Below are positions 1-64,000 of a DNA stretch of 64,000 nt, in pieces. The notes beneath the pieces were generated by a model. The model saw only the letters and a list, made by a program, of their open reading frames with translations. It did no database searches and was not told where the DNA came from. The stretch spans positions 372,001 to 436,000 of the forward strand of contig KN832878.1 of assembly GCA_000827325.1 (NCBI GenBank), read 5' to 3'. Made by a program: the position numbers and the translations under genes. The number at the start of each line of letters is the position of its first letter. Within the stretch, counting starts at the first letter, position 1. This DNA is from Oidiodendron maius Zn. Lineage: Eukaryota > Ascomycota > Leotiomycetes > Myxotrichaceae.

Positions 1-1087
1 ACATGAACAGAGAAGAAAGGAAACAGGAAGAAAACGGAAGGCAAAAAGAAGAGAAGGAAAGGTACGTAATTTGCCTAACTCATCAGCAGGTCTGGTGTGT
101 GCTGGCATTGCATTTCTGTGTCCTTTTATCTCATGTCGTCCTGTCTTGTCAATCTGTCTATATCCCGCTCTGTACCAGAGATTTGCTCTTCAGAGTGTAC
201 CGTACTGTACACGTACATAATTATTTAACTAGTGAACGCGATAGAATGGGAAGAAAGGGAATTATGATGACTTTCTAGATATATTTTCTCATTCCCCGTG
301 AGCTACTTCAGTGTGCTTTTGAGTTTCGGTACGAAGGTTATAATGCCAAGCATCCCGTGATCTGGGGAATCACAGGCCAGGACTCGCTTAGAAAAGGGGG
401 GACATAGTGCCAGTTTTAGCGCCAACTTTATATATCCTACATACGTCACACCCGAATCCGAATTCCTAAGGAATATATATTCCCAAACACATACGTCACA
501 TTAAGATCTCTCCACACCTTCCATTCCCACTCTACCTTATCCAAGGTCAAGGATCGTCCTTTCTACCCCTCGGTCTAATATCCAAGTTTTTTCATCTCAC
601 CGCTTGTGGAACACACCAATCACATCTCTACGCCCAGTCGGAAGATTTCAGGCTGTGCGAGAATTTCTGGATTTGTTAAAATAATAAAATTAAAAAATAT
701 TTATTACTACCCTGCTATATATTTTCTCTATACACTTTAAACCCTTCAATGCACACTTATGACAACACAAGGAAATAAACACCTCTAACCCAGGATCTCC
801 CAACAGCATTGGTCCCTGATGAAATGCCACGACGTTCCAGACTTGTGAGTCGAGAAAATATTGAACGTGGTGAAGAAGTGAAGATAGGAAATAAAAGGTT
901 GGGTTGAATATAATATATATGGTTTGAGAATGGGAGAAGGAAAATAATGCTTGTGAATGTGAAATAAGATGTGGCAGCTCGAGCTGATTTAACCCATGGA
1001 TGAGATGATGATCTCAAGTCATAATTGGCCGGGTCAATGCGAGATAAATCGCCGAGAGCACAATCCTCGAAGATCAACAGCACAGGT
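1..1087. other. Intergenic, left edge
   Basis: I see no gene here. The only long open frame (starting at base 3, 91 codons) is low in complexity at its start and resembles no family I know. The last 300 bases would hold the 3' untranslated part of the minus-strand wall-protein gene that follows; AT-rich stretches around 676-720 fit a transcript end. Confidence 0.6.
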
Positions 1088-1815
1088 CTACAACAGCAGA
1101 GCCACGAGGCCAGCGACGAAAGCACCCAGACTGGCACCGTTCTGCACGCCATTGTTCTCAATCTGGAGAGGAGCAGTGGGCGAGACTTGAGGTGAGTTGG
1201 GGGTCTGGGTCGGTGGGACAGGAGAAGCGGTGACAATGGGAATAGTGACCTCGCCGGGTTTGGTAACTGGGAAGGTGGTGCCGGAGACGACGATAGCGGT
1301 AGTTCCGGGTGGGACGGAGGTGATGAATAAGGAGGTGATATGTATGGTGGATGTGTTGAGGCCAGCGGAGGAACTGACGACCGGGACCGTAGAGGCGACT
1401 ATGGTGGAGTTGCTAGTCTTAGTCTGCGTAGGGCACGAGGTTGAGTTGGCCGGCTTTGTTGGCATGCCGGAAGCCGAGGTGGTTGGCTTCACTGGCTTGG
1501 TAACCGTACATCTATAAACGTGAGCATACGTCTAGTCATGTCACTTCAATCGACTTACGGGCAGTCAGTGACAGTCAGGGTCTCGCTCGTGGTGACCGTG
1601 TAGGTCTTGGTGCCGATGGTCACCTGGGTTGGGGACGGGCAGAAGGTAGTGTAGATATCCGTCGTGAAGGTGGTGTACGACGTGACGTACGAGGTAGTCT
1701 CATTTCCGTCGTGGCCGCCCCAGCCGTCACCACTCCATCTCTCTTCGATGATAGCGGTGGCAGTGGTGGTTGCAGCAAGTGCAAGAGCCGCGACGAAGGC
1801 ATGTATGTTCTTCAT
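1088..1815 (-). CDS. GPI-anchored Ser/Thr-rich cell-wall protein (CCG-6/Sed1-like)
   Basis: Two exons, 1815-1559 and 1511-1088, with a 47-base intron (GTAAGT donor, TTATAG acceptor); the joined frame gives 226 residues. The start at 1815 was chosen over an upstream ATG at 1857 because it has a good context (TTCACCATG) and opens directly on a signal peptide (MKNIHAFVAALALAATTTATA). The middle carries the threonine/tyrosine-rich block (YVTSYTTFTTDIYTTFCPSP, then TIGTKTYTVTTSETLTVTDC) typical of Sed1 and Neurospora clock-controlled gene 6 proteins. A Ser/Thr/Pro-rich spacer follows, then a C-terminal hydrophobic tail (GASLGAFVAGLVALLL) after NNG, which fits GPI-anchor addition. Such proteins are heavily O-glycosylated and covalently linked to the wall. 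Family assignment rests on pattern, so the exact orthologue is uncertain. Confidence 0.8.
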
Positions 1816-4800
1816 GGTGAAGGTGAGTGGTCGGAGATGGTGTGCAGCCGATATCAAAGTGTTAGAGGAATTGAACGAGTGGAAAACGAGTGTCGTAGGG
1901 CTGTACCGTCGATGCTATGTCGGATTTGGTGAAGAAGAAAAGAGAGAAGACTTGAGATGGACGAAGGGCCTTCAAAATATAGGAATGCCTCTTCCAGTTG
2001 TTTCTTGGTATTTGCCCCTCGACCTCCAGAATGTCCTTGATCAGCCTCCTCTGCCCCACAACGGGAGCACGCAGCCAACAGCGCAAGAGAGCCAGTGAGT
2101 TATACGAGGAGATCTACCAGAGGTGTGCGGGAGGAGGCAAATGTTGCAACCATCGTCATAGATTGTCCATTATCGGGGTGAGCTTCCACCGGCACGGCAG
2201 CTAATCTTTACGGACAAATGTAGCTTACAAAGGCTGGCAGCGACGATGGGATTGGATGGTGTGGGAGGAGAGTTGGTTGTAGGGCTGACAGATCCACAGA
2301 ATTCTCAAGGAACAACTTGGATCTGGAGCTTTGGTTGGACCCTGGGGGTAGAGGGTCGGGTTCAAGAGTATCCTAAATTTGGAGATTATAGGCGGCTGGA
2401 GCGGACAAGAGCTGGATAGAGTTGGCGCCGCGGCGGCTAGCCCTCTCGGCCATACAATGTTAACGAAGAATTGGGGCAAGATTGAACAAGGGACTTGGCC
2501 AGTGTCCTTCCTGCCTGCCTAGTAGGCCCGCGACCAGAACAAGTCTTCGTGGCTTCTGCGGCTATACTTTCAGGGTCTCAGTTGGCAGTGGGAGGGTCTG
2601 CTACGGCCGGAGGAATCGAAGGGTTGTAGGGGATGAAACTGTCTCTCCTCAACCGTATCCTGGCTCTGCAGCCCAGTACTCCATAATTTAAACCATGGCA
2701 TTGCAGCATATCTTCTGAGGCTCGTACATCGTGCGGATATCCTGAATTCCATCATTCTATCCAACGTTACTATGGACGCATGTAACGAGACGACCCAAAA
2801 CTTGGAACTCGCCTATGTCATGATGACCTAGCATGGCTCTAGCCAAGGGCTCATACCATTCCTATCTTTCACTCTCCGGTACTCCCGGACGGTGGGAGAG
2901 TATCCTATCGCTACTCTCGGCAGCATTTGGTGCCCGGGAAAATATTTTGAGTGCGACGATGACCACTCGTCATCGAGGTGGTGAGCACTGGGCAAACCCA
3001 CCATCGTCGCCACAGAGGCATTTACCAATAGGTGAAAAAAAATCCTGCACACTCACTGGAGGTCAAGTTGGACAGCTCCAGCGCCCCAGAGCATACTGAA
3101 AGGAGCCCGATAGGCTTTTATCTCGTATCCACTAGGAGACCATGGCAGACGTGTAATACTTTTCACTGTGAGGAGAGTCTAAACACGACACTGCTGAGGT
3201 CAAATATGATGATGAACATATTTGTTCATCTGCAATGACTGAATCATTGATGCCTTTGATGGTGATGGAACCAGACTGATATTTCCCACCGTGCCTCATA
3301 TTTGGTTCAGCCATCACGTGAAATGAGCCTTTCAATGCCAAGTGCAGTCCGCCCATCGGAGAAGAAAAAAAGTAGGAAGCAAAAAGAGATGCCGAGGAAT
3401 CCACTGCAGGTAATCAATATTTTCCTGGATGCCGGTGTTTAATAGCTCGTGCATCCCCGCTACATAGACGGTTGCCACCGGAGGAGTCATGCTGGAGATA
3501 TATGTTCCACAACATCAATACTCTCCAAACGCGGGTCAATCTATCGCGTCCCAGCGACTGAGCAGCTCAACGGCTTCTGCAGGGCAGCAGCAAGATGGTG
3601 AGATGGTAATGTCCTCGCTCATTCAGAGAGTCATTCGAGCATCATGCGGTCCTGGAGGGCGGGAGGGGTCTTCCGATTCGGCCACGCAAGAAACTTGCTG
3701 ACGAGTCCGGCTGCCAGCGAGTCGTCGGAAACATGGCGGAACGGCTGAAGAGGGGGGCTAGAACATTGAAGACTCCTCCGTCTAGTGGGGGAGGAGATCC
3801 CCTATCCAAGTCGCCAGAAGCCGTGGTTCTGGCCAGTAAGTCGAAACAGGATTTATGGGGGCGGCCCACTCTTCCAACTTTTCCTTTTCCTTTCTTCAAG
3901 ATCTTCCCTGCAAGGGCGGCATATCACCAGTCGATAGGTAAGGGGGTTAAGAGTTAAGAGGGGTTCGCTGTAAGGAGCCGATCGGAGTATTATTTATTGG
4001 GTTGCGAGATGGAAATTCCAAGCCACCACCAGTTTATACGTACTTGAAGCGTCCCTGAGGTGTTGTTCGGCCTCAAGAGAACAAGAGAAGTGGCGGAAGA
4101 GGAAACTTTAGGGCCTCAGGCTTAAAGAACATTTTATGCCTCAGGCCTCAACTGCGCCTTTTTCCTCTCGCTGTAACTTGGCTGTGTTTTCTTTTGCCTT
4201 GGACACGCAAGCAATGCCGCAAGTGCTGGCAACAGTCCCAACCTGCAGAGGTAGCTGCAGGATGCAGACCTGTTACCTGACCTTCAGGCACTTTCACCCA
4301 TTGAGGGAATTTCCCACCCTCACTTGAATTAATGATATGCTCGTCTCTTTCTTCTTGTCTTACCTCCCCGGAGCAGCTCATCCACCCAATACCAGCCTGC
4401 CCTTGGACCAAGAGTTCGCCCTTGACTCTCCACACCACCTTCATGCAACTCAGGCACAGGCCCCAAAAGCCAGTCTGAAGGGGCCTAGATGAGGGGCAAA
4501 GTTGCTCTTTCTGGATGTTCTCCCACCCCTGTGGCCGTTGGGTGACAGATCAAGCGCCAGGAACAACCGGCAACCCTCCTGGCCAGCTCCTCATGTTCTC
4601 ATCCTACTGGCCCTTGGGACGACCCGGGCCCAGGAACACGTCCGACGTCTCCACATGTCCGCCATGGCTGACTTTTTGCTTCATGGCTCCACCAAGCACC
4701 GCGTGTTGCCCTTGCTGAGAGCCACTTGCCGCCCTCCGTTAATGGGTATATATCCAAGGCCCGCTGGCGATAGATTCGGGGTCTCTCTCTTATTCCTGAA

Positions 4801-4963
4801 TAGTCTTTACATTCTCTACTTCCGCGCTTCAACGCTCATTACTATCGATCCGTGATCGTTCCATTCTCTCTTTAACCACCACTTTCGACCACTTCCAACA
4901 ATCATTTACCCTTCACACACACGATCTTTCTACACTAGATACCTAGCCACCATCCTTTTCAAG
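1816..4963. other. Long divergent intergenic region (3.1 kb)
   Basis: It lies between two divergent genes for surface or secreted proteins and so should hold both promoters. Short open frames are present but none shows codon-like structure, splice logic or a family. A nine-base GCCTCAGGC occurs twice near 4115-4148. The length is unusual beside the 240-530-base divergent spacers elsewhere in the window and would suit a heavily regulated promoter. Confidence 0.5.
4747..4753 (+). promoter_or_regulatory. TATA box of the Bys1-like gene
   Basis: TATATAT lies 211 bases before the ATG and is followed by a pyrimidine-rich leader (CTCTCTCTTATTCC, then TC-rich to the start codon). TATA plus a CT-rich leader is common in strongly expressed fungal genes. 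The assignment is by position and composition only. Confidence 0.45.
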
Positions 4964-5491
4964 ATGCAGTTTTCTAAATCCTTCTTCGTTGCAGCTCTTG
5001 CGACCCTTGCAGCAGCCAACAGCGCCAATTTCGTCAACCAAGATAGCACCACCCGCCACGTTGTCCTCACTCCCTCGGAGGGCCTCGCCCAGATCGACGG
5101 GATTACCATCCCTGGCAACTCTCAGGCCACCGTGGAGTTCCCTTCAGGTTGGACTGGAAATGCCTACTCGTACGACGACGGCGAGGCTAACGTCCCTGGC
5201 ATCCTCGCCGAGTTCGCCTTCGACGGCTATGCTGGTATTAACTTCTTCGATATCTCTGCCATCGTCAACCCCCAGGCTACCGACGGCATTATCATGATTT
5301 ACCCCACCCAGGCCAAGACGCCCTTGTCCGGCTGCCTCACCATCGCCTGCTCCAACCAGTACAACCAGCCCGACGACGTTGCCACTCAGGCGTCCTCCGA
5401 CAGTGACTTCACCGTCATCCTGGGCCAGCGCGTCCAATCTGCCCGCCGTGGTATTAGTGACATCATGGCCCGCACTCACATCCAGGCATAG
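4964..5491 (+). CDS. Small secreted Bys1/DNase1-like (thaumatin-like fold) protein
   Basis: A single exon of 175 residues. It opens with a signal peptide (MQFSKSFFVAALATLAAANS) and continues with NFVNQDSTTRHVVLTPSEGL, a glycine/proline turn (IDGITIPGNSQ) and SGWTGNAYSYDDGEANVPG, which match the fungal family annotated as DNase1 protein or Blastomyces yeast-phase-specific protein 1. Two cysteines close together (SGCLTIACSN) probably pair. The family is extracellular or wall-associated; despite the DNase1 label no nuclease motif is visible and the biochemical role is not established. A TATA box and CT-rich leader precede it, suggesting strong expression. Confidence 0.75.
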   Translation: MQFSKSFFVAALATLAAANSANFVNQDSTTRHVVLTPSEGLAQIDGITIPGNSQATVEFPSGWTGNAYSYDDGEANVPGILAEFAFDGYAGINFFDISAIVNPQATDGIIMIYPTQAKTPLSGCLTIACSNQYNQPDDVATQASSDSDFTVILGQRVQSARRGISDIMARTHIQA

Positions 5492-6466
5492 ATGCACCAT
5501 TCACTTCTGCAATGACTTTTTGTGCGGCACGAAGTTATGAGAATCCTTTTCTGCGCCGCGAGCGGTAGCGACTCATACCTCCTTTTCGACGAACCATAAC
5601 GGGACTCATGAATCTTCTTTTGTAAGGAAAATCGAAAGCACAGAAACTTGGGAATATACAAGGCCGGCCAGGAGAATTGGGGGACTATACAGGAATTGGA
5701 AATATAAAGGAAACAGGGGGTGGATGGGATGGAGTTCGGAAAATTTCCTTGGGAGGACATGGATAGAGTTGTCGTTACCTTCACTGCGGACTTTCACTTC
5801 TTTCTTCCCGGTGTATACTCTCGTATATACCGCCTTTACGGGATATCGGAGGGCCTTTTTTCACTTCTTTCGCGCATATATATACTCCCTCTCGTGACTT
5901 TGGAAATTTACCACTTTATCTTCCTGTCCGCAAACAAAACTTACCGTCTCCACAGTCATTCCGTGACATTGTCTTTCCATCCTATAGTAACGTAACCTAA
6001 CACATCCCCTCCCTACAGCTATCATACAAACCATCTTCCTAGCTCACATCCCAGGTGAATCTAGCCTTCGTGTCGCGAGATGGTTATCACATATGAAGTC
6101 TCGCATCCCTTTAGATAATCGTATATCTATGTCTATGCCCCAAAATTCACCTCGTCCAGCCCTTTCCCGCTGGAAAGTTGAGAGATTAGGAGTCAAAGCC
6201 TCATCAAAAGCGGAGTTCCAACTCCTGTCGTAAAACGACTAGGATTATAACTGCGAGTCAGAACCCCCAACTTTAAAATCACAAACTTAACTCACGTTCC
6301 TGACTTAACGGAATTCCAACTCTGGCTGGAGAGAGGAAGATTTTGGTACAGTATATTTGGCATCCGATCTTTATTACCACGGTCGTATTCCAAGATATAA
6401 CTTCTTGTGGTTCTGATCCTGATCTCTCGACGAAAGAGGAATTCGTGCTTGAGAACTTATTACCGA
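5492..6466. other. Intergenic between Bys1-like gene and prolyl aminopeptidase
   Basis: It holds the 3' end of the preceding gene and the promoter of the next. A promoter-like patch (TATATATACTCC followed by a CT/A-rich run) lies near 5876-5960, about 500 bases before the next ATG, but I cannot tie it to a transcript. Frames here are short and overlap in conflicting ways. Confidence 0.45.
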
Positions 6467-7576
6467 ATGGCTTCACTAGGCAACAGTCCTGGATATGATC
6501 ACTCAGATCCTTTTGATTCAGGCTTTCTAGCTGTGAGCGCCATACATACGTTATATTATGAGCAATATAGCAGTAGAGACGGCAAGCCAGGTAGAACCAC
6601 TATATTCCACACTATCCGCTACTAATATCTTCATAGTTCTCTTCCTTCATGGCGGTCCTGGAGGACAGACGTCCAAATCCAACACCGTCTACTTCAACCC
6701 TGCCGTGTACCGCACTGTGCTCTTCGATCAGCGAGGTAGTGGCAAATCTACCCCAAATGCAGAGATCCGTGAGAACACGACACGGCATCTAGTCGATGAC
6801 ATCGAAAAATTGCGCAATCACTGCGGAATTCCAAAATGGCATTGCGTATTCGGTGGTTCCTGGGGCACTACACTGGGATTAGTATATGCTCAAACCCACC
6901 CTGAGCTCGTTGCTTCGCTTATTCTCAGAGGCATCTTTACTGTGCGAAAGGAAGAACTCCTTTGGTCCAGAGGGACTGGAGCAGCCCGCATCTTTCCAGA
7001 TCTATTTGAGGATTTTATTACTTATCTACCACAGGAAGACAGAGATGATGCCTTTCAAGGATATTACAAGCTGTTGACGTCCGAAAATAGAGAGACAAAG
7101 CTTGCTGCTGCGAGGTCGTGGAATACATGGGATATGTCCATAGGGTCATTGCAACCGAACCCAGCAATTCACGACAAGATAAAAGACGATAACTGGTCAC
7201 TTGCACATGCTCTGCTAGAATGCCATTACTTCGCTCATGGGGCGTGGCTGGAAGAAGGACAGATCTTGAAGAAGAACAATTTGGATAGGATTCGCCACAT
7301 TCCAGGTAAGGTATTTGCTTACTGGTTACATTCATCGGGGTGCTTATTTCTACATAGCAACGATTATCCAGGGGAGATATGACATGGTGTGTCCTCCTCA
7401 AACGGCATATGACTTGCATCAGGCATGGCCTGAATCTCGACTATATTGGATTCCGGATGCTGGACATGCACCCAGTGTTAGTGCTTCTCTCTCGTGAAAT
7501 GGGCCTTCTAACTTTATAGGAACCCGGAATACACCGTAAATTAGTGGAAGTTTGCGATGAATACGCCCTGTTGTGA
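6467..7576 (+). CDS. Prolyl aminopeptidase (proline iminopeptidase), S33 family
   Basis: Four exons: 6467-6590, 6637-7305, 7358-7476 and 7520-7576; the joined frame is 322 residues, the usual length. The start at 6467 gives the family N-terminus (YDHSDPFDSGFLAVS); an ATG at 6558 is out of frame with the true first exon. The enzyme releases N-terminal proline from peptides. The alpha/beta-hydrolase layout is clear: oxyanion-loop HGGPGG, FDQRGSGKSTP, nucleophile elbow GGSWGTT (Ser116), then GRYDMVCPP (Asp273) and DAGH (His301), completing a Ser-Asp-His triad. The first intron has a perfect CTAAT branch site. It stands alone with no related neighbour. No signal peptide is seen, so it is probably cytosolic. 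Confidence 0.93.
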
Positions 7577-9121
7577 CGGCGGACAAAAATTTCTGGTAGC
7601 TAATTATTGACTGACACGCATAACTACAGAAATTTTTAAACGCAGATACGGCCGTATGAACAGTGAGGCTATGCTAATTTTTATTTTTGCACATGTAGAG
7701 TTGCAGGAAATTACCGATGAGATTGAAGGTTATTCGATTTCCATCCGCAACAGCATGTTACGGATAAGCTTCATATTAATTGCCAGAATTTTTTGGTCTG
7801 TAACTTCATAGTACAAAATCTGGTAATATACCTACGCAAACGTTGGTTCCAGTATCAGAGCGGCATTATCACCTATGTGCATATCATCGTGGCCCTTCTA
7901 CAATAGGGAGGATAGTTGCTTGGTAGTGTTACGTCAAAGGGATCAAAGCCCAGTTGTAAAGCAGAGAGAAATTCTCGTCTCCTATGTCCTTAAAGTATGA
8001 AGAACTGGCTGTAAGTTCACGATACTCAGCCTTCCATAGTATATGCGTAGCTGAATGCGCGATATTAGCTGGAATGAGGCGGACAATTCTGTAGTAGTAA
8101 TCGACCTCTCTTCCAGCTTGTCTCTGTACCCGCTGCTTTTAGACCCGTCCCTCTGAAATTTCCGTATCTCAGCCACCACTTTGCCTCACGGAGCTGTTCT
8201 CTGGTCACTGCACAATATCAAACAATGCAAAGAGACGTTTGGTCACACAAGCTTGACTAATGGTAGTGTGCATCTACCAGTTACCAATTAGTGTCTGTCT
8301 CAGTGTGTACTCCCGAACCCCCGTATATATTTGTGCGGACTATCCCCTCCGGTATATATGTAAATACATTTAAGATATGGAATCAGTAAGAAATTCTCAA
8401 AATTACTTACATTTAAAACGAAGCCTTTGATGATCTTCGTATGCTTGATGCTTTCTCAGCGGGGCTTCTTAGTTGGGGTAACAGAGTGGGTTGCAGTCCT
8501 CTAGTAGTTCGTTGGCACTTGGCCATAATAATAACATCCTAATCAACGATGTGAAAATATCAAATAGGCCCCATACATAATTATCTAGGATAGCCTCCTA
8601 AGTCTCAGGATTATACTCTGTTAAGTACTAGATATGTTTGGATTGATTCTCCATGTATTATAGAATGTATTATAGAAGAGCATATAGCAGATTGGTATTA
8701 TTGGCTGGGCTTCTCAGCAGAGATGGCTCTTTGACTGTCTTTGGTGTCGGTCGTTGCCATCCCACAATATGAATACTGGAGCTTCAGGCTTAGTTGTGTA
8801 TTGGACTCTTCGCAAGTCATCCTCTATATACTAACGTGAAGATAGACAACTGCCTGGTTTAAAATAATATAAACTTTCAAATTGGATCCAACTTACTGAT
8901 ATAGGTAGCGAAATACCCAGCAGTATAGAATCATATTCCTTCCCGAGACATGATGAGGGGGTTTGTTTCCCTATCTACAGAATGCCACGCATGGTCGCGT
9001 TATGGAGAAGCTGATCGCAATGTGAAAATATACATTGGTAATATTCTACATACCCAAGAAGGATAATTGTGTATGAGCGCTTGTACCCCGGAATTCGCCG
9101 GCTAATGATCATGTCTCAAGT
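7577..9121. other. AT-rich intergenic region with a possible coding relic
   Basis: No intact gene. On the minus strand between about 8235 and 7900, coding-looking stretches switch frame: one reads LREAKWWLRYGNFRG and another NIAHSATHTLWKAEYREL, which suggests an old broken gene of a family I cannot name. The rest is AT-rich with no visible structure. Confidence 0.35.
8654..8677. repeat. Short tandem duplication, 12 bases x 2
   Basis: The unit TGTATTATAGAA is repeated twice exactly, head to tail. It is small and lies in AT-rich intergenic DNA; no function is implied. Confidence 0.7.
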
Positions 9122-12100
9122 CTACGATGCCTTCTCACCCTCCTTTCCGTCGGATTTACTAGCTTCCTCTTTGCTCCCAATCGATCGTTTGGATTCTGAA
9201 CTTGTCTTGCCATTGGTAGCGGGGGTGGCGGCAAGGGATGCGGCATTTGGAATTGTTTTCTCCTTGATGAGGTTGATGAGGAACTCTCCAGTATCCCCAG
9301 CCCCGTCAAGACTACCTATGCGCGAGCTGAGATGTTCTGCATCTCGCAACATCCTATTTTCTGCTTAGGACTGGCTAATAAGTGGATAGCTTGGAGCACA
9401 TACCTCTTCTGACCCTCCTCGCTGACAAGGACCACTTCCCCGAATGCTTTCCCCCATTGTTCTCTGTAGCTCTTGAACACGGGCTGCATGATCATCCTGA
9501 CGGTTCCTTCTGGTAAGTGCTTGCTGAGAACTTTATGGAGGGTGTTTGTTTCCTTTGTCAGGGTTTCCATGTACGAATTTACACCTTTTGTTTCCTTCTC
9601 CCAATTAATTGTCTTCATGGCCTTGGCGTGCACCGTTGCACGGCCAGCCATGATATCTACCAGCTTGTCGTATATGGACTGTTGATGTTCGAGGTAGGCC
9701 CGACGGACTTTGTCAAATTCCCCCATGAGATTCGAGACGGACACCCCAGTGCCAGCATGCCGTCGGACAAACTCTCGTACATGGGGGATGAGGGTGGAGA
9801 TAAAGGATAAGGCTTGGGCAGCAAGGGCAAGATGCTTAGTTGTGATATTTTTGAGCCCTGCTGATCGAGTAGCACCCGCGCCAAGGATAAGTTGAGTGCA
9901 TCGGGAGTTGAAGAGAGTGAGGTAGGATATAATCGAGGTAGCCACGTCGGAAGCAAGGGACGGGAGGCCCGTCATAAGGTGGAGGAAAGAAGAGAGCCCG
10001 CGCAGGCAACTGACTGCGGAAACTGTGAGTAGAAAAGATTCGGAATCGATAACCGCAGGCCGTACAACAGCTTTTGACGTTGGAGTAGCTAGGGCGGGTG
10101 TTGAGGCGCCAGACTCAGATTTACCATTGACTTGGGCACCGGGAACGGATAAAGTTCCATTTGCTGTAGTTGGCAAGGTGTCAGGGGAGGCAGAGGCGGG
10201 AAGCCATACTTTACTACCCTCACTCCAAGCTTTGGCGTCTTCGGTACTGGCGGAGAGTATTCTTGTCAGATATTCCTTGTCTTCGTCCGTAAAATCTTTC
10301 GCGTTCCAAGGGTCAGCTTCCATGCCAGAAGCGAGGCACTGCCGTTCAGATTCGCCCAAGTGTTGCACGAAGTCCTTGATGTGGCCATTCACCACATTTT
10401 TCAGGGGCGTACCACTTCGGCCTGAGACTGCTTCGCATTCATTGGCAAAGAGGAGGTTCAGCGTAAAGTAGCGTAAGAATCGTTCTACTGAGAGATGCGT
10501 GCTTTGCTCAGACCGTACGCGGAGGACTTTAACGATCTTATCCTGAGCGGTATCCACCGCTTGGCCGAGGAGGTTGGCCATGTCTAGCGTTTGATGTAAC
10601 TCCTCTTGGAGATCTCTGCCATTCACGCCTTTTAGAGAGCCACCGGTCAATCGGCCCTCTACCGCGGATGATGGGGTATTGGGGGTTCGTATGGCAGGTG
10701 ACCCCACGCTTGACGTAGGTGATATGGGATCTCCAAGCGTGCTTGTAACATCTAACAGCACCTTGGCTTGCGTACTAACCCTCCTCAAAGTTTCTCCAAC
10801 AGCAATGTATATCTTCTTGAGCATCGCTTCGGCATCCTCGGGATCCATTGCACGAAGATTGCGTGCTAAGATTGACGACTTCTCATGCTGAGATTTATGG
10901 CGGCCTCCTCCGACAGTAGAGGCGGACATCATGGAGTCTGCATCATCGTCATTGGACGATGGCAATGAGCGACGGACAATATTGCGAATCTCTCGTAGAA
11001 CTGAATCCCGAAAGGCTGTTACTGCCGGTGAAGTATGTCGCGAACGATAGAGGCCGGTGAGATGCGACAAGAGCACTGATCTGAATTCTTCGTTTACAGC
11101 CAGATACGTCGGGAAGACGGAAGGCTCACGATTGTGGCCTCCACGAGCTCGTTGCGAAGAGTTACTCCATCGTAAGAGTGTGTCCGAAGAAGAAGTCGTC
11201 TCTACATGGGTTCTTAAGTCGCCGAGCAAGGTGTTCAGAAGTCTGTATTCAAAAGTCTTCCCTACTCGGAACCGCATCGCACCAAGATCATCTCCTACAT
11301 CCTGTAGCGCTGCAGCTCCTCGGAGATCGCGAAGAACAATGTTGTAAGAGTTAGGTTCGGGCTCTTCACCAGCGATTAGCCTTTCCACATTATCAACGGC
11401 ATCCAATGCTTTTTCAACCTCTCCAGCCTCAACTAGAGACTCGCATTGTCCCACCGACTCAGAAACGAGTTTTAGTTGTTGGACGGCATCAGTTAACCTT
11501 TTTAAGTTTTCCCTTCTCCGTCTCTGCTTAACAATCTCAAGTCCGCCGTCGGCCATCTCCTTATCGAGGGCTCTAAGCTCCCTCCGCAGGGTCTTTATCC
11601 TACTGACAGACTCTGCTGCCTCTGAATGAAGGTCTTTTAGTGATCCTAGAGCAGCGAAGAAGGATGAGGAGGCAGTCGAGATTGAGGAAATCAAGTGAAC
11701 CTCAACCGTGTCCATGTACCATGACAACTTCTCCTGCAGAATGGCATTCGTGGCTAATGCCTTTCTTGGTGCGCCAGCATTTCCATTTACTCCCTTGCGC
11801 TCTTCAACAGCCCCAGCTGCCGGCCGAACGACGTCCGAGCGTTCGCTGACAATATCAAACGTTCGGGGATTCTCAAGGTGAAAATTCTCATCAAAGTAGA
11901 CATTTGGGACTGTCGATAATGGTGTAGGGGCTTGAAGTGGCCGCCTACCTGAACTGCTCGAGGACCGTTTCCGGGGTGAAGGGACGTCAACAGAGGAAGC
12001 TAAGGAAGCCAACGAGGCCTGTCTTGAAAGAGTTGGTCTGTCTGACGATATATCCTCTTCCATGATGTCTGCAAAACTATCGGACCTCGGGCTTCTCCGT

Positions 12101-12659
12101 AGTAATTGTGTGCCTCCATCTTCCTCGTTTTCTTTTGCTCTCTGCAAAGCATCATATAGGGCTCCAACCTGCAATATATAGGGATCAAACTCCGTTGGGT
12201 CAATAGTGGGTATATTTGTGAGAGTAACCGGAGGAATATCTCGTGCAGTGGGCGCTTTATGGATGCTTAATGCAGGCGCGGTCGTATAAGGGAGGAGGCC
12301 GGTCCGGACGATTGGAGGTTGAAGGAGAGTAGATATAGCTAAGACCGTTAGCGATGCGCCCAAATTCCGAGAAGAACATTTAAACTCCTACCGTTATGCG
12401 CGGATTCGCTCACTCCATGGCTATAAGATGAGGTGTCTAAGGTACCTCCAATAGAACTCGTCGTACTCGCGACTGATCCGCGCCTAGACTGCAGCGACAA
12501 TTTACTGCTTGAGCGGTGTCTAAAATAGTCAGCTTTGCATCAGTCCCCTTGATTGATGCCTCCGGCAACTAACCGCATGTACGGACGTTCATTCCGAGGT
12601 TGAGGAGTCGAATGCGAAGAGCCGCTGTCTAGAGAAGCCCGCTTTGAGGAAGAGGCCAT
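9122..12659 (-). CDS. vps54: Vps54, GARP tethering-complex subunit
   Basis: Four exons: 12659-12574, 12519-12392, 12338-9404 and 9353-9122; the frame stays open for 1126 residues, normal for fungal Vps54. GARP (Vps51-54) tethers endosome-derived vesicles at the trans-Golgi. The serine-rich N-terminus (MASSSKRASLDSGSSH) is followed by the Vps54 N-terminal helical region with predicted coiled coil (residues about 250-330, rich in K/R/E/L) and the signature Vps54 domain, seen as LGQAVDTAQDKIVKVLRVRS then SVERFLRYFTLNLLFANECE. The C-terminal half matches the rod of the CATCHR-family tethers. The last exon is needed for the C-terminus and uses the second of two nearby AGs, because the first leads to a stop. 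It is divergent from mcm5. A long upstream frame overlaps its start codon. Confidence 0.9.
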
Positions 12660-13187
12660 GGTAGTAGAGTATTCCGCCATCGAGTACCTCCACTACCGCG
12701 AGCAGTTGCCCCGACCTCCCCCGCAGCCGTGCAATCAACTGGGACGTTGAAATGCCGTTGAGATTGTCAGAAGGCACGATGAAATCCGAAAGCTCGTGAG
12801 TGTCATAGAGGCCACGGAGGCCCTTGTAAGTCAACCGGATGTTGACAGTGGTAGAGTCGCTATCGGGGTATCATTGCTGGGAGAATAGGTAGTCGTATCT
12901 AATTGCTTTGACGATCCGGCCACTCCAAGCTCTCATCCCCTTGTGGGCCCTCTATTCTCATGGGGTGAGCAGTGTCGTGATTCTCTGTCCATTTAAACCT
13001 TTTGAGCCGCAGCATGTTGCTTGTTTTTGCCTTAGGCACTAAGGCAAAACATCTATAACCACTTTACACGATATCTGCGCGACGCGTCGCGTCGCGTCTT
13101 CCTCCTGAATTCTTCTCCTCTCAACTGTCAATTCTATTTCTGCATCCCGACACTCTACTTCCATAGCAACAGGAAAGGACAATCACC
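12660..13187. promoter_or_regulatory. Divergent promoter region vps54 / mcm5
   Basis: 528 bases separate the two start codons. The mcm5-proximal end holds a GC-rich box cluster (listed separately) followed by a CT-rich leader. On the vps54 side an 81-codon upstream frame starts at 12834 and ends at 12589 inside vps54 exon 1, out of frame with it. Confidence 0.6.
13077..13098 (+). promoter_or_regulatory. MluI cell-cycle-box-like cluster before mcm5
   Basis: ACGCGT at 13082-13087 lies within a run of overlapping GCGTC units about 100 bases before the mcm5 ATG. ACGCGT is the MBF (Mbp1-Swi6) site that drives G1/S expression of replication genes in ascomycetes, so placement before an MCM gene is functionally sensible. 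Inference from motif and position. Confidence 0.55.
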
Positions 13188-15507
13188 ATGGATAGACAAT
13201 CGGTATACTCTTTGAGTGTGCTTCCTCCAGACTACGAGAACAATGATGATACTCGTGGTCAGGTTCAGTCGCAACTGGAACAGTTTATCCTCCAGTTTCG
13301 ACTCGACAATGCCTTCGTGTACAGGTAGGTTCTCAGCGACTCTGAGCTGAGGAAGGAACTAAAATCATACTGCAGAGACCAAATCCGCGAGAATGTCCTC
13401 CTTAAGCAGTACTACTGCGATGTAGATGTCGGACATCTCATCTCTTTCAACGAAGAACTCGCACACAGACTTGTTACTGAACCTGCAGAGATTATTCCCC
13501 TCGTAAGGGTGTAGACGCAACTCATTCGTACAATACTGATTAGTACTAGTTTGAAAGCGCCCTGAAAAGATGTACAATGCGCATCGTTTACCCTTCACAA
13601 AAAGAAATCGTGCTCCCTGAACACCAGCTTCTGCTTCACTCAAGCGTGGGCGAGATATCTATTAGAGACCTCGATGCGATGACAATCTCCCGACTTGTTC
13701 GAGTTCCCGGCATTGTGATTGGTGCCTCTGTGCTATCCTCAAAAGCTAGCTCCCTCCATATCCAATGCCGCAACTGTCAGCAGGTTAAGATTCTACCTGT
13801 TGCTGGAGGGTTTGCAGGTGTCTCGCTTCCCAGGGTCTGTGACAGGCAAAAGATGCCCGGAGAAGATCAATGCCCGATGGACCCATACGTTGTCGTTCAC
13901 GAAGCTTGCCAATTTGTTGACCAACAGATCATAAAGCTTCAGGAGGCTCCTGACCAGGTTCCCGTTGGAGAGTTGCCACGCCACGTTCTCATTTCTACGG
14001 ATCGGTATTTGACCAACAGGGTAGTTCCTGGATCAAGATGTATGATTACAGGAATTTTTTCGATTTATCAAAACAAGCAATCTAAGGGTGTAAACACAAC
14101 ATCAGCAGTAGCGATACGGACTCCATACTTGCGAGCAGTTGGCATACACAGCGATGTTGATCACACTGCAAAGGGCAATGCCATTTTCTCTGAAGAAGAA
14201 GAGCAAGAGTTCTTGGAAATGAGCCGTAGGCCGGATCTCTATACTGTCTTTGCTAACTGCATTGCACCTTCAATTTACGGGAACGTGGATATTAAGAAGG
14301 CCATTGCCTGTCTGCTTTTCGGTGGATCAAAGAAGATTCTGCCGGACGGAATGAAGCTACGTGGAGATATAAATGTTCTCCTTTTAGGTGATCCAGGTAC
14401 GGCCAAGTCACAGTTGCTGAAATTCGTCGAGAAAGTTGCTCCTATCGCCATCTACACATCTGGAAAAGGGTCCTCGGCAGCAGGTCTTACTGCCTCCGTT
14501 CAGAGAGACCACACAACTCGCGAATTTTACCTCGAAGGAGGAGCTATGGTGCTGGCTGACGGAGGCGTCGTCTGTATTGACGAATTCGACAAGATGCGTG
14601 ACGAAGATCGAGTAGCTATCCACGAGGCTATGGAGCAGCAAACAATTTCCATTGCCAAAGCAGGTATAACGACGATCCTCAATGCACGAACATCTGTATT
14701 AGCAGCTGCCAACCCCGTTTTCGGAAGATATGATGATCTGAAGACCCCCGGCGAGAACATCGACTTTCAGACTACCATTCTCTCTCGTTTCGACATGATC
14801 TTCATTGTGAAGGACGATCACGATCGGGGAAGAGATGAAAAGATCGCCAAGTACGTCATGAATGTACATATGGGTGGCCGAGGGCAGGAAGAACAAGCCG
14901 ATGCCGAGATCTCAGTTGAGAAGATGAAGCGGTATATCAGCTACTGCAAGTCGTACGCTCTTTCCCTTTCTCTTATTCCCCTTCACGCGCACCAGAGAGA
15001 CTAACAGCCAGCAGGAGATGCGCTCCCCACCTCTCCCCCGAAGCGGCCGAGAAACTTTCCTCGCACTTCGTCTCCATCCGCAAGCAAGTTCACGCCGCCG
15101 AACTCGAGAACAACGTACGCTCCTCCATCCCTATCACCATCCGCCAACTTGAAGCCATCATCCGTATCACCGAAGCCCTAGCCAAGCTCACTCTCTCGTC
15201 CGTGGCCACGGAGTCGCATGTTGACGAGGCTATCCGGCTTTTCCTTGCATCCACCATGGACGCTGTGAAACTAGGCTCTAACCAGGGCAGCAAGGAGCTG
15301 AACGAAGAGGTGCACAAGCTAGAGGATGAGCTCAAAAAGAGGCTTCCAATTGGCTGGTCGACGAGCCTTGCGACGTTGAAGAGGGAGATCTGCGAGGGGA
15401 AGGGGTACAGTGAACAGGCTCTCAATAGGGCGCTGGTGATCCTGCAGAGAAGAGACACGATCGCTATTCGTAGCCAGGGAAGCCAGATCTACAGAAGCGG
15501 TGCTTAG
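13188..15507 (+). CDS. mcm5: DNA replication licensing factor Mcm5
   Basis: Four exons: 13188-13324, 13376-13502, 13550-14952 and 15015-15507; 719 residues, as expected. It is one of six subunits of the Mcm2-7 replicative helicase. Visible parts: N-terminal domain with the zinc-binding pattern (CRNC near 161-164, then [12 protein letters not shown] near 185-197), AAA+ core with Walker [10 protein letters not shown] (about 368), Walker B CIDEFDKM (about 430) and the arginine-finger SRFD (about 500), and a C-terminal winged-helix region. The last intron has a GACTAAC branch site; the donor GTACGC was chosen because it restores the conserved YCKSRCAP join. An MCB-like promoter element fits G1/S control. 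Confidence 0.95.
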
Positions 15508-16157
15508 GGTGGCAGCATATCACATAGTTCTGAATTGGACCTTTTGTATTTGGAAGGGTATATGGTGCCTGGCGTTATCTTATGAATGGTCTGGCTGGTA
15601 GAGACCTGTGTGGATGGAGGACAGGGTGAGGATGGGAAGAGGTGCATCTTTCTGGACTGATGGGAAGGGTAGTTAAGTAATGAGGAATAAGTATGAATCT
15701 CCGTCGTATAGAACTGAAATATAAACTCATTCCCTTCATCCTTTCATCTCAGATCTAAAGGGCACACTAGGAAATGCTCTATGGAGATGAGACATGACAA
15801 TGTGTATGCAAGATAAGCGAACCGCCATTACTTATAGCTATCAACCCTATTTTACATACTCACACATCATTCATTCATCAGCGTCACACAACTCCCTAAT
15901 TGCCAACAGGCAGACAAATGCTCGCGATAAATAGGTCGATACAAGTCCACAAAAGACTTGCAAGGCTCTCTTCATTCCTCTGGTCTTCGATAATGCTAGA
16001 TGAAAGAGCGCACGACCTCCGACTTCAGCTTCGCCAATATGCTAGTCTTCTATGTGGTGGCCAGGCGAAAATGTCGCCTCCAATGCCGGCTCAAATATGT
16101 ATAAAGCTTCCTTACGTCCATTGCCCGCTATTACTCTTACACAAGATTCGTTCTACA
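15508..16157. other. Convergent 3' intergenic region mcm5 / ctk1
   Basis: The two flanking genes end towards each other here. I see only short meaningless frames and AT-rich stretches suitable for transcript ends; no RNA gene. Confidence 0.6.
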
Positions 16158-19100
16158 TCACCCCTCTACTGTGGCTACTTCCTCGTCGCCATCAGCATTT
16201 GTCCCAGGACCATCAGACATGTCTCGGACATGAATACGCTTAGCTTTTGGTTCCCCGGCGTCCGCTTCTGAAGGTCTCTTCTTATCGTTCTCGGCCTTTA
16301 GAGCAGCCTCTTTCTGTGCTTGCCTCCGCGCCTCTTTATCTTTCCGCTCATTCTCTTTGCGCAGTGCTTTGGATTCGAATTCGTGCCAATCGCCATCTAG
16401 TTTCGCGAGTCTATAATATCGTTAGTGTCTTGTTCAATCTGCGCCATGTGTAGAGGGGAGAGACGAAACATACTCCACAGCTTGCCTTGCCTGCGGCTCC
16501 TCCACAGTGAAGTATGGATGCTCAAGCACATCGCTAGCACCGGGACGTTTCGCAGGATCGTATTGGAACATGGCTTGAAGCAACTCAAAGGCAGCTGGTG
16601 TTACTCTATCCTTGTACTTATCCGCAAATACGTTCGGTCTACGCACAGTAGGCCGAAGGAGTTCAAACCAGGCCATATCGACTAACCCAGGCCAGTCAAC
16701 CTTATTCGGAGTGCCGAGTATTGCGTAGATCTTCTCTAGCTGGCTAATTTCGCCTCCATCGCCAGGGAAGATCGCATGACGCGTGAATATTTCCACAAGC
16801 ACGCAAGCTGCACTCCAGATATCCACTTCTGGGCCGTATTGGGTTTCACCGAGTAGCAATTCTGGCGAGCGATACCAGATCGTGATGACTCGGTTCGTGT
16901 AATCCAGTTGTCTCCTCTTGGCGTAGAAGCGAGCAAGTCCGAAATCTGCGAGCTTAAGTTGTCCGTCATTGCTCACCAAAATATTTGCTGCTTTAATATC
17001 CCGATGGAGCACACCTCGCCGGTGAAGGTAATCGAGACCTTCAAAAAGCTGCTTCGCGAGATGTTTTTTGTGTGCTGGCTCCAGCTTGAACGTCGGGTGA
17101 TTGAGCAGGCCAGTAAGATCATGGGAGAGATACTCGAAGACCATAAAGCAATCGTTTTTCTCGACCATCACCTCTTGGAGATTCACGATATTTTGATGCT
17201 TCAGTGACTGGAGCAGCTTTATCTCTCTCACCGCTGTGACGGGGAAGCCGTCTCGTTCGCCCTCCATCCGAATCTTCTTCAGCGCCACCAAGCTTTTGGT
17301 ATAAACGTGTATAGCCTTGAACACTTTGCCGTACGTCCCAGACCCAATAACAGACTCGTTTCCAGGTTTCCTGTAGTATACGGAATCAGACGCTTTGAAT
17401 TCTTCCGGGAGTTGTGGCCTCTCTTTCAAACGCTTCATAATCTTCTTGACCTTACGAGTTGTAGGAGGTGGAGGCTCGCGGAAGTCGTTCCGCCTGGGTG
17501 GGAACGTTTGCGTCGGAATTGGTCGAGGTGGCACACGGCGTTCAGGGCTCGTCTGAACAATGGGACGACTTGGCGCTGCATTGAGCTTCTGTGAAATCTC
17601 GGGTTTTGGAGTAGTGGGCGTAACTTTTGAAGAAGCCTTAAAGGCAAAGCTGAATTTCGAAGAGTTTTGTTGGTTCTGTGCTTCTGACACAGGTGGCCTA
17701 CCTGGAGGCGGCATCTTCTCATCATCCTTCTTCTTGGTCTCATCTTTATCTTCAACCTGAAGATCCTTTGTTGAGGGCCTGAAGAGATCTTCACCATCAT
17801 CATCTGTAGCTTCCGGTTGTTGAGAAGCTGCTTCCTGAGGATTCGGATACTGCGGAAATTGCTGTTGGGGAGAAGTGTGCTGAGGAGTGACGTTTCCCGA
17901 GTGGCCTCGGCCACGGCCTTGTGCGTTCCAGTGAAGGTTTTGGAAGTGCCCACGTCCTCTGTATTCTCCTCTTCCGCGCGGATGGAAATTACCCCTAAAA
18001 CCACCTCGATTCCCTCGGTAGTTACTGTGTGGCGGATACGGCTGGTTCATAGGCTCCGGACCAGGATGATATGGAGGCGACTGTGCTTGATTACCATAGT
18101 AATGCGCTTGAGGACCAGCAGTAGGAGAAAATCCTTGCTGTTGGGGTGGAGGATACTGGCTGTGATTTATCAGCACTGCAATCTTTTTTTAAGAGTAAAT
18201 ACGAACTTACGATTGAGGAGAATACTGCTGCGGTGGCTGACTATTCCAATTACTCCTTCCAGGATGATATGGCGAATTTGCTTGGGGAGAGCTATGATAT
18301 GAATTTGGTGTCATGTGGTGCGGGGATTGTGAGTATTGTCGGGGGTCGGGCGCTCCTTGGTTATATTGCGGTTTTAGGGGAAACGCAGCCTGCATCTGCT
18401 GAGCAGGGTGATATCCATGGGGCGCTCCATAATATCCTCCTCTACCCGCCATCTTTTCAGATTCTGCCTCAGCGCTATTAGCGCCAGAGCCGGCAATCGA
18501 TGATCTCCGGTCTGTCGAATGTGATCTTCTTCTTGGCTTGCCTAAGCGATAGTCGTTTCGTGGCGCTCGATCCCCTGTGTGCCTTGGGGGTGATGATCCT
18601 CGATGCGCCTTGGACTCCCTCGACGCACGCGGCGACTGTTGGCGAGAATGACTTTCCGACTCGATATCCGACCTATGTCCTCTTCGAGGAGAATGTTCTC
18701 GTTTCCTCCCCCTTTCTTTTGATCGCGATCTCTCCCGCGGCTTGTGTGGTCTCCCTGAACTTCGCTGCGGTGATCGATCCGGCTTCGAATTAGAACGGTG
18801 TCGAGGACGGCTCTGGTAGGGTTCCTGTCGGTCGTGTCCGGGACTGGGAGAACGTCCACGCCTGCTCGAGAATCCGGACTCCCGATGGTGTCTGTGTCTA
18901 TTCTCCCCACGGCTGTCACTATGTTTGCGTTCGAGCGAGTGCCTGCGAGGCGAAAGTGGAGAGATCGTGCGTCGCTTCTTCTCGTGGCGAGACGACGTTG
19001 AGCTTGCAAATCGAGGGGGGCTGCGAGAGGACGGCCGCCTAGATTTCTTGTGATGTTCGCGACTGGGCGAGACACTTCGACTCTTCCGGCGTTTCCCTGA

Positions 19101-19436
19101 TGATGGAGAGTGCCGGCTGATTCGCTTTGGCTTGTCAGAGCCTCGCGTGTCCAACAGCTCTCGGCCTCTGTTGCGTTCCCGCACCTCCTCCCTCGAATCC
19201 CTCAGCGGAGACCGTGAGGCCCTCCGTCGGCGGTCCGGGCTGCGTTCGCGCGGCCGATCGTGGTCGAGGATCACCCGCGAGGCGATGGGACTGCGATCTC
19301 TGCCCTTGGGCTCCCTCACGCTCTCGGGGCGACGAGGAGGTGGCGACCGCGATCGCGATCTTCTCAGGCGTGTAACTCCACGATCGACTCTGCCTCGGTC
19401 TCGTCGGTCGTCTCCGTTGCCCCAGCTGTCTTTCAT
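16158..19436 (-). CDS. ctk1: Ctk1/CDK12-type RNA polymerase II CTD kinase with RS-rich N-terminus
   Basis: Three exons: 19436-18211, 18159-16474 and 16410-16158; 1054 residues. It phosphorylates Ser2 of the polymerase II C-terminal domain during elongation, as catalytic subunit of CTDK-I. Residues 1-330 are an arginine/serine domain (RSRSRSPPPRR, many SR/RS pairs), as in metazoan CDK12. A Q/P/Y/G-rich linker with RGG-like patches follows, then the kinase (about 670-960): glycine loop GSGTYGKVFKA, VALKKIRME, the cyclin-binding helix PVTAVRE, HRDIKAANIL and DFGLARFY, with an activation segment ending TIWYRSPELLLG. The last exon adds the family tail DWHEFESKALRKE. The start at 19436 is preferred, but an in-frame ATG at 19562 exists. 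The C-terminal tail is charged. Confidence 0.92.
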
Positions 19437-22189
19437 TGCGACATACCGGGCTCGAAAATGGCGTGGAGAGGGAATGTTGACGAGAAGAGTTGCAGCAGAA
19501 CTAAAGAACGGCTCTTCCATTTGCAGCTTAGCGAGGTCGCCTGGCCCGCGCACCCGTGCCAAGACCAGGTTGAGGGCGCAAGTAGGATAAAGTGAGAGAT
19601 AGAGACTGAAAAAGAATTAAGGAAATAAGTAGAGGATGGGAAGGTACGCTGAACGGAAGAAAAGCTATAAGAAGATCCAAGAGCCTCATCGTCCTGGTGG
19701 TTGTCACTCACCGTTCGAGTGAGGTGAAGTGAAGTGTGTGCGTGTGGCCTTTCCGTGTGGGATCCCGAGCGCCTGTGCAGAGATGGAGAGAATCCTCGGC
19801 AAGAGCTTCCTTCTCCTCCTCTCCCACTCGTAATTACGCATTGGATTCTCACAGCATGCAAAATGGTCTACGATACGCAAAGGCCCAGGCAAAATGCACC
19901 TGCAAAAACAGATAACATCCTCTTCTCTCCTATTGCCAAAGTTGATGAAAAATGTGGTCGGGAGTGGGTGCGGGTGATAACGCCTTCGCCCGGGTCGCAT
20001 CACCACCAACAACCACATCATGAACCCCTCGACAAGAATATCGTCTGGTAATCCGTCCATTAATGGGTAGAGGTTCAGTGGATGGCGCACATTTCGATTC
20101 TTTGACGAAGAATATCAAGGTGTCGATTAGTCGTTGGCCGAGGTCTATCTCCCAGCTTGCTGATGATCGGGCGATTGAATGCTCAGATTGCTGCAGACCG
20201 TTTAGTCCCTGTAGTTGTATATCAATGAGCCGTTATTGAACCAGCGATGCCAACGCGCTGTATGACTCTGACCGCCAGTAATGATAGCTGATTTCAGTTT
20301 GTTGCTGACTTCCCAAGGGAAGTATGCTTGTCGCAACCAATATCGTAGAGGTAACTCCCGTAGAGACATACTAAATAGCCCCAACACTCTGGGCGGCTGG
20401 CCTTCAACTCAAGCTATCTGTCTGCAAATAGGGCCTTAATATCAGACATCCAACACCCCGGTAGCCACATTAGAACTCATGACAATCTTGCTCGACGATC
20501 TGCCGCTATCATCCGAGGCTGTGGGAAGCACGCCGCAGTGGGCGGCAGATGAAGCATCAGAGGCTGATTTGGTTACCACGACACAATGGCTTCTAGAATT
20601 GCCAGAGTGGCTAGACTAGCTTGAATTCTGTAGAGTCCGTAGAACGACATGCGCTTTGATATTGCGGGGTGTCGTAACATACTGCCAAAGTCTTTCAAAA
20701 CATCAAACACATCAACATAGAGGCAAAGCACTACCTATCGGTTGGTATGCCTTGAGGGAAGACTAAGATCGCCTTCAAGCTTAGAAATTAGTCCAAAACC
20801 ATCAAGCCATATGACAAGGTATCGTCCAGACAGGAGCAACCACCCAGCAAAGACTTCCAACCTTCACAAATAAGATCCTGCTCCTCCAGCAGGCAAGAGG
20901 AGGCCTGTTATGATAGTCAATCAAGGTATCAAGAGGATGGAAACCCGATGTGTGGCTAGATACGCCAAGGATGAAAGGTTGACGACGGAGAGGCTGTCGT
21001 CTATTCTGACCCCCAAAACCCAAGAGGTATGTCGAGTCCTCTGTGCCGGTGTATTGGCATCAATTTCACGCGTTTTTCCATTCCCATATATCGTTGCAGG
21101 CATCTCTGTGTCAAGAGCGACCAGGTCAAGGCAGGGGTTCCGATGAGTTGGGGTTTTGTTGATGCTTATCACTTCCAGTGCTGTCTCGTACCTAACCAGC
21201 AGGCTTTCGAAGCCGTACAGTTGTAGAAGTATGGAATGATCCACTGACCCCACAGGTCACTTCACGATCGATCTCCTGCGCGTGTGCATCTATGCCCTCG
21301 ACCATACCTATGCCACTGTTGCGTTTCTTGACCACTGTTGCTGCATCGAGATGATTCAGGATAGCAACATCTTCAGTGTCGGCCTGATCAGTTCGCGTGC
21401 TGAGATTTACGCTCTCTGTTGGTTATGTAATTTCACATGATCTTCAACGACATCTAGCTGCGTGCTTGCCCGATTAAGACATGCGATCATGAGCAACACT
21501 ATGTATGCGGTAGAAAGGAGACCAAAGGGTTTTAGTGTTTAAATTATTTAGCTGTATTAATAAAGCTTAATATATTTACTCTGAATTTAATTCTCTTCGC
21601 AGCTAAAGACTTAGTGTATTTGAGCGTAACGGCTATCGAAGTGCTCAGCGAAGGAAACCCTGTATTGGCCTCTTCAAATAGTAGGTTTCAATAACTGCCG
21701 TGAATAACGTCTCAACTATTCTAGATTAATCCATTTGACCGGGCGTCAAACATTATCGTTGTTCAGCGATACTGAGAGCCAGAGAATGATTCACTGCGCA
21801 ACTTCGCTTAACCCCTTTGTTAAGGGTCGCATACCCTGATATATAGATCCAGCAGGAAGCATTGAATAGGAATATTAACTCAATAATTTAATTCACAAAA
21901 AATTCCTTTGGCAGTGGGCTTGTATAATCATGCCATCTGAGTCAACCTTCAACCTAAGCAAGTCTGAACTCTTAGGAGCAAACTTGCATAGACTTGATTG
22001 CCGTTTGGTAACAAGCGGACAGCCAACGAGGTCCCGTCTACAAATACTGGTCGCACCCATCAGTCCAAAGCGCCTCTACAAATACGAATATTCTTGACTG
22101 GGCATATAATGGAAACAATGCCAATCTAAGTTCAGGTTGCTGCCAGCCAATATTGCAGTTTCAAAAACGACTGGTCCAAGTGGCCAGCC
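19437..22189. other. Gene-poor region upstream of ctk1
   Basis: The first few hundred bases are the ctk1 promoter. Beyond that I find only fragments. Short coding-like frames on both strands (for example 20478-20619 plus, 20921-21390 both strands) do not join into a gene with plausible splice sites and match no family I know. The part from about 21540 to 21900 is very AT-rich. It grades into the broken MYND-DUF4470 gene. Confidence 0.45.
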
Positions 22190-24125
22190 ATGGCCGACGC
22201 TGCGCAGACATATCGGCCTCCTTGTGCTAACACCGAAAATCTTGACAACGGTGCAAAGCCACCATGTACTAAACAAGCCCCAAATACTTGCAAAGGTTGC
22301 TTCTTAGTCCAGGTCAGAGCTCTGTTCTGGAACCCAATCCAGTCTGAGGGTGTACAGTATTCTAACATCAAATGCCGATATAGTACTGCAGCAGGGAGTG
22401 TCAGATTGCACATTGGAGTAGACACAAACTCTCTTGCAAATCTCCTATGATGAAGGCAACATGGAAGCCGAATTGGGAAATGGATGGTCGAATTCCAGCC
22501 TTTGTTGCTATGGATGATGATCCTATGATGACGATCCATGGAAGGCAGAAATATCTTTGGGGGAATGTCCCAGCGATTGACATAATTAACCGTCTGGGAA
22601 ATGAAGCAGATAACTTTCCAGCTAAATTTTGTCTTTTGTTTGCAGGTATGTATCCGCCCCTTGCAGAATTAACTAAGAGACTGATGTAATGAAGCGTCTG
22701 GAGATATCCGAAATGTCGTCAAAACTTTTGCTTCACTGCCGTCAACATATACGGGTTATTATGAGAACGTTATTAATGATAGATACTTCTACGTTGTTGC
22801 ACGCAATATCGTCCTCCTCCTTGTGGCATTGAACTTTGAGCCTGGTGTAGCGGCAAGTATCATGCTGCATATATGGTATTCAGCACTAATACCAGCGCAA
22901 ACACTCCACTTACTCCAAGAAAAGATATTACCTCAAAATCAAAGATAGATCACCGAACTCAATGCAATCAAAAACATGGACCTTTGGCACACGATCTATA
23001 CAGATCGTGCTGCGGAAAAGAATGTGCGCTCGCCTTCCCACTTACTTACAACTTCCCGATGGAATGTCAGCAGGTCAGGCCCAGAATATCATGCGGTTGA
23101 CAACACTAGCCCCAGAGAGGAAAGATTATCTTGAAAAGGCACTCTATTCTCGCCCACCGTCGTGGCATATGTGCATTATGAAGTTCCGTGAAGAAGGATT
23201 GTTGCTTCCATTTGGACACTCTCGGTTTGAATTCGATACTCCTAATCCGCAAGTCTACGGCCGGTTCCAGATACGCCGTAACATTTCTGACCTATATTTA
23301 GAACCCTCTTTCGGTCGGCGTTATGGCCAATGATGGACTCTGCAGACCCTCTCGAAGGATGGCCAGCTAAAGATGTCGCCAAAAAGGTACTGCCGGCCAA
23401 GAACGACATGTATGGGAATCTGTTTGTCTACTTACAGAGTGTTCTGGTCGAATTCTGCAACAAACTTCAGATAACAAAAGCTTGCTTCCGCCTTTTCAAT
23501 GTTGACGCGGTAGATTTGCCTGGCCTCATGCAACAAGGGAGAATAGATAAGTTCTACTTTGATAGAATTGAGGTAAGCTGCATGAATCCAGTGGTAATAT
23601 TGGCACTAGAAGCAACAAAATATTGATCTTTGCAGGTGTCAAACATTGTGATTGTGCATACATCGGTCCTCGGTGCACTCTGGATACTTTCGGACCGCTA
23701 CTAAAAGCAAAAGACCAGAATCCTCACGCTACCCTTTTAATGTTGTTTCTAAATGCCACTTAGCAGACCTGTACTGAGGCAGATCTCTTTGCCACTATGG
23801 AAGAAAGACCCGGCTTCGGAAATACTTGACCGTCAATCCTGCAGTGTTTCAGGATCGGAATAAACACACCGCGGAGTTTATGAGAATCTTTGGAGCGCTT
23901 GCATTGTTCCGAGCTTTTGATAAGCCGTTTAATAATTTTATGGAAGAGCAAAGATTTGAGGAAATTGGCCAAGTGGGCGGGCTCAAGATGAAACCACGCC
24001 ACACCATTATTGAACCATGGCCAATGCGGCTCAAGCTAAATGCGCCACAAGAAAACTTTGATGCTTTATTTGCGTCTGGACATATTGGGTCTGAGAGATA
24101 TGTCGAATGGGAGAGTATAGCATAA
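22190..24125 (+). pseudogene. Broken MYND zinc-finger / DUF4470 gene
   Basis: The beginning is well preserved. Exon 22190-22312 and exon 22384-22645 join across a 71-base intron to make a MYND finger (CKGC, then YCSRECQIAHWSRHKLSC). DUF4470 follows: WGNVPAIDIINRLGNEADN, then, after a 49-base intron ending at 22694, SGDIRNVVKTFASLPSTY and HIWYSALIPAQTLHLLQEK. The copy then fails. About 20 bases seem lost near 22926, shifting the frame; the reading continues in another frame (SKTWTFGTRS, TLAPERKDYLEKALYS), shifts again near 23290-23330 (WPMMDSADPLEGW) and near 23652 (AYIGPRCTLDTFGPLL), and stops at 23762. The C-terminus survives as a separate frame ending at 24125 (SGHIGSERYVEWE). MYND-DUF4470 genes form variable families of unknown function in filamentous fungi. 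Confidence 0.85.
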
Positions 24126-24893
24126 TTCTAGTGTGGAGTTACTCGTACTGTAATTGACCTCAATAGATCTTGCCTATCCTAATTACACTTTCAATTAGAT
24201 TCATGTGACTAGTGCAAGTATTCTGAAATTCTATCTGACACTCCTACTTACTACATTAGAAGAGCCAAGCAATAATCGTAACTCCTGCTATTAACTTTGG
24301 CTAATACTGGTGTTATACATTTTGGAATTCTTGCTTGAAAGCTAATCCCTTTAGAAGACGCTCTGCTTTTAACGAGACACACAAGTACGTTTGAGGAAAC
24401 ATAAAAGTGGATAACAGAATTCTCAGAACTCTGAGAATATTCCTCGAGATGATCTCTCGTCAGGCATATTTACTCTACATTTAGCCACCGGGCCATATCT
24501 CTTTATTCCCAAATTCGCCTTTATTGCCGCTATACACGTCACATCAAGATCGCTCCTTACTTTAACATTCTATGTACAGTCCAAGTGACATGAAAAACGA
24601 TCTGCTAGTAAGAATCCTACCGCTATTGGTCGATTTGACGTTGTGGCACATGCCAAAATTTGCAGGCATTTAGGGACTAACCTGAGAGGAGGTCTATAAA
24701 ATGGTACGATTTTCAGCATCCAGCTTGTTCTTACGGCTCACTACTTTTAATGTTGTCTTTACCTGTCGGGTCAAAGTGATAGATCTATTGAGCAAGTTAT
24801 GATAGCCGATATTCTTAGCGGAAGATATCTCTCGATTTTGTCAACACTGATAATTGCAGTGTCCCTTCTTAGCCTCGATAAGTAGCGCCGGAG
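24126..24893. other. AT-rich gap between two relics
   Basis: No gene or structured element is visible. It may contain more unrecognisable remains of the SNF2-like gene whose C-terminal motif lies just downstream. Confidence 0.4.
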
Positions 24894-25199
24894 TTGGGCA
24901 GGTTTTTCTTAACTCGTATCAGCACTCTAAGAGATAAAAAGATTATGGGCAAGGGTAAAGCGCACTGCTGCTTGTCGAGCTTATATTATGGAACCATAAC
25001 GGAATGGGCTGAAAGGCAAGCACTTGTTACGGTTGTTAGAATTGGCCAGACCCCTGACGTCAAGACATATCGATACATTGTTAAGGAATTCATAGATGAG
25101 GTGAGTGACAATAACCTTCTTGAATTAGTCAGTTGCTTAAATATACCAAAAGCAAGTTTATCGCTTCTTTCCAAGAGTAATCTAGACGTAATTCAGTAA
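24894..25199 (+). pseudogene. Fragment of an SNF2-family helicase-like gene
   Basis: The core at about 24981-25100 matches the end of the SNF2 helicase C-terminal lobe: ERQALVTVVRIGQTPDVKTY then RYIVKEFIDE, equivalent to the family motif VI (RxxRxGQT...YRYIVK). Just before it, YIMEP is readable in a different frame, as expected for the conserved EPQWNP region after a small insertion or deletion. The ATP-binding lobe is absent, so this is a scrap, not a gene. Such fungal helicase-like proteins are often found in fast-changing regions. Confidence 0.6.
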
Positions 25200-25842
25200 T
25201 CCGTCGCTATGGATATCGAAGAAGGCAACACCACAATGAGCCATCTAAAGCTTAGTTTACTCATCTTCAGACAGAATTAAGCTAACGAAGAATAGAGGCT
25301 AGAAGATTTCTTGAAGAGGTTAACGAATATTTTAGGGACTCAGTTTATAGAATTTGTAGCCAATGATATAGTTGATTCTCGTTTGTTCTTAACAAAGGAA
25401 GTTGGATATAAAACCTGAATGTGGTTCTGCAGCAGGGGTATAAATTTACATATATAGGAATTTAATTTAACCTCAAGTCTTTGGTTGAGGTATGAGCTAT
25501 CCTCTTATTTCCCTTCGTTGATGATAACATTCGTTATTACCATGAAGATTAATGAAACATTTGGGTTGAAGTGTAATAGGTGGCGATTTCTCTGCTCTCA
25601 GCTAATTTAGGACATTTATACACAGCAATGGATGCAAAGAATGAGCGCATCACCCATCCCTACGCTCCAGAGTTCGATTGTCCCTTAACCCGTCATGTAA
25701 ATGCCTTTAATCTTCGCTTAAAGTCTCCTCTTTTCTCCTTGTGCCAAATAAAACGGCCAGGTCGCGTTCAATATCCTGCGCAGTATCTTTCTCGCATTGA
25801 AACCGCCATCATATTCAGCAGATTTCCTTTAGCAGGAGGTTC
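25200..25842. other. AT-rich intergenic region
   Basis: No supported gene. It holds the 3' flank of the minus-strand gene that ends at 25843. Confidence 0.45.
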
Positions 25843-28140
25843 TTATTCCTGTTCCGACATCTCTTCCAGTATCTCGATGCGCTCTCCATCAGAGTCAGTT
25901 TCCCAGTCATCGTTCCAGACTTCATACTCTTCGCTTTCAGACTCATCCTCTGATATGTACATCTCCTCATCCGTGACTTTGATATTTTCTCCAGCTCGAG
26001 GATCAACGTAACCCCAGATCATCATGCCCAAAATATGGTTCTTCAATTTCAGTCTGCGTCTCACGGCTTCTCTCATCACCAACTCATCTGGGCGGTATAG
26101 ATGGACGACCCCCTTTCCCCAGCCTTCCAGATGCCCAATGCCAATCTCCTCTGGTGGAATATCGAAGAGTGGCATACCTCGAAACCTAGGTTCAACCAAA
26201 TAGGCGTAGCGGATACCCATCTTGGTAACCTCCATCTCTGTTTTACCTATCTCCCTCTTGAGAAGTTTGCACAGTGGAGTTAAGCCACGTTGTCCCAGCA
26301 TTAGTTTCCGCAGTTTATCGCTACCAGGTCCGTCGAATGGATCATTGAAGCGCATATCTAGCTTTACAATGAACATCTGCATGTTGTATATATCCTTATC
26401 GGTGAAATATGGACTGTGGAGTAGCTGAATTCGCTGGCGACTGGTGGAAATATCCATGATCAACCACATTTTCTTCAATGATAGACTCATGTCTTTTGGC
26501 ATGCGGTGGCCCTGTCGTGCCATAAGAGCGAGGATGTCACGAATCGTCCTGTCTCGATGGACTACCATCTGTAGCCATCGCGGGCTCGGCACCGATCGAA
26601 CTAACATATGTTTCTTCGCATCTGGGCGGGAAGCTGGGTCAAACTGACAGAGATCTCCATAAAACTTGAACCTAAATACAGCTGCAGATTCTGGTGCTTG
26701 CGTTTTCGCAGCTAATTGCAAGGTATGGGACAGGTAGCTTCCGATAATTTCATTGAACGGCGTAGAGATGGAGTAGATCTTGACAAAATCTCGGGGTCTG
26801 AGGAATTTGGCGATCTCCATCATAATTTCGGGATAGTTACTGAGACTATCAAAGAAATCGCCAGTGGCTTTCGTCTTCTTGATCGGGTCGTTATTAGGAT
26901 CTAGAAATTGGGCCTGTAGAAGTGGCTCGGCGTCATCCATCAGAGAATCGACATCAAGCACGAGACCAAAGACAGCAATGGCATCTTCATTCATTGATGA
27001 ACGGTTTTGCTCAGCTACATCAAGCTTTCGCTCGTTCTCCTCCAGATCTTTAATATTGATCTTCATCTCTGTTGCAAACTCTTCTTTGGATATTCCACCC
27101 CTAGCCTTTACAGCATCCTCGGCAGTTGGCTGACGTTTGATACTCATGTCAGAGAGCTTCATGTCAAGTTTGATACGATCGTCATCCCTGTCTATCATTT
27201 TTTGAACTTTAGCAGCGAAGTCAGACTCTTCTGCAGTGATATCTTCTCCTGGTCCACCAAAGCTGCGTGGAGCATTTGTCCTCATTCTCGCCTTGCACTC
27301 CTGGATTCTTTCCTTGCCTTTCCCCTTATCTACCGCATGGCTCTGATTCTTGGATTTGCTTTCATGTATGACTTCATGCGGCTCTATATCTCTGCCCAGT
27401 ACCATGGATTTGCTCCCCTCCATGCGTTCGGCTTCCTGCTTAGTTGGCTTCTGCATAATTGGGTGCTGTGGAAAATTCTTTTGCGAGATGGATTCCTCGA
27501 AGACAGATTGTTCCATTGCTGATTGTGGAAGGGTCTGTGGTTGATGCGCGCGATCTTGAGATACAGTTGATTGCAGAGAAGATTGGCGTGGAACGGGTGG
27601 CTGCAAATTAGGTTGTTGCGGAGTCGGCTTTAATGAAGTTGGGAGTTGCAGAGTGGGCCGTGAAGTCGGTTCTTGGGACTTCGACTGAGGCATTGATGGT
27701 TGCTGAAGGGCGGTCTGAGACAAGAATGGTTGTTGACGAGCGAATTGTTGATGTATTAGCACTTCGTTTCCGAAGCGTGGTGATCCCCTAGCTTGAGGTA
27801 TACCACGGGTTCTTAAGACTCCAGAGCTGGTTGATGGAACAGATCTTGGCCGTGGATTGATAGTTACCCCGGAGTTAAGAGATGAGTTTGGTAGTATGGC
27901 GGGATATTCAAGCGCTGCATAAGTTTGTGGCGTCAGTGCTCGGGCATGACTGGGCGATAGAAGAAGAGATCCAACTGTTTGCCCCGCAAAAGACTGAGTG
28001 TTTCCATAATCCACTGAACTAGCCTCGTCTGTAGACACACGGTTAGAAGTGAAGCTTGTGTGAAGTACCGTATTTGCTTTATTCCCCGACAGTCCAGTGG
28101 CGCCGGACTCGACATCATCATTTTCCACAAAGATATTCAT
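25843..28140 (-). CDS. Unrecognised fungal protein with Q/P-rich N-terminus and F-box-like segment
   Basis: A single exon of 765 residues if it starts at MNIFVENDD (28140). An in-frame ATG at 28281 would add 47 residues of different character; I prefer 28140. Residues about 110-290 are disordered and built from loose repeats rich in Q, P, L and S (LQQPSMPQ, LQLPTSLKPTPQQPNLQPP). A charged helical stretch follows (about 320-420). From about 430 an F-box-like helix pattern appears (LSNYPEIMMEIAKFLRPRDF) leading into a 280-residue conserved-looking globular part (KFYGDLCQFDP, PRWLQMVVHRDRTIRDILAL). The tail is strongly acidic (ISEDESESEEYEVWNDD). An F-box would imply SCF ubiquitin-ligase recruitment, but that is only a guess. 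It shares orientation with xrn1, 600 bases downstream of it. Confidence 0.75.
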   Translation of the reverse strand: MNIFVENDDVESGATGLSGNKANTVLHTSFTSNRVSTDEASSVDYGNTQSFAGQTVGSLLLSPSHARALTPQTYAALEYPAILPNSSLNSGVTINPRPRSVPSTSSGVLRTRGIPQARGSPRFGNEVLIHQQFARQQPFLSQTALQQPSMPQSKSQEPTSRPTLQLPTSLKPTPQQPNLQPPVPRQSSLQSTVSQDRAHQPQTLPQSAMEQSVFEESISQKNFPQHPIMQKPTKQEAERMEGSKSMVLGRDIEPHEVIHESKSKNQSHAVDKGKGKERIQECKARMRTNAPRSFGGPGEDITAEESDFAAKVQKMIDRDDDRIKLDMKLSDMSIKRQPTAEDAVKARGGISKEEFATEMKINIKDLEENERKLDVAEQNRSSMNEDAIAVFGLVLDVDSLMDDAEPLLQAQFLDPNNDPIKKTKATGDFFDSLSNYPEIMMEIAKFLRPRDFVKIYSISTPFNEIIGSYLSHTLQLAAKTQAPESAAVFRFKFYGDLCQFDPASRPDAKKHMLVRSVPSPRWLQMVVHRDRTIRDILALMARQGHRMPKDMSLSLKKMWLIMDISTSRQRIQLLHSPYFTDKDIYNMQMFIVKLDMRFNDPFDGPGSDKLRKLMLGQRGLTPLCKLLKREIGKTEMEVTKMGIRYAYLVEPRFRGMPLFDIPPEEIGIGHLEGWGKGVVHLYRPDELVMREAVRRRLKLKNHILGMMIWGYVDPRAGENIKVTDEEMYISEDESESEEYEVWNDDWETDSDGERIEILEEMSEQE

Positions 28141-28736
28141 CTTATGATCTCTTCTGCAGCTGGAACTGGGAAACTTAGTCTTCGATATATTTGCACCACA
28201 ACAAACTAACAATCGAGCAGCTGATTTGTGACGGCTTGTTAATGGTGAAGACTTTATGTTGTTTGCATGAGGGTGGAGCATGTGACAAATAAGAAAGTTT
28301 GCAGACGAGCAAAAGAGGAATCAGGCAATACTTCATAACAAATTCACGGTCATGGAACGCGGCGTTGGCGAGGAAAGCCGTGAATTTTGGATAATAGATG
28401 GCGTATTGACGTCTCGCTAAAGCAAACGTGGATAGGGGCTTAAGCGAGATGCTCCATGACATTGTATTAAACGGGCCAGGTATGAGTGGATCCTGCATGT
28501 AAGTCAAGAATGGATAGAGACTGTACTGTGATATTTGGAGCAAATATTATATATCTGTCATACAGAGGACACCTGTCTGTATGACTGATTTAATCTCTAC
28601 CCAAGCATCATTTCCAATAACTTTGCGCCAACATTTTTACCAACTATAGCCACATTACCATAGACATTCAAGAGCTAGGAATAAAGCACAGGTCATAGTT
28701 AAATCTAAAGTATCGTGGGGCTATGTGCGCAGCGAA
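28141..28736. other. Spacer between xrn1 3' end and the F-box-like gene
   Basis: It should hold the xrn1 transcript end and the promoter of the following minus-strand gene. A 122-codon minus-strand frame (28543-28175) overlaps the alternative start of that gene but looks non-coding. Confidence 0.5.
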
Positions 28737-31700
28737 TTACGACTCCTGTACTTGTGCAACTCCTCTTCCACCTCTTGGAGTCCCTCGACCTCTACCATTG
28801 CCGCGCCCGCGACCCCTCCCCCTACCTCGAGCGTCCAGACTTGGTGGTGGTGGCACAGCGTTATAGCCCGCAGGAGTAGGCACAGAGCCTCCGCGACCTC
28901 CTCGTAATCCATTGGTATGAGAACCACCTCTTCCACCTCGGGAACCATTCGCTGGAGTTTGTGCAAAGCGTGTCTGGTCTTGATTAGCAACGCTGCTGTG
29001 GACAGCTGGAGTTGCATTATCTGCTCCATAGCCAAGGCCTTCTCTTCCACCTCGGCTTCCCGATTTTCCGTTGCCGCGGAAGCCAGCCTGTCCAGTAACA
29101 GCTCCACGAAAAGAGCCCTGCAATTTAGGAGGTGCCGGAGCCTCCCGGAGCTGACCTCTGCCTCCAGGACCTGGTGGAGCGCCATAACCTCCTCGTCCGT
29201 TGATTGTTAAAGGGATTGAAACAGGAACTGGGCGCTTCTCAGCGGCTGCTTTTGAGCCAGCAATGACTTGCTTTTCCGTCAGATTAAGGACAGATGAAAT
29301 AGGAACGGTAGAACCTCTGAAGGGAGAGCATCTTTCACCCAAACTCGTACCACTCATGAATGTAACATCGAAAACGACATCTAGGAGGGTAGTAAGAGGA
29401 GTGCGACTGATGCCGACAACTGTGCCTCGGGTAGCAATAGGCACACGACCTGAGTCTTGCGCATAGACTACGCGATCACCAAGATGGAAGCGTTGATTAC
29501 CAAGCCTATGCTCAGCATCGGATGGCTTCATAAGCGCATTCCGAGGAACTCCTTTCAATTTCTTGAACTCAGGAGGCGGGCCACTTGCTAAGGCGGCGTT
29601 CGCTGCTTCCTCGATTGCCATAACAACATCTGAGTCGAGTTGCTCTGCATCAAGAGGTACCTTCTCGAAGTGCTTCGCTTCAATTGATTTTAGCCATGCT
29701 ACTATCTCTCTGAATTTTGTAGCTGCAGTTTCCTTCGGATAGAAGTCGCCTTCTTCATATTCCTTAGCAGTTGGCTTCCGCTGAATGCCTGCGATAAACT
29801 CTGGAAATTTGGTCATATAAGTGCTAAGAAGCTGGATGGCCTTCTCGCTAAACTCCCATCCCTTCTCTGAGCGGCGTGAATAGCCTAGAACCTTCAGTTT
29901 CTTTGACTCAAACTTGAGATTCAAGCCCAAGTTTAGACGAGGTAGTCCAAGTGCAGCGACAGAAAATGATGAGGTGATTTTGCTCAGGACAAGTGGGTGA
30001 AGTCCTAGCATGTTCGCAACCTGGTAGGAAGATGTGTATCGGACCTGACTGCGATGGTTCAATACAACTTGACGACCAAATTCAGCTTCTTTCCCTTTAA
30101 CAGTGGACAGCCATATCTCAGCACGATTCTCTTTATGGCCAACAACTTCCAAAGGTCTGCCATAATTGAACTCTCCAAGGAAGAAAGCTCGGGATCCAGG
30201 AGGGAATTCTTCCTCAATTGGCAACGCTGCTCTCTCTAAAAATCGTTGATCTTCGCTAACAACTTCATCAACAATTATTTGAGAAGCGAAATCATGGTCC
30301 TGTCCAGGCATGACGGCATATTCCTTGACTGCGGCGCCTTCATCGGTTATTTTTAGGCCCTTCAGCAATTCCACATGGGTAATGGACTCCACAGTACCGA
30401 TCTCGATACCGAGACGTGTGCTATAGTTGCTCTCAATACGTTGTGCTTTAGCACGCCAATCATCAATTTCTCGTGGGCTGTGGGGGTTTGGAACAGCCTG
30501 ATTTGTTCCTGCTTCAGGAGGGAAGTAATCAAAGAGCTCATCGGAGATCTTTACTACTTTTCCTTCCTGCAAGAATGGGTACCCAACAAATGCTCGCTGG
30601 CCCAACTTCACTATGGCATTTTTGACATTGGTTCGTGTCTCAGGGTCTTTGATACTAACAACCATGCTCTCATTTCGACTGCTCTGTTGAAAGACAGTAA
30701 CGCCTTGGAATCCGAGTGCCGCATTGTATGGGATAGTGGCTAGGCTGGGGAAGCCAGCGAGAGCCGACACACCAAGCCTGACTCCTTCCACAAGACCAAC
30801 GTGATAGTCCAAGCCTTCAATAGTAGGCAGATCAAAGATGTTCTCGACACAGTGGCAGTGGGCAATATCAGGGAAGATTCCCACCAATGATGACGGGTAC
30901 GTGAACTCAATATCAGGATCGTACACAAACTTCATTGTGGCGCCAAACTCATTCCTCTCCTTTTCATCCTCACTCAGTAAGGCATTTCTGGGGGCCATGG
31001 CAGCCAGTAATCGGGCTTCGTCAATGAATGGGATCTTGACAACGGCTTCCCACTCCATCTTCTTGCCATTCATGTCAAGTTCAAAGTCGCGTGGATAAAA
31101 GTCTATGATTGGCGATTTTGGGTCTGTCATCAGGTCATGGTAGACAGTGGGTACAATCTTCTTGCTCCTGTCAGGCAACACCCCCATCAATTGCTCATAT
31201 GGATGGAAAGGTTGCCCGAGCTTGAAGTTGAGATCAGCATTAAGACCTTTTGTGACATCTACCACTGATTGTAAGTACAAGAACAAATATAATTGTAAAA
31301 AAACTTACCAGAAATCATTGGCGAGTAATGGTACTGATAGTACCATGGCCAAGAGACAATCCCTCTGTAATAATAATGCAATACCCACTGCAGGCCCTGG
31401 ACATAGTTTTCGCACAGCTTAGTGAGCTCCACATCGTTATCGCGACCCCATTCAAACTTATCCTTATAATAATTGTCTTTCCACTCAAGGAATTTCAGCT
31501 CATACTGGCGGTCCATCTCAGCCTGTGCTTGTTCTTTTGAAACATCCAGGACCTGGGCATTGTCATATTGCTTGACAACTCGGAGGATTGCAAGCTGCGA
31601 TTCTTCATCCTCCTCCTCATCATCTTCATCTTCCTCATGGACTACTTGCTTAGGGGCGAATGACAGTTGCATGCTGCGCATACCGTCCTCGCTTTCAACA

Positions 31701-33050
31701 GTTCGCCATTCTATGTGCAGATTATCGGCCAAATCTTGCACAAATTTTCGATCCGCAGCAGGTAGGGACGAAGGGAGATCAAGTGACTGAGAGGGTCTCT
31801 CTTTGACATATTTTTTCACCTGTCTCCAGATTTCTCGCTGCGCTGTTGTAATGACAAGTTTCCCCTTAAACTTCCCTTTGACCATAACATCCTCTTTGGC
31901 CATTTGCTTGCCTTTAAACCATTTTTGGTCAGCGCTTTCCGATTCAAAGAATCGATATTCGACATGCGAAAGTTCATCCAGGAGCAGATTCAGGCGTTTC
32001 AAGTTAATAACACCTCCCTCGTTAATATATCCATCGCCTTTTGGTAGAGTCGTTTTATAGATTTTGAACATCAACGCCAACGCGCCCTCATTGATATGTA
32101 AGTTCGGAAGATTCGGTAGGAAATCGTTTCCGACAAAAAAAGCCATAAGTATGAAATCATCGATGACCCGTTCAAGATCGAAGGGGAAACTTAAAACACC
32201 ATCTTCCTTTAACTCCTGGAACTCTAGCTCCAAATACTCTCGTACAATGCATAAATGCATTAGGTAGAAATTTTGATGCTCGAGCTCCTTCGACTTTGCT
32301 TTGCTTTGTCTCCCAAATGTCACTTCTTCTCGAAGAAGACAGAAATGCGGATCGTGGCTCAACAGCCCCAGCATAATAAGGTCGGCGTCTAGACCATAGA
32401 GGCAATGCCGAACATTAGGGTCGTAGTCGGGTTGGGCCTTTGCTAGTCGAATATATTCCATAATTTTGTGCTCCCCTTCCCCTGGAACTTCGTGACCCGA
32501 CAGCACGATCTCACAGCCCTGCCAGTCTTTATCTTCTGACACCTTCTTGTTGATGAAATATTTTAGCTGCTGTGTCAGTTTGTACATGAATTCCGTCCCT
32601 TAAGTTTTCAGTATTCATCATAATGGCTTGTACGGCAAGCCTACCTGGAGTAATAGCATTGCTATCAAAAGCTTCTTCCTTCGGCATCTCTTTCCCTTCA
32701 CGGATTGCCTTCTCTCTGGCGATCTCAACGTCGAGCGCAGTTCGAAATCGTCGAGCACGCTGCTGGTTCATCTTGGCTCTCGGCGCAACGCCATCAATGG
32801 CCATGAAGAACAGCTGTTTCGGCTTGATCTTTCCAAATAGGTGCTCGATGTAGTTAAATATAGCAATGAACATCTGCTCCTCCGTCATGCGAAACGTTGC
32901 ATCGTCTGAATCCTTGTGTGTGCAGTTATGAATGATGCCGTTCATGTCTAGATATAAGCAGTCGAATTCTGGTATCCTATTCTCCGCAATCAGCTGTGAG
33001 ATTGCGGGATATCTTTCGCTCATCCATCTGAAAAACTTTGGGACACCCAT
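28737..33050 (-). CDS. xrn1: 5'-3' exoribonuclease Xrn1
   Basis: Three exons: 33050-32645, 32598-31309 and 31258-28737; 1405 residues. It degrades decapped mRNA in the cytoplasm from the 5' end. The N-terminus is diagnostic (MGVPKFFRWMSERYP). The catalytic acids lie in LYLDMNGIIHNC (about 32-43), AIDGVAPRAKMNQQRARRFR (about 84-103), GEGEHKIM, LDADLIML and VGNDFLPNLP. An acidic run (about 400-410) separates these from the middle domains. The second acceptor was chosen at TAG|ATG to give the conserved SPMISDVTKGL join; an AG ten bases earlier would add residues. The last 200 residues are disordered and end in many RGG/RGR units (RGRGRGRGNGRGRG), a probable RNA-binding and arginine-methylation tail. 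It is divergent from hat2. Confidence 0.96.
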
Positions 33051-33541
33051 GTTGGAGTAGTGTACAGTGATCTCGGAGTGAGTCTATTTTCGTCGTGGTA
33101 CTCGAATCCAAATATGATGGTGGGGCAAATGCTGTTACCGCAGATGCCTCTTCGTAAAAGACACAAGAACGCGAAACGCCTTCCAATATCCTATTTTTAA
33201 TATCTCATAAGATGGGATAGCCCTCTCTTTCCTCAACTTGTGGCCGTCTTGACTGATGCGTGTGGTTTTCGAGGACTTCAGGCTTCAGTATCATGCCGAG
33301 AGTTCAAATCGTGGAGGTGCGCCCGCTAGCGCCCGCTGCGGCTAGATATTACATAAGCAGCAGCACTCTACGCGATTGAAGTCCAGCGCGTCTTGTTCAC
33401 ATTGTCGCGCACTCAGAATCGTGAGGTCTCAAACCACCACCTCTCTCTACACTACCTCTCTCAAAACCTCCTCTCTCGCAGCGGTATTAGAACATTTTGA
33501 AATAGATTTTGCGTTTGCGATACACTTCTATCTTGCGAAAT
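33051..33541. promoter_or_regulatory. Divergent promoter region xrn1 / hat2
   Basis: 491 bases between start codons. The hat2 side ends in a CT-rich leader with repeated CTCTCTC patches (33430-33480). No TATA box is evident, which suits housekeeping genes. Confidence 0.55.
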
Positions 33542-35216
33542 ATGGCCCCTGAAGGAGATGTCGACGTGGACAGTGAGTACTAGGCCTTTTTAAGAGCGCA
33601 AGAAGCTCAATTGCTTCTTCTGCATTGGGCTCTTATTCAGAGAGACGGAGATATACTGATATCAATATACACATAGTCAATCGAACAGATGCCGAAGACG
33701 AAGATACAGAGCAGAAGATCATCAATGAAGGCATGGTAACCTGACTGCATAACAAGCAGCTCTCTCTCGTCTAACATTCGTGCCTAGAGTATAAAACATG
33801 GAAGAAAAACAGCCCATTCCTCTATGATATGATACTAAGGTGAGAGAATTACTTTTCGCCTGACGGACATCCCCCGCTAAGATCAAAAAGCACTGCACTC
33901 GAATGGCCCACCTTGACAACTCAATGGTTCCCTGATCGGAAAGAGTAAGTTTATCATGATAAGGTCTCTGCCAAAGCATTCCTGATTCCAAATAGACCCC
34001 CGGGAAAGAACCACACTGTTCATCGACTCTTAATTGGCACTCACACTGCGAACGGCGCGCAGAACTATCTACAAATCGCGAACGTTGAAATCCCGAAGAA
34101 TGTCACTCCGAGCCCCCACGGATATGATGAAGACCGCGGGGAAATTGGCGGCTATGGGAATGCTCCTTCGAGTGAACAAGCTGCGATTGAAATGCATATT
34201 GAGCAAAAAATTGACCATCCTGGAGAGGTCAACAAAGCTAGATACCAGCCCCAGAACCCAAATATTATAGCCACTATGTGCGTTGATGGACGAGTGCTCA
34301 TTTTCGACCGCACAAAACATAGCAGCTTTCCGAAGGGTATTGTGAGTCCACAAGCAGAACTCTTGGGCCACAAGAAGGAGGGATTTGGGCTGAGCTGGAA
34401 TCCCCATGAGGCTGGGCACCTTGCGACTGGCAGTGAGGATAAGACTGTGCGCCTATGGTATGTACCATGCCATGATATCCTTACAGTAAACTTACTTCCA
34501 AGGGATCTCACATCCCTCCAGGCTCACAACACCCATGTAAAGGCTTCGCGGGTATACACTCATCACTCCTCTATCGTCAATGACGTGCAATACCACCCAC
34601 TGCACAAATCGCTTATCGGAACTGTTTCCGATGACTTAACCCTTCAAATTCTTGATGTGAGGCAACCAGAGAACAACAAATCCGCAGTAAAGGGGGAGGG
34701 CCACACTGACGCTATTAACGCTCTGGCCTTCAACCCTGCTTCTGAATTCATTCTAGCAACGGCGTCGGCCGACAAGACTATCGCTATCTGGGACTTGAGG
34801 AACCTCAACAGCAAACTGTACTCTCTCGAGGGTCACCAAGACGCCGTGACATCGCTGGCATGGCACCCCTTCGAGCAAGCCATCCTTGGCAGCGGCAGCT
34901 ACGACCGTAGAGTGATCTTCTGGGACCTAAGCAAGGTCGGAGAAGAGCAGCAACCAGACGACCAAGAAGATGGCCCTCCAGAGCTGTAAGTTATATCTCC
35001 TATCGGTTTTAATCTAGTGTCTTAGCTAATTTATCAAACAGCCTCTTCATGCACGGCGGACACACCAATCACCTAGCCGATTTTAGCTGGAATCTGACTG
35101 AGCCATGGGTAGTATGCAGTGCGGCAGAGGATAATCTGATCCAGATCTGGAAGGTGGCGGAGGTGATCGTGGGCAGTGATAACGAAGATATCCCAATGGA
35201 CGAGGTCGTGCGGTAA
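33542..35216 (+). CDS. hat2: Hat2, WD40 subunit of type B histone acetyltransferase (RbAp48/Msi1 family)
   Basis: Six exons: 33542-33572, 33677-33730, 33788-33839, 33891-33944, 33996-34985 and 35042-35216; about 451 residues. It binds histone H4 and presents it to Hat1. The N-terminal helix reads INEEYKTWKKNSPFLYDMIL, followed by ALEWPTLTTQWFPD and VHRLLIGTHTANGAQNYLQI, all diagnostic for the RbAp46/48 family. WD repeats follow, with clear units at ATASADKTIAIWDLRN and GSGSYDRRVIFWDLSK. The exon 2 donor is either a GC site after AAG (33731, giving the conserved NEEYK) or a GT five bases on with a shifted acceptor (giving NEGMYK, one residue longer). It is divergent from xrn1. Confidence 0.94.
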
Positions 35217-36986
35217 TTGCAGCTCGGAGGTGTGACAAATTGGTAGATAAAAAGCGTGCTTTACGCATCGAACTGGTTTTCGGCGTTGGGAGCTAAGATA
35301 AGTATTATATTCCATAGTCAATTGGCTGTTCGTTTCTAATACGAATTGATTGTCTGACATATACATGTGATATATCCAATCTCGTGTGATCTGAGTATTT
35401 AAATGCATAATTTCTAGCTCCCTCGAACTCCTACCTACACATCAGAAATCAAAATACCAGTGCGTCTCAGAGTTTCAGCAATATATATAGGTGAGCTAGA
35501 CTTGCTACTAGGAGTCACATCCTCCATCTACCTGTGACGCATAATGTCCCTCCAGCACCCCCTCAATCCCAGCCCTCATTCCTCCATTCTTTTAAAGGTC
35601 CTCAACATATGCTCCCGCAACACCTCATGCTCAATTACACTGTACCGAACTCAAAAATAGAGTCATAAAATACGTGAAGTATGAGAGTACGTAGTAGAGG
35701 CGATGGTAAGGAGAGACAAGCGCGTATCGAGGGAAAGGAAATAGATAAGAAATCGGACGTGTTCAATTCCACCTGGTTGATTTACTTCGCCCCAAAAACA
35801 CCCTGCACTGACCTGCGGGAATCATTTGCCTCATTCTGGTCCCTAACGTATTATTATATATAGCTGTCCTCCATGCCTCATGGGTGACCATAGGCAGGTA
35901 GCAGAGCGTTGCTTTTCAAGGAAAGAGAGCATATCACGCTCGTGGAAAAGGAGACGGGTCGAAATGTATAAAGGAGAGTAGCAAGATTAGCACAAATCAA
36001 ATACATCATGAAAAATCAGCGCAGATAGCGAAAAGGAGGTGTGTAAGATTTAGGTCAGAGTACAAGGAATCGGCGGAATTGAGGTAAATATGAAAAGAGA
36101 AGCATCGGCCGCATTTGTAAATAGGCCCTCGAAAACAATAAGCACAAAAGGTCTTAACAAATTCCATCCCGCTGTGTTCCACGCGCGCAACCATTCCATG
36201 AGTTTAAATACTTCGCTTGCCCCGAATGCTATGCCATGCCACGCAAATATCTTGCCATGCTTTTCTTTTGAAACCCCCAAGCTCCTCCTCCGTAGACCCC
36301 GTTCGAATTTTCCAGAGGCCGAAAAACAGACAAGCGGAAGGTGTGTGTTGCACGTTTTGCGTGGGAGAGTCGTATGCGGAAGATACTTGAATGTGAATCC
36401 ATGAACAAAGAGTCCCCCGCGTGCAGGTCATCGACTTTTTTCCGGTTTATAAAAAACCGAATGCCCCAGATCTTTTGAGAGAAAACTAACAACCCTGCGA
36501 GAGTTCTAGAATAACGGCCATGCGGGAAATCGAATAGAGGCCGCCCTGCCTCCTGATTCCTGTATCCACTCCTTCGCTATGCACCATCAAGAATCAAGCC
36601 AAGAACTACTTATTTGCGATTTGTTGAAACCGAAGCCCCCTCCCCACCATACTTGCTGCCAGATTTGATGCTCGCTCCCTGCCCTTGCCCAAGTATACCT
36701 GAACCATCCGCATTAAAGAACTCCGCCCCCTCCATACTGTGTCCAAATTTATCTTGATGTGCAAACTCTCTCCCTCCCCATCAAATTTTTCTTTATACCG
36801 TTACCAACCAAATCGCAAATCATAGTACATACCTCCCCTCAAACCGCTGTAATGAGCCGGAATGCTCTAGCAAATGCGTGTCTACCGGTCATTAAAGAAT
36901 ATGAAGGATAGCAGGCATGACCAAGACAGACAAGACGCATATATGGCCGCAAAAGGGAACCTGCACGGAACAGTAGATTTCGACAT
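35217..36986. other. Convergent intergenic region hat2 / nrp1-like (1.8 kb)
   Basis: I see no supported gene. A short minus-strand stretch near 35640-35583 (IEHEVLREHMLRTFKRMEE before a stop) looks protein-like, but no convincing upstream exon was found. The rest would be long 3' untranslated regions and AT-rich spacer. Confidence 0.45.
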
Positions 36987-39234
36987 TTAAGCCGGGGACT
37001 TGCTGGGGGCGCTGAGCTGTGCCGACCCACCGTTCTGGCGTGCATCGTTGCTACTCATGGACAAGTTTCCAAGGCCCGAGGAGAGAAAAGCGAAGGGATC
37101 GCTCTCGCCCTGGTTAGAGTAGAAGTTATTAGATGGACCAGCAGAAGCAGGGCCGTTGCTAGCGGATTGGAAAGCAACCTCGGCAGCACGGCTGTCAAAG
37201 GGACCAGCGGAGTGAGCCCCGCTAGATGGGCCGAAGTGCGTGTTCAAAGTTCCCGGGTAAGGGCCAGTCGACGCGCCAAGCCCTGAGGGGAGGGCATAGG
37301 TGCTGGGAGGTCCACCAAAGTGTTGTCCACCGTAGCTTCCAGACGAACCAAAGGCTCCACCAGTAGCGGAAGCAAAAGGGCCTGGGCCAGGCGTACCGGC
37401 AATTGACCCTTGGCCCATGCCGTAGTTGGAAGATTGCTCCATTGGAGACGGGTATCCAGAGTCGGCCACGACAGCTGCTCCCGCACGACTAGCACCACAT
37501 CGGAGACAGCTGACGTTCTTGGCGAAGTTGTGGTATCCACAGCCCTCAGAGCCGCACTTCCAGTCACCGGCGCGGAAGGGCACAACACCACCACTCCCAC
37601 CCATACGACCACCTCCGTGACTACCCATACCTCCGTGGTGTCCCATATGCTGAGGGGGTGGCATCATGGCAGGCGGTCCATATCCATATCCTCCACCATA
37701 GCCACCCATTGAATCTCCGCCAGGGCCTGCGCCCATAGCAGGGAAGGAACAGCGGAAGCAGGCAGTTCGGCGCTGGAAGTTAGAGAAGCCGCAGGACGGG
37801 CAGGTCCAGTCTCCAGGACGAGGTCGATTCTTACTGGGGGGGAAAGGGGTCAAGATCTCGGCAGCGCGATCTAGGACTCGGCTGGAGGAGGGGGATACTT
37901 CAATTGCTTTCTCGTTAAGAGCACGGCCATTCATACACAAACTTTCGGCAGCCTGGAATGGTGTTAGACAATGTCCTCGAGTATTAAAAAACTTAATAAG
38001 TGCTTTGGGGGGTAACGCAAGAAGCTTTTCATAGAGAAGGATGATGTATTCGCGCCGCGCGGACATCACCATTTTGTATGAGTCGCAAGCCTGACAGTAC
38101 AATTGTAAGTGAATATGAGATAATGGGCTGACCTCTTCGTGAGATGAGAAAACTGCAAAGCCGGAGCCAGTAGGCTTATGCTGGTCCGGGGTACGCAGCG
38201 TCCAAAAAGCAATTGGGCGCCCGCCAAACTGTGTGAACCAACTCTCCAACTCAGATTGGGTAGTATCGTGAGGAAGACCTGCCATGTGAAGGACCTTGCT
38301 GCGCTCAGACAAGAACGCACGAACATCAGCGCGCGCATCCATTGGACGTGTCAGGACGTCGGGGTGATCAGAAACCGGCTGGGACTTCCGGATCAGACCT
38401 CTCAGCACGCGGGCCAGTGTAACTGCTTCCTCCATCGCACGACGAGGGGAAGCTGGCGCAAGGGCCTGCAGGTGGAAGGGCAGGTTGTGCTTGATGGGCG
38501 CACTAGACTGGACCGGCTCGACTTCGAGCGCGGCGCAGATGTTGGACAACATGGATGGACCGAAGGGTAGGGACTCAGGATGGTGCTGCTGCCAGCGCTG
38601 GTATTCTGTTCGGAGATCGAAGGTTCGTGAATGTTGGAGGTAGGGCGGCAGGACGACGGCCTTGTCACGAGCTTCGCGGGGGAGCTGGACACGCAGGTCC
38701 CAGGAGTCGAGAGTGACGAAGGAGAAGTCGAGGTTCTGCGCTGTGAGGTGTTCAGATGCAAAGGCGTCGAAGCGATTGATGGCATCGCGGAAGGTCCCAG
38801 CATTGCGAACATGTTCCCAGGTCAAGGTCGTCAAGCTCGCTGGGGGAGAGAGTGTCAGCGGGCGCCGCTCTTAAAGCTTCCCAAGTAGGCTGGTGAGATG
38901 ACAGCTACTTACTGCACAGAGGGGTAATGGGGGTGTTGATGGGCTTGACCAGGACGCTCTCACGGTGAAGCTATAGTAGAGTGGAGTTAGCCCAGACGGA
39001 GCAATTAAAATTAAAAAAAAGTTAAATATTGGCAACAGTGAGGAATTGAGCATCCGCCACTCGCCCACGCACCTCTTCACAGGTCTTACCGTCGAGCAGG
39101 ATCCATCCCAGCTCAATGACCTCGGCTGAATCCTTCGTCACGTAGACGCCATGCTCATCACAGGTCGTGGCCACATGGACGACGACATACCGGTCGAGAT
39201 TGTTCGGGGGCTGGCTGGTCCCGATCGACGACAT
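36987..39234 (-). CDS. Nrp1-like RNA-binding protein: degenerate exonuclease fold, RRM, two RanBP2 zinc fingers
   Basis: Four exons: 39234-39073, 38970-38913, 38839-38133 and 37952-36987; 630 residues. The order is as in yeast Nrp1 (Asn-rich protein, stress-granule associated). Residues about 14-230 resemble the Eri1-type DEDDh exonuclease fold, but the first motif reads VVVHVATTCDE, with His20 and Ala22 where the acids should be, so catalysis is unlikely. An RRM follows (about 236-332; RNP1-like TGSGFAVFSS). Two zinc fingers come next (GDWTCPSCGFSNFQRRTACF and GDWKCGSEGCGYHNFAKNVS), each of the RanBP2 W-x-C-x2-4-C...N...C-x2-C type. The tail is Gly/Ser/Pro/Tyr-rich and disordered. The third intron (180 bases) is itself open in frame. 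Confidence 0.85.
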
Positions 39235-40781
39235 TATTCGAAGGACGCAAGGGCTGGCTGGGGCTGGGGATCCGCGCAGAGCCTCTCTCGGGGCGGGAGA
39301 GGGAAGGGCGAAGGGGCAGTGGGAGGAGACGACCGCAGGCGATGCAGCAGCAGCAGTAAGGAGAGAAAAGGAGATAGCCGCGCAGACTGGGGGGAGGAAC
39401 GTCGTGAGCGAGCCGAGCTACAGGTGACGAGGCGGCGAGGGGATCCTCAATGGCCGTCGACAACGGAGCACGATGAGACGGGCGGGGGGAAGGAGCGGCG
39501 GGGGGATGATGGCGAGGTGGTGAAGATGGGAGGATGAGGAGGAGAGTTGAGAAGGACGAAAGTGGAACTTCAAATTGGGAATCTCTCAATTCTCCCTGTC
39601 AAGGGAAGCCGTTTAGCGGGTTGGACGAAGGGTACCTGGCCTGAGGTATCCAGGCACGGCGGCCGTTTAGGCGGGAGGTAAATCCAGCCGGAGGGTCCGG
39701 TAAAACTGTGGGGCAACGGCCGAATGAGGGGGGATATCAGGGGGAGCGGGGCGGCCGCGGCGTAAATACGGCTCAAATAGGGGCGAATTACAGCGAGATT
39801 TACCAACTTACGAAAGCTGGTTAAACTGGAGTACCGGCAGTATTCACGAGTGACCCGCGTCCATGTACCCGCTACTACTGTGGCTGTTGAGTGAATTGAT
39901 ATACGGCAATAGATTGAATGACCATGCAGAAGCCCCCAACCCACCGCGCAGGCAATACTGATCTGTCAACATCCTCTACACCATCTCCCACCTCCCACCT
40001 CAAACACGAGCAGCGCGCCAGCCACGTTGAGCGTACACAGGGATCCGCGGGACGCTGGAAAAGGGACGGCTTCGGACTGTTTCATTTATCCTTGACACCA
40101 GCGACCTCTGCCCCCGGCGAGAGCATCCTGCCCGCTGTTTTGCTGACTTACGTCGCCCCTAACGCCCGTGCATGGGCACAGCACGTCTGCTTTGGGCCAG
40201 GTAATGTATGGTGTTGTAAAGCTCGGGTAGGGGGTAGGATTGTTGCTGAAGAATATCAGATATCAGTGGGAGATCCCTACGTGGCTGTAGCACTACGTAT
40301 GAAAAGCTCTGTCTGTTGTCTTGGGTCAGTCAAAGGATTGCTCTTCGATTAGCAACCACCACCTGAAGGTGAGACGGTGCAGTCTTGAACCCTGAGCTTG
40401 AATAATCCTCCTGGAGCAATTCGTGGCTGTGGTCGAGCTGTTGAGTAACGGCAAATTCCCAATGAAGTAGCCACCAGGACTCCAATCAACAGACCTGCAA
40501 TTGCCTGCAAGACAACAATATATATCATGGGACACCAAAATAGCAAAAAGGACAAACCTACACAGCTTACAGGACTGCAGGCAAGTACTAAATGAGAGCA
40601 AGTCGAAGCATGGAATAGTCTTTCTTTCTTTTCTTTCTCCCTACTCTTTACCTTTCCACCCCTATACCTTCTTCCATCTATCTTCTTTCTACACAGCTCA
40701 TGCGATCCCCCTCCTCAGTCCTGCTCATACCTATTATCTCCTTACCATCGAGCACGGCACTCTCCTTGCAAGCGCAAAACT
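39235..40781. other. Intergenic between the nrp1-like promoter and the carboxylase alpha 3' end
   Basis: The first few hundred bases are the promoter and leader of the minus-strand nrp1-like gene, purine-rich on the plus strand (so CT-rich in the transcript). A 144-codon plus-strand frame at 39918-40352 has no family, no splice support and biased composition, and I do not call it. A long pyrimidine run at 40618-40690 lies just past the carboxylase alpha stop codon. Confidence 0.5.
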
Positions 40782-42846
40782 CTATAGCTTCGACCCTCCC
40801 GCCTGCAACTCGACTACTAACACCCCATCCCCAACATCGTCCCCCTCGTCCCCTTCATACACCCAGATCACCCTCCCGCCCCGCGCCGCCCGGATCTCCA
40901 GCTCCATCTTCATCTGCTGCACCACGGCCACTACATCCCCCTTCCGCACCTCGTCCCCCGCGTCTACCAGCAGCTCCATCAGCTTGCCCGCGAACGGGAT
41001 GATGATGTGGTACGGGTTGGCCGGGTCGCCGCGTCTGTGTGTCGCGGCGCTGGTGATGGATCCAAAGGATGCGGTCGTTGACGCAAGGGTCAGGAGGTAA
41101 GAGGATGGCGGGGTAGTGGGAGTTGTGTAGGTTATCTGTGCGGTGAGGGAGGATGGGAATTCGTTGCGTAGAACGCGTGTTACTTGGAGATGGCTCGGGG
41201 TGGAATTCGAGGGTGAAGATTTGCTCTCGGTTCCAGGTGTCAGAGATATGGACCACGCATCGCCTTTTCGGAAGAGGACGTTCGATGCTGCTGATATAGT
41301 TTTTGGCTTTGCATTTGTTAGGTGTCCTGAATTGGCTATGGCGGTCGTAATCTTCTTTCCTGACTTTAGGACAGAGGGTAGTTGTGTTTCCAGCCATTGT
41401 GTATCACAAATCTGGGCCGCGAAGTCCTCGCTGGAAACGATACCCCGCAGGGCATCTAGATTGGTTTTGATGCCTTCGATATACGTGTCTGCCAAAGCCC
41501 GCTTCGCCTTCATGACCACATCCTCCCAGGTTGGGGCAGTGATTATGATCTTAGCTATCAAGCTATCGAAATATGTTCCAATGACAGCGGGATGAGAGGG
41601 AAGAAGATGGGTATCCACTCGCACTCCATTGCCGGCTGGTAATTGGAAGGTTTCAATCTTGCCAACGCTCAAAGACCACTCATTCGAAGCGTCTTCAGCT
41701 GTGACTCGAAGTTGGAGGGACTGTATTGATGGTGGAGTCTCGGGATCTTCTGGCAGGCTCGACAGAGAGAGGGATGACAATGGGCAGCCTTGGGCCAAGA
41801 GGAGTTGTATCTTGACCAGATCAAGTCCCATGGCGATGGATTCTGTAATGACGTGCTCTACCTGGAGACGAGGATTGACCTCCAAAAAGTAGAATTCCGG
41901 TGGTGATGAGCGGACTAGAAACTCAAACGTCCCGAGAGAAGAATAATTGACCTGTTCTAATCAGCATGCCTTAGAGACACGACAAAGTTTATAAGACATA
42001 CCTGCTTCGCCATTCTCAAGGCTGCGTAGATGACCTCCGCTACCAACTTTCTCGAACGTATAGAACTTGGCGCAAACTCAACCACCTTTTGGAACCTTCT
42101 CTGGATACTACACTCCCTCTCCCAAAGATGTGTCACATTTCCCCTCCCATCCCCAATAATTTGCACCTCCACATGCCTATACCCCTCAATGGCAGCCTTT
42201 TCTACAAACGCCTTCCCACTCGGACTCTCCTGCAGCGCTCTCTTCGCCAACGCAGCCAACTCTCCTTCCTCTCTCACAATCCTAATCCCGCGTCCTCCAC
42301 CCCCATCAACGGCTTTAATAATAACAGGGTACCCAACTACCGATGCAAAGGATTGCAACTCTTTTATATCACTAGTCGGATTCTGTAGAGCCGGCAGGAC
42401 GGGAACGCAGCACTCTTCTGCTAACCGCCTGGCTTGCAGCTTATCTGCCGTCCTAGATAAGATCGCAGGCCCAGGTCCGATGACTAGAGCCCCTGCTTCG
42501 TCCCACATGCGTTGAGCAAAGTCAGGTGATTCAGAAAGGAAGCCATAGCCCGGATGAATGGCGTCGATGCCGTGCTTCTTGACCAGGGAAACGAGCCCTG
42601 AGATATTGAGGTATGATGATGGAGAGTCTAATTCTATTGCGTGTAATGAATTGCTGGTGTGAGAGGCGTCATTTTCCGTGTATACGGAATACGTCTCGAT
42701 GTCTAACTCTCTAGCAGTGGATAAGATCCTGGTTGCGATTTCCCCTCTATAAGTATATTAGCATTGCTCGGGTCGTATAGCTAGGATAGATACCTATTTG
42801 CAACAAGAAGCCGCTTTATAGGCCTCTGTGTTGTATATGCCATCAT
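40782..42846 (-). CDS. Biotin-dependent acyl-CoA carboxylase alpha subunit (biotin carboxylase + BCCP), ending in SKL
   Basis: Three exons: 42846-42794, 42746-42002 and 41951-40782; 655 residues. It carboxylates its own biotin with ATP and bicarbonate and passes CO2 to the partner beta subunit encoded divergently next door. Visible parts: biotin-carboxylase N-lobe (RLLVANRGEIATRIL, IHPGYGFLSESPDF), ATP-grasp loop (AVDGGGGRGIRIV), signature LEVNPRLQVEHVITE, C-terminal lobe, a linking region, and a biotinyl domain with the acceptor lysine (about Lys614) in QQMKME rather than the usual AMKM. There is no mitochondrial presequence: the catalytic fold begins almost at the first residue. The protein ends GGSKL, a canonical PTS1, so peroxisomal import is predicted. 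It is smaller and differently placed from mitochondrial MCC/PCC alpha. Substrate unknown. Confidence 0.92.
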
Positions 42847-43088
42847 TACTATAACAAATACAAACCCAGCGGGGAATTACGTAGAATAAGAGTAGAATAA
42901 AAGGAATGAGATGGGATGGCTCCTGTTAGGTGTTTTCGGGTGATACTTTGCCGACCCCACCAAAATCAATCTGGGGAACCGAGGCAATCGTGCGAAGCTC
43001 CAACTGCACTCCAAACATCTCCCTGAAACATTCCACTTTCCACCTAATATAACTTCCTCCTACTTTCCATGTCTGTATATAATTCACC
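42847..43088. promoter_or_regulatory. Bidirectional promoter of the two carboxylase subunits
   Basis: Only 242 bases separate the two start codons, so alpha and beta are probably co-expressed from shared elements. No TATA box is well placed. The beta side ends in a CT-rich leader. Confidence 0.75.
42979..42984 (+). promoter_or_regulatory. CCGAGG, FarA/FarB-type fatty-acid response core
   Basis: CCGAGG (CCTCGG on the other strand) is the core site of the Aspergillus fatty-acid regulators FarA and FarB, found before beta-oxidation and peroxisome genes. One copy lies mid-way between the divergent carboxylase genes. A six-base match can occur by chance, so this is supportive only. Confidence 0.4.
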
Positions 43089-44932
43089 ATGGTCGATGAC
43101 AATGACCCTAAGCCAGCCCCCGCATCTAGCAATCCTACCCAGCGCCTCTCCCAAGTAGCAGGTCACGTCGCCTCCGTCAAGAAACGCGGCTCCAAATCGA
43201 AACCTAAAGACAAATCGAAGCAGGATATTCTCCCAGTAGACTACTCTGACATCTTTACCCAACTATCTACTCTCCGGAGCATAGCTAGCACCCCGGATCC
43301 CAAGAACAAGGGATACGTGCGGCAGAAACAAGCCGGGAAACTCTGGGTGCGTGAGCGTGTAGTAGAGCTCCTCGACCAAGGAAGTTTCCGTGAAGTTGGC
43401 TCCGTTTCCGGGACAGTAGAATGGAAGAAGTTGTCTGATACGAGAGAAGAGCCGGTCTCTTATATACCTTCGAATAATGTTCAAGGATTCGGGACGTTAA
43501 GAGGTAGGAAAGTCGTGTTTACTGCAGATGATTTCTCGATCCGTGCAGGGCATGCCGATGGCGCGCTAATGGAGAAGACTATTTACATGGAGAAGTTAGC
43601 TATTGCTTTGAAATTGCCGATATTAAAACTCGTGGATGGGAGTTCTGGTGGGGGCAGCGTGACGACGATAAAGAAAATGGGATTCTCCTACATCCCACCT
43701 ATGCCATCTTTTGAGTTCGTGGTCAAGCAGCTGAATATGGGCATCCCGAATCTTGGGGCGGTTCTGGGGCCGGCAATCGGGCTGGGCGCGGCGAGAGTCG
43801 TAGCGTGCCATTTTTCAGTTATGGCAGCTGATGTAGGAGCTCTGTTTAATGCGGGACCGAAAGTGGTTGCAGGTATACTTTCCTACAGCATAGTCGCTTA
43901 CACCAGTTACTAAATCTTCATCTAGGCGCGACGTTTGAAGAGGGACTAAGTTTCACGGATCTCGGAGGACCGAGTATGCATTGTACTAATGGGACCATCG
44001 ACAACTTGGCAAGGAATGAGCAAGAGTGCTTCGAACAGTTACGCACAGTATTAAGCTACTTGCCCAATTGGGGAGGCTCTTTGCCTCCCGTCATCGCCTC
44101 CGAAGATCCTGCAGAAAGGCAGTGCGAGGATCTTCGAACAATCATTCCAAGGAAGAAGACACGCATGTACGACGCTCGAAAGATTATTACCACAGTGGTT
44201 GATATTAACAGCTGGTTCGAGATTGGAGCTCTGTGGGGAACAACAGCTATCGTTGGCCTGGCCCGTTTGTGTGGTCGACCTGTGGGAATAGTATCATTAA
44301 ATTGTGAAGTAAACGCGGGAGCTTTGGACGCTGCTGGAAGTCAAAAGATCACTCGACATCTCAAATTCTGCGATATCTTCAATATCCCAGTGGTTCAGTT
44401 CGTCGATGTACCGGGATACGCAATTGGCACTATTGCTGAACGTACAGCGACCATGCGCCATGGCGTGGCTCTGGCCACCACATACTATTCCACCACCATG
44501 CCGGTTTTCAGCGTCGTGACTCGAAGAGTATTTGGTGTTGCCGGCGGAATCATGCTGGATTGTCGAGATCCACGCATGAGAGTTGCCTGGCCAAGTGGGG
44601 ACTGGGGAAGCCTGCCTCTAGAGGGGGGAATTGAGGTTGGCCATGCCGCAGAGTTAAAGGTCTTGCCACCCGGCCAGCGCGAGGAGAGGTATAGAGAGTT
44701 GGAACGAGAGTATCTGCGACTCATGAATCCCGTGAGGACTGCCAATGCATTTGGTGTGGAGGAAATCATTGATCCGGCACTAACGAGACAGGTTGTTGTG
44801 GAATGGGTTAAGCATGTGTAAGTCAAAAGTCCAACATCATTAATCTTGCTGATCTTGGATAGGTATGAGAACCTTCTTCCCGCCAGATTGCTGGATAGAG
44901 CGAATGGAAAGATCCAACCCATGTTCTATTGA
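43089..44932 (+). CDS. Acyl-CoA carboxylase beta subunit (carboxyltransferase) with PTS2-like N-terminus
   Basis: Three exons: 43089-43872, 43926-44817 and 44863-44932; 581 residues. It transfers CO2 from carboxybiotin to an acyl-CoA. The core starts near residue 60 (GKLWVRERVVELLDQGSFRE) and carries both crotonase-like halves: the N-half with DGSSGGGSVTTIKK and PAIGLGAARVVACHFSVM, and the C-half with SLNCEVNAGALDAAGSQKIT, FVDVPGYAIGT, RHGVALATTYYSTTMP and FGVAGGIMLDCRDP. It is of the propionyl/acyl-CoA type rather than close to MCC beta, but the substrate cannot be read by eye. About 45 extra residues precede the core and contain RLSQVAGHV (19-27), which fits the PTS2 pattern R-L-x2-V-A-x-H, with Val at the last place instead of Leu/Ala. 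The short last exon supplies the family's C-terminal helix (YENLLPARLLD). Confidence 0.92.
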
Positions 44933-45775
44933 GTATGAATCATGAATTTTTTCAGATTTCGCCACAAAAAATGTTTCACCCTTCACCATACAGCTAGGGA
45001 AGCTGGTTGGCCTATTCGCTTAAGATTAGGTTTGAAGAGAAGAACCAAAATCCGAGTGTGGCTGTATCTCATAAGGGGATGATCGCCCAGTTGAGTTACC
45101 CTCTCAAGAATCTCCACTGTCAGGGGAGGACGGCCGGAGCCATCTACTGTTATTTTCTTTAGTTGCACCTTCGGCTCCTAAACTTCACTTTTCATGCATT
45201 TGGAGGACTGTTCAATGGGCTAAACTTGTCATACTGTCTATATGTGTAAAAATAATGCAACGCTATAGCCGAGGCCCGCGATATGACACCTTGATCAGAC
45301 TGGAATCAGGCAGTACGGCATGTATCAAAGTAAGATTCGACAATTTATGGACCTCTTATGATCCGAAAACTGAATAGAGACAAACAAACCTATTGATCGT
45401 TGCTTCCTATACATGACGCAAACGCAGGGAATTTGTATATCTCACTCAAGGAAACCCTCTGAAACTGCGCCTCAAACTCGCAACCCCTGTCATCCTTATC
45501 TCCAAACAAAATCCTTGTGCATAATATCCGGACAAAGACAATCGCATTGCAATTTGTGCCCCTCGATGCTGCCTAACAAATACGTCACTGTTAAGCGACA
45601 GCGCATAAACATCCTGGAAGGACTTTCTTGTTTCCCCAACTACAATCTCCATCTATAAACACGCCACAACCACGCTACTCCACAAGACTCGAGCTCCGAA
45701 GACTTCACCTGCAATTCAACCTTTCTCCACAGAGGCTACGTCTAATACTGAGCTTTCAAACAGCACTCAACAGTA
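44933..45775. other. Intergenic between carboxylase beta and pmp3
   Basis: No gene or RNA structure recognised. It contains the beta transcript end and the pmp3 promoter; a CT/CA-rich leader precedes the pmp3 ATG. Confidence 0.5.
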
Positions 45776-46218
45776 ATGATGGGTACCCTCGGCGTTGTCT
45801 TCCTGGTTCTGATAACCATCCTTTGTGAGCACGCGACATCACCCTCCTCCCTACGGAACTAATAGTATTCAGTCCCTCCTCTTGGCGTCTATCTCATTGC
45901 AGGTTGCGGTGTAGACCTGCTCGTCAATATATGCCTCACATTACTTGCGTAAGATCCTCCCCAGGCCCACCTGCTTCTTATCCTTCTTCCAGATCTCACT
46001 CCGCTTTTGCAACCATTTGCCCGTACCATGGTCATATCTAACACTACTATAGGTACATCCCAGGTCACGTCCATGCGTTCTATCTCATGTATGTCTACTA
46101 CGAGCGGCGGGGAATGGCAATGGAAGGACGCTTCAATACTGCTCCGGCGCCTGGCGTCTATAGTGATCGCGTACAATCAGGTGGCCGTGGGTATGGAACA
46201 ATTGTGCAAACGGACTAG
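45776..46218 (+). CDS. Pmp3-family plasma-membrane proteolipid (UPF0057)
   Basis: Three small exons, 45776-45824, 45873-45948 and 46053-46218, with introns of 48 and 104 bases; 96 residues. No single exon is long enough to stand out. Two membrane helices are clear: GTLGVVFLVLITILFPPLGV and GCGVDLLVNICLTLLAYIPG, the latter containing the family motif, followed by HVHAFYLMYVYYE. The hydrophilic tail is longer than in yeast Pmp3, more like Sna2/Sna4 forms. These proteins affect membrane potential and salt tolerance at the plasma membrane or vacuole. The third exon is preceded by a CTAAC branch site. Two ATGs are adjacent; either may be used. Confidence 0.9.
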
Positions 46219-46884
46219 CTAAGGGCATTATGCCCGCCACGAATTTCCTTATCACGAATAACGAGCTGATTGCTATCAGCGGGAGATGGAGGGGCCGGTT
46301 CGGTTGGGAGCCCGTGGGAAGGCGTACCCTAGGGATACACACTCCGAAAGGCAATATTCTGCAGGGAAATTGATTCTTCTCGTGTCATCTTGCCAGTGAT
46401 ATGGTTAGGCTGCTGAGCATGAAATCGCTCGAGACATCGAGCTATTCTTGCAATCAGCGGTCTCTAAAGCATGGCTTCGCCTCAGAAACAATGAGAGCAT
46501 AGTAGGTGTGAAATGAAATTGAGTGCAATTTACAGTCTTCTAGACCTAGTATCAGAGTCTTCTATCCCTTTCCCCATCCTATGAACTATCTGCATATGTA
46601 TTGTACGATCTATTTCAAATGATGCTCCAGCCACATGTTACCCCACAATACGCTAGACCCAAACGGAATGCGAGGCTGAGGCGCCATCTCCTTGAGACGA
46701 GACGTGTTAAAATCTCTAGAGTGTTGAGGAAGATATCTCCAACCTTCAGTCAACCATTCTGACACAGCACTTTCTCCCTTTGAAAGCATTATTTCCTGGC
46801 TTCTCTCGAGTTCATGTCATAGTCTCACACCTCTATTGCGCCAATACCCACCCGTCGTCCTGGGAAAAGGACAATTAACCCGAG
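46219..46884. other. Intergenic between pmp3-like gene and spc3
   Basis: No gene seen; pmp3-like transcript end and spc3 promoter. Confidence 0.55.
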
Positions 46885-47728
46885 ATGCATTCCACCATCA
46901 CCCGAGCCCAGAATATCTTTGGCTTTTTCACAACCGTCCTCTTCGTGCTCGGGGCCATCATTGCATCCACTGATTTCCTTGCGCCACGTACACCAAGCGC
47001 AGATGTATTCGTCAAGGACATCCAAGTGTAAGCGCATTACCACCCTCCCAACAACAGAAGCATTTTTTAACCCTTCGTCCTTATAGAGTCCGCGGGAGAC
47101 CGCACTACTACTCCACCAAAAAAGAAGAATACGCCTCCATCCGCTTCTCTCTATCCGCAGATTTCTCTTCACTATTCAACTGGAACACTAAGCAAATCTT
47201 CGTGTGGGTATCTGCAACATGGCCTGAACCGTCGGCATCAAATAAGAGCATACACACCAATGAGGCCGTCATTTGGGATACGATTATCACGAGTCCCTCT
47301 TCAGATCACCTGCAGAATATCGGGCCTGTAGCGATGAAGAAATTGATTAAGAGCGCGAAGGGAAAGTCTATTGATCCAAGCCGGTAAGTTCACTATAGTT
47401 CAGAATTTCACCAATTTCTCTTTCCGGAATATAGCGCAGGATTCTAATAAAGTTTTAAAATAGAGGGAAAATCGAGTTACGGAATCAGAAGCCAAAGTAC
47501 CAGATCACAGCGCCGTCGGGGAAGCTCGCGGAACTAGACGACGTGCTTCTCAAGGTTCATTACAACATTCAACCATGGGTAGGAATCCTGACCTGGACGC
47601 AGCAGGTCGAGTTCTGGAATTGGAAGGTTATTGAGGGTGGCGTGAGCAAGATCTTCAAGCTACCGGCGCTAAAGAAGAAAGATGAGAAGAAGGACGAAAA
47701 GAAGAAGACGACCAAGAAAGCTACATAG
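46885..47728 (+). CDS. spc3: Signal peptidase complex subunit Spc3 (SPC22/23)
   Basis: Three exons: 46885-47027, 47087-47383 and 47464-47728; 234 residues. It is the lumenal, essential partner of the Sec11 catalytic subunit, removing signal peptides in the endoplasmic reticulum. It has the family start MHSTITRAQNIFGFF, one N-terminal membrane anchor (about 13-35) and the lumenal part with KQIFVWVSATWP, NEAVIWDTIITS, RNQKPKYQI and the C-terminal YNIQPWVGILTWTQ. The C-terminus carries a lysine/aspartate-rich extension (KKKDEKKDEKKKTTKK) not present in yeast, probably lineage-specific. Confidence 0.94.

Positions 47729-64000: not shown

Follow-up and report, generated by a model that had tools for sequence, protein, structure and literature searches.

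Do the two divergent genes at positions 40782-44932 of the 64,000-nucleotide Oidiodendron maius stretch analyzed here (the window) encode a carboxylase of the peroxisome, and which acyl-CoA would such an enzyme use? To our knowledge, peroxisomes are known for the breakdown of acyl-CoAs and not for their carboxylation. In the literature searched, which consisted mostly of titles and abstracts with thin coverage of subscription journals, we recognized no report of a peroxisomal two-subunit acyl-CoA carboxylase, and the word "carboxylase" is absent from the main text, as available, of PMC3566003 and PMC3764329.

Gene models and domain content

Gene models built from sequence and homology, together with Pfam matches, agree with the original prediction that two divergent genes, here modeled as spliced, encode an alpha subunit (biotin carboxylase plus biotinyl domain) and a beta subunit (carboxyltransferase) of an acyl-CoA carboxylase. 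The alpha gene lies on the reverse strand at 40782..42846 (exons 42846-42794, 42746-42002 and 41951-40782; 655 aa), and the beta gene on the forward strand at 43089..44932 (exons 43089-43872, 43926-44817 and 44863-44932; 581 aa). All four introns of these models are GT...AG, and the 242 bp between the models (42847..43088) presumably constitute a shared promoter.

The biotin carboxylase region of alpha (residues 10-454; 41388..42819, reverse strand, two introns inside; PF00289, PF02786 and PF02785) comprises Biotin_carb_N at 10-113, CPSase_L_D2 at 119-326 and Biotin_carb_C at 346-454. The biotinyl domain (Biotin_lipoyl, PF00364) occupies residues 582-647 (40809..41006, reverse strand) and contains K614 (40908..40910, reverse strand), the predicted biotin site, within an MKM motif; M[KR]M is present in 119 of the 120 nearest orthologue clusters listed, on which all alpha counts are based and whose rows are related and do not represent independent events. 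The beta chain carries a Carboxyl_trans domain (PF01039, 6.2e-76) at residues 79-555 (43323..44806, forward strand, one intron inside). Its glycine-rich motifs, which we take to have a role in catalysis, are invariant (SSGGGSV; G465, A467 and G468) in all 121 beta rows, that is, the 120 nearest clusters listed plus the window, which are likewise linked by kinship and not independent. With the full domain sets present in both chains, the pair fits, by its domains and motifs, a predicted biotin-dependent two-subunit acyl-CoA carboxylase.

Among the matches listed (120 per subunit), the orthologues include members of Leotiomycetes and Dothideomycetes. In 35 beta/alpha pairs the two partners lie on contigs of equal length, a figure that comes from rows chosen by eye (39 beta and 35 alpha) and is not a rate, and five orthologue pairs have consecutive gene numbers. 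Of 25 selected window ORFs scanned against Pfam besides the focal pair, 17 gave a match and eight gave none; the families found include Vps54, MCM, kinase, Xrn1, WD40, RanBP zinc finger, alpha/beta hydrolase, NmrA, APC8/TPR, polyprenyl synthetase, AMP-binding, nuclear pore, Hid1 and SPC22. We considered these neighbors as a clue to the substrate and set them aside, since no obvious pathway cluster was seen among the 25 ORFs. The AMP-binding ORF, at 57657-58976 and ~13 kb from the focal pair, could be an acyl-CoA ligase.

Targeting signals on the two subunits

The alpha chain ends in ...QAGGSKL, and its Biotin_carb_N domain starts at residue 10, just as had been stated in the original prediction of a terminal SKL and a catalytic fold from residue ~10. 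The SKL tripeptide (40785..40793, reverse strand; stop at 40782-40784) matches the PTS1 consensus [SAC][KRH][LM]. Among the 120 clusters, 119 end in [KR]L, with L always in the final column, only K or R in the penultimate one and variable residues in columns -4 to -14; AKL, SKL or ARL is found in 89 of 120, and a canonical [SAC][KR]L ending in 93 of 120, versus ~0.2% expected from the composition of alpha. Counting against the signal, 27 of 120 clusters lack a canonical PTS1 tripeptide: 13 end in ERL, all from Parastagonospora nodorum, six in NRL, four of them from Alternaria, seven in VKL, PKL, VRL or TRL, and one (P0226), which looks truncated, in TLR. A further point against it is that the alpha tail varies little in length, the C-terminus lying 42-45 residues beyond the biotin motif in 95 of 119 rows (range 42-68).

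In Histoplasma, according to the available part of PMC13343957, AKL, SKL and ARL are the only tripeptides found in more than two Pex5-dependent proteins. Two endogenous biotin proteins have been noted in Histoplasma, pyruvate carboxylase and MCC, with no third, which counts against our reading; in that fungus the enzyme is absent, silent or undetected.

On the beta chain, RLSQVAGHV (residues 19-27; 43143..43169, forward strand) had been claimed to fit PTS2 at eight of nine places, and it does: it departs from the consensus R-[LVIQ]-x-x-[LVIH]-[LSGA]-x-[HQ]-[LA], as given in the available part of PMC4585086, solely at the last position, which is V and not L or A. The pattern R-[LI]-x-Q-[VIL]-x-x-[HQ]-[IVLM] occurs in 121/121 beta rows between variable flanks; R19 and Q22 are present in all 121 rows and H26 in 120, position 20 is L or I, position 23 is V, I or L, and a variable basic linker comes after the motif in the alignment. 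Residues 2-48 of the 121 rows were compared with shuffles of the same stretch. The strict PTS2 pattern, which the window lacks, was found in just 9 of the 121 (shuffles, 0.05%), because position 9 is mostly I or V, and this count argues against the signal. The older two-dipeptide pattern, with V or I accepted at the end, was found in 119 of 121 rows (shuffles, 1.3%), and a relaxed pattern (I, V or M accepted as the ninth residue and a broader choice for the sixth), which was devised after the orthologues had been inspected, in 121 of 121 (shuffles, 0.18%). As a control, one of the ten thiolase loci of this genome (L029) has an ORF, starting MALPGERLSTVLGHL, directly upstream of the thiolase match, and this ORF is taken as the first exon of the thiolase. 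The peroxisomal 3-ketoacyl-CoA thiolase so defined resembles beta in having RLSTVLGHL near its presumed N-terminus; unlike beta, it is an unrelated enzyme and serves as a control of the signal only.

The PTS1 and, in relaxed form, the PTS2-like motif are thus conserved in the orthologue comparison that the original prediction had named ([KR]L in 119/120 alpha clusters; the relaxed motif in 121/121 and the strict one in 9/121 beta rows), and this conservation supports its reading of the pair as putatively peroxisomal. The same reading is supported by the ordinary MCC genes of this genome, whose products have mitochondrial-looking N-termini and whose alpha subunit lacks a PTS1. The beta N-terminus is acidic, with a mean of 2.5 acidic residues in the first 18, versus 0 in 40 for the N-termini of this MCC and a neighboring dehydrogenase.

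Phylogeny, acyl pocket and alternative readings

In the tree, beta falls outside both PCC/ACC and MCC, beside uncharacterized bacterial carboxyltransferases, and it lacks GAGNYxM. Residue G469 (44546..44548, forward strand) aligns with the acyl-specificity position D407 of PCC (6ybp numbering), which is occupied by G in 114 rows and by A in the other 7, so that beta neither groups with PCC nor carries the specificity aspartate; A156 (43554..43556, forward strand) replaces L100 of the acyl pocket, and G replaces Y406. The D407 rule is not clean, because 1vrg, deposited as a PCC beta chain, has I there. Judging from these positions, the substrate is perhaps larger than propionyl-CoA. Of the products initially offered (a malonyl- or methylmalonyl-type CoA, or a carboxylated branched intermediate), methylmalonyl is the least favored, because beta is neither PCC/ACC nor MCC by tree and pocket residues and no methylmalonyl-CoA mutase match was found in this genome. 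A search for malonyl-CoA decarboxylase gave no match here or in any control genome and therefore carries no evidential weight.

The pair might be a peroxisomal acetyl-CoA carboxylase, which would convert acetyl-CoA from beta-oxidation to malonyl-CoA within the organelle. Acetyl-CoA is abundant in the peroxisome, and among solved structures the best-scoring relative of beta is 7w5u, the beta chain of an acetyl-CoA carboxylase. However, 7w5u has I and L at the D407 and L100 positions, where the focal family carries G or A and A, respectively, and C1 already harbors a large gene for a multi-domain ACC; we consider this explanation unlikely, though worth keeping in view.

We regard as decidedly unlikely a dual localization, to the peroxisome and to the cytosol or nucleus, in which the basic run conserved downstream of the PTS2 would represent a nuclear signal or partial exclusion. 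Dual targeting is common, and K or R occupies alignment columns 31, 32, 33 and 40 in 97, 109, 114 and 105 of the 121 beta rows; this run could act as a nuclear signal, which counts against an assignment to the peroxisome. However, according to the available part of PMC4585086, a PTS2 normally includes an unstructured linker after the motif.

That the pair is a mitochondrial propionyl-CoA carboxylase with fortuitous signals, as suggested by public names ("propionyl-CoA carboxylase beta chain, mitochondrial" and "pyruvate carboxylase"), by the ACC/PCC type of the best PDB matches of beta and by its basic N-terminal extension, is highly improbable, in view of the conserved PTS1 and PTS2-like motif, the alpha fold from residue 10, the acidic beginning of beta, G or A for D407 in 121/121 rows, the position of beta outside the PCC/ACC group in the tree, and a genome with no methylmalonyl-CoA mutase match that yet contains MmgE/PrpD-family genes. 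For this family, a database label like "propionyl-CoA carboxylase beta, mitochondrial" is probably a misnomer.

The proposed enzyme and known carboxylases

We think it very likely that the two subunits together form a biotin-dependent acyl-CoA carboxylase located in the peroxisomal matrix, with predicted location and activity, and with import by both PTS routes. Biotinylation of alpha on K614 would presumably take place in the cytosol, and the chain would fold before it is imported, given that peroxisomes can take up folded proteins. The biotin carboxylase domain of alpha would use ATP and bicarbonate to carboxylate biotin, from which beta would pass the carboxyl group on to C-2 of an acyl-CoA, yielding malonyl-CoA or 2-alkylmalonyl-CoA. 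The C-terminal SKL would take alpha along the Pex5 route, and the N-terminal PTS2 would take beta along that of Pex7; import of the complex, once assembled, could therefore also rely on either of the two signals. The small pocket residues would favor an acyl group larger than propionyl, made or activated in the peroxisome. The domains, the two signals with their conservation and the place of beta in the tree are observed directly; from these we infer the localization, assembly, activity and substrate class of the pair. More tentatively, and with less than even confidence, we propose that Leotiomycetes and Dothideomycetes may possess a fourth class of biotin-dependent acyl-CoA carboxylase, located in peroxisomes and served by two import routes, which would convert branched or medium-chain acyl-CoA to 2-alkylmalonyl-CoA and give the organelle its own malonyl-type CoA pool.

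If the pair is a peroxisomal carboxylase, the matrix would need ATP, bicarbonate and a pre-biotinylated subunit, and a malonyl-type CoA pool would exist beside beta-oxidation, possibly for use in degrading blocked chains or supplying polyketide or lipid synthesis. It would also be a rare complex in which two subunits use two different import routes, and its database naming as a mitochondrial propionyl-CoA carboxylase would be corrected. The tags on both subunits suggest a chemistry that is not usually assigned to the peroxisome.

Outside fungi, the nearest relatives found are bacterial "carboxyl transferase domain-containing proteins" of Tistrella, Cupriavidus, Diaphorobacter, Variovorax and Rhodococcus (L019-L024 and L037-L116). 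Six plasmid loci show 34-44% identity to the focal beta, and L019, L020 and L023 share its D-G-[ST]-[SG]-G-G-G-S-V and G-V-A-[GA]-[GA]. The bacterial group differs from the focal pair in its shorter N-terminus (45-51 residues before GKLxVRER in five measured relatives of the six, L020 being left out, versus 82 in the window beta), with no PTS2-like motif before GKLxVRER in these five, and in its biotin carboxylase, which is a separate gene or is not nearby. Four annotated plasmid relatives adjoin CoA-transferases, TTT binding proteins, a thiolase/OB-fold pair or AMP-binding proteins. The other two plasmid loci are unannotated, although an AMP-binding-like ORF, read by eye, lies alongside L023. 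An alpha match was obtained by tblastn at 8 of 80 bacterial genome loci, only 41 of which span at least 19 kb and all of which had been ordered by their similarity to the Tistrella protein and not to the fungal one; a profile search of genome contigs with the fungal alignment gave no match, and the neighbors at the 80 loci gave no clue to the substrate.

Enzymes of the PCC/ACC type (6ybp, 7w5u and 1vrg) resemble the focal pair in that alpha combines biotin carboxylase and biotinyl domains and beta is a single-chain carboxyltransferase, and they give the best PDB scores for beta, whereas the focal beta forms a separate clade and the focal pair carries predicted peroxisomal signals. The MCC of this genome (C1:3584494-3587874) is similar to the focal pair in having two subunits encoded by adjacent genes, but it is distinguished by GAGNYGM, with Y at the D407 position, by its mitochondrial-looking N-termini and by an alpha chain that ends in ...LFEQTEG.

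The gene pair and its predicted targeting signals

The carboxylase pair at 40782-44932 (within C9:372001-436000 of the 45.9-Mb genome) is real, and the analysis shows its domains, its motifs and their conservation. It consists of two divergent genes, and the models that we built from sequence have the same outer coordinates as the original prediction. The alpha subunit (- strand, 655 aa) carries biotin carboxylase domains and a biotinyl domain; the gene model and Pfam bear out its SKL C-terminus and a fold that starts at residue 10 and therefore leaves no room for a presequence. The beta subunit (+ strand, 581 aa) is a carboxyltransferase whose Pfam domain is preceded by 78 residues, and RLSQVAGHV lies in this stretch at residues 19-27. 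Among the matches listed, the closest named protein relatives are from helotialean fungi, e.g., Phialocephala subalpina.

Orthologues were collected by a fungal protein search that kept the best 120 clusters for each subunit separately. An ending in [KR]L was found in 119 of the 120 alpha clusters (AKL 35, SKL 31, ARL 23, ERL 13, NRL 6, SRL 4, VKL 3, PKL 2, VRL 1, TRL 1), and the canonical [SAC][KRH][LM] in 93; the sole exception, P0226 (TLR, 541 aa), looks truncated. The rows are not independent events: Parastagonospora nodorum accounts for all 13 with ERL, and Alternaria is the name on four of the six with NRL. Across the 119 rows, the last column is invariably L and the penultimate only K or R, columns -4 to -14 are variable, and the C-terminus lies 42-45 residues beyond the biotin motif in 95 and up to 68 in the remainder. 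In a Histoplasma study, AKL, SKL and ARL are the only tripeptides shared by more than two Pex5-dependent proteins; the sufficiency of PKL is also demonstrated there (PMC13343957).

In the beta alignment (the best 120 clusters plus the window), R19 and Q22 occur in all 121 rows, and so does H at position 26 with one exception, which has Q; position 20 is L/I, position 23 is V/I/L, and the flanks are variable. The quoted PTS2 consensus wants L/A at position 9 (PMC4585086), which in beta is I in 60 rows, V in 45, L in 14 and M in two; because L/A is so seldom present, just 9 rows have the strict form, versus 0.05% of shuffles. An older form allowing V/I fits 119 rows versus 1.3% of shuffles; V/I at this position is also accepted by the pattern of a protist study (PMC8611851). 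A relaxed form fits all 121 rows versus 0.18%; this pattern was widened after the rows were seen, and the figure therefore describes conservation, not prediction. Both signals are thus retained in the orthologues listed, although the beta motif deviates from strict PTS2 at position 9. The peroxisomal location originally proposed is, on the conservation of these signals, well supported.

A basic run of KKRR type (window 43179-43226, beta residues 31-46) follows the PTS2-like motif in most of the 121 rows within an otherwise variable linker; it may be a processing site, a linker or a nuclear signal.

Genomic controls and distribution

Of ten thiolase loci in the same genome, one (L029) has an ORF immediately ahead of the match, beginning MALPGERLSTVLGHL, which we take as the first exon of that thiolase, carrying a standard PTS2. 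The N-termini of the genome's own MCC alpha and beta (L018, on C1) are basic, acid-free and mitochondrial-looking, as is that of an adjoining acyl-CoA-dehydrogenase-like ORF, recognised by eye and taken to be isovaleryl-CoA dehydrogenase; this MCC alpha ends ...LVLFEQTEG.

Thirty-five alpha/beta pairs share a contig (39 beta and 35 alpha rows, picked by eye from the lists), and five, from Oculimacula, Botrytis tulipae, Mollisiaceae sp., Monilinia fructicola and Neocucurbitaria, have consecutive gene numbers. Leotiomycetes and Dothideomycetes, at the least, share this pairing; since each list holds the best 120 clusters, no further classes appear among the matches listed. The Histoplasma study notes only pyruvate carboxylase and MCC as endogenous biotin proteins (PMC13343957).

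The carboxyltransferase clade and its possible substrate

The best structure scores of beta are of ACC/PCC type. In a 23-row tree (midpoint-rooted, with a tool warning of long branches meeting), beta and six uncharacterised bacterial carboxyltransferases form one group (100/100), separate from PCC/ACC and from MCC; within it, support for joining beta to its nearest bacterial rows (L019, L020 and L023) is 92/92. These six plasmid loci (L019-L024) and 80 further genome loci (L037-L116) form a large uncharacterised bacterial group, and an alpha relative was found in only 8 of the 80 within the flank examined. In Cupriavidus sp. P-10 plasmid pMTS3 (L022, 8673-18882), a few genes separate the carboxyltransferase from bioA, bioF, bioD and bioB, so that biotin synthesis genes adjoin a predicted biotin enzyme.

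By the numbering of the PCC structure 6ybp, the 121 beta rows have G (114) or A (7) at D407, and invariably G at Y406 and A at L100. From PCC engineering work, D407 is presumed to govern acyl choice; our literature search found no paper on this role, and the rule is loose because the acetyl enzyme 7w5u and 1vrg, deposited as PCC, both have I there. The smaller side chains aligned to these pocket positions suggest that beta may accept a larger acyl group. A search for methylmalonyl-CoA mutase, positive in 8 of 14 control genomes, gave no match in this genome, which does have MmgE/PrpD-family genes; methylmalonyl-CoA would thus be without its usual exit.

A second carboxylase cluster and the proposed pathway

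L017 (C9:1728500-1738400), about 1.3 Mb from the window on the same contig, has another two carboxylase subunit genes, here of MCC/GCC type. It also encodes an acyl-CoA dehydrogenase with a C-terminal SKL and a fusion of HMG-CoA lyase with enoyl-CoA hydratase that terminates in SRL, both endings being read in this genome only. Its beta' ends ARL and its alpha' lacks a PTS1. AR[ILM] ends 116 of the best 120 beta' clusters (P0241-P0360; ARI 63, ARM 33, ARL 20), and only 53 have [SAC][KRH][LM]; relatives among the matches listed include Penicillium (Eurotiomycetes), Fusarium and Lasiodiplodia. This ending could be a PTS1 or an inherited MCC-beta C-terminus and by itself is weak, because ordinary MCC beta presumably ends in a similar FRM. 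We predict that L017 is a peroxisomal copy of a leucine or acyclic-terpene type pathway, besides the mitochondrial-looking MCC set on C1.

For the focal pair, biotin would be joined to alpha K614 in the cytosol, and alpha (PTS1, via Pex5) and beta (PTS2, via Pex7) would enter the matrix separately or as a complex. There, ATP would power the loading of biotin from bicarbonate, and beta would move the carboxyl group onto carbon 2 of an acyl-CoA. We recognised no report of a peroxisomal carboxylase of this kind in the literature searched. The compartment, the double import route and the unplaced carboxyltransferase clade would be new, and the class of chemistry is already known.
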